Source of the DNA: Rhizoctonia solani
Lineage: Eukaryota; Basidiomycota; Agaricomycetes; Cantharellales; Ceratobasidiaceae
NCBI RefSeq assembly: GCF_016906535.1
Contig: NC_057370.1
Coordinates: forward strand, 620,001-684,000
Direction: 5' to 3'
Length of the DNA stretch: 64,000 nucleotides
The first letter of the stretch is position 1; each line of letters begins with the position of its first letter. Below the pieces are notes generated by a model. It ran no database searches, had not been told where the DNA came from, and saw only the letters and a program-made list of their open reading frames with translations. A program made the position numbers and the translations under genes. Shown here one piece after another: positions 1 to 64,000 of this stretch.

Positions 1-648
1 CAGGGGCTCTAGATTATTGAAACAGACCTTGTATGTAGTTACACTCCCTTTCGGAATATCAAGGATATAATCGTATACTGCCCATTGATGAGGGGTAACT
101 TTCTATATTTGTTAAGTGTGAGTGCAGTGATCCAAACAAGTTACATTTCGCACCTTGCCATCCTTGGTTCGAAAGCTGGCCCTTTCAGACTCAGTGCGAG
201 GGAAATATATAACCTCTCGAATAACATAAACCGCGTGTATCTACCTTACAATGAACAAACTAACCGGGTTGAAGCACTTCAAGCACAGATCTCTTTGAGG
301 TGAATGTAGGGCAGCCTGGTTTCAATGTGGCAAGTGACTGCCGCTGAGAGCTGGTATTAGTTTCAGTCAGAAGGCCCTTTTTAATAGGGGCGTTAACAAG
401 ATCCCAGATGTTTACTCTGGCAGCTGGCATGCTGATGAATAGGCGGAATTAGGTTGGCACGTCGCACGGATTGAAGTGACAATCTGCAGGATCTTACGCG
501 TTGTTTTTAAGGATGTTTGGGCGCACGTGACTATATGTCCTGATAGACATCAATATATCATTGGTTCCGTAAACATTAACAGTAGAGACAAAAGGCACGA
601 GCTCTGCAGAAAGCAAGCAAAGCAAGCGCGATAATGCGGCAGACACAT
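1..648. other. Downstream flank of actin, no gene recognised
   Basis: This stretch lies beyond the 3' end of the minus-strand actin gene and would hold its 3' UTR and terminator. I see no protein family, tRNA or repeat shared with the rest of the window. Short open frames exist but match nothing I recognise. CpG dinucleotides are present, as in the actin gene, unlike the decayed repeats to the right. Confidence 0.4.
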
Positions 649-2001
<1,353 letters not shown>

Positions 2002-2080
2002 TTTGTCGTCAAGAAATAATAAGTAAACGTAAGAGAGTCTAGTGGTGGGGGTCAGCAACAGGAGTCGAGCGAATCCCAAT

Positions 2081-2090
2081 GCTTATAAAC
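2081..2090 (-). promoter_or_regulatory. TATA-like box upstream of actin
   Basis: Reading the minus strand, GTTTATAAGC lies about 80 nt before the actin ATG at 2001, within the 330-bp gap between actin and the stop of the next gene. A pyrimidine-rich stretch lies between it and the start codon, as often seen before highly expressed fungal genes. Position and sequence are consistent with a core promoter; no transcript evidence is available. Confidence 0.4.
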
Positions 2091-2331
2091 TAGCGGAGGC
2101 TGTGCACACGGCTTCCGCGCGTCACGCATAACAGTGGAGCCCGCAGTATAGGCCATTTTACCAAATGAATTAGACACAACTCACTGTTTGTCGACGGACG
2201 CTGGTCGTGTCGTGTCGCAAGTGCTGTGGGCAAAGGGTGGGAAATATGCCGGATCCTTTTCGGTGCGACCCTAAGACCCTGTTATATCACACGTTTCATT
2301 TATTCCTATCACGGCTACACAGTGTGTCTAA

Positions 2332-4330
2332 CTAGTATGGACCCACTCCCAGTGAGCCCTGACACGTCGCTTCAACATCTGCTATCTCCTTGGGAGCGTT
2401 GATACTCAACACTACCGGGTCATTTCGTTCTACTAAGACTTCATCCTACAGTCCCTCGCTCATCAGTTCATCAAAACCCACGGAAAGAATGACGGAATGC
2501 CCCGACCTCAATGCGAATGCCGATATTATGAAACCACTTAGGGAAAATAGGGTCTGCAGGCACGTACACACCCGGTTCGATCGTGATAACCTGGCCTTCC
2601 ACGAGGCTAGACTTCAATTTAGCAAGACGTATACTTTTGACAGGTCGCGTCTTACATTGATGACGCTCAGAGTTTCCCTCGTGAAGATCTATGTGCTTTC
2701 AGCTGGGGGGGGGGGACATATGGAAAAATTGAAAGAGTACTAACCTATACCTATGGGGTGCGTCAAGTAGTGGGGATAGAGTCGGTCGATCAGCTTCCCG
2801 CCCGCACCAAGGTCGAACCCTACTCGTCTCAGCGCCTTTTAAGTAGATCAACACTCTGATTGTGCAGTGAATTCATGGACTCTTTGGATTCTTCGGTGCA
2901 CATCAATATGAGCTTTTTCTGAACTTCAAGAATAGATGCATATAGTTCGCGTTGTTCGGTGCACATCAATATGAGCTTTTTCTGAACTTCAAGAATAGAT
3001 GCATATAGTTCGCGTTGAGGGGGCGTAAATTGACCGGATGGACCAACTGGAAATGTGCGAGTGATGTCCGATGCATACCCGCTAAGAAACGGGTTGATAA
3101 TCGGCAAAACATTAGCGAAGCTCACGTACTTGAGTTCACACCCTGCATCCATGAGCACCATTTCTCCCTCCCTCAAGCGGCAATCATTATTCGTGTAATG
3201 TATTGCAAGTGCATTCGCACTACCCAAGGTATAATGAGAGCTATTGAATTGATGAATAACTCCTCACCCTCTAGCGACTACAGGCACATATGCGGGACGT
3301 TGCGCACCCTGCAGCGCGCAGACGTACTCGAAATGAGCCGCTAACTGAGCTTCGGTCTCCGCGGATTTAGCAAATCGCATGGTCTGGTCCAACCTGCGTG
3401 TAAAAACATTCGACAGGGAATCGAGATACACGGGGACTGCCTTGGCATGTGAGGTGCCGCTAACATCGGCCGCTTTACGCATCGCTATTCGTTCCGCCAA
3501 ACTTTTGATCTTTCTGAGTTTCATCACTTCTTTGTGCAAACTTCTTGGTTTGTGTCTTTCTAGTATCGACATCATGGTTACCTCTGTGGAGGACGATTGT
3601 TGAGGTTGAGGAAAGAGAGTAAACCTTTGGTGAGGTCTTTGAGACACCAGAATCAGCTACTTGGGAGGGAACGTCGGCAAAGAAATGATTGGCGTCCTTC
3701 AGGACCAAGTCCAGGATTTTACACAGAACCTCAATGCTAAAGCCTTCATCTGCAGCAAATATCTTGACTGATTGTTGGACTCCAGTCCTGAGGATGAGAG
3801 AAATGAGGCAACATAATAACATGAGAGATGTCATGAGTCATACCTCGGACCGTGCCAGAGCTCATCGTAAGGGTCTTTATCCTTGACAAAAAGGTATGTT
3901 TTGTGCCCTTGCCGCTGGAGGTCTTCTGAAGGAGTATTGCTGCGTCTTGCTCTTCAATTCCAGTCAAATACCAGAAATTAGAGGATTGACGGAATTTGTA
4001 ACTGAGGAACGTCAGTCAATTGAAAACAAGTGCGGGCGTGGCTCTCAAAACGTACATACAATATATCTATGATCATAGTTCAGGGACATGCAGAATGGTC
4101 AGACGGAAGAAACATACTACTAGACATGTATTTTAGCTCTGCGGCAGAGCATAAGACAACACTACCTGTGGGCAACGAGTCCATTAATCTCTTGCGACGT
4201 CCAGCATATTCAGAAGCCTGTATTCCTGGGTGAGTTCCCCAGGTTCTAGTAGATGTGGGTGCGAGTCGTGCAGAGGTTGACCATATTTTGAATTTGAACA
4301 TGGATCCGAGTGTGGACAATGTTTGGGTGT
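2332..4330 (-). pseudogene. icp55: Xaa-Pro aminopeptidase, Icp55/XPNPEP3 type, frameshifted
   Basis: M24B metallopeptidase; Icp55 trims one residue from mitochondrial proteins after presequence cleavage. Minus-strand exons give, in order, GQPLHDSHPHLLEPGELT, EYAGRRKRLMDSLPTGSVV, YKFRQSSNFWYLTGIEEQDAA, AHFEYVCALQGAQRPAYVPV, the DAGCE and GYASDITRTFP metal-ligand segments, LYPHYLTHPIGIDLHE, GQVITIEPGVYVP and GIRIEDEVLV, then TAG at 2332-2334. The Asp, Asp, His, Glu, Glu ligands of the pita-bread fold are all present. Damage: one C appears missing before the conserved PGI (near 4229), one base is missing between LLKR and LRRVGFDLG (near 2840), the splice phase before YKFRQ does not fit, and 63 bp are tandemly duplicated. 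The N-terminal targeting exon was not resolved. Broken gene or consensus error, as for actin. Confidence 0.85.
2892..3017. repeat. Exact 63-bp tandem duplication in the aminopeptidase gene
   Basis: The units 2892-2954 and 2955-3017 read the same base for base. They repeat 21 codons (QRELYASILEVQ...MCTE) in frame, so this change alone lengthens the protein without a frameshift. Other members of the family have the segment once, directly after ITRTFPV...FTPP. The segment forms a helix after the metal-ligand strand, so the duplication would probably disturb folding. Perfect identity means it is recent or an assembly artefact. Confidence 0.9.
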
Positions 4331-5411
4331 ATGAAACTTTGAAATCGATGAAGAAAAGGGGGAAACTCGGAAACGGGCTAAAATTTTATGTTCGTTGGAC
4401 GAGAAGAGTCACTGAGCAATCATACCCACGAACGTGTCAATAGATTTTTGGGGAAAGGCATATCACCACGGCAGAGATGACGAAGATAGAGTGGAAAATG
4501 GGCCGTGAAGTACTTTGGTATCTTCATATAGAACGGAAGATGACGATCGGATAGCAAGGGTTCGATATAGTCGGTGGGTGGCTTTCCGTAAGGAATTGCC
4601 CCCCAAATAGTGATCTAAAACGGTCCTTCGGATCGGCTCGGAGTCGGGCCTGTTCGGGTGGCGGTGCAAGATCTGTGTGCCAAGACCATATTCTCTAAAA
4701 TGGCTTTCCGTAAGGTGTTAGACTCGCAGAGGCGAAACGGATGACTAAGCGAGTAGGCGCCGAACGAAGAGGACGGTGCAGACGAGTGTCGGGACGAGAG
4801 TGAGCGGAGCGAGCGAGTGAAATAAGCGAAATGTATTCTGCGAGTAAGAACTGGTGTTGCAAGCGATGGGAGGCATTGGACTTCCCATGCTTGCTTATAT
4901 ACATAAGTGCATACATGCAAGGAGGCCGCAGGCGCCGGTAGAAAGTGTCCGTGAGCCCGGAGGCGAAACAGGAGAGAAAGAGAGAAGTGAAATACAAGAC
5001 AAAATGAAAGAGGTACGCGAAGATAAGGAGTGGGGAGCCGAGAGCTCTGCACGACCAATCGTAAGAACCATGGTCCAAGTCGGAGTTTGGCCGAATTGGG
5101 GCCAATGTCGTGCGAATGAGCGCAACAACCGCGTGGGATCCTTGGGTACCTGAGGGAAGAGGTTGAGGTGCAAGAAAGTCGCATGAAAGCGACGGGCCGG
5201 AGAGAGGGGGCCGGAGGGCGAGGAGAACGGGCAACAAGGTGGCAACGAGGGTGGCGGTCACGTGCAGGCGTTTACGGTGTTTACGGACCTGGGTTCGTAA
5301 CAGGACCCCCCTCCTATGGTCGAGCACCTGTGAGACGCTTGGAAGATTGTTTCGTAGGCGGAGAGAGGTGTCAGGTCGAGGACGAGGGTGAGAGACGCGA
5401 CCGGAGCGGCT
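4331..5411. other. Host intergenic region, no gene recognised
   Basis: This is the upstream side of the aminopeptidase gene and probably holds its first exon or promoter. Long open frames run across it on both strands, but they are biased, Ser/Arg/Leu-rich translations with no recognisable domain, typical of GC-richer CT-biased DNA. A short motif, GGCTTTCCGTAAGG, occurs twice (about 4578 and 4700). From 5412 the sequence becomes repeat-derived. Confidence 0.4.
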
Positions 5412-5600
5412 CTATCTTACTTATCACACCTCCAGTCCTCAGGCCCCCTTGCCATTGTAGATAACCCCCTAGTCACTGCCTTAAGCAGGTAGTGTAGTAG
5501 TTAGCCTAGATCTCATAGATTAGTCAGCAGTGTCTTGTACTAGTTACAGCCTTAAGCACCTGCTCCCCACTAGTGCATACCCACCTTACAGTGGTGTACA
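5412..5600 (+). repeat. 3' fragment of a family A-type LTR
   Basis: The segment carries the closing landmarks of family A LTRs: CACACCTCCAG...GGCCCC, then repeats of CCTTAAG/CAGCCTTAAG, then CCACCTTACAGTGGTGTACA. The same series closes the complete LTRs at 15142-15701, 27634-28196 and 20034-24396. The 5' part is absent. It marks the left border of the repeat-rich territory. Confidence 0.75.
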
Positions 5601-5910
5601 CAATTGGGCACATTGGGTGCACTAAGAACTTGCCAAATTGTGGTCATGTGCCCACTTTTTGATCATATTTACAAGCTACATGCAAACAAGGTAAACTGCT
5701 CACAAACCAAGTCAAACTTTGCTAAAAGAGAAGGGAGAGAAGAGAAGAGAAACACAGAAGAGTTACATGAGAGAGGTAGGGGACTTGGGGGGAGCTGAAG
5801 ACAGTACAGATGCCTTAAGAGCAAATGATGAGAGGCCAAGAGGGCTGGAGGGTGGTAGCCATAAGGGTAAAGAGTGGTCATAAGAACATATGGAAATGTG
5901 GTGTAAGGCC
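5601..5910. other. Unassigned stretch
   Basis: Between the LTR fragment and the spliced gene fragment there is A/G-rich sequence (runs of AGAAGGGAGAGAAG) with no coding family, no terminal repeat and no TSD that I can pair. It may be leader sequence of the degraded element to which the LTR fragment belonged. Confidence 0.3.
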
Positions 5911-6150
5911 CTACAAAGGTTGAGCAGTTGCCAATTCCTGACTTGGTATGAACTCAGCTACTGCCTCCAGTCCCAGCAGAGTTCCAAACAGTTTGTCCCA
6001 ATACTCTGGGTGATGAACTGGTGAGTATGTGCCTGTGCTCTGCAGGCTGGTAGAACAATAGGACATGGTGCAGCTTTTACTCACCTTTGCTGCACAAGCA
6101 TTGGGCATTGAGGTAGGGAATCAAGCCCAATACTCCCCATAGAAGCCATG
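5911..6150 (-). pseudogene. Spliced fragment of an unknown gene
   Basis: On the minus strand an open segment ending LPQCPMLVQQR is followed by GTGAGT, a short AT/CT-containing stretch and CTGCAG, after which the frame continues STGTYSPVHHPEYWDKLFGT and LLGLEAVAEFIPSQELATAQ to a TAG at 5911-5913. The intron is about 45 nt, the size of those in the actin gene, and joining the two exons preserves the frame. I do not recognise the protein. It could be the C-terminus of a host gene whose 5' part was removed by insertions, or a piece of an accessory ORF of a mobile element. Confidence 0.35.
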
Positions 6151-6204
6151 ACTCCAGTGATGACTTGGATTAAGCAGCATTAATACTACAAGAGAGCACT
6201 GATG

Positions 6205-6236
6205 TCATAGACACTCCATACCAGTGAATTTATTCC
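6205..6236 (+). repeat. Left stub of an older family B LTR (target of element B)
   Basis: The sequence just before element B reads like the start of a B LTR (AGACACTCCATACCAG, then AATTTATTCC). It resumes after the right TSD at 26424 with CAATTTCTTGATTTTAAAC, the next block of the B LTR. Element B therefore inserted into the LTR of an older relative. Confidence 0.65.
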
Positions 6237-6816
6237 TGTTGTAGACACACTTATACCAAGGACATTTATTCCGATTTTCTCAATTTTAAACAAAGTCAAA
6301 CAAACAACATTTTTTGATCACGTGACTTTGGCGCTTATATCATACACTAAGTGCCAAGCCATGTCCCTCCCACGCTTATTTGGTACATGTAGCCACTCCA
6401 CCTATGACATCATCATGAACATGTCAGTGACATGTATGCATGAGTAAGGCCAACTGCAGAGCAGGGTCTTATTGGATTCAATATTTGATATAATGTATTT
6501 GTAAATAGCTAGTAGATAGAATATATAAGGAGGCCAACCCAACCATGGTAATACCCAGGTCATTACCTCTTGTTGCATCCCCAACACTGTACAAGGGCCT
6601 TAAGCCCAGTAACTTACTTAGTAGATACTTAGTTCACCGCCTTAAGCGGCTCTCTCATTGTAGATACATACTTGGTCATTGCCTGTAGGGCTTTGGTCAT
6701 TGTAGATACTTAGTTAGTTGTGTAGGGTAGCTGGTCACCACCTTAGGCAGTATTCTCACTATACCCCCCGGCCACAAGCACCAACACCCTTAACATCCCA
6801 CCAGACATCTAGGACA
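6237..6816 (+). repeat. 5' LTR of element B
   Basis: Starts TGTTGTAGACACAC and ends CATCTAGGACA (580 bp). It contains TCACGTGAC next to TTGGCGCTTAT, an AATATATAAGG TATA-like box near 6515 and CCTTAAGC repeats near the end. The partner LTR is at 25837-26418; the differences I noticed are mostly CG in one copy against CA or TG in the other. Confidence 0.85.
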
Positions 6817-6910
6817 CTAGCTTGTCACTGCCTTAAGCAGTATTCTCACTGTACCCTGTGGCCACAAGCACCAACACCCTTGACATCCCACCAGACATCT
6901 AGGACACTAG
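6731..6910 (+). repeat. 90-bp tandem duplication at the LTR B end
   Basis: Units 6731-6820 and 6821-6910 both run from (CT)GTCAC through GGCAGTATTCTCACT to AGGACACTAG with a few mismatches. The second unit lies beyond the LTR end, so the element has one and two-thirds copies of the LTR tail. Similar tail duplication is seen near 41585-41700. Confidence 0.7.
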
Positions 6911-7290
6911 GTAAATCAACCTTGCATTGGTTGCAAACCATTCTGCACTACCCACTAAGTGCCAACCAACAAGAAGAGTACCTGTAATAGCACAACCAAA
7001 ATCACGTGATTGGGGCCACCTTGCAGGACAGAATAATCAAAGTCCCCCACCCCCACGTAGTAGGAAATTGCTATAAGGCAGGCTACTCCTATTGCCTGCA
7101 TACCATGGTTGCCGCACCCTTTGCTAGCAGAACCAGACAGCAGATACACTGCTTGCAGAGACAAGGTACTACATCATGCCTGCCCACAGCAGTGATTAGC
7201 TACACTTACTGTTCAATGCTAGTTGTTTGATGCAGGTTCTTGGCATATAATGCAATGAAGCGCTCATAAGTCCTGATATAGGCATACCTG
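6911..7290 (+). other. Leader region of element B
   Basis: Between the LTR and the first gag-like sequence there is no protein family. A primer-binding site could not be assigned with confidence. The segment around 7038-7095 (CCACGTAGTAGGAAATTGCTATAAGGC) resembles the leader of element A near 13815, showing the two families share leader sequence. Confidence 0.4.
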
Positions 7291-9330
7291 GCTGTTGCAG
7301 CCCCCATTACTCCCACTTGCCCATCATTACCTCATGCACGCCACTTGCTCCTCACAGGCCTCTTCACATGCTGGCCACTCCTATCTGCCCACACTTCCAT
7401 GGCTACCTGCTCCCAGCTACCCTCTAGAGCCTGCTCCCCTCTCAATCAGGGAGAGTTGGGACCCTACCTTCCAACAACCACCCCTATCAAGCTTGGGAAG
7501 TCTCCCTCAAGCAAATCACATGTCTCCTCCTTGGCCTCCTTGGCCAAGTTGAGAACCTTGAACAGAAGGTTGAAGAAGTCCAGGAAGCAGGGGTCAAGGC
7601 CTGTACAAACCTTGAGAATGTTTCCCAAGCTGTTGATGGCATCAAGGATGGGCTTAGAAGCCTCCAAGGCCCTACACCCCTGGAAGGAGCCAAACCCAAG
7701 GTGGTGGACAAAGCGCCATGCCCCATACCAAAAGCCAAACCTATTGGATCAGCTAGTGGGCCCCCTTCTGGCCCAAACAACCAAGGGGCCTCCCATCTTT
7801 TGCCCAGCTACCCTGTGATGAGCAGCACCCCCAAGTCCCTTCTCCCCCTCCATCTCCGTGTCTCCAATCCCCAATTGGCGCCCCTGCCCCTCCTCTGCCG
7901 CTCCAGTTGCTGCATACCCTGCTCCCATAAAAGTTGACCGCCCTGATGCCTACACAGGCAAAATAGGGAGCAAGGCCAAACAGTGGCTAACCGCATGCTG
8001 GCCTGGACCCACCTCAATTTGTGGATGTTCCCAACCAATCAAGAGGTCCTGTCATTCCTCTTGATGAATATGAAGGACGCCACTGGGGCCTGGGCCCACC
8101 TGCACCTGATCAGCTTGTTCACACTGGGCTATCATCCAAATGGTTGAGGGATTCAAACTGGAGTTCCTGGCAGCTTTTGGCAACCCCTGATGCAACAAGG
8201 GCTGCCAAGCAGAAAATCACATCTCTCACCCAATCCGGCACATGTGGGATTACATCACAAAGTTCAGGACTCTAGCAATGGAACTGCACTGGAATGACAC
8301 GGCTCTCAGAGGCCAATTTGCCCATGGCCTCTGGGAGGTCAGCTGCCAAAATTGCAACCCATGAGCACTGCCCTTGTGTCCTAGACATCCTTAAGGGTTG
8401 TCTAGGTAGCAGGTGCTTGAGGCCGTATAGAACTAAGTGGAGCCGCTTAAGGCGGTGTGAGGTGCTACCTACAACAACTAACTATCCTAGTACAGTGACC
8501 AAGGCCGTAAGGGCAATGGCAAGCTAAGTATCTACAACAAGAAAGCCGCTTAAGGGACAAGTACAAGGGGATGCTACTAAGTGGTTACTGGCCTAAGGCC
8601 TTGTACATTGTGGAGTGCAACAAGAGGAATTGACCTGGGTGTTACCATGGTCAGTTGGCCTCCTTATATATTACAAGGGTGAGCTATTTACAAATACATA
8701 ATATGCAATACCATAACCAATAAGAACCCTGCTCCACAGTCAGCCTTACTCATGCATACATGTCACTGACATGTTATGATGACGTCATGGGTGGAGGTGG
8801 CTACATATGCTGTTTAAGCGCAGATGGGGATGTGGCTCAGCGCTTAGCGTATGATATAAGCGCCGAGGTCACGTGATTGAAAATGTAGTCTGATTGTCTT
8901 TGTTTAAAATCGAGAAAAAGGGAATAAATTCCCTGGTATCAAGTGTGTCTACAACACCTTGTACACTCCTTGAGCTGCCAAATGCAGCCCTTGTCATGAC
9001 AATGATCCATGAAGAATGTGCTAGCATCCACCAAAGGATAGTAAGACTAGCAAGTCATCCAACCCTGCAAGGGGGACAAGTACCAGCCAGCAGGCCACCT
9101 CAAGGAAACTCTCCAACAACTCCAACTATGTGTTGGAAGAGGACCAAAACTGCTGCCATGCTGCTGGCGCCTGCATCAAATGCAGCAAAATGGGCCACAA
9201 GTTGCAGAATGTCACACTGCTGGAAGGGAACCCCTATAGAGGAAGGGGTCAAAAGGAAGCTGCCAAAATTGGCAAAGAGTCTGGACCCACCTTGGGAAAA
9301 GACTAAGGGTACCTGCTGCTGCGTGCATGG
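7291..9330 (+). pseudogene. gag of element B, interrupted
   Basis: Gag would form the virus-like particle of the retrotransposon. Plus-strand fragments in several frames give a coiled-coil (VENLEQKVEEVQEAG near 7550), a Pro/Lys linker (KPIGSASGPPSGPN), and the retrotransposon-gag core (VDRPDAYTGKIGSKAKQWL near 7935, then WMFPTNQEVLSFLLMNM). A CCHC knuckle remnant CIKCSKMGHKLQNV near 9170 has lost its last Cys. The gene is cut by an antisense solo LTR at 8377-8956. Many stops and shifts are present. The order coiled coil, gag core, knuckle matches the gag of element A, with which it is clearly homologous. Confidence 0.75.
8377..8956 (-). repeat. Solo LTR B, antisense in gag B
   Basis: Reads TGTCCTAGACATC to GTCTACAACA, the reverse complement of LTR B, 580 bp. 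It is flanked by CCTTG at 8372-8376 and 8957-8961, a 5-bp TSD as made by retroviral-type integrases. No internal region remains, so it arose by LTR-LTR recombination after insertion. The gag sequence continues on both sides. Confidence 0.9.
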
Positions 9331-9429
9331 ACCCAAGGACTCTGGCTCTTTATTTGAAATTTGTAATATATTGTCCCATAGAAATTCACCCTTGTTCACA
9401 ATTTCAATCAAACCAGAGAAACAAGCAGA

Positions 9430-12400
9430 CCACTTAGAAGTCCTGATAGATTCAGGTGCCACATCTTCATCTTACACCCTGCATGGCAGAACTACTCTGC
9501 CTCCCACTCATAGATCTCCCACACCCCTGTACCATAACAATGCTTAATGGGTCAAGCCCCCAGGCAGGAAAAATCTGGAAAAAAGCCAACCTCACCTTCT
9601 CTCCTTTGATGACAAAACAATGACAGAGACATTCCTTATTTGCAATACTGGTTCACACTCTGCCATCTTGGGACTCAAATGGTTAGATGCCCACAATCCG
9701 AAATCAATTGGAACTCATGTACACTCTCTTTCCCCATTCACCCCCAGAACATGTGGCAATTGCCAAGGAAGAGGAAGCAGACAAGGACCCTCTGAACAGA
9801 GTACCCTCCAAATATCATCAATATTGCCAAGGTATTTGGAGAAGAAGAATCAACAAGCTCCTCCACACTGGCACTATGACTTGGCATTGAGCTTACAGAA
9901 GATGACCCCCTTAATTCCCTTTATACAGCAGGACCAATGCTGAGTCCGCTATGCTCAAGGGCTGGCTCAGGGATGAATTGAGGCAGGCAAAATCTGCCAA
10001 GCAATCATCTATCAGCTCCCCTGTCATGTCATGCCTAAAAAGGATGGTTCCCGTTGCTTGGTTGTAGACTACTGTTGCCTGAATAACCGACAAAAAAGAA
10101 CATCTATCTGTTACTGTCCTAGACGTCTATAAGGACGTCAAGGAGGAGGGCGCTTGCGGCCGGATGTAACTAAGTAAAAACCGCGTAAGGCGGTGGCAAG
10201 CTATCCTACAACAACACAGCTATACTACAATGACCAAGGCCGTAAGGGCAATGACGGATGTAACTAAGTAAAAACCGCGTAAGGCGGTGGCAAGCTATCC
10301 TACAACAACAACCAGCTATACTACAATGACCAAGGCCGTAAGGGCAATGATGAGCCAGGTAAGTACAACGCAGAGGCCGCTTAAGGCGGTGTGGACTAAG
10401 TAACTAAGTAAGGGTTTGCTGGGCTATAAGGCCCTTGTACAAAATGGAATGCAACAAGAGGTAATCAACCTGGGTGTTACCATGGTTGGTTGGCCTCCTT
10501 ATATATTACAGAGGTGAACTAATTACAAATACAATATATGCAATACCATAACCAATAAGAACCCCGCTCCGCAGTTGGTCTTATTCATGCGTACGTGTCA
10601 CTGACGTGTCATGATGACGTCATAGATGGAGGTGGCTACGTATGCTGAGATAAGCGCGGATGGGGACGTGGCTTGGCGCTTAGTGTATGATATAAGCGCC
10701 AAAGTCACGTGGTTGAGAAAGTTGTCCGTTTGTCTTTGTTTAAAATCGAGAAAATGGGAATAAATTCCCTGGTATCAACTGTGTCTATGACAGTTACCCC
10801 ATCCTGATGACCTCATGGCACAGCTCCACAGCGCCAAGGTCTTCACCAAACTAGACCTACAATGGGGTTACAACAACGTCCATGTCAAAGAAGGTGACAA
10901 GCAGAAAACAGCCTTCCGCACTAAGTATGGCCTCTACAAATCCCTAGTCATGACTTTTGGTTTAACAAATGCTCCCACCACCTTTCAACACTTCATGAAC
11001 AACTGTTTAAAGACCTACTGGATGTATGCATCATCATTTACCTTGATGACATCCTGATCTAATCTAAGGATGACGCATCCCACACTCAGCATGTCCATGA
11101 AGTCTTACGGTGTTTAATGGAGAACCAACTGTTTTGCAAGGCCTCCAAATGTATGTTCCATGTGACCTCCATGGAATACCTTGGCATCATTGTCTCCAAT
11201 AAAGGGTTCAGCCTGGACAAACTCAAAATCCAGGCCATCCAAGATTGGCCTACGCCCACTAAGCTTAAAGAAGTTCAGTTGTTCCTAGGGTTTGCCAATT
11301 TTAGTCACATGGCACGGTCCCTGCATAACTTGGTCAAAAAGGATACACCATGGAAATGGGAAACTAAGGAACAGGAAGCTATCCAGGGTTGAAGGATGCC
11401 ATCACCAGCACCCCAGTACTATGCCACGCCAACCCCACCAAACCCTATTTCCTGGAAACTGATGCTTCAGGTGCTGCTCTTGGGTCAATACTCAGCCAAT
11501 GCCAGGAGGATGGAAGGTTACACCCACTAGGATTCCTATTGGAGTCATTCAAGGGGGCAGAACAAAATTACAACACTCATGATAAGGAGCTTCTGGCAAT
11601 CATCCACTCCTTCAAGTATTGGCACATATTTTTGGAGGGTACCACACACCCCATTACTGTGTTCACCAACCACCGGAATCTGGAATACTGGAAGGAATCC
11701 TGGACGTTCAACCGCCACCACGCACAATGGCACCTCCTGCTTGCTGGGTACAACTTCCAAATTGTATACCAGCCTGGCAAACAATCCAGTAAACCAGACG
11801 CCCTGTCCTGTTGATCCACCACACCAATGTTCCCCCTGCTGACCAAACCATGTTGCCCAATCTTGTCTTTGCCAACATTGCCCTAGTACTACCAGAAAAA
11901 GAGTTACAGTGCCAGATTGAGTCATCCCTGGATCAGGATGAATCTCTGGGAGAAATTCTCCAGTTCCTCCAAAACAAGTCAAAGGCCCCTCCATCAATCA
12001 AACGTGCATTCAAGGACTATGAAATGGAAGCCAGCTTGTTATTCTACCAAGGCTGCATTGTAGTCCCAGATGTAGGGACCCTAAGGACAGATCTACTGCG
12101 CATTTTCCATGATAGCCCCTTGGCAGGACATCCCAGCAGGCAAAGGACCCTTGAACTTGTTTCACGCAATTATTACTGGCCTGGTATCCGTGCCAACATA
12201 CTGGCATGTCAATTCCTGTGAAACCTGCCAGCAAATAAGGAAGCCCAAGTATGCCTCAATTCCCCTGCAACCATTGGAACTCCCCACATGTCCTTGGGAG
12301 CATATTTCATACAACATGATTGTGGATCCTCCCAAGGATGGTAACTACAACTCCATCTTTTTTGTGGATAGTTTCACCAAATATGTAATCCTGGTGGAAT

Positions 12401-12755
12401 GCTCCAAAAAACTCAAGGCGCCAGAATTGGCCAACTTATTCCTACACCACGTATGGAAGAAGTATGGCATGCCAGAGAAGACTGTATCAGACCATGGATG
12501 TGTGTTCAACAACAAATTCCTGAGAGCTCTGTACCAACGCCTGGGAATAGATCCCCATTCCTCCTCCACTTACCACCCTCAGAGCAACGGACAAACAGAA
12601 CATGTCAAACCATCCGTTGAACACTTCCTGAGGGCATACTCTGGCATTAACCAGAGGGACTGGGTCAAATGGCTCCCCATGGCGGAATTTGCTTATAACA
12701 CGCTGTCCACAACGCTACCAGCAAGACCCCCTTCAGGGCACTAAATGGATGGGAA
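9430..12755 (+). pseudogene. pol of element B (protease, RT, RNase H, integrase)
   Basis: Polyprotein fragments in order: aspartic protease VLIDSGATSSS near 9445; RT from VFTKLDLQWGYNNV near 10840 through TFGLTNAP and YLDDI near 11040; RNase H ETDASGAALGSILSQ near 11458, ending KQSSKPDALS; integrase with HPSRQRTLELVSRNYYWPG near 12130, zinc motif CETCQQ, and core to 12755. The integrase core has HISYNMIV where the first catalytic Asp is expected (AAC at 12313-12315) and RNase H has TNHRNLEYW instead of TDH (AAC at 11668-11670). Frame breaks are frequent. An LTR sits inside at 10115-10792. The gene is cut at 12755 by LTR E and resumes at 25250. Confidence 0.8.
10115..10792 (-). repeat. LTR of B type, antisense in pol B
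   Basis: Reads TGTCCTAGACGTC to GTGTCTATGACA. The TSD GTTAC is at 10110-10114 and 10793-10797. At 678 bp it is about 100 bp longer than other B LTRs because a block of about 94 bp (GGATGTAACTAAG through CGTAAGGGCAATGA) occurs twice in tandem, about 10162-10255 and 10256-10350. It retains more CG dinucleotides than its neighbours, which suggests a later insertion. Confidence 0.88.
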
Positions 12756-13415
12756 CTGTCTGTTAAGAGTTGTGTAAGTACAGGAGTAAGAAAGAATTAC
12801 TATATACAAAATGTATATGGGAATAACTAAGAACTTATTATTAAGAATCAGAATATATGCACAGAATACATGCACAGTATAAGCTAGGTTCAGGAATGAC
12901 AACTCCTAACAAATAGTCTACCAACTATCAAGTGCAGGTGGTTGGTTATGTATAGTACCTTAGACTAATGTTACTTAAGCCTAAGTGACTAAGGGTATGT
13001 ATACTTAAGGTCTCTGGGATAGTACCTTAGGTAAAGGGGTTACCTGACTAATGTACAGGATTTATAGGATTTGCCTAATAAGTATAGGACTTATATATGC
13101 TTAAGTAAGACTTAAGACTTATGGGGTTTACCTAAAATATATCTAGGATTTATGAGATATTGTAGATAAAGCTATCTACAATATAGGGGGTATGGTGGAT
13201 TGAAACTATCACTCAATCACAACATCCTTACAGTATTGTTGCACTATACTCAGTGTTGAGCTCAACAACTGTGACAGTCAAGGGGCACAGGGTTGCAGTA
13301 AGTACACTAATAGGTGACCCTGTGTCTGTTGGGACTGGCCTATGGTCTTAGTGTGCCAAATACCTCCTGCTATTTACAGTGAGTCAATCACTAAAGTACA
13401 TGTGCAGATAAGCTG

Positions 13416-13692
13416 TGTTACAACCTCAAGACCTATACCATTGAATTTGGACAATTTTTCTATTATTTTAGCATTTTTTCGGACTTAATATCTTTTGTTT
13501 TTCAATCACGTGATCTTGGCGCTTATTATGCCAAGATGCCATCTCAAGGGCGCTTAGGAAGAATCCACGCTTCTGCGCAGCACACAGCACGCTTCTTATT
13601 CCATCCATGTACTTCTTTTCTCACGTGCACAGACCATGTAGATAGTGCCCCTTTGTCTATATATATAGCAGCAAAATTACTTGTGTACAACA
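13416..13692 (+). repeat. 5' LTR of element A, internally deleted
   Basis: Starts TGTTACAACCTCAAGACC like the 3' LTR and carries AATCACGTGATC then TTGGCGCTTATTATGCC. After AGCAGCAAAATTACTTG it jumps directly to TGTACAACA, the LTR terminus. About 280 bp of the 3' part present in the other LTRs is missing. The TATATATA box near 13660 is retained. Confidence 0.8.
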
Positions 13693-14414
13693 TTGTAAAA
13701 TCAACTTGTAGTAGGCTTGATCAACAAGGAGAGGACCCCCTGTACTAGCACAAGGGAAAACACCAGATTGGACTTGCCTTTTGTCTTCAATAATCAAACA
13801 GACATTGGTCCCTGGTAGTACCAAATTGCTATAAGGCAGACAGGCTCTAATCCCCTGCATACCCCAAGTTTTGCTGGAACTCAGTAGTCAGCAACCCTAG
13901 ACCGCTGAATACCTGCTTGCTGAAAACCCGCCCATATCACAAACCGCCAGGTCTGCTGATTTGTTGTAGGGACAGTCCAACGCTAGGTACTAGACGCAAG
14001 GGTTTAGTGCCAGCACACTACAGAAAAACTGCTCATAAGTCCTGTACCAGGCACCTCCTTTTCCCACGCCATCTCCAATATTTCCTCCACACGCTCTGGC
14101 GTCCCACACCCCTACTCCTGGCCTTCCTCTTGCTCCTCTTGATGTTCCATTCCTACCCATTCCCAACTGCCCTCTTGCAGCACATCTCCTGCTCTGCAAG
14201 ACTTGCCAAGGATGGAACCAGAACCATCCCTTGCTGCTCTCCTTGAGGCTGTCACAGCCCTCACAGCCACAGTCAGGTCCCTACAGGACCAAATCAGAAC
14301 TCAGGGCCAACAGCTTGTTGAGCTTAAAGCCATATGCAAGGAGACTGCTGACCTTATTGGCAACAAGGACCAAGGAGCCCCCCAAACCAAGCCTGGCCCA
14401 TCAACTGGGCCTGT

Positions 14415-14848
14415 TCATAAACAGAGGAAAATAGAACTAGCCGGAATTGAACCAGCTTGACCACTAAGCCATAGAGCCCTATTATTCCTCTGCTGACAAC
14501 CCATGATTACACCTGCTACCCCCAAATTTTGGGCTTGGGCCAGCATGCAACCACTTGTACTGGTCATGTGACCGTGTCCAGGACACTGCCCCCCTTTTTG
14601 GGTGGGCAGCGCCCCTGTGAAAAGTTTTTCCCATGGTGGGAATAGAACTGGTGTCCTTCCAAGTTCTACCAAGTGTCATAAACAGAGGAAAATAGAACTA
14701 GCCGGAATTGAACCAGCTTGACCACTAAGCCATAGAGCCCTATTATTCCTCTGCTGACAACCCATGATTACACCTGCTACCCCCCAAATTTTTGGGCTTG
14801 GGCCAGCATGCAACCACTTGTACTGGTCATGTGACCGTGTCCAGGACA
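14415..14848 (-). mobile_element. TRIM-like miniature LTR element with tRNA-like LTR
   Basis: Two direct repeats of about 174 bp (about 14412-14585 and 14674-14848) flank only 88 bp. On the minus strand the repeat runs TGTCCTGGACACGG to TTTATGACA. The 88-bp interior starts with TGGTAGAACTTGG two bases after the first repeat (primer-binding-site position, complementary to CCA ends) and closes with AAAAAGGGGGGCAG directly before the second (polypurine-tract position). A 5-bp TSD, CCTGT, lies at 14410-14414 and 14849-14853, interrupting gag A at TGPV. These are the features of a terminal-repeat retrotransposon in miniature. Inside each repeat is TGGCTTAGTGG (A-box-like) and, seven bases later, GGTTCAATTCC (B-box-like). 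Solo repeats occur at four other places in the window. Confidence 0.75.
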
Positions 14849-15141
14849 CCTGTCACTCCCCCAACCCACACAGGGGGAGAAGCCCACACTCCAGGCACAG
14901 TTAGGCCTGGGCTCAAAGCCCCCTTCCGCCCATCAAGGGGCACAGGTTTTGACTCAGAAGAAGAGGAACCAAGGCACGCCCCAAAAAGGAGCCTTGCAGC
15001 ACGCCTAGGAGCCTTAGCTCCCTCACCCCCTTCAACTCAGGGTCAAGCGTAGAGCAGCCCAAAATGGAACTCCCAGATCCATATAAGGGAGATACCAGGG
15101 GGTGGAAAGCAACCCAGTGGCTGGATTGCATGCTGCTATGG

Positions 15142-15701
15142 TGTTACAACCCTCTAACATATACCATCAGAATTGCCTGAATTTTCTCTATATTTTAGTA
15201 TTTTTTACGAACTCATATCTTCACTTTTCCAATCACGTGATCTCGGCGCTTATTATGCCGAGATGCCGCGCCGAGATGCCGTGCCAAGGGCGCTTAGGAG
15301 AAATCCAGCTTCTACGCAGCCTGCAGCACTCTTCTTATTTTATAATATGTACTTCTCTTTCTCACATGCACAGACCATGTAGATAGCGCCCCTTGTCTAT
15401 ATATACAGCAGGGAAATTGCTTGGAACCACCAAGTTGATTTTACCTTGTCTCTTACTCATTAGAGAAGGTAGCCAGCCAGCTAAGTAGCAGGCCCCCCTA
15501 AGTAGTTCACACACTCACCCCTTACGTTCACCTACCACACCTCCCAGGCCTAAGGCCCCATCATCCTCAGTAGATAGTAGTAGACTGCCTTAAGCGGTAG
15601 TAGTATAGCCTAGGATAGTAGATTACATAAGTTGCCTGTAGTAGTACAGCCTTAAGTGCCCGCTCCCACTAGCGTGTACCCCCTTACAGTGGTGTACAAC
15701 A
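15142..15701 (+). repeat. Solo LTR, family A type, in gag A
   Basis: TGTTACAACCCTCTAACATA to GGTGTACAACA, 560 bp, with TSD TATGG at 15137-15141 and 15702-15706. It has the complete set of A LTR landmarks: ATCACGTGATCTCGGCGCTTATTATGCC, TATATATACAGCAGG and repeated CCTTAAG. The gag frame on the two sides joins as LLW/WVALHQD. Confidence 0.92.
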
Positions 15702-16390
15702 TATGGGTTGCCCTTCACCAGGACCAATTCAATGAAGAGGAACAAATGGTTGTATGGATATTATACCATATGACAGATAAGGTGGCCAATTGGGCACTCC
15801 CCATCATTGGGACTATCATCAAGGCAAGGGGAACCCCCCAACCACCATCCTGGCCTTAACAGCCAAATTTAAAGAAGCCTTTGCTGATCCAGATGCCAAG
15901 AGAGCAGCTGCCAGAAAGATTGCCGCGCTAACTCAGACAAACACCATGTCTGAGTACGTTACCAAGTTCTGCAACCTCATGGCGGAATTAGATTGGAACC
16001 AGGAGGCATTATTGCCCAATTCACCTGCAGCCTGCACTGGAAAGTTAAGGAACTCCTGTCTTCCAAAGACAATATTCCTGATGACAACCTTGAGGCAATA
16101 TTTGCTGCCTCAATCAAAATTGACAACACTTGTTGGGAAAATGAGGAGAACCGCCCCAAGAAGCAAGGCACCAAGTCCCTGGTCACTGCAACCACTTCCA
16201 CCACCACTCAACGGGTCCGCCTATTGGAAGACCCTAACTATGTCACACCAGAAGAAAGGGACCGTTGCCGCGCATCTGGACTTTGTGTTAAGTGTGGCCA
16301 AATGGGGCACAGCATCAAACAATGCCCCAATGGGTGGAAGGCAACCATCAAGGAAGCCGGCAAAATTGGTCAGGACAAGTTGGAAAAAGA

Positions 16391-19300
16391 ATGAGGTCAA
16401 GGATTACTGTCAAACCCTTGACCCCAAAAAAAGAATTGCATGTATCTGTCTTGGAATTTGTAAACATTGCTATGGATTCCAACAAAAAACCACTCCTATT
16501 ATAGACATGATACTGCGTGATTACCCAACAGACCCTATTAAAACTCTCATTGACTCAGGCGCCACCTCAAACTTTATCTCCCCCACTCTAGTTGAAAATT
16601 GAAAATTCCAAAAACCCTACTTGAAAATCCACAAGTAGTGAGAATGCTAGATGGTACCATATCACAGACTGATTGCATTTGGCACCAGGTTCATCTTGCA
16701 GTCTTGGCCAATGGCCATCCCCACACTATCCCTTTCCTGGTTTGTCCCATAGGCAACACCCCAGCAATCCTAGGCATGACATGGCTAACCACAGAATCCC
16801 CGCTCATTGATTGGCAACAGGGACTAGTTACATTCCCTGAACAAGCACAGATTGCCTCTGAGGAAGAAGCTGACCCAGACCCCCTGGCAGACCTCCCTGC
16901 TCAATATCATGAGTTTGCCAAGGTATTTGGAGAAGAAGAGTCCAAGGTCCTCCCTCTGCATAGGGAATATGATATCTCCATTGACCTAGTTCCAGAAGCC
17001 AAACTCTCCCCTGGTCCCATCTACGGCATGACAGATGCAGAATCAAAAGCCCTGAAACAACATATTGATGAGGAATTAGCAACAGGCAAGATCCGCCCTA
17101 GCACTTCCTCAGCAGGCGCCCCTGTCATGTTTGTAAAAAAGGCTGATGGCTCCCTGCACCTGGTTGTGGATTACAGAAAGCTTAATGACGTAACTCACAA
17201 AAATGTCTACCCACTCCTAGGCAAGATGACCTGATGGCTAAGCTCCAACACGCAAAAGTATTCACCAAACTTGACCTGCATTGGGGGTACAATAACATTC
17301 AAATCAAGGAAGGAGATGAATGGAAAACAGCTTTTAGAACCAATATGGATTATTCAAATACCTGGTCATGCCCTTTGGACTTACCAACGCCCCAGCTGCA
17401 TTCCAACATCTCATGAACAACTTGTTTAGGGACCTTATTGACGTTACCGTGGTTATCTACTTGGACAATATCCTGATCTTTTTGGAAAAACCAGAGGAAC
17501 ACCCTAACCACGTAAGGGAAGTCCTGTCCAGACTCTTGAAAAATCAGCTATTCTGCAAACTGTTGAAATGCCATTTCCACGTCACCACAGTAGATTACTT
17601 GGGGATTGTCATATCTCCGGCTGGATTTTCCATGGATCAAAAGAAAGTTGAAGCTGTCACATCATGGCCCACGCCTAGAACGGTCAAGCAGGTTCAAGCA
17701 TTCTTAGGCTTTGTAAACTACCTCCGCCAATTCATTCCAAACTTCAGTTTGGTGGCTCAACCACTCCACAACCTCACAAAGAAGGAAAGCCCTTGGTCAT
17801 GGGGCAGCCTGGAAGAAGATGCGTTCCAAGAACTGAAATCCCTGGTAATCAGAGCACCGGTCCTTATCCACTCCAACCCCAATCTGCCTTACTATCTTGA
17901 GACAGACGCATCAGGGGTAGCTATGGGGGCAATACTGAGCCAACAAGGGGAGGACAATTGCTTACATCCAGTTGCATATATGTCTAAGTCATTCTTGGGA
18001 GCAGAAGCTAATTATGACACACACAACAAGGAGCTTCTTGCAATCATCAAAGCCCTAGAAGAATGGCAAATCCTCCTAGAAGCAATGGATAAACCAGTAC
18101 AAGTGTTCACCAATCATTGTAACTTGGAATACTGGATGCAAGCCCAAACGTTCAACCACAGGCACACCCAATGGCGCATATTCCTGAGCAACTTCAACTT
18201 TGAAATCCACTATCACCCAGAGGGGTAGCTATGGGGGCAATACTGAGCCAACAAGGGGAGGACAATTGCTTACATCCAGTTGCATATATGTCTAAGTCAT
18301 TCTTGGGAGCAGAAGCTAATTATGACACACACAACAAGGAGCTTCTTGCAATCATCAAAGCCCTAGAAGAATGGCAAATCCTCCTAGAAGCAATGGATAA
18401 ACCAGTACAAGTGTTCACCAATCATTGTAACTTGGAATACTGGATGCAAGCCCAAACGTTCAACCACAGGCACACCCAATGGCGCATATTCCTGAGCAAC
18501 TTCAACTTTGAAATCCACTATCACCCAGGAAAGCAATCAGGAAAACTGGATGCCCTATCCAGGAGAGCGGACTATGTTGACACCCCCCAGGAGCCCAAAA
18601 TTATGCTACCAACCAAGGTCTTTGCCAACACCTCCCAGGAAGAGCTAGAAATTGTCACAGAAATCTGCTTCAAACTGAGAGAAGACCCTTCCCTCAAGCC
18701 AATTATCCAATTCCTAACTGAGGACGCTGACAATGCACCACCTTCCATCTGCAAGGCCTACCAAGACTACAACTGGGAAGAAGATCCTGGCAGGCCATCC
18801 AGGACAACAACAGACCTTAGAGCTACTCAGTAGGAGTTATTGGTGGCCAGGAATGAAATCCTTGGCCAAGGAATGGGTTGAATGCTGTCCCACCTGTCAA
18901 GCCAATTGCTGCCCCCACGCACCAGTCATTGCCCTAAAACGCTTAGAAGTTCCCCCCTTCCCTTTTCACACAATCTCCTACAACTTTATCACAGGATTCC
19001 CCAAGTTGCAAGGATTTGATACAATTCTGGTGGTCATAGATTCCTTTTCTAAATTTGGCCACTTCATCCCAACAACCAAGAAATTGTCAGCCAAAGGTCT
19101 AGCAGAGTTGTTCATTTCACACGTCTGGAAACTACATGGATTGCCAGTAAAGACAATTTTGGATAGAGGGACCACATTCACAGGAAAATTCCTCAGGGCA
19201 CTGTACCAATGCCTTGGGATCAAACCAGCCTTTTCATTGGCCTACCATCCAGAGTCCAACAGACAAACAGAAAGGGTCAATCAATTCATTGAGTTCTACC

Positions 19301-20023
19301 TTAGGTCATATGTGGCAGCAGATCATTTGGACTGGTCCACTTGGCTACCACTAGCAGAATATGTGTACAATAACGCCAAGCATGCTGCCACAGGGAAGAC
19401 TCCATTTGAACTGGTCTACGGAAGGAACCCAGTCATGAACCCATCCAATGTCCTGGCAAATGTCCCAGAAACCAACCACGTGGCCAATACTCTTGCCAGT
19501 GAATGGAAGGAAGCAGAATCTGCCCTAAGGATGACAAAGGAAAGGATGGCAGGAATCAAAGGCATAATCCTAGAGTATTCTATTGGAGAAAAAGTATGGC
19601 TAGACGCAAAAAATGTTGAGATTTGTTTGAACTCCTACAAACTAGACCCCAAATGCCTAGGACCTTTCAAAATTACCAAGAAAATCTCCAGCCATGCATA
19701 TGGCCTAGAACTCCCTGACACCCTGAAGATCCACAATGTTTTCTATGTGGGATTGTTTTCCAAAAGCCATGAGCACCAAGCCAGCCATTTCCAGACCAAC
19801 CCCCTCTGGAAACAATAGAGGAGAAGAGGAATACAAGGTAGAGCAAATTATTGACTCAAAAAGGCAACAAGGAGAATGGTTCTACCTGATCAAATGGAAG
19901 GGTTACAGCCCAGAGGACAATTCCTGGGAACCAGAAGAACTACTGGAACACAGCCAAGACAAGATAAAGCACTTCAATCAGGCTAGACTCAGAAAGGCTT
20001 GTGACGCTGCCAAGAGCCTTTAA
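16391..20023 (+). pseudogene. pol of element A with chromodomain
   Basis: Protease TLIDSGATSNFISP near 16545; RT from [14 protein letters not shown] near 16925 through VDYRKLN and MPFGLTNAPAAFQHLMNN to VIYLDNILIF near 17455; RNase H ETDASGVAMGAILSQ near 17900; integrase HPGQQQTLELLSRSYWWPG near 18795, CPTCQAN, HTISYNFITGFP, LDRGTTFTGKFLRALYQ, QTERVNQF; then GEKVWLDAKN and the chromodomain EEEYKVEQIIDSK...[20 protein letters not shown], ending TAA at 20021-20023. Changes: YLDD is YLDN, RNase H TDH is TNH (18112-18114), the first integrase Asp is Asn (18982-18984). Frame breaks occur near 17230, 17350, at the 308-bp duplication, near 18780 (deletion before AGHPGQQ) and near 19805. Confidence 0.9.
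17913..18528 (+). repeat. Exact 308-bp tandem duplication in pol A
   Basis: Units 17913-18220 and 18221-18528 appear identical by eye. They repeat most of the RNase H domain, from AMGAILSQQGED to FNFEIHYHP. Since 308 is not a multiple of three the second copy is out of frame, which by itself disables Pol. Identity suggests the event is much younger than the element. Confidence 0.9.
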
Positions 20024-20261
20024 GGGGGGGCAATGTTACAACCTCAAGACCTATACCATTGAATTTGGACAATTTTTCTATTATTTTAGCATTTTTTATG
20101 GACTTAATATCTTTTGTTTTTCATCACGTGATCTTGGCGCTTATTATGCCAAGATGCCACACCAAGATGCCATGCCAAGGGCGCTTAGGAAGAATCCATG
20201 CTTCTGCGCAGCGTGCAGCACGCTTCTTATTCCATCCATGTACTTCTTTTCTCATGCGCAC

Positions 20262-23200
20262 TAGGGCACGGTAAAAAAGTCAGCCCGACTTTTTCACCGG
20301 TTTATTAACCGAAGGGCGGCGGAGATGGTTTTTAGCATACCGTTTTAAACTCTTATTAGCATTTGGCACAGCCACATGCCTTCATAAGCGCCGGCCCTTT
20401 TTTGACCGTAAAGAAGTGTAATTAACCGTCAAAAATGTATATAATAACATGTAAATAACTAAGTGAAAGACCAATCAACCTCTTCAGGATCGCCAGAATT
20501 ACTCAAAGGTGGCTGCGTTGCGCCGCTCCTCTCGTTACGTGCTGATTCTGTTGTGCGCAAGCTTTCGGGGACCTTGTCCGACAGCGAGTCCTCAATCTCG
20601 GGGGAGTCGAGATTCACCAAATCAGCCAACTCAAAAATATCCCCCAAGGGTGAAGCTTCCTCTCGCTCTATCTCGTCTAACCATGTGTCTGCGTTCTCCG
20701 GGTACTCATCGGGGTCGTTCTCAGCCGAGGCCTCCTGTGCAGGCAAGCCGTCTACTTGCTTTGAACTTGCCCCAGAGGCTTGCTTTAGGTCTCGAAAACG
20801 AACTCGGGTAGGACCTTTCGCATTCTGGTGCAATAAGTACGTGTTAGTTCATAGATGTGAAATATATTGGAATCTGCTTACCGCCTCTTTCCACCCGTAG
20901 AATTGCCGAATCTGGGTTTGCCGCACAATCGTCGCCACGTCCTGCCCATTTCGAAGGCCTGAGTTTAGCCAAGTAAAGGTTGAAACGGTGCGCTCGTCGG
21001 CCATTGAATTTGCTGTGATCGCAAGCAACATGAGAGCGAAGTGCTGTTAGGGCATTGTAAGTAACAATCAACTGTTTAGTAAAAACATCGTACTGCTAGA
21101 AGTCTGGCCATTGGATGCTCTTTCAAGTCCAGCCACCAGGTGTATGCAGCAGTCTCCCGACCAATCTTTGCCGAAAACGGGTAGTTGGACGACCCATACA
21201 ATAGAAGCTGTTGCCGGAGAGCTTCCATGGCTTCATTGGCGGTTGAATATAATCGGCGTACCAGACCATTGGGAGCGCCATCCCAGTCCTTTCGGAGAAG
21301 CCTGAATAGACAAGTACCAATCCGGCGAGCATAGCGGAAGTGGGGGCATGAGATGAGAATTCATCAGATCGATTCAAGGTGATCTTGATAGAGAGTGGGT
21401 TAATGTTCTTCAGCAATTGCGAATCACGATAGTCTGAAGATATTGCATTAATTAGAGCTGGTTATCTGTGAAGTCAATATTGATACACTCACATGGATCC
21501 AGATAAAATGCGCAGACATAGCAGTCGTCTGGAGTCTCATTAATCAGTTGGTTGAATCGAATTGTGCATGATTTGATGATTGAAGAAACAGTCTCCGAGT
21601 TCTCAAGACCGTGAGAATCGCTGGCAAGATGTTTCGAAACAGCTCCAAGGGCCGCAGAAAAAAACAGGAGCACATCAGCGAGGGTGGCCGATGCAGACTC
21701 AAGGCAGGTGATAGCTCGGAGGATAGGGCTAAGTACAGCTGTGAATGCAGTCAGTTGCATCTCGAAGCATATGCTAGCTGGTGTATTTGGTATGAAGTAA
21801 CGATTACAGCCCTAAAATGAGTCAATGATGAGTAAATAGATGCGCATATATGCGTAAATGCTTACAGGGATGTCAATAGCACCCTTGGAAACCAAGCGTC
21901 GAATGAGCCCCATGCATCGAAGCAGAGACAATGCAGCGTGTCCCACAGTTCCAAATCGGGTTTTCCCAATTGATTCTAGACCACGCAAGATTCCTTCAAG
22001 CTTTCGTAGCTGATCGAGTAGTGCCTTTGCGGAAGTTGATTTCTTGAAAAAGTTTAAAACCTGACGAAGCAAGGCTATTGTTTAAGAAATATCTTTAGCA
22101 TATATTTGGATGACGCTTTTCAGAGTACATACCTTCTGAAACTCCGGAATCTTGCATATATCCTTCACTAAAAGCGACAATTTGTGAGGGCGTCATTGAA
22201 TGGCAATGCACCGCAGAACTCCGCTAAAAGCCGCCGAGCAAGGACAACGTTTGCTGCCCCGTCGGTAACAACAGCTACGAAGCGTTCGGGTCCAATTGAC
22301 TGGATGATTTGCTTAGCTAGGGATGCAATATGTTCCCCTGTATGCGACTCCAGCGACACGTCCTCACCTCGCATCAAGAAGGATCGGCGGGACGGAGTTG
22401 ATACATGGAATGTATAAACAGAGCATGAGCGTCGGGTTGAGCCACCGTCGAGGGTAAGTGTGAGGTTGCTTTCCTTCTTAAGAAGCGCAGTGGCCTTTTC
22501 AAGAACCAGTGCCGCTTCCGCTGGTATCAATGCATCAACAAGCGTTGAAGACGAAACCGGGGTGTATCGAGGATTCAGATGCTCAATCACTGCCCTAAAT
22601 TCTTCACGGTCAACGATTGTTGGAGGCGTTCCGGCAGCACAGACCAGTCGAAGGATGTCAAAGTCGAGCTGAGCCTTCAGTTGCTTTCGTCCCGACGAAG
22701 AAGCTAAGTCCTTCACCAACGAGGGTTTTGTGACATTAGACGAGTGAGAGGGGTTGGTGGATTCTGGGATTGAAGATTCAAGGTCCGAGGGCGGTGGCAC
22801 AATAAGGGAGCTTGGGGCTCGATTGCGTAACGCAGTACTAGCCTGGCGACGCAACGGTGGCTCCATAGGTGCATGCGGTTGCATGTTTATATGCGTGTTC
22901 GGTTGCGAGGGGTCGCCCAACTGAAAGAGCAGCCCTTCGTAGATCCAATACAGCGGTGCTTCTTAAGCTGGTCTTGGTCTCGGGAATCATAGCAGAGCGG
23001 GGATAGCTGGCGAGCCAGAGGGTCAAAAGGACGGCCAGAAGATGGAACTGACTCCGGGATATCAATCCAAGGAGGCACATAGGTAATTGAAGTCTTCTGT
23101 TTCTTTGCTGGGCGCTTTTGAGAAGTAACCAAAGCGCCCAGATGGCTCTTGTCGACAGTTTCAGTAGGAGCGGCTCGCTTGCGGGAACCCTTTGAGGGAG

Positions 23201-24065
23201 AAAAGGCAGGTAATGGAGCTTTGGAGGAAGCTGTATGCGTGGTTTCGCGAATGGGAAGCTACATATTTGGTGAGTCTATGCTATGAGGCGATCGAGAATT
23301 CACTGACTGGCTTGTTAGAGGCGTTGTACGCGCTCTCCGCTGCTGACAGGATAGCTGGGCACCAGAGCTGGAGGACAGAATCGTCTGGGAACATTCCAAT
23401 GTACTTCTCAAGCAGATCAGCCAATGCAGCAATGCCGGGTCCGCTTTCAGTAAGAGTGATTCCCTGGACTTTGAGTCCAAGGATATTCTCCAAATCGGCG
23501 TTCACAGCGCCATTAATTGACTCAACTCGCTCCAGGGAGCTCTCCGAGGGTGAATAATGACGGAAATCAAAGAGTGGGGGGTCATTGATAGGGAGCGGGA
23601 GACCCAAAAGGACAGTGCAAAGGTAAGGAAAGTCAAAGGAAGACATGTTAAAAACAGGTGAGAGCAAGTGATAATTAACTTGGCTGCATCTTAGGTGGCT
23701 TTATATAGGTATTCTCATTGGAACTTACGGTGGGGACTACCCCTCAAAAAGGTACCAGCAGCTCATGGGCTAGGTCCATAGTGTCACCTCTGAAACTGCT
23801 TACATGCAAAGTGGGTATATCTGTTTGCTTTCCAAATATATTCCCACTCGGACTTATGGTCAATATCTCAAGGTACCGTGCCTTGTGCACCTTGGCAGAC
23901 CCAGGTTCCTGAGGCAAGCCGGTTGGTTATTCACCTCCCGATAAATGTTATTTACATGCTCTGAAAACCCTCCGGGCCCGGGGATGATAATAACAGTAAA
24001 TAACAGTTATTTATACCGGTAAAAAAAGACAGGTTAATTACATATTGGTTTTTTACCGTGCCCTA
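20262..24065 (-). mobile_element. hAT DNA transposon
   Basis: A 3,804-bp element with terminal inverted repeats TAGGGCACGGTAAAAAA, flanked by the 8-bp duplication ATGCGCAC at 20254-20261 and 24066-24073. An 8-bp TSD, TAGGG-type ends and a transposase with a DUF659-like domain and the hAT C-terminal dimerisation motif place it in hAT. Its sequence is visibly richer in CG dinucleotides than the retroelement around it, so it seems to be the latest arrival in this nest. Confidence 0.92.
20459..23667 (-). CDS. hAT transposase, multi-exon
   Basis: Catalyses cut-and-paste transposition of the hAT element. Minus-strand exons: N-terminus MSSFDFPYLCTVLLGLPLPI from 23646 (an in-frame ATG also at 23667), an intron near 23270-23300, a basic Cys-containing region (KRPAKKQKTS...CIGSTKGCSFSW, possibly a BED-like finger) near 22920-23130, the DUF659-like core LTLDGGSTRRSC...SHTGEHIASLAKQI... 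ERFVAVVTDGAANVVLARR at 22170-22920, the KFFKKST...RGLESIGKTRFGTV block near 21900-22075, and the hAT C-terminal motif NSMADERTVSTFTWLN near 20960-21010. It ends in an acidic tail and TAG at 20459-20461. Introns were not all resolved. I saw no clear inactivating stop within the recognised blocks, so this may be an intact gene; splicing evidence is needed to be certain. Confidence 0.75.
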
Positions 24066-25249
24066 ATGCGCACAGACCATGTAGATAGCACCCCTTTGTC
24101 TATATATACAGCAGGAAAATTGCTTGGAGACCCCAAGTCAATTTTACCTTGTCTCATACTCATTGAGGAGGATATTCCAGCCAGCTAAGTAGCTGGCCCC
24201 CATCAGTAGAAACTTTACCCCTTACTTGCGCTTACCACACCTCCCAGGCCTAAGGCCCCCTTGTTGGCAGTAGTTAGTAGTAGGATGCCATAAGCATCAT
24301 CAGTATAGCCTTTGATAGTTAGTTAGATAAGCATTGTCTGTAGTAGTACGGCCTTAAGCACCTGCCCCAGTACCCACCTTACAGTGGTGTACAACAAGCT
24401 GTTAAAGGCTTGTGTGTATATGTCAATATATAAGAGTGGATAAATGGATGCATTAGAAGCGTCTTCACAGGGTGCTTTTATACCCTGAGAAGATGCACAA
24501 ACAAGTATATACATGATTGATACCAAGAGGGGGTACAGGAGGTACATGTGGCAACTGAAACACTTTGGAGAGCCAATACTTAGGTACATAGTAAACAAAC
24601 AACAGATCCTAATATTTGCCCCAAGGCAGTATTTACCTGTGTGGGTCCTTAGATGTCCCAAGGCCAAGTGTTTCATCCTTGGAGTAAACAGTCCCAAAGG
24701 TAGGAAAACACTGTACTGGGTACTTACAGTAAATAGAGCATAACTCCGCCAAATGTGGTCCGTTTTGGGAGTTTGACCCAGCGTTCTGGAGCGCACAAAC
24801 AGGCGCACCTAAGCGCAAGCGATTCGGCAGTGTGGGATGCCCGGGTGATGGAGAAAAGGCGCATTTATTGCGTCAGCGCTTAAGTGCTGATTAAGCGCCG
24901 GAGCACTTGCCTATGCGACAGGGGGACCCTGAATATTTCTGTGTGTAGCCACAGGATAGAATCTTGAATAATAAATACTACAAACAGGAGAAATATTACC
25001 TGCTACTGTTTATCTACTCAGATGAATTTATATATATTTGAATGAGTGAGAAAACACCATATATGCTAAAGATATTGCATATTAAGGGTATTCCTGAGGT
25101 TTATAGGTTTTGCAAAGGTTGCAATTGGATAGAGGGACCTTGAAAACTTTAGTTTGCATGTTTATCTTATTTATTTACTGTAAGATTACTAGTGTAATTA
25201 ATAAAATAAGTACAGATTATTGAAGAAATGTCATATCCATAACGCTGTC

Positions 25250-25844
25250 CCTGACACCAAGCAATGTACCCATGGACGTTCCAGAAGCCAATGACTTGGC
25301 AGCACAAATGGAATCACAATGGAGGGAAATAGAATTGGCACTCCAGCAATCTAAGACACAAATGGTAGCCAGGGAAGAAGGAAGCCCATTAGAATTTGAA
25401 ATTGGGGAAGAGGCATGGCTAGACGCCAAAAACCTCAAGATCAAAACTCTGAGCCCCAAACTTACCAAACAACAGGTGGGACCCTTCAAAGTCACTGAAA
25501 GGATTTCCAATTGTGCCTACCAGTTGGAACTGCTGCCTTCTATGCAAGTACACAACATATTTTATGTGGGGCTACTATCCAAAGTGAAAAGGGACAAGAA
25601 AAGGGCATTTGAAAACAGGCCACCACCAGTCACTGTGGACAGAGAGGAGGAATACAAAGTAGAGGGAATCATGGACATGGAAAAAAGGAATGGAAAGTGG
25701 TTTTTTGGGGTGAAATGGAAAGGCTATGGATCAGAGGAAAATACCTGGGAGCCAAGGGAAAACCTCAAGAATGCTGAGAAAATCCTGAAAAATTTCAAAA
25801 AAGAAATAAAGGAAAAGGCCCTTAGAGGGGGGGCAGTGTTGTAG
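25250..25844 (+). pseudogene. pol B tail: integrase C-terminus and chromodomain
   Basis: Continuation of pol B after LTR E. It is open from MDVPEANDLAAQMESQWREI (25272) and includes GEEAWLDAKNLK, HNIFYVGLLSKVKRDK and the chromodomain EEEYKVEGIMDMEK...GKWFFGVKWKGYGSEENTWEP. Chromodomains direct chromoviral integrase to marked chromatin. The stop at 25842-25844 lies eight bases inside the 3' LTR. This part lacks stops, unlike the rest of B, but it is separated from the remainder by 12.5 kb of insertions. Confidence 0.85.
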
Positions 25845-26418
25845 ACACACTTATACCAAGGACATTTATTCCAATTTTCTCAATTTTAAACAAAGTCAAA
25901 CAAACAACATTTTTGATCACATGACTTTGGCGCTTATATCATACACTAAGTGCCAAGCCATGTCCCCTCCCACGCTTATTCAGTACACATAGCCACCTCC
26001 ACCTATGATGTCATCATGAACATGTCAGTGACATGTATGCATGAGTAAGGCCAACTGCAGAGCAGGGTTCTTATTGGATTCAATATTTGATATAATGTAT
26101 TTGTAAATAGCTAGTAGATAGAATATATAAGGAGGCCAACCAACCATGGTAATACCCAGGTCAATTACCTCTTGTTGCATCCCCACACTGTACAAGGGCC
26201 TTAAGCCCAGTAACTTACTTAGTAGATACTTAGTTCACTGCCTTAAGCGGCTCTCTCATTGTAGATACATACTTGGTCCTTGCCTGTAGGGCTTTGGTCA
26301 TTGTAGATACTTAGTTAGTTGTTGTAGGGTAGCTTGTCACCACCTTAAGCGGTATTCTCACTGTACCCCCCAGCCACAAGTGCCAACACCCTTGACGTCC
26401 CACCAGATGTCTAGGACA
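25837..26418 (+). repeat. 3' LTR of element B
   Basis: TGTTGTAGACACAC to GTCTAGGACA, 582 bp, preceded by the polypurine run AGAGGGGGGG at about 25825-25833. It is followed by ATTCC, the TSD that matches 6232-6236. Compared with the 5' LTR it has CACATGAC where that one has CACGTGAC, a CpG-type change. Confidence 0.88.
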
Positions 26419-26423
26419 ATTCC

Positions 26424-26662
26424 CAATTTCTTGATTTTAAACAATAGGAAACAGACTATATTTTCAATCATGTAACTTTAGCACTTATATCATATGCTAA
26501 GTGCTTTGCTACATCTCCTCTTCCACTTACTAAAGCAATGTGGCCACCTCCACCTATGACATCACAGATGACATGTATGCATGAGTAAGGCCACTGATGG
26601 AGTGGGCTTCTTATTTGGTTTGGTTTTGCACACTCTATTTGTGAATACACTGCCATGCTTGT
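26424..26662 (+). repeat. Right remainder of the older B LTR
   Basis: Continues the B LTR from CAATTTCTTGATTTTAAAC, with GCACTTATATCATATGC and the AGCCACCTCCACCTATGACATC block, until LTR D starts at 26663. CG has become TG or CA at the usual places (ATGTAACTTTAGCACTTAT against CACGTGACTTTGGCGCTTAT), as expected for the oldest layer. Confidence 0.65.
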
Positions 26663-27471
26663 TGTCATGCCCTAGAGGCTGGACCACCTTGAAATCCACT
26701 AAGTTGAAGAAAATACAGATATATGTGCTATTTCATGAAGAATTGTGGATAAATGCACTTCATTTAAAAACAAGTGCTGAGTGCTTATTACATGAGCAAA
26801 TCACATGACCTTTAGTTATGTCTTGTTTTAAAGTTTAGAGTCATGTGACCTTATCTTTGTTATTATGTTTGTAACTGTATGTAATATTCCCCACCACAGT
26901 TGAATATATAAGAAGGGTTCTGAAAGCCTCAAGCCTCAGAACTCAACTTCTTATCCCCATCCCACATCTACTACCCTAAGTATTACACTCCCAGCAACAA
27001 CACCATCAGACTTGCCTCTTTTTCTGATATTTTTACTATTCTTTACAGACTCTTTATCTATACTTTCTTAATCATGTGATCTTGGTGCTTCACATGCCAA
27101 GATGCTGCACCAAGCCCTTGCCAAGATACTGTGCCAAGGATTGGCTAGATAACAAAGGAGCTTCTGCAGCTTCTGCACAGCCTGTAGCACAGCTCTTATT
27201 ACCACCCTTATACTTCTTTTCCCACCTTATCAATTTGTAATTACTTACTCCCTTGTGTATATATACCACAGGAAAATTGCTTGGAAACCCCAAGTCAATT
27301 TTACCTTGTCTATCATCACAGACAGGTACCCAGTAGTCAACCAGTAACATTGGGACCATAAGTCCCCTTACTCATCAGTAGTTAGTTGTCATTGGCCTTA
27401 GGCCCTTCTCATTGTAAAACTCCCCATCCACACCACCTTATGTAGTCCCTTCAGTAGTCAACCTTAGACTA

Positions 27472-29556
27472 CACTGAGCAGCAAAAGTATTGCAGGTCAG
27501 GAGAGGTTGAAAGTTTATCTCCATTGCTCAGCAGCCAAACAGTGAATCCCATCCAAGTTATACTGACACATGTGGCCATTGTAACACTATGTCTTAGCAC
27601 AAAATCTTACAAATCTATCAAGAACTAAGCTCCTGTTACACTCCCTTAACATATACCACAGGAATCCCCTATTTTTTCTATTATTTTTAGTATTTTTTCT
27701 GGACTTCATATCTGTTGTTTCCCAATCACATGACCTTGGCGCTTATTATGCCAAGATGCCACGCCAAGATGCCAAGCCAAGGGCGCTTAAGAAACATCCA
27801 CGCTTCTGCGCAGCCTGCAGCACGGTTCTCATTTCACATGTACACTTCCTTTCTCACATGCACAGACCATGTAGATAGCACCCCTTTGATTATATATACA
27901 GCAGGAAAATCACTTGGAGACCCCAAGTCAATTTTACCTTGCCTCTTACTCATTAGAGAAGGTAGTCAGCTAGCTAAGTAGCTGGCCCCCTCAGTAGTAC
28001 CAATGTTTACCCCACTTATCTCACCTACCACACCTCCCAGGCCTAAGGCCCCTTTGTCAACTGTAGATAGCAGTAGGTTGCCTTATGTAACAGTAATTTA
28101 GCCTAGTCAGTAGATTACATAAGTCTTGCTTGTAGTAGTACAGCCGTAAGCGCCTGCCTTTACCAGCGTGTACCCACCTTACAGTGGTGTACAACAGCTC
28201 CCAACCCCACTTTTGCAAATTGTGTTGAGCATCTTACAAATCTGCACATAACTGATTGTGCAGTTCAGTATGAGTTCTGGTTTTTTACACACACATACTC
28301 AGTTATATGGGCCATTGCTGGACAGAGTATTAGCTTGTTTCACCCATTAGGGACTATATAACAGAACTGTCTTCTCAGGGCCAATAAAAGAAACTCAAAA
28401 TTGCAGTTGCATTCCACTCAAGGCACTGTGTGGGCTGGGGGTGCTTTGGGGTATTTCAGGTGACTGCTGGTACCCAGTGAAACAGTTTCCATGACATTCC
28501 CATACCTGGGACTGGCAATATAAGAGATTGCAGAGGGTCAGGCTGTATGAGCTGAAAATGGAAATGCCACTCCTAAGCTGGAATCCAAGCCAAATGACAT
28601 AGAACTTCTAGCAGCAGTAGACACAGGTGAAGAGTATGCTGAGATCAATTATCTATGGCAGCAGTGATGTGTACACAAAGATGGCATGCAGTATACACAG
28701 AGATTGCAGCCAATGGGTTGGGTCTCAAATTGAACATGTTCTAACTCTGTGATTGTCAATCATGAAACAGCCAGTTTTCCATCATAAGGTCTGTCTTAGA
28801 GGAACCTTCTACTGTATGAGTTTCAACCTCTTCCAATTGACAATCACAGAGTTAGAACATGTTCAATTTGAGACCCCACCCATTGGCTGCAATCTCTGTG
28901 TATACTGCATGCCATCTTTGTGTACACATCACTGCTGCCATAGATAATTGATCTCAGCATACTCTTCACCTGTGTCTACTGCTGCTAGAAGATCTATGTC
29001 ATTTGGCTTGGATTCCAGCTTAGGAGTGGCATTTCCATTTTCAGCTCATACAGCCTGACCCTCTGCAATCTCTTATATTGCCAGTCCCAGGTATGGGAAT
29101 GTCATGGAAACTGTTTCACTGGGTACCAGCAGTCACCTGAAATACCCCAAAGCACCCCCAGCCCACACAGTGCCTTGAGTGGAATGCAACTGCAATTTTG
29201 AGTTTCTTTTATTGGCCCTGAGAAGACAGTTCTGTTATATAGTCCCTAATGGGTGAAACAAGCTAATACTCTGTCCAGCAATGGCCCATATAACTGAGTA
29301 TGTGTGTGTAAAAAACCAGAACTCATACTGAACTGCACAATCAGTTATGTGCAGATTTGTAAGATGCTCAACACAATTTGCAAAAGTGGGGTTGGGAGCT
29401 TAGTTCTTGATGGATTTGTAAGATTTTGTGCTAAGACATAGTGTTACAATGGCCACATGTGTCAGTATAACTTGGATGGGATTCACTGATTGGCTGCTGA
29501 GCAATGGAGATAAACTTTCAACCTCTCCTGACTTGCAATAATTTTGCTGCTCAGTG
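27472..29556. mobile_element. Giant palindromic (foldback) element, copy 1
   Basis: Ends CACTGAGCAGCAAAAGTATT and its reverse complement ...TTTTGCTGCTCAGTG, with TA on both sides (27470-27471, 29557-29558). Excluding the LTR inserted at 27634-28196, it is about 1,517 bp and consists of two arms of about 720 bp that are almost perfectly complementary around a spacer of about 75 bp near 28765. It has no transposase. TA duplication and CACTG ends suggest mobilisation by a Tc1/mariner-type enzyme. Both arms lack the same 26 nt that copies 2 and 3 have in both arms. Confidence 0.85.
27634..28196 (+). repeat. Solo LTR, family A/G type, in palindrome copy 1
   Basis: TGTTACACTCCCTTAACAT to GGTGTACAACA, 563 bp; TSD GCTCC at 27629-27633 and 28197-28201. 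It contains AATCACATGACC next to TTGGCGCTTATTATGCC, the TATATATACAGCAGG box and CCTTATG/CCGTAAG repeats. It sits in the left arm of the palindrome only, showing it arrived after the palindrome. Confidence 0.92.
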
Positions 29557-29705
29557 TAGCAGACTCACCTGTAGTAGTACAGCCACAAGTAACCACCTGC
29601 TAGCAAGTGACCAACCTTATAGTTGGGTCACAACACTAAGACATACATTTAGAGTATTGCCTGAGAGCATACCAGTCCCTGTCAAAGGTCTTTAGCCCTG
29701 CTATC

Positions 29706-30216
29706 TGTCCTAGATGTCTGTAGGGGTGTTGAGGCAGCTGGCACTTATGGCCAGGTGGGTACAAGTTGTAACTGTTTAAGGCAGTGAGTAGGCTACCTAC
29801 AACAACTAGCTATATAACTACACTGATCAAGGTCCTACAGACAATGGCCAGCTATGTATCTACAGCAAGAAAGCTGCTTGAGGTGGTGTACTAAGTAGCT
29901 AAGTAGTGGTTACTGGGCTTAAGGCCCTTATACAGTGTGTGGAGTGCAACAAGAGGTAATTGACCTGGGTGTTACCATGGTTGGTTGGCCTCCTTATATA
30001 TTCTACATGTGAGCTATTTACAAATACAAGATAACAAATATGTGATCCCATAAGAACCCTGCTCCTGCTGCAGCCTTACTCATGCATACATGTCACCTAT
30101 GTGTCATAGTGATGTCATTGGAAGTAGAGGTAGCTATGTAGCTGACTAAGCAAGGAGGGGGGACATGGCAAGGCACTTAGCATATGATATAAGCACTGAA
30201 GTCACATGACCAAAAA
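29706..30216 (-). repeat. Family B LTR, antisense, truncated
   Basis: Starts TGTCCTAGATGTCTG directly after CTATC in LTR D and follows the B LTR in reverse through AAGCACTGAAGTCACATGACC. The last blocks before the ACAACA end are missing, replaced by a TRIM LTR and unassigned sequence. Some of the missing part may be the B-type tail at 30955-31216. Confidence 0.7.
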
Positions 30217-30222
30217 GGTGGT

Positions 30223-30395
30223 TGCCATAAACAGAGGAAAATAGAACTAGCCAGAATTGAACCAGCTTGACCACTAAGCCATAGAGCCCTATCATCCCCC
30301 TGCTGACAACCCATGATTATACCTGCTACCCCCCAAATTTGGGCTTGGGCCAGCATGGAACCACTTGTACTGGTCATGTGACTGTGTCCAGGACA
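30223..30395 (-). repeat. TRIM solo LTR, copy
   Basis: Matches the TRIM repeat at 14674-14848: CATAAACAGAGGAAAATAG, TTGAACCAGCTTGACC, ACCACTAAGCCATAGAGCCC, ...GTGTCCAGGACA. Read on the minus strand it carries the A-box-like and B-box-like motifs. No convincing TSD was found, perhaps because the left end has changed (TGCCATAAAC). Confidence 0.75.
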
Positions 30396-30954
30396 GTATA
30401 TATGATGCACAGTGATATATGAATAATATATCTTGCTGGGGATGTTGCACTTCCCTGCCCCCCTTGCCACAGGCTAATGTTAAGGTAGCCTGCAGGCAAG
30501 GTCTGAATAATATATTATTCTAGACAAGATTATGTCATCCCCCCCCCACCTCCAATCTGTAGCAGTTTAGTATAGTATTTGATAAAGGATTGGTGGGGGG
30601 AGGTCATGTGACCTGGACTTAGAGAACATCACTTAGTCCAGCCATGTCAACCATAAGTCTCTTATATGAGGGAACCTGGGGGCTCTGGGTGCATAAGTGC
30701 GAGTATATGCGTGCTTGCGGTCATTTTGGTTTGCAACATGAGTGTGTTGGAGGCTTGACTAGGTCAGGACTCATGGAAGAGAGTGGAGTGGGTTGTGACA
30801 CTAAGTCATGAGCTCTTAGAGTAATGACAGTTCTGACTGCATATATGTGAGTATATGCAGCCTTCTAAAGACTGTGGTATCCTATTAGTAGGTGGCCTGG
30901 AGACATGCTAGCAAAGGCATGGGTCATGACATTAGACATATTAATAAAGGCAGT
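30396..30954. other. Unassigned 560-bp insert
   Basis: Lies between a B-type LTR head and a B-type LTR tail, both antisense. It is AT-rich at its left side (GAATAATATATCTTGC, TAATATATTATTC), has a C-run near 30541 and no coding family. I could not pair terminal repeats. It may be an unrecognised non-autonomous element or a filler from a rearrangement. Confidence 0.35.
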
Positions 30955-31216
30955 GCTACTTACAATATAATATGCAAAACCATAACCAATTAGAAGCCTG
31001 CTCCATCAGTGGCCTGACTCATGCATACATGTCACTGGTGATGTCAAAGGTGGAGGTAGCTAGGTAGCTTAGTAAGCAGTGGAGGGGTTGTGGCTAGGTG
31101 CTTAGCATGTGAGGTAAGTGCCAAAGTCATCTGATTGAAAAACTTGTCTGTTTGTCTTTGTTCAAAATTGAGAAAATTCAAATAATTGTGGGTTCTATGT
31201 GTGTGTCTACAACACA
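30955..31216 (-). repeat. Family B LTR tail, antisense
   Basis: Follows the end of LTR B in reverse: ACCATAACCAATTAGAAGCC, CATGCATACATGTCACTG, AAATTGAGAAAATTC, ending TGTGTGTCTACAACA at 31216. CG sites have become TG/CA throughout, as in other old copies. Confidence 0.7.
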
Positions 31217-31288
31217 ACCATTGTGTGTTTGCAGACATGTGGGCTGAGCTGTTTGCAGGACTGTAGATGGTTCATGGGAGGAGTGGGG

Positions 31289-31464
31289 GCTGTTAAGAGA
31301 TGTGTAAGTAATGTTGTATATTGGGGGAAAAGAGGTTGAGACTCTAGTGCTGAGCAGAGTCTGTGTTGAAAGATTCCCAATTTCCAAGCTGAGTAAAGAA
31401 GTAACTTCTTTAGGGTTCTAAGGGTCTTGCTATCTTGAATATAATCAACTACAGATATATCCTT
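31289..31464 (+). repeat. Start of a family E/H-like LTR (target of the TRIM)
   Basis: Starts TGTTAAGAGATGTGTAAGT, similar to the LTR E start. It is interrupted at TCCTT by a TRIM LTR and resumes at 34940. The right part (34940-35292 and from 35883) has no coding content. Its 3' terminus was not identified. Confidence 0.5.
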
Positions 31465-31814
31465 TGTCCTGGATATGGTCACATGACCAGTACAAGTGGT
31501 TGCATGCTGGCCTAAGCCCAAATTTGGGGGGTAGCAGGTGCAATCATGGGTTGCCAGCAGAGGAATAATAGGGCTCTATGGCTTAGTGGTCAAGGTGTGT
31601 TACACTCCAACAAAATATACCACCAGAATCCCCTGATTTTTCTAATACTTTTACCATTTTTTACAAACTCTCTATCTTCACTTTTTTGATCACATGACCT
31701 TGGTACTTATCAAAGCCAAGATGCCACACTAAGACCTGCCAAGATGCCATGCCAAGGATGCCTAGATAACAAAGACACCTCTGCACAGTCTGCAGCATGG
31801 TTCTCATTTCATAT

Positions 31815-32385
31815 TGTCCTAGATGTCTTGTGGGGATGTTGAGGCAGCAGGCACTTAAGGCCATATAGACTATGTAACTAACTGTGTAAGGTGGCAATGG
31901 TGCTACCTACAACAACAAACAAACTAACTACAATGACCAGACGCTGTAAGGTGCTGGCAAGCTACATAAGTACAGTGAGGGCAATGCTTAAGGTGTTGTA
32001 TCTAAGTAGTTACCAGCTGTAAGGCCTTGCACAATGTGTGGAGTGTGACAAGAGGTAATCAACCTGGGTGTTACCATGGTTGGTTGGCCTCCTTATATAT
32101 TCTAGAGAACAGCTAATTACAAATACATGATGTCCAATACCATATCAAGTAAGAACCCCACTCCAACTGCATCCTTACTCATGCATACATGTCACTGATG
32201 TGTCATAATGATGTCATCAGGTAGGGTGGCTACATGGGATGAGTAAGCATGGATGGGGATGTGGCTTGGTGCTTAGCATGTGATATAAATGCCAAAGTCA
32301 TGTGATTGAAAATGTTGTCCATTTGTCTTTGTCTAAATTTGAGAAAATAGGGATAAGTTCCCTTGGTATAAGTGTGTCTACAACA
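31815..32385 (-). repeat. Solo LTR B, antisense, in LTR G
   Basis: TGTCCTAGATGTC to GTCTACAACA, 571 bp; TSD CATAT at 31810-31814 and 32386-32390. Reverse of LTR B with AATATATAAGG complement near 32095 and decayed CACGTGA (TCATGTGATTG near 32303). Confidence 0.92.
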
Positions 32386-32729
32386 CATATCTATACTTCT
32401 TTTCTCATGTCTTATCTATCTGTAATTAGTTCTCTCTTGTGTATACACTGGCAAGCATTTGTAATGCAACACATCACTTGCCAGCCTTGCAAGTTCTGCA
32501 ATGGGCAACACATGGTGTATTTTGCTTAACCTTCATAATAGAAAAGCTGCGTCTTGGTGGATAGAATACACATACAAATTTTTGTAAAGAAAATTGACTT
32601 GGCAGGGAGATACACCTGCATTGAGGCTGCTCCCTGTTGCATTTCAATTGATGCAAATTTGAAATATATGTGCCCCCTACTTGCAAGGCAGCAAAAGACA
32701 CAATAATTACTATGAGACTATGTACAAAA

Positions 32730-32990
32730 TTAATAGGGGGTATTCCCACCCTTAGCAGCAAGTAGGGAATCAACTCAATCAGGCATAGACTCATACAGTT
32801 TATTGATAATGATGGGATTGATGCATGCCCACTCCTCCTGAAGAGCCTCCCACAATTCAGCAACATTATGCAGGGCAGGGTCAGAGGAGTGAACCTGACA
32901 GTCAAGGTAGTTCCATATGTTCTCAATTATGTTCATATCTGGGCTTTGTGCCAGCCAAGGGAGCACAGCAACTGACTTCTCCTCAAACCA
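32730..32990 (-). pseudogene. Tc1-like transposase, C-terminal fragment
   Basis: Minus strand: VLPWLAQSPDMNIIENIWNY near 32960, where the Glu of IIEN is the last catalytic residue of the DDE triad, then LQEEWACINPIIINKLYESM, an in-frame TGA at 32775-32777, and the usual tail AAKGGNTPY with TAA at 32730-32732. The catalytic N-terminal two-thirds are missing. The homologous tail of the other Tc1-like transposase here ends KGGNTCY. Confidence 0.85.
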
Positions 32991-32997
32991 TCCCTGA

Positions 32998-33451
32998 TGT
33001 CATGAGCCTCACCTCCTGACATGACTTTGTATTGCTTGTCACTTCCTTCCCCCCCCCAGTGCATTTGTCTAGGGAACTCATCTGTATCCATCTTATCTGT
33101 TTGCATAGTTCCTATCTTCCCTGTTTATGTTCTTCCCACTTCCTTGTTCCCTTCTTGCACCTAGTCTGGACTTATTCTGTTCTAAGTGCTTCTATCTTGC
33201 TTATCTTGCTGTGCACTGGCCCAGTTCACTATGTAGAGCTTCTGAGCCATATGCTCTATCTTGCTTCCCAGTTGTGCAGCCCAGACACTGTCCCTACTCC
33301 TTGTATTTACCCCCTTGCACTTTGTTATAAAAGAAGACTGTGAATTGGCTTGGGAACCCCAAGAAAAATTTGCCTTGTCAATTTCCCACTTTCTCATCTG
33401 TGTGAATTGTCTCAATATCTCACAGCAATCATTTCATTCTTGGTTGTGACA
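32998..33451 (+). repeat. Solo LTR F in the Tc1-like remnant
   Basis: TGTCATGAGCCTCACCTCCTG to TTGGTTGTGACA, 454 bp, the same length as the copy at 63055-63508. No TSD is seen: CCTGA precedes it and AGAAC follows, so one flank was probably lost together with the missing transposase part. It includes a TTGTTATAAAAGAAGA TATA-like box near 33323. Confidence 0.8.
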
Positions 33452-33605
33452 AGAACTTGCAAGGCTAGCAAGTCATGTGTTGCATTGCAAATGCTTGCCA
33501 GTGTGTATACCACAGAGAAATTGCTTGGAAACCCCAAGTCAATTTTACCTTGTCTTCCTTCACAGACAGGTACTCAGTAGTCAGCAGTAGCATTGGGACC
33601 ATAAG

Positions 33606-34147
33606 TGTCAGAGCCAACAACTACCACAGGGTAAACCTAACTAGCTAACAGCCCAGAGGGACTTAAGTATGGGCTAGTAGGATCTAACAATGCTCAAAGG
33701 CAATTGCAAGATAGAGGGTGGACAAGACCAATTATAGTAAAGTGCACTGTGCTATAAAGATAGCAGGGCTAAGAACCTTTGACAGGGACTGGTATGCTCT
33801 CAGGCAATACTCTTAGGTGTATGTCTTAGGGTAGGTAGGTGTAGGAAGGGGTTAAGAGGTCAAGTTCTGAGGCTTAAGGCTCTCAGAACCCTCCTTATAT
33901 ATTCAACAGAGAGGGGAAGAGTACATACAATGACAAACACAATAACAAAGATAAGGTCACATGACCAAAGATAAGAAAGACATGATCACATGACCTTTAG
34001 TCTTGTGATTTGATTACATAATAGGCACCCAGCACCTAAACAGCATAAAGATGCATATATCCATAAATCTTCATGAAAATAGCACATATATTCACTATTT
34101 CTTTGACTTAGTGGATTTTAAGGTGGTCACGCCTCTAGGGCATGACA
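33606..34147 (-). repeat. Solo LTR D, antisense
   Basis: TGTCAGAGCCAACAACTACC to CTAGGGCATGACA, 542 bp; TSD ATAAG at 33601-33605 and 34148-34152. It is the reverse complement of the D LTR at 34312-34847 lying 165 bp away in the same LTR G. Confidence 0.93.
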
Positions 34148-34311
34148 ATAAGTCCCTTTACTTACCAGTAGATAGTACAGTAGTTGATCTCACCAGCCTT
34201 AGGCCTTTTACCACCATAGTTGGTAACCCCCACACTGCTTTAAGCAGCCCCTTCCATCAGTAGTATAGCCTTTAGGATAGATTTGCAGTATAGTAGTATG
34301 GTCTTAAGCAC

Positions 34312-34847
34312 TGTCATGCCCTAGAGGCGTGACCACCTTAAAATCCACTAAGTCAAAGAAATAGTGAATATATGCGCTATCTTCATGAAGATTTATGGAT
34401 ATATGCATCTTTATGCTATTTAGGCGCTGAGCGCTTATTATGTAATCTCATCACATGACCTTTAGTCATGTGATCTTGTTTTCTTATCTCTGGTCATGTG
34501 ACCTTATCTTTGTTATGATGTTTGTACATGTAATTACTCTTCCCCTTCTCTGTGAATATATAAGGAGGGTTCTGAGAGCCTTAAGCCTCAGAACTCAACC
34601 TCTTATCCCCATCCAACACTACTACCCTAAGACATACATTTAAGAGTATTGCCTGAGAGCATACCAGTCCCTGTCAAAGGTCCTTTGCCCAGCTATCTTT
34701 ATAGCATAGTGCACACTTACTGTATTGGTCTTGTCCAACCCCTTATCTGGCAGTTGCCTTGAGCTCTGTTAGATCCTACTAGCTGATAAGTCCTATATTA
34801 GGCAATAGCTTGTTAGGTTTACCCTGTGGTAGTTGTCAGCTCTGACA
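34312..34847 (+). repeat. Solo LTR D, sense
   Basis: TGTCATGCCCTAGAGGCGTG to GTTGTCAGCTCTGACA, 536 bp; TSD AGCAC at 34307-34311 and 34848-34852. It carries AATATATAAGGAGGG near 34555 and paired CACATGAC/GTCATGTGATC motifs near 34440-34470. Confidence 0.93.
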
Positions 34848-35292
34848 AGCACCTGCCATCAGTGTGTGACCAACCTTACAGTTGGGTCACAACAAGGTGA
34901 TTCAATTCTGGCTAGTTCTATTTTCCTCTGTTTATGACATCCTTTCACAGTGTAAAGTGTCTTAGTAAGTATTTCTGTAAGAGCAAGAGTACTGGCTCAG
35001 GTTACTGTTGGCAGAGATAGTTATGTAAGTTTCACTCCTAGTTGCAGGAACTAACTGGTTACTAGGTATATATCCTTCTAAGGATAACTGCCTTCTGTTC
35101 ACTTAACCTAAGAACTCTGTATCAGGTCTACTACCTTTCCACACTATGGGTACTTGGGAGATGCACTTATAAGGGTTTAAGTTATTTGAAATCTTGAGGC
35201 ACAATATATCACACAATTGAGCAGGGCAAGCCCAAACTTAACAGTGACAGTCAACAGTAACAGTGATGTGGAGTGGTAAGTAGGATGGTTGC

Positions 35293-35882
35293 TGTTGTAG
35301 ACACACATATACCAAGGGAATTTATTCCAAATTTCTCAATTTTAAAGAAAGACAAACAGACAACATTTTCAATCATGTGATTTTGGTGCTTATTCTACAT
35401 GTTAAGCACCTTGCCACATCCCCCTCCTTGCTTAGTCAGCATTGTAGCCACCTCCACCTTGATGATGTCATTATGACATGTCAGTGACACATATACATGA
35501 GTAAGGCTGCAGTAGGAGCAGGGTTCTTATTTGATATGGCATTGCACATAATGTATTTGGAATTAGGACTCTTGTAGAATATATAAGGAGGCCAACCAAC
35601 CATGGTAACTCCCAGATCAATTACCTCTTGTTGCATCCACTCAGTGTACAAGGGCCTTATAGCTCAGTAATTACTAAGTTAGCTACATAGTCATCTACAC
35701 CACCTTAAGCAGTCTTCTGGTTGTACTTACATAGTTGGTTTCTGCCTTACAGCATGCTTGCTGCCATAGTATAGTTAGCCAATGCCATAGGATAGCTCAC
35801 CACTGCCTTATGCGGTTCTTACCTTACCTGTACCCAGCCACAAGTGCCAGCCCCCTTGGTGTCCCCAACAATGTCTAGGACA
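35293..35882 (+). repeat. Solo LTR B
   Basis: TGTTGTAGACACACATATACC to ATGTCTAGGACA, 590 bp; TSD GTTGC at 35288-35292 and 35883-35887. It sits in the right part of the E/H-like LTR that started at 31289. Confidence 0.92.
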
Positions 35883-36605
35883 GTTGCCCCCCAAAGGTAT
35901 GCAAGAGTACCCTTTTACACCCTAGAGTGGCAAGGTTACTGAGTTGTTCACCTAGTCAGAGTATGAGTATGACTTGCTTAGGACTGTGCTTCCTAATACT
36001 TTGATTGGTGGGTGGGAAGGCACAGATATTACTAGGTTGGAATGTGACTGCTCTTGGGTTGAACTGCAATTAGTTAAAAATACAAACATCTAAATACATG
36101 ACTCAGTTTATCAAGCAATGTTTGACAGTCAAAGAGCACTTAGAGTGAGTCATTAGTGTGAGTCATTCTGGTGGCATGCAGAATGACTCATAAGCTGGAT
36201 TTGCAGTGCCACTAGAAATTACTAAATAAGGAGAACCTTAGTAATCTCATGAGAGATATGACTCAACTAAGCTTGGAATAAGGTTTGTTTCCCAAGTTAG
36301 AGTTAGTCCTGTGATGAGCTAGGTGTGAAGGTATGAATGTAATGATTAGTAAGGTACTTGAGCCACACAGATAGAATCCTGTGAAGCTAATATCTCTGTG
36401 AGATCTTATTGTATAAGCACATGACAGGTAGCATTAGAGCAAGCAAAAGGAGCTCTATTAAGCAATATATAACACATACAGTCAATATGAGTGTTACATA
36501 GAGTAATGACAGGAGTAAATAGAAATTAAAAAAAAATGGCCATTAGATCAGAAAGTCAGATACGCAGACTAAAGTGGATGGTGAGCTGTGAATGAAATAT
36601 TAGGA
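35883..36605. other. Non-coding AT-rich stretch, possibly LTR
   Basis: No protein family and no TSD pairs. Continuity with 34940-35292 across the LTR B suggests it is the rest of the long E/H-like LTR or its internal leader. It contains short direct repeats (GAGTCATT near 36140-36190) and an A9 tract near 36527. I cannot assign a function. Confidence 0.35.
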
Positions 36606-36719
36606 GATACATAACAAGAACAGGAGTAAGAAACAATTACTATGTACAAAAGTCTATGGGAATAATCAAGAACTAGTTTTAAATATCAGAATATATGCAC
36701 ACATTATATGCACAATATA

Positions 36720-38339
36720 CAGTGGCATGCAAATCAAATGCAACACGTGACCCCCCGTGCTTGCACTTGCTGCAACAGGCCGTGTAGGCCAATTTGTACT
36801 TTAGTCTAATAAAAAGAAATGCTTAAACAATAGAGAATTATTGTCCTACAAAGTCTCTGGGCACCTGGTGGCGTTGTTGGGAAAGTGCCATTGAATAACG
36901 TGCTTTCATTGTTGCATTTGATATGGCTGCTGACAAACCATATTGCCCCCTCCCCGGTTGGCAACCGCTCCCAACTGATTTAAGCCTGCTCATTGACTTG
37001 AATCATGATTAAGACACTCTTGCAATGCCTCCCAGGGGGCAACAGCACTCTCCTGAGCTTTGGGCCCAAATTCTGGCACTTTGGGATCTTGGTCTTACAA
37101 TCTACAAGATAGCTACTCAACTCAACGTTCCTCCCTGCACTGTCAGCCGTACTTGCACCTGATACCTGAAAACTTGTAGCTACTACTCTGATAGGTCCAG
37201 GTCTGGTTGCCCATGCAAACTCAGGTTTGCAGATGCAAAATTTGCGGCGCTTTCACTCTCTTGTAACTGTCTGGCCTCTGCATCCCAGCTCCATTGGGAC
37301 TATTTCTCTCATGTATCAAACTCTACGGTCTGCCAACGTCTGCGTGAGCTGGGCATCTATAACTATGCCTGTCACTGTGTCCCCCTACTCACAAGCCATC
37401 ATCTCAAGGCTTGTCTGGACTGGGCCAGAAACCATGCAACTTGGTTGGCTCAGGACTGGCGCCAGGTCATTTTTTCAGAGGAATCAAAATTTAACGTCTT
37501 CAATGGTGATGGCCCTCTACGCTGTTGGAGACGTCCAGGACTCTCTCTGGATCCTTGTTATACCTGCAAACAGGTCAAACATGGTGGTGGAAACGTGATG
37601 GTCTGGGGGTGTGTTACTGCAAATGGGGTGGGCCATCTGTACTGCATTGATGGCCACCTGACAGCTGTTCATTACACCAAGATCTTGAAGGAGGAGCTTT
37701 GTGGGACCATGGCTGACCTCTCTATCCCTGTTTGTTGCACTGTCTTTCAACATGACAATGACCCAAAGCATACAGCCAAGGTTACTCAAGAGTGGCTCAA
37801 TACTCAACAGCTCTCAGTACTCCCCTGGCCAGCAAATAGCCCATATATGAATATCATTGAGAATGTCTGGGACTACCTTGACCGTTGTGTGCGCATGAGG
37901 CATCAATTACCAACGCGTGCCAATGATCTCTGGGCCATTCTCCAGGAGGAGTGGGAGTGTATTCCACAGGCATATATTGACAAACTCTATGATTCTATGA
38001 CAGAAAGAGTGCAGGAGGTCATTGATAGGAAGGGTGGTAATACTTGTTATTAGTTTTTGTAGTAATTACAATAATGCATTGTTGCGTTGCGCACAAGTTT
38101 CTGTTCTCATTGCGCATTTTGCTTAGTCAGAGTCATAACAAATGCAACATCCAAAACTAGTATCTGATCATTATCTCCACCGGAACTACTCTGTTCTCCA
38201 CAGGAATTTACAAGGGCACTCAATAGCTCAATTCTAGCATTACTTATTATTATACTTAAGTACAAATTGGCCTACACGGCCCGTTGCAGCAAGTGCAAGC
38301 ACGGGGGGTCACGTGTTGCATTTGATTTGCGCGCCACTG
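36720..38339 (+). mobile_element. Tc1/mariner-type transposon
   Basis: 1,620 bp with inverted repeats of about 85 bp: CAGTGGCATGCAAATCAAAT at the left and CAGTGGCGCGCAAATCAAAT on the opposite strand at the right, both continuing through GCAACACGTGACCCCCCG and GGCCAATTTGTACTT with few mismatches. The TA target duplication is at 36718-36719 and 38340-38341, inside an LTR E fragment. One transposase gene fills the middle. Confidence 0.93.
37025..38053 (+). pseudogene. Tc1-like DD34E transposase with one stop
   Basis: Reads in one frame from ATG 37025 (MPPRGQQHSPELWAQILAL) to TAG 38051-38053, about 342 codons, with a single TGA at 37160-37162 (codon 46) in the N-terminal helix-turn-helix region. 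Catalytic segments: VIFSEESKFNVF, where the usual first Asp is Glu; FQHDNDPKHTA with the second Asp; and MNIIENVWDYLD with the Glu, 34 residues after the second Asp. The common SPDMN is SPYMN. Apart from the stop the frame is fully open, and the long TIRs are well preserved, so this copy was active not long ago but is probably inactive now. Confidence 0.9.
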
Positions 38340-38477
38340 TATGCTAGGTTTATCAGGGGTAATTAACTCCTGACAAATAGTCTAGCAACTATGCAGGGCA
38401 GGTGATTGGTTATGCATAGTACTTTTAGACTAATGTTACTTAAGCCTAAATGAGTAAGTGCTGTAGACACACACAAT

Positions 38478-41032
38478 AGACACCTTAGGATAGGGTCTTT
38501 TTTACCCAAGCATCAGCCAAATACAGCAGGGTGCCTAGTGCCATTTTTAGGTTTACAAGTCTGTACCTTCACCAATTGCCTTGAGATTAGACATACATGT
38601 ATAATAGCATGGGATGAATAATACTCCCTATTCTTATGCTAAAATATGTGATGGAACAAACATGGTTGGCCATACAAGATTTAACACAAATTTTCAAATT
38701 GGTCCCTTCACTTCCTCCTGCCCACAATGGTTTCCTGGCAGCTGCATCTGCATGTTTTTCTGGCTGGATTATCTGCTGTCACTACAAGCAGTATCTTAGG
38801 TAGGTATAACTACTTTTATATAATTTTCTACTCACTCTACAGGCATTTTGAGCCACCAATTTCCCTTCCTGTCACTCTTGGCACTATGCTTGTACACTTC
38901 ACAAAAAACAGCAACTCATCCCCCTTGACTGGGAAGAATTAAGTGGAGATTGATGTATTGAACTCACCAGGTTTGTAGTTCAATCATTCTCAAAACAATT
39001 TGACTCAAGCTTTCTTGTAGATTTCCTAAAGTTGTAATTGAGTACCTTGTCACACTGCTGCAAATCAAGAGGCTGTTTGTTACACAGAAATGTAATCACA
39101 TACCTGCAAACATTGCTTTATTGGTCCTGCTTGCTTGCCTATCATCTTCCAAATATCTCAATGATCTTGAGCATGAGTTTGGGCTCTGTCAACCAATTGT
39201 CTCATCCATAGTTAACCAACTAAGTAACTACATCTTCCATAAATGGACCAATCACCTCCTCACTGGGTTCAACACCCAACTACTTACACCAAATTGTCTA
39301 GATGAATACAGCAAGGCTGTTACTTCTGAGGACTGTCTAATTCCCAACATTTGGGGGTTTCTTGAAATTACATTCCACATGATTTGCTGCCCAAAACAGC
39401 AGCAAACCATTAACTACAACAGGTACAAAGCATGCCATGCCCTCAAATATAATGCGCTTACTACCCCTGACGGGCTTTTTGCTCATTGCTCTCTCCTGGT
39501 TGAAGGCTGTCATGCCAACAGCACACTTCTTGCACTGTCAGGACTTAAAGCCAACTTGAAGAGCACACATGGGAAAAAATGGGAAGAGGAAGTTCATTTA
39601 TAGTGATCCAGCTTATGGGACAACTAACACTATTATCTCAGTGGCCAAGGGACAACAGAGCCTTGGACAAAGTGAGCAGGATTTCTACACTGCTATGTCT
39701 TGAGGCTGGATAGCAGTTGAATGGGGATTTGGTAAATTATTTGGACTCTTTCCATTTCTTTGACACACACAGAGCAATTGGCTCTTTCTCTCACCAGTTA
39801 GGTGCTATTTTCTGAATGCTGTTCTTTTTACATATATTCATACCTGCCTATATGGATCCATTACCTTGTCCACTTTTAATTGTTCCCTGCCATCCATAGA
39901 AGAATATCTTAGATTGTGATGTTATGAGCATACATACATATTTCCAAATCAAAGAGATGAATCTGGGTGCAAACAAGTGGCTGGGCGCTTCCAAGGAGGA
40001 ATTTCTGGAACAGGAGATGTGGAGTTACTACAAGAGCGTTTATTGGCCCGTGGGATAAGACTGGCAAGCAACCAAGTGGACTCAAGTTGTGCTTGTGCTG
40101 TTGTCTCCATACTAATTGCTAGTTGCTCAATTTAATCTGAGTTCTCTTGTAGTGCATCCAGCAGTTCAGTGTGCCAAATGTCTTCTGTGCAGTTAGCATC
40201 ATCAATTGCCATTGACATCTGACCTGAAAGAGTCATGTAATTGGGATTGCAAGGGGGTGATAGGGTGTGGTCACTACTGGATGTGGGGTTGTTGTTGGAT
40301 GTAGGCAGAGGATTGGCACCCCAAACAAATGTTTCAAGGGCAGCCTGGCAGGCAGCTTGACCAGCACATTCTATATGCTTGGTGTGCTAGAGATACATTG
40401 GTTAGATTCTACCTCAAGGGAAACAGTAGTTTCAATCTTACCACTGATTGCTCTTAAGCTCTTTCAGCTTTCTTCTGCTCAGCAGCTTCAATCTGTCCCC
40501 ATATGTTGTCAATTTGAGAGTGAAATATCTTGGATTCACCACCTGAAAAACATGTGTGCTGCAGAAGCTCTCCAGCATGCTTGTTTTTCCCATAATTAGC
40601 ATGGCAAGTTGTCAAGTTGAATTGCAAACACTCACCAGCTTGATACACTTGTTTACTTCCTGTTTAATGGTGTCAGTTGAGAGTATATGTTTTGTATCCT
40701 TGTTGACTGTTCCCATTACTGCCTTCCATGCATCTCCTTTCTTCTTGTGAGGTTGACCATAAGGATTGTGTGTTACTGTTGCAGTGAGGCATGCATTAGT
40801 CTCCTTATTGGTAAGAGGCCCCCCTAGGACAGCAGACTCATCACCACTTGAGTTATTGTTATTCTCAGTATCTGGTACATTGTTATCAGAGAGCTGGGGT
40901 GATTAATGAGTGCATTGCAGCATTGTGAGCAGTTGTAGTTTGTTTACCTGAACAGGCTGTTTATAGGGTCTTTTTTGAAATTGTCTAGGGACATTTGAAC
41001 ATGGGTATAAAAGACCCTATCCTAAGGTGTCT
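38478..41032 (+). mobile_element. PIF/Harbinger-type transposon
   Basis: 2,555 bp with perfect inverted ends AGACACCTTAGGATAGGGTC and its reverse complement at the right, flanked by AAT (38475-38477, 41033-41035). A 3-bp duplication fits PIF/Harbinger. Because neighbouring bases repeat, a 4-bp reading (AATA) cannot be excluded. Besides the transposase, the minus strand at about 40450-40650 encodes YGKNKHAGELLQHTCFSGGE and IDNIWGQIEAAEQKKAERA, which may be the second, DNA-binding gene typical of the superfamily; I am not sure of that. Confidence 0.82.
39121..39910 (+). pseudogene. PIF/Harbinger DDE transposase, degraded
   Basis: DDE_Tnp_4-like nuclease. The first frame (from 39121) gives LACLSSSKYLNDLEHEFGL, IVNQLSNYIFHKWTNHLL, NIWGFLEITFHMIC, NYNRYKACHALKYNALTTPD and CHANSTLLALSGL. 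After 39600 a shifted frame gives SDPAYGTTNTIISVAKG and, after a stop near 39700, VEWGFGKLFGLFPF and CLYGS. In relatives the first block is GFLDGT; here the Asp is Glu. The second Asp (DPAYG) and the Glu (VEWGFGK) are present. With one frameshift and stops the enzyme is inactive. Confidence 0.8.
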
Positions 41033-41589
41033 AATACCAGGGAATTTATTCCCATTTTCTCAATTTTAAACAAAAGCAAACAGACTACATTTTTGATCAT
41101 GTGACTTTGGCACTTATATCCTACTTTAAGTGCCTTGCCATGTCCCCCTCCATGCTTAGTCAGCAATGTAACCACCTCCACTTGATGACATCATAGGTGA
41201 CATGTATGCATGAGCAAGGCTGCTAATGGAGCAGGGTTCTTATTGGTTATGTTATTTGTAATTAGCACTGCCCTATAGTAATATATAAGGAGGGCAATTG
41301 ACCATGGCAATCCCCAGCTTGATTACCTCTTGTTGCACTCTAAACACTGTACAAGGCCTTACAGCCAGCAACCACTCAGTAGATACTTAGTTCACCACCT
41401 TAAGCAGCTTCATCACAGTACTTAGATAGCTAGCCACTACCTTAAGCAGCTCTGTCATTGTAGTATAGTCCCCTGTTGCTGTATTATAGGTCCTTGTTGC
41501 CTTAAACAACTCATTGTTTGTACCACACAGCCTTAAGTGCCATGACCCACAATGTCCCAGACAAAGTCCAGGACATCTTCTTTACTGTA

Positions 41590-42085
41590 GTTAGTTAGTT
41601 TATCACTGTAGGATAGCTTGTCACTGCCTTACACAGGTTTACTTTGTACCCAGCTGACTGCAAGTGCCAACCCCCTCTTGGTCCTAGACCAACACCTGAG
41701 ACATCTGGTCTGAGGAGAACTTGGTTCTCTACCCCCCCGTTGGGAGGTACCAAGTTGTAACATCTAGATAGGATGTCTACCTTTTTATTTTGAGCCCCAG
41801 GTCTGTGAATGATTTGGAAACTATAGTCCACTAGGAAATTTGTGCATTGAATTTGGCATTTATTCAGGGATTGTGATGTGGAAAAGTACTCCAGATTCTT
41901 GTGATCTGTTCAAACCTGACCAGATGTTCCAATTCCAATACTTCAAGCAGGTCACACCACTCCTTAAAAGCCCTGATTGCTGCCAATAATTCCCTGTCAA
42001 ATATGTGATAATTCTTTTCAGCTGGGGATAAGGATTTTGACAAGTAGGCTACAGGGGCCAGTTTCCTTCTAAAGTGTAATGGGAT
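41590..42085 (-). pseudogene. Old family C pol fragment (RNase H)
   Basis: Minus strand: [20 protein letters not shown] with [17 protein letters not shown] near 42000, a broken stretch, then MDYSFQIIHRPGAQNKKVDI and RCYNLVPPNGGVENQVLL to about 41720. It aligns with the young element C at 51380-51740. It is the most distal piece of the old antisense C copy whose gag starts near 55000, now split by many insertions. Confidence 0.85.
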
Positions 42086-42091
42086 GTTATA

Positions 42092-42303
42092 CACTAGCAT
42101 GCAAATGAAATGCAACACATGACCACATTTCATGCATGTGCATGCAATGCAAGAACAATGAGGATTTACATATGTATGTATTAGTACAAAATGTAGATGT
42201 AACTAATTAGAGCATCTGTAGAAGTTATGGTGGTGATCTAATGAGGCTACATGAAGGTATGCCTTGAGGTATGCTGCTGGGTGTTGCATTTGATTTGCAA
42301 ATC
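42092..42303. mobile_element. MITE related to the Tc1-like element
   Basis: About 212 bp. The left end after TA is CACTAGCATGCAAATGAAAT, then GCAACACATGACC, clearly related to the TIR of the 36720 element (CAGTGGCATGCAAATCAAAT, GCAACACGTGACC). The right end has GTGTTGCATTTGATTTGC; the last ten bases are lost. There is no coding capacity, so it is an internal-deletion derivative that could have used the Tc1-like transposase. Confidence 0.72.
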
Positions 42304-42823
42304 CAAACCAACTAGCCCCAGCTCTTGTAGTTTTTGCTGATTTCAACCTTTTCTCAGCCAAATTCAATCAGACAAAAAATGCAAAGGTACTCCTATACAC
42401 TAAAGAAGCTTATATGCAGGCTTACAGTGCATATGAGTGAGTTTCTGGTGCTCTATGGCTACCCAGTAACCATTAACTCTTCTCCCCCTCTCCCCCTTGA
42501 TTACTCTAGATGTGGGAACTGTTGGGAGTCAAGAGTCAGTAATTGAGTACATGGTACTATTTAGAGTATATCATTGCACTTTTTTAATGCATGGCTCAGG
42601 GAAAGGCAGAGATATTCATGACATTCATTGAGACTGAATGACTACCCCAAAAGTGAGAGGGCTGTAATAGCAGTAAAAGTGCAAAAGAGAGCAAGCAATT
42701 GTAGCCAGAGCATCAACAGAGTGTTAGAGATATACCATGCCAAAACCTAGACCAAGCCCATAAAAGCTGATGGTGTGAGAGACCATACAATGGAAAACTC
42801 TCATGAATGGTTAGAGCTTCATA
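42304..42823. other. Unassigned stretch before palindrome copy 2
   Basis: No family recognised. The segment GCTATGGCTACCCAGTAACC and CTCCCCCTTGATTACTC near 42460-42510 has no match elsewhere in the window. It may include leader or envelope-free internal sequence of a degraded element. Confidence 0.3.
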
Positions 42824-44392
42824 TGCTGAGCAGCCAAAGTATTGCAGGTCAGGATAGATCAAAAGCTTATCTCCATTGTTGAGCAGCCAGTCAGTGAATC
42901 CCATCCAGATTATACTGACACATGTGGCCATTGTAACACTATGTTTTAGCACAAAATCTTACAAATCTATCAAGAACTAAGCTCACAACCCCACTTTTGC
43001 TGTAACTCCACCTGCAAAACCTTTGCCAATTGTGTTGAGCATCTTACAAATCTGCACATAACTGGTTATGCAGTTCAGTATGAGTTCTGGTTTTTTTCAC
43101 ACACATACTCAGTTATATGGGCCATTGCTGGACAGAGTATTGGCTTGTTTCACCCATTAGGGACTGTATAACATTAATGTCTTCTCAGGGCCAGGAAAAG
43201 AAACTCAAAATTGCAGTTGCATTGAACTCAAGGCACTGTGTGGGCTGGGGGTGCTTTGGGGTATCTCAGGTGACTGCTGGTACCCAGTGAAACAGTTTCC
43301 ATGACTTTCCCATACATGGGACTGGCAATATGAGGGATTGCAGTGGGTTAGGCTGTATGAGCTGAAAATGGAAATGCCACTCATAAGCTGGAGTCCAAGC
43401 CAAATGACACAGAACTTCTAGCAGTAGTAGACACAGGTCAAGGGTATGCTGAGATCAATTATCTAGGGCAGCAGTGATGTGTATACAAAGATAGCATGCA
43501 GTATACACAGAGATTGCAGCCAATGGGTGGGGTCTCAAATTGAACATGTTCTAACTCTGTGATTGTCAATTGGAAGAGGTTGAAACTCATACAGTAGAAG
43601 GCTCTTCTAAGACAGACCTTATGATGTAGAATTGGTTGTTTCCTGATTGACAATCACAGAGTTAGAACATGTTCAATTTGAGACCCCACCCATTGGCTGC
43701 AATCTCTGTGTATACTGCATGCTATCTTTGTATACACATCACTGCTGCCCTAGATAATTGATCTCAGCATACCCTTGACCTGTGTCTACTACTGCTAGAA
43801 GTTCTGTGTCATTTGGCTTGGACTCCAGCTTATGAGTGGCATTTCCATTTTCAGCTCATACAGCCTAACCCACTGCAATCCCTCATATTGCCAGTCCCAT
43901 GTATGGGAAAGTCATGGAAACTGTTTCACTGGGTACCAGCAGTCACCTGAGATACCCCAAAGCACCCCCAGCCCACACAGTGCCTTGAGTTCAATGCAAC
44001 TGCAATTTTGAGTTTCTTTTCCTGGCCCTGAGAAGACATTAATGTTATACAGTCCCTAATGGGTGAAACAAGCCAATACTCTGTCCAGCAATGGCCCATA
44101 TAACTGAGTATGTGTGTGAAAAAAACCAGAACTCATACTGAACTGCATAACCAGTTATGTGCAGATTTGTAAGATGCTCAACACAATTGGCAAAGGTTTT
44201 GCAGGTGGAGTTACAGCAAAAGTGGGGTTGTGAGCTTAGTTCTTGATAGATTTGTAAGATTTTGTGCTAAAACATAGTGTTACAATGGCCACATGTGTCA
44301 GTATAATCTGGATGGGATTCACTGACTGGCTGCTCAACAATGGAGATAAGCTTTTGATCTATCCTGACCTGCAATACTTTGGCTGCTCAGTG
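42824..44392. mobile_element. Giant palindromic (foldback) element, copy 2
   Basis: 1,569 bp, TA at 42822-42823 and 44393-44394. The left end reads TGCTGAGCAGCCAAAGTATT, the right end AATACTTTGGCTGCTCAGTG reversed. Arms of about 745 bp pair around an asymmetric spacer centred at about 43608. The right half lies against an LTR G fragment; the left flank does not continue that LTR, so one side was rearranged. Variants such as CATTAATGTC, GGAAAAG, TTGAACTC and GACTTTCCC are present in both arms but not in copy 1. Confidence 0.88.
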
Positions 44393-44394
44393 TA

Positions 44395-44746
44395 ACTGCT
44401 GACTACTGGTTGCCTGTCTGCAATGATATACAAGGTAAGGCCAACTTGGGGACTCCAAGTAATTCTCCTGTGGTTTATATATGCAAGTGGTTTACTAATT
44501 ACAAATAGATAACAGTGGGAAAAGAAGTGTAGAGTTGAAATAAGAATTGTGCTGTGGGCTGTGTGGAGGCATGTCTGTTATCTAGCTGTCCTTGGCACAG
44601 CATCTTGGCAGGTCTTGGTGCAGCATCTTGGCATGTAAGCACCAATATCACATGATTAGAAAAGTAAAGATAAAGAGTTTGTAAAAAATAGTAGCAATAT
44701 CAGAAAATTCCGGCAAATCCAATGGTATCATTTCTGGGTGTGCAAC
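44395..44746 (-). repeat. Family G/A LTR fragment, antisense
   Basis: Runs from ACTGCTGACTACTGGTTGC to GGGTGTGCAACA, the reverse of the TGTT(G/A)CAC... start. It includes CTTGGGGACTCCAAG(T), TTATATATGCAAG and CACCAATATCACATGATTAG. The rest of the LTR would be on the far side of the palindrome but is not found there. Confidence 0.7.
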
Positions 44747-45491
44747 AGAGGGAAAATAGGAAATCAACAAGTCTCTACCAAGAGAGGGAGTATGAAGCAT
44801 GACATTGCTCTGGAATCAATCATGACTTTACCTTGGAAGGGCTTAGCTGTATAACTAGATTTAGGAGATTTAGGAGATTCACATGCATCTGCTGAGAATG
44901 ACACATGTATTTGAGATGAATTGTATAGCAACAAGATTTCAAGGTCATTATTTACATGGTGCAAATCTGCAAGCATACAGCCAAGTGCCTTACTCCTTAG
45001 CCAATCTTGGCTTGTCTTTTTCCCAACTCCTCTTCATCAGAAACAACTTCAAATCTGTTTTCTTCCTTTGGCCTTTCACATGTCCAATTTACACTGGCAT
45101 CATGCCCTGACAATGGCTTGGAAGGACAGTTGCATGCAAAATGACCTTTTCCACTGCATATATGCCAGATAATGCCAGCAAATCCTTTGCAATCTGGGTC
45201 CATAGGTCTGGGTCCCTTGGGGTCAGCAGCAGGGATAGGGATGGGGGCAAAGCAATAGGTTCAAATATGGTGGCAGCAGCAGGTGTCTTGTCTTTCTTGA
45301 GGGATGGGAAGGGAATCAGGGTATCTGTGGATTCTCCTTTTCATTTAACATTTGGCATGTTAACTGTGGTAGTGTGTACAATGAAGGTAATAGCACCTTT
45401 CTTGGCACAACAAGTAATTGGACCAATCATATACACATAGTCCCCCACATTGAGACAAGTCCAGGTAGCAGTGGAGCTGGAAGTTGGGGTG
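44747..45491 (-). pseudogene. Old family C: protease start and gag C-terminus
   Basis: Minus strand: a CCHC knuckle CHICSGKGHFACNCPSKPLS near 45150, then ERPKEENRFEVVSDEEELGK near 45040, then the pol start MLADLHHVNNDLEILLL (44976) and protease AKPFQGKVMIDSRAMSCFI, where DSGAT has become DSRAM. It corresponds to 49320-50000 of the young element C. The frame between gag and pol is similarly arranged. Cut on the left by the LTR G fragment and on the right by LTR D at 45492. Confidence 0.88.
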
Positions 45492-46253
45492 TGTCATACT
45501 CTAGAGGCATGACCACCTTGAAATCCACCAAGTCATAGAAAAGGTGATTATATGCACTATTTTCATGAAGACTTGTGGATAAATGCATTTTACCAAAATA
45601 AGCACTGAGTACTTGTTATGTCATCCAATCACATGAGCTTCAGTCATGTGATCTTGTTTTATTGTTTAGATTCATGTAACCTTATCTTTATTTTGATGTT
45701 TGTAACTGTATATAGTATTCCCCACCTTGGTTGAATATATAAGGAGGGTTCTGAGAACCTTAAGTCTCAGAAATCAACCTCTTATCCCTCCAACACTACT
45801 GCCCTGTCCTGGATATGGTCACATGCCCAGTACAAGTGGTTGCATGCTGGCCCAAGCCCAAATCTGGGGGGTAGCAGGTGTAAGCATGGGTTGTCAGCAG
45901 AGAAGTAATAGGGCTCTATGGCTTAGTGGTCAAGCTGGTTCAATTCCAGCTAGTTCTACTTTCCTCTGTTTATGACATTCATGTTATTCAGAACATCTAA
46001 TTATGTGCAAACAAAATAACAAAGTCATGTGATCTAAAGTCACCTAACTAAAATAAATAAGACACAGAATCATCTGACCTAAGGTCATGTGACCAGTCAA
46101 GATACAGTATAGGCACTGTGGCTACAGTAATTTAGTGCATATATCTGAATATACATCACTTAGAGAAATCACAGGAAAGAGTCCATAAATAAAATAGTGG
46201 AAAATCTGCATAAACTTGGGAAAGCATCATGGGTCATGAAAGGGAGTGGAAGT
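45492..46253 (+). repeat. LTR D with TRIM LTR and a reversed D-like tail
   Basis: LTR D starts TGTCATACTCTAGAGGCATG at 45492 and runs to CAACACTACTGCCC at 45804; a TRIM LTR occupies 45805-45977; 45978-46253 resembles LTR D in reverse (AACAAAGTCATGTGATC, GACCTAAGGTCATGTGACC). GGGTG occurs at 45487-45491 and again at about 46254-46258, consistent with a TSD of the whole block in the old C gag. A composite or rearranged insertion. Confidence 0.6.
45805..45977 (+). repeat. TRIM solo LTR, sense
   Basis: TGTCCTGGATATGGTCACAT to CTGTTTATGACA, 173 bp. It shows TATGGCTTAGTGGTCAAG directly followed by CTGGTTCAATTCCAGC: an A-box-like motif and a perfect T-arm-like hairpin with a seven-base loop TTCAATT. 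No TSD is seen since the right flank is a different sequence. Confidence 0.82.
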
Positions 46254-46385
46254 TGGGGTGGTAGTGACAGGGGAACAAGTGGTAGTAGATGGGACAGGTG
46301 GATTGGATAGGCAGGACAATTCAATATGATTCTCAATCTCCTCTGCCCTGTTGTGGATTTGTTGAGCTGTGGCATAACACCATTG
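46254..46385 (-). pseudogene. Old family C gag, middle piece
   Basis: Minus strand MSQWCYATAQQIHNRAEEIE then NHIELSCLSNPPVPST, matching MFQWCCATAQQVYDKAEEIA in the young C gag at about 49165. Flanked by the LTR D block on one side and the antisense A LTR on the other. It is one of five pieces of the old C gag-pol gene. Confidence 0.85.
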
Positions 46386-46390
46386 GGACA

Positions 46391-46949
46391 TGTTGTACGC
46401 CAACTGTAAGGTTGGGTACTTGCTAGTGGGAGGGTGCTTACAGCTGTACTACTACAGACAGTGCTTATCTAACTATCTATCTAGGCTATACTACTGTATC
46501 CTAAGCCACTTATGGCAACTACTATCTATCTACTGGTAATGCAAAGGGGCCAAAGGCCTGGAGGTGTGGTAGGTAAAGGTAAGGGGTGAGCATGGGAACT
46601 ACTGGTGGCCAGCTACTTAGCTGGCTTCTGATAACCTGTCTTGTGTTTGTGAGACAAGGTAAAATTGACTTGGGGTCTCCAAGCAATTTTCCTGCTGTTT
46701 ATATAACAAGGGAACTATCTACAGGGCAGTCTGTGCACATGAAAAAGAAGAATACATTTTGAAACAAGAAGCATGCTGTGGGCTGCACAGAAGTGTGAAT
46801 TACTCCTAAGCGCCCTTGGCACAGCATCTTGGCATAATAAGCGCCAAGATCATGTGATCAAAAAACATAAGATATTGAGTTTGTAAAAAATAGTAAAAAT
46901 ATTAGAAAATTTGTCCAAAGCCAGTGGTATATGTTTGGAGGTTGTAACA
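46391..46949 (-). repeat. Solo LTR, family A type, antisense in old C gag
   Basis: TGTTGTACGCCAACTGTAAG to GGAGGTTGTAACA, 559 bp; TSD GGACA at 46386-46390 and 46950-46954. Element C inserted only seven bases to the right of it, so its TSD overlaps that of C. Confidence 0.9.
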
Positions 46950-46956
46950 GGACATG

Positions 46957-47399
46957 TGTCATGACCTTCATTGGCATGACATAATTTTCTACTATTTTCT
47001 AACTTTTTTCCAAGATACTTTCCTTTTTTGGTATATATTTGACTCATCAAGATCATGTGACATATTTGATATATGATGTGAAATTGTAAATGACTTGTTG
47101 CTTTGTTCTGTTGGTTTCAATGTGGCTTCTCTCATGTATTTAAACCAGGTCAAGTTGCCGCTAAACAGCAAGACTTGACCTCTTTGTCAATTCACCTAAG
47201 TTCTTACCTACCCATTGCCCTGCTCCCTTGTTGAGCCTAGTGCACTTTACTTAAACATCACTTACCAGGCCTTTGTTGCCCTCTACCCTAAATCATACCC
47301 CCTGGGCCTCTGTTGCCCCTTGTGTTCTCATAGTCCATTGGTGATAGGGCCACGGACTTTAAACCTACTTGTATCATAGGTCCGAGCTTAGTTGTGACA
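46957..47399 (+). repeat. 5' LTR of element C
   Basis: TGTCATGACCTTCATTGGCA to GCTTAGTTGTGACA, 443 bp. It has GATCATGTGACATATTTG where the 3' LTR has GATCACGTGAC, and TCCGAGC where the 3' LTR has TCCAAGC: each copy has lost a different CpG. TATTTAAACC near 47139 is TATA-like. Confidence 0.92.
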
Positions 47400-47879
47400 C
47401 TAGGTCAAGTCTTTTTACACTTGTACTCTTGTCAACAAACAAGAACTGCGCTTAGATAAGCACCAAAGCCCAAAACAGTATCACATCATAGCCCCTGTGT
47501 CATAATCAAAGACAGGAATACGAGTACCAGTACAGTTGCAGGATAGCCCTTTGCCAGCAATTGTCCGCATACCAAGGTGTCCGCACCCTTAGCCATACGC
47601 TGTTAGTCAGCCAAACCACTGCTTACTAAAAACCTGATTGATAATCACGCTTGTACACAGCTGCTGATATCATTATAAGGATAGTTTAACGCTAGTGGGA
47701 ACGCAAACAGTTAGTATTTTAGCGCTATAAATCCGTTTTTATCTATCTGATCAAGTACCAATTTATATCGGGAACGCACTTTAGTGTTCGATTTTCTAGA
47801 TCTTATTCTTTTTGCCATCTTTTGGCCCTACTCCATTGTCACTTGATACCTCTACCTCGAAAAAACCCTTCTTGACGTC
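47400..47879 (+). other. Leader of element C
   Basis: Untranslated leader between the 5' LTR and the first coding sequence. No primer-binding site complementary to a tRNA end is obvious right after the LTR (CTAGGTCAAGTC), so a self-priming or unusual primer is possible. CG dinucleotides are frequent here, another sign of youth. Confidence 0.5.
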
Positions 47880-48271
47880 AATCACATCCTATCAGGGCAA
47901 ATTGAGAACCTTGAAGAGCATATTGCCCAGATTGAAGAACCAGGCCTTGTCCAAAACATTGCAATTATAAAAAGCCATTGATCCTTTGCCAAACGCCTTA
48001 ATACTATATACGAAACTGAGGCGCAAGAACATAGGAATCTGATTGCAAACCTTGAAGCCCATAATTGCGACCTTGCTCTAACCATTGAAGAGCAAGAAAG
48101 GCTTATTGAGGAAAAAGATAGACTATTAGTAGAAAAAGAAATCGAGCTTGACAATCTTCATACATCAATCCAAGACGCCACCCAAGATGGAAGGGGACGC
48201 ATCCACTATTACTGGGATTACGAGTTTTTTGCAGTATTGCACAACAACGCCTGGTTTGGGCGCAATGGCAG
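47880..48271 (+). pseudogene. Coiled-coil ORF overlapping the gag start of element C
   Basis: In the frame of pol (frame 3) the sequence reads QIENLEEHIAQIEEPGLVQN, a stop near 47980, then AQEHRNLIANLEAHNCDLAL, TIEEQERLIEEKDRLLVEK and EIELDNLHTSIQDATQDGRG, passing the gag ATG in another frame. The old C copy encodes a similar series (LALTIKEQEHCIEEKDRALV, IELDNIHTSIQDITQDGKG) at 54825-55000 on the minus strand. The protein sequence is conserved between copies, so it was translated. It may be the true N-terminus of Gag joined by a frameshift or splice, or a separate small protein. Confidence 0.55.
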
Positions 48272-49788
48272 GGACTAATCTAATCTCTCCCCAAATACAA
48301 TCAGGGTGGTCTGCCCCATCTTCTCGAACCCACACTCCTGCTCCTGCAGCTGTGCTGCCTCATGTATATTCCCCAATGTCTTTTGATCACATGTCCAATT
48401 GTGAATTGTTGAATATGGTTGCCCAAAACATGATTATTTTAAAAAAAGAATTCTCTCAACTACAAGGATCCTATGACGCGCAACATGATCAAATTGCGTT
48501 GTTAAGGGCAGAATTAGAGGAACATTGGGAGCAATTGCGTAATCAACATATATTTTATTCCAACCAAATCCAAGGAGCGGCTGCTTCCATACAAGCTGTG
48601 CAAGACCAGCTTATTCATCTTTCCCCTTCTTGTTCCACAGCTCCTCCACCTCCACCTGCTGGCACTAGCACATCCACCTCCACCAATCCCCCACCTGCTC
48701 CTACATCTTCTAATTCAGATCTAAAGTTTGCCAAGCCCAACAAGTTTGGCGGTAAAAAAGAAGATGCCCTCAACTTTATTATTGCCTGTCAAGCGTATAT
48801 AAGGGCAAAAGGAGCTAATAGATCCCACAAGGAGAAAATATTGTGGGTCACGTCTTATTTTGAAGGTGCAGCAGAAGATTGGGTACGCCCCTATAAGGAG
48901 AGGAAGGTGTTCAGAGGAGAAGCAGTTCCATTATTGGAAAACATTGACATATTCTGGGCCAAATTTACTAAACATTACGTGGACACAAATCGTGATGAGA
49001 AGTACCGCCAGAAATGGAACAACTTGCGGCAAAAGGCTTCAGTTCAAGAGTACACTCAAGAATTCCAACAATACTCAGTGTCCTTGGGCTACAGTGACAA
49101 AACCTTGCGTGACAAATATTACAATGGCCTTAAAAATGACATCAAGGACATCATGCTCTCCACCATGTTCCAATGGTGTTGCGCCACGGCTCAGCAAGTC
49201 TATGATAAGGCAGAGGAGATTGCAAATCATATTGAATCCACTTGCCTGTCTAATCTGTTGGTTTCCACTATTTGCGCCCCTGCCTCTGCTGTCCCCACTT
49301 CTGCTTCCAGTCCCACTCCCACTTGCACTTGTCTCAATGTGGGAGATAATGTGTACATGATTGATCCCACCACTTGTCGCGCCAAGAAAGGTGCTATCAC
49401 TTCCATTGTTTGTACAACCTCCGGCAACATGCCAAATGTTAGGTGGAACAGAGAAACCAAGGACACTATGATTCCCTTCCCATCTCTAAAAAAGGATGAG
49501 CGCCCTGCTGCCGCTGCCCCAGTAAAACCTATTGTTGCCCCTGTCCCTGTTTTAGCTTCAAATTCTAAGGGCCCAGGCCCCATGGACCTTGATGGAAGGG
49601 GCTTCACAAATCTCACCTGTCATGTATGCGGCGGTAAAGGCCACTTTGCACGCAATTGTCCCTCAAAACCCATGTCTGGACATGTGGCTAACGTCAAATG
49701 GTCTTGGGAAAGGCCTAAAGAAGAAAATCGGATTGAAGTTGTCTCTGATGAGGAGGAGTTGGGAAAAGGAAAAGCCAAGGCCGACTAA
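48187..49788 (+). CDS. gag of element C
   Basis: Gag structural protein, 533 codons from MEGDASTITGITSFLQYCTT to TAA at 49786-49788. An upstream in-frame ATG exists at 48148; I prefer 48187 because the old copy is also colinear from MERGAFSTTG. Domains: N-terminal region with MSNCELLNMVAQNMIILKKE, a coiled coil (about residues 80-150), Pro/Thr-rich linker, retrotransposon gag core (FGGKKEDALNFIIACQAYI... FEGAAEDWVRPYKERK ... YRQKWNNLRQKASVQEYTQE), a Pro/Ala linker and an intact CCHC knuckle CHVCGGKGHFARNC near 49618. It ends in acidic VVSDEEELGKGKAKAD. The frame is fully open, so a Gag protein may still be made. Pol follows 20 bases later in a different frame. Confidence 0.9.
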   Translation: MEGDASTITGITSFLQYCTTTPGLGAMAGTNLISPQIQSGWSAPSSRTHTPAPAAVLPHVYSPMSFDHMSNCELLNMVAQNMIILKKEFSQLQGSYDAQHDQIALLRAELEEHWEQLRNQHIFYSNQIQGAAASIQAVQDQLIHLSPSCSTAPPPPPAGTSTSTSTNPPPAPTSSNSDLKFAKPNKFGGKKEDALNFIIACQAYIRAKGANRSHKEKILWVTSYFEGAAEDWVRPYKERKVFRGEAVPLLENIDIFWAKFTKHYVDTNRDEKYRQKWNNLRQKASVQEYTQEFQQYSVSLGYSDKTLRDKYYNGLKNDIKDIMLSTMFQWCCATAQQVYDKAEEIANHIESTCLSNLLVSTICAPASAVPTSASSPTPTCTCLNVGDNVYMIDPTTCRAKKGAITSIVCTTSGNMPNVRWNRETKDTMIPFPSLKKDERPAAAAPVKPIVAPVPVLASNSKGPGPMDLDGRGFTNLTCHVCGGKGHFARNCPSKPMSGHVANVKWSWERPKEENRIEVVSDEEELGKGKAKAD

Positions 49789-49808
49789 GGAGTAAGGCAC
49801 TTGGCTGT

Positions 49809-52800
49809 ATGCTCGCGGATTTGCACCATGTAAACAACAATCTTGAAATATTCTCATTATGTAATTCCTCTCAAATATATGCATTGTTTACTGCAAATCC
49901 GTGTGAATCTCCTAAAACTCAAAAATCAAGCTTCTTGGCTAAACCTTTTCAGGGGAAAGCCATGATTGACTCAGGAGCAACTTCTTGCTTCATCCACCCT
50001 TGCTTAGTAGAAACATATCGACTTCCCGCTTATCAACATCAAATTCCAAAAAAACTATGTGTCATAGATGGCAGAGAAATTGACTCTGGCCAAATCACCC
50101 ATTTTACGCGCTTCAAGTGTACCATTGGCAGTCATACGGAAGAATTAGAATGCCACATTTCAAACATTGGCAATCATCAACTAGTTCTAGGAATGTCATG
50201 GCTGAAAAAGCACAATCCCCAGATTTCATGGGAAAAGCACACTCTTGTTTTCAACTTGTTATACTGTTCCAATAATTGTTTATTGGTACCTACTGTCTTG
50301 GAACTTAAGGCAACAGAAGGAATCCCTATCCCCTATCAGGAATTTTCCAAGGTCTTTTCTGAGGAAGAATCATCCAAATTGCCACCCCATTGCCCTTATG
50401 ATATTGCTATTGAGTTGCTTCCTGACGCAAAACCCCGGCATGGCCCCATATATAGTTTAGGCCCAAGGGAAGATGCAGAACTGAAGCAAACCATAGAAAA
50501 ACAACTTAAGGCCGGTCTGATTTGTCCCTCCAAATCCCCTATGGCTTCTCCAATTCTATTTGTCAAAAAGAAGAATGGAAAACTACGCATGTGTGTGGAC
50601 TATTGACGCCTGAACAGCATGACCAAAAAGAACGTATATCCCTTACCTTTGCCACAGAACCTTATTGAAAAGTTACAAGGCGCCAAGATCTTTAGTAAAT
50701 TTGATCTCAAGGCAGGATATAATTTAGTCCGGATCAAAGAAGGCAACAAATGGAAAACAGCCTTCAAGACAAAATATGGACTATTCAAGTACTTGGTTAT
50801 GCCCTTTGGGTTAACAAATGCGCCGGCGGCTTTTCAAGATATGATGAACAAGATATTCAGGGATCTTCTGGATGTTTATGTCATTATATACCTGGATGAT
50901 ATCCTAGTCTTCTCCCTGAATGAAAGAGATCATGAAAACCATGTTTGGGAAGTATTAAAAAGGCTACAAGACAACAATCTCTTCTGCAATATTGAAAAAT
51001 GTCACTTCCATGTCAAAAAAATTGATTACCTGGGATTTATCATATCAGAATTTGGCATAGAGGTGGATCAATCCAAAGTCACGGATGCAATGAACTGGTC
51101 AACGCCTAAGAATGTCAAAAACATTCAAGAATTCTTAGGATTTGTAAATTTTTATAGACAATTTATCCCCAATTTTGGTAACATGGCACAACCCCTATAC
51201 AATTTGCTCAAAAAAGACAGCCTATGGGAATGGGAATCAGCGGAACAACAATCCTTTGACGGTCTAAAGAAATGCCTTACTTCAGCGCCATTGCTCTTAC
51301 AGCCGGACACAACAAAACAGTTTTACATAGAATGCAACGCATTGGACTATGCCACTGGAGCTATACTATCCCAACGTAACCCTGAAGGGAAACTGGCTCC
51401 AGTAGCCTATCTATCCAAGTCACTATCTCCAGCCAAGAAAAATTATGACATATTTGACAAGGAATTATTGGTGGTCATTAGGGCATTTAAAGAATGGCGC
51501 CATTTACTGGAAGGATCAGAATTACCAATCCAAGTTCTAACAGATCATAAGAATTTGGAGTATTTTTCTATGTCACAATCCCTGAACAAGTGTCAGATCC
51601 AATGGGCAAATTTCCTAGTAGATTACAACTTCCAAATTATCTACAGGCCAGGAGCACAAAACAAGAAGGCGGATATCCTTTCAAGACATTACAATTTGGT
51701 ACCCCTTGAAGGGGGGGTAGAGAACCAAGTTCTCCTGAAACCGGAACTTTTTATTTCATCAATCACACCAGACCAAGAAATTAATGATTTGATTGGCAAA
51801 GCAATCTATGAGGACAACCGTCTTAAAGAGATCTTGTACAAACTCCAGAACAAGGAAAAGGTCACAGATTGGGAATTAAAAGAAGGATTACTATGGCATC
51901 AAGGGAAAATCTTTGTACCTAAGGACAACACCATCAGGAACCTCATCTTGGAATCTAGACATGACGCGTTAGCTGCAGGACACCCAGGACAAGCTAGAAC
52001 ATTAGAGCTTGTCTCCAGGAATTACTACTGGCCATCTCTAAAAAAGTTTGTCAACTCATATGTCAGTCACTGCAAAACCTGCATTAGGTCCAAACCAACA
52101 AACCAAGCACCTATAGGCCTGTTGAAACCACTGCAAATTCCAGAAAGACCTTGGGAAGACATTGCCTACAACATGATTGTAGGACTACCTATTTCAGAAG
52201 GCTTTGACGCAATCCTCACTGTCATTGACCGATTCTCAAAAATGGTTCATTTCATTCCCACCCAATCCACGGCGTCTGCTATTGACATTGCCAACTTGTT
52301 CATCACGTATGTTTGGAAGTTACACGGATTACCCAAAAGTACAGTCTCAGACAGAGGGCCTACATTCAACGCCAAGTTCATTTGCCATCTTTATAAGAGA
52401 CTAGATATCAAGCCAACATATTCTACGGCATATCACCCTCAAACAGATGGCCAGACCAAACGCATACAGAGAGAAGCCAAGATCTTTATACGCATGTTTG
52501 GAAATCATTGCCAATCAGATTGGGTATCATTACTACCCTTGGCCAAATTTGCTTTGAACAACTTAAAGCAAACTTCCACTGGCAAATCCCCATTCCAAAT
52601 ATGTTACGGCTATAATCCAAGATTCTCAGTAGGCCAGAAATCAGATGAAGTAGTACCCAATGCAGACGAGCACGCAGTATTCCTGGAGAAAGGCTACAAT
52701 GAAGTCAAAGCAGCACTCTCCTTGTCACAGGAAAGGATGAAGCACTTCTATGATCAATGCCATAGGAAAGAAGAAGAAATCCAAGTAGGGGATAAAGCCT

Positions 52801-53227
52801 GGTTGAGTCATCAGAATATATCCACCAACAGACCATCCATGAAGCTTAGCCACAAAAACTAGGCCCTTACCTGGTGATTGAGAAAATTGGGTTGCATGCC
52901 TATAAATTGCAACTACCTCATACAATGCGCATACACCCAGTTTTCCACATCAATCTTCTGACAAAATTCCATCCTGATCCTCATGGGCGCAACCCTCCTC
53001 AACCTGCACCAGTTATCACAGAAGAAGGTGAAGAGGAATATGAAGTAGAAAGAATTCTGGACAGTAAATGGAAAGGATGCGGTAAAGCAGGAAAATTGTG
53101 GTACTTGATCAAATGGAAGGGATATGATGAAGGGAGTAATTCATGGGAACCAGTGGATAATGTGGATAATGCTCAAGAAGTAATAGAGGAGTTTCACAAG
53201 GAAAACCCTGATGCAGTTGGAGCTTGA
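49809..53227 (+). pseudogene. pol of element C with chromodomain
   Basis: Starts MLADLHHVNNNLEIFSLC. Protease AMIDSGATSCFIHP near 49963; RT FSEEESSKLPPHCPYDIAIE to YLDDILVFS near 50893 (catalytic YLDD intact); RNase H near 51320; integrase AGHPGQARTLELVSRNYYWP, CKTCIRSK, AYNMIVGLP, SDRGPTFNAKF; chromodomain [13 protein letters not shown]...[18 protein letters not shown] to TGA at 53225-53227. Defects: TGA at 50604-50606 within VDY-RLN (CGA expected); RNase H first Asp replaced (ECNALD, AAC at 51336-51338); first integrase Asp is Asn (52170-52172); the integrase Glu is Lys (QTKRIQ, AAA at 52458-52460); frameshift near 52862. Most are CpG-type transitions. Between them the frame is open for 747 codons. 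Confidence 0.92.
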
Positions 53228-53238
53228 AGAGGGGGTAA

Positions 53239-53683
53239 TGTCATGACCTTCATTGGCATGACATAATTTTCTACTATTTTCTAACTTTTTTCCAAGATAC
53301 TTTCCTTTTTTGGTATATATTTATGACTCATCAAGATCACGTGACATATTTGATATATGATGTGAAATTGTAAATGACTTGTTGTTTTGTTCTGTTGGTT
53401 TCAATGTGGCTTCTCTCATGTATTTAAACCAGGTCAAGTTGCCGCTAAACAGCAAGACTTGACCTCTTTGTCAATTCACCTAAGTTCTTACCTACCCATT
53501 GCCCTGCTCCCTTGTTGAGCCTAGTGCACTTTACTTAAACATCACTTACCAGGCCTTTGTTGCCCTCTACCCTAAATCATACCCCCTGGGCCTCTGTTGC
53601 CCCTTGTGTTCTCATAGTCCATTGGTGATAGGGCCACGGACTTTAAACCTACTTGTATCATAGGTCCAAGCTTAGTTGTGACA
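53239..53683 (+). repeat. 3' LTR of element C
   Basis: TGTCATGACCTTCATTGGCA to GCTTAGTTGTGACA, 445 bp, followed by ACATG. It retains GATCACGTGAC. Nearly identical to the 5' LTR. Confidence 0.93.
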
Positions 53684-53688
53684 ACATG

Positions 53689-55000
53689 GCAGACAGCATA
53701 TTATCCTTGATCTCTTTGTTGAGACTGTTGTAGCATTTGTCACAAAGAGTCTCATTGCTGTAACCAAGGGAAACAGAATATTATTGAAATATGCAAGTAT
53801 ACTCCTGCACAGAATATTTTTGTTGCAGGTTATTCCATTTTTGTCAATATTTCTCATTGCAATTTGTGTCTGTATAATGCTTAGTAAACTGAGCCCAAGG
53901 ATTGTCAATATCATCCAACAATGGTACTGCTTCTCCTCTAAAGATTTTCCTCTCCTTATATGGCCTAATTCATTCAGCTGCTGCTCCTTCCAAGTAAGAT
54001 GTAATCCACAAGATTGTTTCTTCTGTAGATTGATTAGCCCCATTTGTACTCAGATAAGCCTGACACATGATGAGAAAATTAAGCACATCCTCCTCCTTGC
54101 CACTAACCATATCAGGTTTAGTAAATTTTAATTCTGATGCACCAGAAGGTATGGATGCAGCATTGGAGGTGGAGGTGGTACAAGACATTGGAGAGCAGCA
54201 CTTGATAACTGGGTTTGGACTCCTTGAATTGAATTGACTGCCCCTTGGAGTTGATCTGCATAATGATTATTCCATTGGGTTGACTGGTTGCAATGTGTCA
54301 TAAACAGAGGAAAATAGAACTAGCCAGAATCAAACCAGCTTGACCACTAAGCCATAGAGCCCTATTATTCCCTTGCTGACAACCCATGATTACACCTGCT
54401 ACCCCCAAAGTTTGGGCTTGGGCCAGCATGCAACCACTTGTACTGGTCATGTGACCATGTCCAGGACACAGTGCTCTTGCAACTTCACCCTCATCAGCAC
54501 AATTTAATCATGCTGCACTTGATAAGCCCCTTTTAATTGAGAAGACTCTTTTTTTTAGTACAATCATATTGTGGGCTATCATTTCAACCAGGTTGCAATT
54601 GATAATATTATCATACATGACAGGGGAAGGTACATAAGAGGGGTCAGCCTCAGGAGCAGGAGTGGGGGTACAAGAGGAAGTGGGAGTCCAGGCAATAGGA
54701 GTAGTTGCTCCTGGTACTGGGCAGCTAGGCATGTCTGTCATGCCCAAACCAGGTTCTATCATGGGCAATTGCCCAATACTCTCAGTCCCAGTAGTACTGA
54801 ATGCACCCCTTTCCATCTTGAGTGATGTCTTGGATAGAGGTGTGGATGTTGTCTAACTCAATTCCTTTTTTGACTAAAGCCCTATCTTTTTCCTCAATGC
54901 AGTGTTCTTGCTCTTTGATAGTAAGAGCTAAATTTTTGTTGTTTGACTTGAGGTTTGCAATAAGGTTTTTTGTTCTTGAATGTCAGCCTTTTATATGTTA
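53689..55000 (-). pseudogene. Old family C gag N-terminal half, with TRIM LTR
   Basis: Minus strand from 55000: coiled-coil frame LALTIKEQEHCIEEKDRALV, then gag MERGAFSTTGTESIGQLPMI (54816) with NLVEMIAHNMIVLKKR; a TRIM LTR at 54296-54468; then SELKFTKPDMVSGKEEDVLN and FLIMCQAYLSTNGANQSTEE at 54188 downward, and the gag core to 53689 where the young element C sits. It aligns piece by piece with 48040-49170 of the young copy, but is about a third diverged at protein level, so these are different subfamilies. Multiple frameshifts are present. Confidence 0.85.
54296..54468 (-). repeat. TRIM solo LTR in old C gag
   Basis: TGTCATAAACAGAGGAAAAT to CATGTCCAGGACA, 173 bp. Flanks CAATG (54291-54295) and CAGTG (54469-54473) match at four of five bases and are probably a decayed TSD. 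The tRNA-like module is on the minus strand. Confidence 0.85.
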
Positions 55001-56569
55001 CACTGAGCAGCAAAAGTATTGCAGGTCAGGAGAGGTCAAAAGTTTATCTCCATTGCTGAGCATCCAATTAGTGAATCCCATCCAAATTTTACTGACAGAT
55101 GTAGCCATTGTAACACTATGCTGTAGCACAAAATCTTACAAATCCATCATGAACTAAGCTCACAACCCCACTTTTGCTATAATGCAACCTGCAAAACTTT
55201 TGCTGATTGTGTTGAGCATCTTCAAAATCTGCACATAACTGATTATGCAGTTCAGTATAAGTTCTGGTTTTTTTCACACACATTCTGAGTTATATGGCCT
55301 ATTGCTGGACAGAGTATTGGCTTGTTTCACTCATTAGGGACTGTGTAACAGAACTGTCTTCTTAGGGCCAGTAAAAGAGACTCAAAATTGCAGTTACATT
55401 GAACTCAAGGCACTGTGTGGGCTGGAATTGCTATGGGGTATCTCAGGTGACTGCTGGTACCTAGTGAGGCTGTCTCCAAGACCATCCCATACCTGGGACT
55501 GGCAATATGAGGGATTGCAGTGGGTTAGGCTGTATGAGCTGAAAATGGAAATGCCACTCATAAGCTGGAATCCAAGCCAAATGACATAGAACTTCCAGCA
55601 GTAGTAGACACAGGTCAAGGGTATGCTGAGATCAATTATCTATGGCAGCAGTGATGTGTACACAAAGATAGCATGCAGTATACACAGAGATTGCAGCCAA
55701 TGGGTGGGGTCTCAAATTGAACATGTTCTAACTCTGTGATTGTCAATTGGAAGAGGTTGAAACTCATACAGTAGAAGGTGTCTCTAAGACAGACCTTATG
55801 ATGGAAAATTGGTTGTTTCCTGATTGACAATCACAGAGTTAGAACGTGTTCAATTTGAGACCCAACCCATTGGCTGCAATCTCTGTGTATACTGCATGCT
55901 ATCTTTGTGAACACATCATTGCTGCCCTGGATCATTCATCTCAGCATACCCTTGACTTGTGTCTACTACTGCTAGAAGTTCTGTGTCATTTGGCTTGGAT
56001 TCCAGCTTATGAGTGGCATTTCCATTTTCAGCTCATACAGCCTAACCCACTGCAATCCCTCATATTGCCAGTCCCAGGTATGGGATGGTCTTGGAGACAG
56101 CCTCACTAGGTACCAGCAGTCACCTGAGATACCCCATAGCAATTCCAACCCACACAGTGCCTTGAGCTCAATGTAACTGCAATTTTGAGTCTCTTTTACT
56201 CACCCTGAGAAGACAGTTCTGTTACATAGTCCCTAATGGGTGAAACAAGCCAATACTCTGTCCAGCAGTGGCCCATATGACTGAGGATGTGTGTGCAAAA
56301 AACCAGAACTTGTACTGAACTGCATAATCAGTTATGTGCAGATTTTGAAGATGCTCAACACAATCAGCAAAAGTTTTGCAGGTTGCATTATAGCAAAAGT
56401 GGGGTTGTGAGCTTAGTTCATGATGGATTTGTAAGATTTTGTGCTAAAGCATAGTGTTACAATGGCCACATGTGTCAGTAAAATCTGGATGGGATACAAT
56501 GATTAGAAGCTCAGCAATGGAGATAAACTTTTGACCTCTCCTGACCTGCAATACCTTTGCTGCTCAGTG
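55001..56569. mobile_element. Giant palindromic (foldback) element, copy 3
   Basis: 1,569 bp, exactly the length of copy 2; TA at 54999-55000 and 56570-56571. Left end CACTGAGCAGCAAAAGTATT, right end reversed with one mismatch. Centre at about 55785, with the spacer in the same orientation as copy 2 and opposite to copy 1. Both arms share variants not in the others: GAGACTC, AATTGCTATGGGG and GAGGC(T)GTCTCCAAGACCATCCC. Left flank is old C coding sequence, right flank an LTR E. Confidence 0.88.
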
Positions 56570-56571
56570 TA

Positions 56572-58002
56572 GTATTAAGAACCAGAATATATGCACCAAA
56601 TATATGCACAATATAGGTTAGGTTTATCAGGAATAAACAACTCCTAACAAATAGTCTAGCAACTATGAAGTGCAGGTGGTTGGTTATGTATAGTACCTTA
56701 GACTAATGTTACTTAAGCCTAAGTGACTAAGGGTATGTATACTTAAGGTCTCTGGGATAGTACCTTAGGTAAGAGGGTTACCTGACTAATGTACAGGATT
56801 TATAGGATTTGACTAATAAGTATAGGACTTATAGATGGTTAAGTAAGACTCAAGACTTATGGGGTTTACCTAAAATATATCTAGGATTTAAGAGATATTG
56901 TAGATAAAGCTATCTACAATATGGGGGGTATGGTGGATTGAAACACTATCACTCAATCACAACAATCCTTACAGCATTGTTGCACTATACTCAATGTTGA
57001 TCTCAACAACTGTGACAGTCAAGGGGCACAGGGTTGCAGTAAGTACACTAATAGGCTGCCCTGTGTCTGTTGGGAGTGGCCTATGGTCTTAGTGCACCAA
57101 ATAACCTCCTATGCTATTTACAGTGAGTCAATCACTAGAATAAATGCACAGATAAGCTGTTAAAGGCTTGTTTGTATATGTCAATATATAAGAGTAAAAG
57201 TAGGATGCATTAGAAGTGTCTTCACAGGATCCTTTTATACCCTGAGAAGGCGCACAAACAAGTACATACATGATTGATACCAAGAGGGGGTACAGGGGTA
57301 CATGTGGCAACTGAAACACTTGATGGAGCCAATACTTTGGTACATAGTAAACAAATAACAGATCCTAATATTTGCCCCAAGGCAGTATTTACCTGTGTGG
57401 GTCCTTGGATGTCCCAAGGATAAGTGTTTCATCCTTGGAGTAAACAGTCCCAAATGTATGATACTGCTGCATTGGGTACTTACAGTAAATGGGGCATAAC
57501 TCTGCCAAATGTTGTCCGTTTTGGGAGTTTGAACCAGCGTTCTGGAGCGCACAAACAGGCGCACCTAAGCGCAAGCGGTTTGGCAGTGTGAAACGCCCAG
57601 GTGATGAAGAAAAGGCGCATTTAGTGCATCAGCACTTAAGCGCTGATTAAGTGCCAGAGCACTTGCCTATGCAACAGGGGGGACCCTGAATATTTCTGTG
57701 TGTAGCCACAAGATAGAATCTTGAATGATAAATACTACAAACAGGAGAAATATTACTTTTTACTGTTTATCTACTCTGCTGAATTTATATGTATTTAAAT
57801 GAGCAAGAAAACAGCATATATGCAAAAGATATTGCATATTGAGGGTATTACTGAGGCTTAGAGGTTTTGCAAAGGTTGCAACTGGATAGAGGGATCTTGA
57901 AAACCCTAGTTTGCATCTTTATCTCATTTTCTTTACTGGAGTATTTTTTGTGTAACTAATAAAATAAGTACAGATTATAGAAGAAATGTCATATCCATAA
58001 CA
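56572..58002 (+). repeat. Family E LTR, 5' truncated
   Basis: Follows LTR E from TATTAAGAACCAGAATATATG (equivalent to about 12837) to CATATCCATAACA at 58002. The first 75 bp are missing at the palindrome junction. It confirms the E LTR length and its true CA end, and shows the uninterrupted target of element A: GATAAGCTGTTAAAGGC near 57150. Confidence 0.85.
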
Positions 58003-61000
58003 ATAGCAGCCTTGATTGCATCAAATGCAGCCTTCTGTTCTTCTAGCCAGATCCATGATTGCTCCTTTTGACTAAGGTTGTTCAGGGGGTGTGCTAAGCA
58101 AGAAATGTTGGTGACAAAGCAAAATGTCATATGCCACTGTAAGGTGGGTACACACTAATGAATGGGCACTTAAGGCTGTACTAAACACTGCAATCTTCTA
58201 TACTAAGGCTATGCTACTATGACGCTTAGGGCGTCCTACAGCTAACTACTGAGGACAAGGGGGCCTTAGGCCTGGGAGGTGCGATGAGTAAGTAAGTGGG
58301 GATGGTGTTACTACTGATACTCCAGCCAGCTACTTAGCTGGACTTCTGGGAACCTATCTAAGATGAGAAACAAGGTAAAATTGACTTGGAGTCTCCAAGC
58401 AATTTCCCTCCTGTATATATAAACAAAGAGCTATCTACAAAGTGGTCTGTGCATGTGGGAAAAAAGAAGTGCATGTGGGAAAAGAAGCGTGCTGCAGACT
58501 GCGCAGAAGCGTGGATTTCTCCTAAGCGCCCTTGGCACGGCATCTTGGCGCGGCATTTTCGTATAATAAGCGCCGAGATCACGTGACTGAATAACAGAAG
58601 ATATAAGGTTTGTAAAAAATAGTAAAAATAAGAGAAGATTTGTCCAAATTCAATGGTATTGTTCATCAGGGTGTAACACAACAGTAAAAGTTTGCAAAGC
58701 CCAGGAAGGATTGCACCTGTTTCATATTTTGGGGTTTGGGCCAGTCCATGATTGCTTGCACCTTGTCTTTCTCCATGGAGATGCCATCACAAGTAACCAC
58801 AAGACCAATGTAGGTGACTTTTGTGACAAAGAAGTAGCATTAGGCAGGGTTGCAGAAAAGATTGTGCTTCAGCAAGCAAAATAAGACCTCCTTGACATGT
58901 GCCACATGCTTTTCTGTTGAATTTGAGAAGATCAGGATGTCATCCAAGTACACAACCATAGAGATATCAAGCAAATCACAGAATATGTTGTTCATGAAGC
59001 GCATAAACACAGCTGGGGCATTGCTAAGGCCAAATTGCATGACTGTGGGAGCAAAATGACCAAGGGCAGTGCAAAATGCGGCCTTCCATTCATCTCCTTC
59101 CTTGATTCTGATGTTATGATATCCGTTCCTTAAATCCAGCTTTGTGAAGATCTTAGCATGGTGCAGCTTCTCAATTTTGTCCTGTCTTGGCAGTGCATAT
59201 CTGTCCTTGATTGTGATGGCATTTAGCCAGCAATAATCCAACACTAAGCAAAGCCTGCCATCAGCTCTTTTCACAAACATCACTGGAGCTCCTGCCAGTG
59301 AGGTGGTTGGCACAATCTTTCCAGCTGAAAGTTCTGGGTCAGTATGTTCCTTGAGTGCTTCTCTTTGTACAGGGGTCATAGAATAGATAGGGCCATAGGG
59401 AGGCTGTTTATCCTCTTCCAGGTCAATAGCAATGTCATATGGGCAATGTTCAGGTAGTGTGGTAAAGAACTCTTCACTGAACACTTTCTGGAACTCCTGG
59501 AATTCAACAGGGAGATTCTGAGGCTCAGGGTTGATGCTGCCACTTTGTGCTTCTGTAGTTAGGCAAAGTGAAACTTTCATGTTAGTCCAATTGATGTCAG
59601 GGTTGGCCAATTTGAGCCATGGGGCTCCAAGGATAAGGTTTCTGTTTCCAAAGGGAAGAGCATAGAAGATGGCAGAAAATTGCCTCTTTTAAGAGCCAAA
59701 GAGTAACCAGGCCTTGAAGCAGATATGGTTGCAGACTTGTTTGCCATTAATGCCAATGACAGAGCATGAGGAGTCCAATTCAATAGGTGGGATGTTGTGA
59801 GAACAGGCAAATTGGGGATCAATGAAGTTAGCAGAAGAACCAGAATCAATTAGGGCTGTCTGAGCATCTGTGATTCCCTCTATATCTATAGTGAGTAGTG
59901 GTGATTTATTGGCTTGCAGGGCTGCACAAAACAAGGGTTCTATAGACATTTGGGGATATTCAGGAAGCCTGGATACAGGGCAAGACTTCCTCAGACTTTT
60001 CCTGCTGGGGGAAGCAATTCTAGCTCTTCTACTTCTGCAGCCTTTCCTGATCCCAAGCTTAGAGCATTCTGTTGTTTTTAGGTGCCATGCATTCTTGCAG
60101 TCCTCCCATTTGTGAGACTTCTCTCCACACTTGGAGCATTCTCTGGCATTTCTCCTTGCTTCCTGAACCTTCTTGGAGGCAAAATTGCTTGAGTGCCCTT
60201 GAGCAGGGCATTGTGGTGAGCTGCTGCTGCTGTTGCTGTCTTTTCTCAGCTCCTTGCGTGCCTCAAACAGCATGTCATCAATCAAGCAGTTGGGATAAAT
60301 TTGTCCAATGCAGTGATGTTCTTGTGCAGGGTGTACTCAATCAGCTTGCTTCTGACTTCTGTCTTAAGCCCTTGGCAGAAGGAGGCAATTAGGGCAGGGT
60401 CTGACCATTCTATTTTGCTTACTATGATTCTGAACTCTGAGGCATAGTCACTGGCTGATTTCACTTGCTTGAGCTTGTGCACATGTTGTTCTGCAATTTG
60501 TGCAGCTGCTGGATCATTCCAGTTGCATAAGAATGCTGCTTCAAATGTGTCCCAGTATCCCAGGGTTGGCTCATCATCTCCATTTAGCAGCTTCTCTAGG
60601 TAGATTTGACCCCACTTCTTGGGTTGTCCATCCTTTAGGTTCATGAGGACAAAGTAGATGCAACTGCAATCAGAAGAGAAGAAGGGAGCATTGCTGAGGA
60701 AGTAGGTTTTGCAATCCAGGAGATTTGGCTGCAGGGCCCTTCTTGCCATCATACCTCTCAGGAGCAGGGATCTTTGATTTCACTTGGGCTGGGCCAGGAG
60801 TTTGGGATAGTCCCCTGAAGGTGCTCTGAAGTGGGACAGATAAGGCTCTGCCCATGATGGTTGCAATGTTGTGCAATATTCTTGCCTCCTTTTCTTCATT
60901 TGTTTCTCCTGGTTGAGCTGATAGATATCCTTTGCTTAGGGGGTTGCTTATTGCTGCTTGAGATGTACTTGAGGGATCTACAGATGTTGGTCTGATGAAT

Positions 61001-61346
61001 GGCTGCTCTGGGTTGGTGCCAAGGTATTCCTGGGTGTGTGGGATTGCCCATGAGGTGTTTGGGACCATTCTAGGTGGTACTGGTGACTCCAATTTAATCC
61101 TTTGTTTCCGTGGAGCGCTGGGGGCTGAGATCTGCTGCTGGCATTGTTGCCTATATGATATCTGTGCAGGTGATTGAGTTTTATAGCATCTTCTTGCTGC
61201 CAGAGCATTTCTGGGCGGAGTTTGACCCTTGTGCAACTTGTAGGTGCGTCAGAAGGTCTTTCTAGTGTGGCTGGAGTGATAAGAGGGGATGCCTGCCTTG
61301 ATGCAAGTGAGGCCATTGACAATTTGCGTGATCTGGCGTCTGCCAT
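58003..61346 (-). pseudogene. Family F gypsy gag-pol, antisense
   Basis: Minus strand from 61346: MADARSRKLSMASLASRQAS, SPVPPRMVPNTSWAIPHTQE, QVKSKIPAPERYDGKKGPA, GDDEPTLGYWDTFEAAFL, a CCHC knuckle CSKCGEKSHKWEDC near 60100, protease TALIDSGSSANFIDP near 59840, RT from FQKVFSEEFFTTLPEHCPYD through VMQFGLSNAPAVFMRFMNN to VVYLDDILIFSN near 58930 (YLDD kept), then FVTKVTYIGLVVTCDGIS. LTR A at 58125-58678 interrupts; the frame resumes CFVTNISCLAHPLNNLSQKE and IWLEEQKAAFDAIKAA to 58003, where LTR E begins. RNase H and integrase are missing. A few frameshifts occur, for example near 60720 and 59690. Its Gag and RT differ from families A-C. Confidence 0.85.
58125..58678 (-). repeat. Family A LTR, antisense in pol F
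   Basis: TGTCATATGCCACTGTAAGG to CATCAGGGTGTAACA, 554 bp. Flanks CAAAA (58120-58124) and CAACA (58679-58683) match at four of five bases. Retains ATCACGTGACTGA and GGCGCTTAT complement. A short duplication GAAGTGCATGTGGGAAAA occurs near 58456-58485. Confidence 0.82.
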
Positions 61347-61567
61347 AGCGTCTGATGCGAACTACACGCAATCTGAGGGGTGTGTTGAAGTAAAAGAGTT
61401 CAGGTCTTTCTGAATTAATGTGAGGGTAGCCTAGTTGGCGGTGTGCAATAATCCAGTGCGCTCTGTAGCAAGGGAAAAGCGAATTATAAGAAGTTAAAGT
61501 GGGAATGAGGACCTGAGTGATGTCCAGGTTGATAGATTGGCTACAGCCAGGAAAGAACAATTCAAAA

Positions 61568-62030
61568 TGTCCCAACCAAGAGTGAAATGATTGCTGTGAG
61601 ATGATGAAACAATTCACACAGATAAGAAAGTGGGAAATTGACAAGGTGAATTGTTCATGGGGTTTCCATGCCGATTCACAGTCTTCTTTTACAACAAGAG
61701 TAGAAAGGCTATAAGTACATGAGAAGACACAGCATCCAGGCCGCACAGCTGACAAGCAAGATAGAGCATATGGCTCAGAAGCTATGCACAGTCCGGGCTG
61801 GTGCGCAACAAGATAAGCAGGATAAAAGCACTTAGAACAGAGTAAGTCTACACTAAGTGCAACAAGGGAGCAGAGAAATGGGAAGAACATAAACAAGGAA
61901 GACAGGAAACATACAAACAGATGAGATAGATACACAGAGGGTGTATAAGAGTTCCCTAGACACATGCACTGAGGGGAAGAAGGAAGCAACAGGCAATACA
62001 TAGCCATGTCAGGAGGTGAGGCTCATGACA
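61568..62030 (-). repeat. LTR F, probably 5' LTR of the antisense F element
   Basis: TGTCCCAACCAAGAGTG to GAGGTGAGGCTCATGACA, 463 bp; on the minus strand it reads TGTCATGAGCC...GGTTGGGACA and lies 220 bp upstream of the F gag start at 61346. The gap 61347-61567 would be the leader. The other LTR of this element is not in the window. Confidence 0.8.
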
Positions 62031-62059
62031 GACAGGGAAAACAAAGAGTGAAGCTAGAG

Positions 62060-62726
62060 TTACCAGAACCTCCAAGAGCAATCACATGAAAGCACTGGAG
62101 AATCACATACACTCTAGAGCACCTCAGCAATGGCCCAGAACAACAAGTTGCATTAACTACACCTATGGGAAAATGTCCAAGCACGCCAGTGCAGCAACCA
62201 TTCACCTGAATGAGTGCTTGGTTCTTTCACAACCAGGAGGGTAGATAAGGCAAAGGAGACTTGGACAATGCACAACCTTGCTGTCATCATGGGCAGAGCC
62301 TTATATGTCCAACTGCGGAACACCTTAAGGAGTCAGTCCCTGATTCCTGGACCCAATCAAGCAAAATCCAAGATCCCTGCTCCTGAGAAGAGTGGTGGCA
62401 AAAGGGCCCCAATGCTACATCCTGGATTGCAAAACATACCTCCTCAACAATGCTTCTTCCTTCACTTCAGATCACAGTTGCATCACTGTTGTTCTCATGC
62501 AACCAAAAAAAAAGACAGCCTTAGAAATTGGGTTGTATCTACCTAAAGAGGCTTCTGAATGGGAAGCCTGAGCTAATTCTAAACTCCTAGAACTCATTTA
62601 AAGCTCCATTCCTTTGCAATTGGAGAAACACTGCTGCACAAATTGCAGAACAATGCCTGTGCAAGCGCAAGCAATCTAGGTCTGCAAGCAACTATGGAAT
62701 GAACTTTAGAATTATTGCTAGCAAAC
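62060..62726 (+). pseudogene. Family F gag fragment, sense
   Basis: Plus strand: ETWTMHNLAVIMGRALYVQL, PGPNQAKSKIPAPEKSGGKR, then shifted TSWIAKHTSSTMLLPSLQIT and APFLCNWRNTAAQIAEQCLC, FRIIASKL to 62726. It is homologous to the antisense gag at 60300-61000 (HNIATIMGRALSVPLQ, VKSKIPAPERYDGKK), but more decayed. It is older than the antisense F element that lies head to head with it. Confidence 0.8.
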
Positions 62727-63651
62727 TGTTATAACCAAGACTAAACAACTACAATAAGACAGTGAGACAATTTGCACAGATGGAGAAGTAGGAAATTGAC
62801 AAGGTGAATTATAATTGGGGTTTCCAAGCCACTTCACAGTCTCCTTCTATAACAAAATGTAAGAGGGCGTAGAAACATAGATGGGAGCGGCATCTAGGCC
62901 ATACAACTAAGAGGGAAGATGGAGCACATGTCTAAGAGGCTTGACAAAGTGACACTGGTCGGTGCACAGCAAGATAAGCAAGATAGAAGCACTTAGAAGG
63001 GACTAAGTCCGGACTAATTGCAAGAAAGTGGAAGAGAAGAAGGGAGATCACAAATGTCACAACCAAGAGTAAAATGACTGCTGTGAGATATTGAGATGAT
63101 TCACACAGATGAGAGAGTGGGAAATCAACAAGGTGAATTGTTCTTGGGGTTTCCAAGGCAATTCACAGTCTTCTTTTATAACAAAAAGTGAAAGGGGGTA
63201 AATACAAGGGAAGGGACGGTGTCCGGGCCGCACAACTTGGAAGCAAGATGGAGCATATGGCTCAGAAGCTCTACACATTGAACCGGGCCGGTGCGCAGCG
63301 AGATGAGCAAGATAGAAGCACTTAGAGCGGAATAAGTCCGGACTAAGTGCAAGAAGGGAACAAGGAAGAGGGAAGAACATAAACATGGAAGAAAGGAACT
63401 ATGCAAACAGATGAGATGGATACAGATGAGTCCCCCAGACAAATACACTGGGGGAGGGAGGAGGTGACAGGCAGCACATAATCATGTCAGGAGGTGAGGC
63501 TCATGACAACAAACCAAGAAGAAAAGAAGCATACAAACAGATGAGGTGGATAAAGATTGGATGTACATGAACTTCCACAGATACATACACTAGGAGGCAA
63601 CAGGGAGCAACAGAGAGTACACAGACATGTCAGGAGGTGAGACTTAAGACA
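62727..63651 (-). repeat. LTR F, split by a second LTR F
   Basis: TGTTATAACCAAGACTAAAC to GAGGTGAGACTTAAGACA; TSD CAAAC at 62722-62726 and 63652-63656, in the F gag. Its middle is interrupted by another LTR F of the same orientation at 63055-63508. Confidence 0.85.
63055..63508 (-). repeat. LTR F inside LTR F
   Basis: TGTCACAACCAAGAGTAAAA to GAGGTGAGGCTCATGACA, 454 bp; TSD ACAAA at 63050-63054 and 63509-63513. It keeps GTGTCCGGGCCGCACAAC with CG sites, so it is younger than the LTR around it. Confidence 0.9.
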
Positions 63652-63656
63652 CAAAC

Positions 63657-63845
63657 TAGGATAGTCAGATGGCGTGCCTGTCTTTGCTTTCTGCCAAGAG
63701 TTAGAAACAGTCAGAAGTAATCTAATTGAGTTCACTCTGCACAAAAACAACAGTTCATTAGATAAACTCATCTCAATTGCTTGTCTAATTGATGATACTC
63801 CATTGGAAACACACAAGGAGTGCAAGAATAGTAACAACAACCCCA
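63657..63845 (+). pseudogene. Family F gag fragment, continuation
   Basis: Plus strand continuation of the gag at 62060-62726: LIEFTLHKNNSSLDKLISIA then CLIDDTPLETHKECKNSNNN, which matches KLIEYTLHKNITALDKFI and CLIDDMLFEARKELRKDSNS on the minus strand near 60240-60330. Ends at an LTR F that starts at 63846. Confidence 0.8.
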
Positions 63846-64000
63846 TGTCATGAACCTTACCTTTTGACATGTTTGTATGCTCATTGTCACTCTCTCCTTC
63901 CCTCTAGTGCATGTATTTGTAGAAGGTCATGTGCATCCCATCGCTATCCATTTCATCTGTTTATATATTTCCTTTCTTCTTTGTTCGTCATCTTCCTACT
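63846..64000 (+). repeat. LTR F start, runs off the window
   Basis: TGTCATGAACCTTACCTTTTG... follows the sense LTR F at 32998 (TGTCATGAGCCTCACC...) to the end of the window. Its right end is not visible. Confidence 0.8.

Follow-up and report, generated by a model that had tools for sequence, protein, structure and literature searches.

Tc1/mariner MITEs such as mimp, a MITE of Fusarium, resemble the palindromic elements of Rhizoctonia solani described here in their TA target duplication, in having no coding capacity that could be found, and possibly in ends that look like those of a complete Tc1-like element of their own genome. They differ in that the elements described here measure 1,569 and 698 nt, are fully palindromic, and have homogenised arms. 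A second likeness is to Galileo, a Foldback-like element of the P superfamily in Drosophila, which also has long inverted repeats that are alike within a copy, as well as chimeric copies. The two TIRs of a Galileo copy are 98-100% identical, whereas the average among copies of a subfamily is 92-97%; 12 chimeric copies combine TIRs from two subfamilies, and both ectopic recombination and conversion have been proposed, according to the available portions of two reports (PMC3573991, PMC4168063). Galileo, however, has a P-type transposase and a 7-8-bp target duplication, whereas the target duplication of the 1,569-nt family is TA, its ends begin with CACT, and the whole element is palindromic. Of the three complete Tetris elements, two have TIR repeats that cluster by element (PMC4079207).

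Homogenised arms of inverted repeats have also been described in C. elegans (PMC1803023) and in the mitochondria of Nematomorpha, in a report that cites work on the primate Y (PMC6649704). In the accessible parts of these sources the arms co-evolve at loci taken singly, whereas here there are about 30 comparable dispersed copies in one genome. In yeast, polymerase template switching between inverted repeats homogenises the arms and inverts the spacers (PMC8604942); a likeness is found in two of our copies whose spacer is turned round relative to a common flank, but the yeast case, as far as the available text goes, concerns short repeats in genes, and the arms here are 747 nt long. Arm homogenisation is thus already known elsewhere, including in Galileo; what is new here is the whole-element palindrome and the record of tracts. 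The statement in the original prediction that no named fungal element is defined by such behaviour holds only in part; for Galileo, the available text of PMC3573991 describes TIRs that are near-identical within copies, and some chimeric copies. A literature search of best-ranked titles and abstract openings, with subscription journals largely outside its range, returned no fully palindromic Tc1/mariner-type elements with arm homogenisation.

The window analysed is a stretch of 64,000 nucleotides (C1:620001-684000), and the whole R. solani assembly of 40.7 Mb in 16 contigs was searched. The three palindromes described in the window are present, with TA on both flanks of all three (Table 1), and are members of a single family with a 1,569-nt consensus, made of a 747-nt arm, a 75-nt non-palindromic spacer and a second 747-nt arm. 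The ends read TA|CACTGAGCAGC, and a typical copy reads TA|CACTGAGCAGCAAAAGTATTGCAG ... CTGCAATACTTTTGCTGCTCAGTG|TA. Counted by recognisable ends, the family has about 49 members, whole or fragmentary, spread over 15 of the 16 contigs; this is a lower bound, as are all copy counts for this family. When 33 flanks were joined with a single TA, a spanning match was found for eight; the joined flanks of L017 and L019 align without gaps to unoccupied repeats at 96% and 93%. Because these repeats match with a single TA, the TA is taken as the target duplication. The spacers of 29 copies differ from one another by 12.5% on average. No listed open reading frame of at least 150 aa lies inside the three window palindromes, nothing in the window reaches the gathering score of an Rfam model, and an exact scan of viral contigs found no instance of the family end sequence.

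Table 1. Positions of palindromes and associated repeats in the window, with the five 698-nt palindromes fetched from elsewhere in the assembly
Feature	Position	Strand	Remarks
Palindrome copy 1 (W1)	27472..29556	.	LTR-interrupted arm; 26 nt per arm shorter than consensus
Solo-LTR-like insert in W1 arm	27634..28196	.	5-nt target duplication GCTCC
W1 spacer	28761..28835	.	Arms found at 28196-28760 and 28836-29400
Palindrome copy 2 (W2)	42824..44392	+	Arm differences 0/745 compared positions
W2 spacer, 75 nt	43571..43645	+	
Palindrome copy 3 (W3)	55001..56569	+	Arm differences 36/747
W3 spacer, 75 nt	55748..55822	+	
Inverted LTR-like pair (control)	33606..34847	.	164 nt apart, 88% alike, not homogenised
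698-nt palindromes, five fetched	L067-L071 on C7, C10, C11, C15		

The near-perfect complementarity of the arms claimed for the window copies holds for W1 (6 of 721 positions differ) and W2, and is weaker in W3, where the differences fall in three tracts (index 14-122, 257-421 and 586-723 along the arm, counted from the outer end). In W2 the outermost two bases of the left end are TG, not CA. W1 spans 2,085 nt because one arm carries a 563-nt solo-LTR-like insert, and measures 1,522 nt without it and 1,517 nt after the 5-nt duplication is also subtracted. The closest relative of the insert is 90% identical (best of 40 scored, from 1,017-1,030 candidates in the genome). W1 had been said to lack the same 26 nt in both arms. 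This is clear in one arm (index 169-194), and 1,517 equals 1,569 minus 2 x 26; in the LTR-bearing arm index 177-194 is unmatched and the remainder is blurred by the target duplication, so that for both arms the statement rests on a partial alignment together with the exact length. Copy-specific variants do occur in both arms, as with ATTAATGTC only in W2 and GTCTCCAAGACC only in W3. The CCACTC/GAACTC example does not hold in the form given, as each of the three copies contains the two words: CCACTC is found twice per arm in W1 and once per arm in W2 and W3, and GAACTC in only one arm of W3. The inverted LTR-like pair stays unhomogenised, which counts against arm-to-arm conversion. Its right member is 99% identical to repeats elsewhere, and it was rejected as a second palindrome family, being two LTR-like repeats.

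To compare arms within and between copies, 37 fetched loci and the three window copies were assembled, all from one assembly of one isolate. From these 40, three were dropped as segmental duplicates (L016, L028, L036) and six because under 600 of their arm positions could be compared (L010, L014, L020, L038, L043, L044), leaving 31. Single-base gaps occur between near-identical duplicates in this assembly, and indels were therefore given little weight. The two arms of a copy differ at a median of 0.67% of positions (mean 1.29%, range 0 to 9.64%), against a median of 8.84% between copies. Chance is excluded as the source of this likeness, because 10,000 random re-pairings of left and right arms gave no mean below 6.79%. 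Among non-majority states, 1,033 are alike in both arms, 292 are found in one arm only, and four differ in each arm. The arm tree that had been proposed as a test (FastTree, approximate maximum likelihood) pairs the arms by copy in 27 of the 31, the exceptions being L015, W3, L032 and L035, and contains no clade of at least four arms that are all left or all right. This pairing supports the original prediction, which offered two options, conversion after insertion or remaking at mobilisation; the evidence below favours conversion. The picture has to be amended in that W3 is a partly unhomogenised mosaic and that copies also swap tracts.

The differences that remain between arms are mostly clustered over tens to a few hundred nucleotides. 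In L009 they occur only from index 437 inward, in L019 all nine lie within index 131-233, in L029 they are confined to index 596-652, and in L026 to index 723-743. L025 departs from this pattern: its five sites are single and scattered. Position along the arm also matters. With L015 left aside, index 150-599 holds 69 of 224 arm differences (31%), against 61-62% of the between-copy differences, and 69 of 200 when index 740 and above is also excluded. On the latter basis the rates are 1.37% in the outer part (index 0-149), 0.52% in the middle and 1.67% on the spacer side (index 600-739). Among the 26 copies that show no more than ten differences below index 740, the corresponding rates are 0.41%, 0.27% and 1.07%. 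The spacer-side excess is therefore general, and the outer excess, being weak in these 26 copies, comes mostly from four divergent ones. Index 743, where the same G/C difference is found in 19 copies, is in effect part of the spacer. This pattern fits conversion within bounded homology better than remaking of full-length arms.

Several copies carry tracts that match other copies. The left arm of L019 is identical to W3 over index 125-240 (0 of 115 differ) and one base from the L023 group, and its right arm over the same interval stays with its own group, two differences from L011. Both arms of L029 have 520A, 525C and 559C, alleles that outside L029 occur only in W1, and the left arm alone has W1 alleles at 601, 604, 615, 619 and 642. 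The misfits to a W1 donor are 596 and 628 in the left arm and 547 in both, together with changes at 651/652 in the right. Most simply, a W1-like tract was imported into the left arm, and its outer part (520-579) was then copied to the right. The arms of L015, which differ at 72 of 747 positions as do those of its duplicate L016, derive from two lineages, and its right flank, not its left, matches the repeat that hosts L017, with coinciding edges. Such a mosaic of flank and arm is as expected of exchange between copies. L032 and L035 have a common 1,752-nt flank with one substitution, relative to which their spacers lie in opposite orientation. Sites 508, 513 and 533 are unequal between the arms of L035 and equal in L032, and site 401 is unequal in both. 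Because their other flanks differ, this pair could also come from exchange between copies.

A second family of palindromes was found, of 698 nt, with ends CACTAAGCAGCAAAAATATTGCA, TA flanks, and at least six copies by end search. It is palindromic over its entire length, and at the sensitivity used it matches the 1,569-nt family only in the end sequence. In the five copies fetched, all seven arm substitutions at index 4-309 are present in both arms; one-arm differences are limited to index 1 and 3 and to 310-320, a stretch in which the centre of two copies runs in the opposite direction. By sequence, this palindrome appears to be unrelated in its interior and to behave like the 1,569-nt family.

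The ends may point to a common type of transposon. L060 is a Tc1-like element, 1,644 nt long with the TA on each side included, that is also found at L063 and C9:1122321; it encodes a 380-aa frame with DDE_3 and HTH_Tnp_Tc3_2 domains that matches the Sleeping Beauty transposase. The first 25 nt of the 1,569-nt family resemble the L060 end TACACTAGCTCGCAAAAATATTGCA with a local score of 30, equal to the best of 500 shuffles, and the match is located exactly at the tip; the end of the 698-nt family is intermediate. Judging from these ends, both families appear to be of Tc1/mariner type; the 1,569-nt family would be a non-autonomous member with a TA target and CACT...GCAAAARTATTGCA ends. Because the tip similarity is short, we call them Tc1/mariner-type and regard them as probably, not certainly, mobilised by a transposase of the L060 type. 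Searches with the ends for an autonomous copy gave palindromes, broken copies (L046-L056) and isolated hits here and there at close to the chance rate (in one such search the reversed pattern had 17 matches versus 93). The best candidate for such a copy is Tc1-like and related to the family, yet distinct from it. L052, in which other DNA follows 102 nt of arm, was considered as an autonomous element and rejected, since an LTR retroelement appears to interrupt it (its reading frames were judged by eye).

We consider it probable that these patterns result from short-tract gene conversion between the arms, in place, together with exchange between copies, in a non-autonomous element of Tc1/mariner type. 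The two arms would align with each other by folding back, in a cruciform or across sister chromatids; one arm would serve as template while the other is repaired or replicated. Mutations and imported tracts would thereby be copied to both arms or erased, and recombination with copies elsewhere would import variants, produce mosaic arms and at times move flanks. Mobility would probably be supplied in trans by a Tc1-like transposase, as the ends suggest.

The main alternative is that every move rebuilds the copy from one of its arms, by snap-back or hairpin-primed synthesis or by template switching during excision-gap repair, with the arms drifting apart after insertion. Remaking explains alike arms at many insertion sites, the near-identical L011 and L021 with alike arms at different sites, and, for the young 698-nt family, the seven both-arm changes against no one-arm change at index 4-309; it also explains how two unrelated interiors became full-length palindromes. 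However, it predicts evenly scattered one-arm differences, whereas many copies show tracts, though the sites of L025 are single and scattered, and it does not predict tracts from other copies in one arm, as in L019 and L029. It would also seem to require very recent jumps in most of the 31 lineages, which lie about 9% apart, and we regard it as unlikely.

Copies that are truncated or interrupted by an LTR bear on the same choice, since remaking on the move does not predict homogenised arms in the end-truncated L045 or the LTR-bearing L013. The left arm of L045 is cut at about index 18 and its right tip is changed at four of the first ten bases, with TA still following; it is 12% from its nearest relative. 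Direct alignment of its arms gives 657 identities, no substitutions and 13 gap columns. The consensus-anchored table lists 8/689 and 6/618 differences, of which the 8/689 included a separate left tip piece, and for that reason tip-to-tip divergence in this copy was dropped as an internal clock. L013 has an LTR in one arm whose closest scored relative is 83% identical (best of 40 scored), and its arms differ at 0 of 668 positions over index 20-689; over the same interval the arms of W1 differ at 4 of 644 despite the insert. The strongly differing arms of L015 and L016 count against homogenisation, and among the interrupted copies L041 is a counter-example, in that its LTR also has a best relative at 83% but its arms differ at 32 of 742 positions (27 of 666 at index 20-689). 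In all these cases the best LTR relative sets an upper bound on age only, with 40 of 1,017-1,030 candidates scored. Taken together, L045, L013, W1 and the L032/L035 pair favour conversion in place. Three pairs of recent segmental duplicates, tried as a conversion clock, proved too young: none shows an arm change, and with no substitutions over the whole compared length they are uninformative on conversion.

A further possibility, which we hold to be quite doubtful, is that fold-back synthesis linked to Tc1-type mobility, in the repair of excision gaps, makes full-length palindromes from unrelated DNA lying between like ends and then keeps remaking them. If so, the 1,569- and 698-nt families would be its products, and L033 with its 3.3 kb of inverted flank an overrun. 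This element (locus L055, C12:28000-36500) lies at the centre of a larger palindrome, with 3,320 nt of perfect, gapless inverted flank on each side and no continuation within the next 6 kb on either side; it is either a recent inverted duplication with the element in its middle or a misassembly of the fold-back kind.

Selection for a hairpin, as a DNA cruciform or a long double-stranded RNA, could in principle keep the arms complementary by compensatory change. The arms are able to pair over 747 nt, and a transcript forming a hairpin would naturally give rise to small RNA. Yet the 296 arm differences in the 31 copies comprise 103 that would pair as G-U in one direction of transcription, 82 in the other and 111 transversions, with no strong wobble bias, and compensatory change does not yield multi-site blocks common to other copies; we judge this reading very improbable. 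An artefact of assembly or consensus, with one arm a fold-back or a wrongly polished duplicate, is suggested by the suspicious flanks of L033 but is equally improbable given dozens of copies with different flanks yet common ends, spacer and TA, empty sites that match with a single TA, the 72 and 36 arm differences retained in L015 and W3, and the arms of L045, between which there are 13 gap columns but no substitution, as could happen with arms read independently.

Descriptions of gene conversion between the arms of palindromes have so far mostly concerned loci taken one at a time. In the present case one genome offers about 30 comparable copies, at varied sites and with varied histories, and therefore tract length, position effects, imports and the effects of interruption can be read directly. 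The identity of the arms is unusable for dating such elements, and the question is raised of how elements with Tc1-type ends became wholly palindromic at least twice.

The tallied copies are clustered: 46 of the 49 lie within the densest 350-kb block of their own contig, counting trivially four contigs with one copy only, and these blocks make up 14% of the contigs concerned. One copy-rich block per contig could be a centromere or other repeat-rich chromatin; a word search of the text of PMC7884421 found no instance of 'centromer', 'MITE' or 'inverted repeat'. Several copies (L013, L014, L015, L017, L019 and L020) are inserted in another repeat family at or close to one position, which may be a preferred target. 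The palindrome at L022 sits inside a second, broken copy of the 1,569-nt family (L047, C14:51900-55900), and L046 (C7:2091041-2091500) is a deletion derivative in which 396 nt of one arm are fused to the outer 67 nt of the other, with intact ends. Between C11:1225-1312 kb and C13:778-865 kb, four pairs of loci occur in reversed order (L015/L016, L024/L028, L025/L036 and L051/L052), and on comparison one pair shows 18 substitutions and the other three show none; the arrangement suggests an inverted duplication of about 87 kb between the two contigs. In the window itself, a Tc1-like element of a different family lies at 36717-38342; its TIRs (TACAGTGGC...) are 107 nt long, and a reading frame with DDE_3 lies at 37445-38053. 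An actin-like reading frame is found near the edge, at 820-1527, and Ty3-type gag and reverse transcriptase are among the reading frames further into the window.
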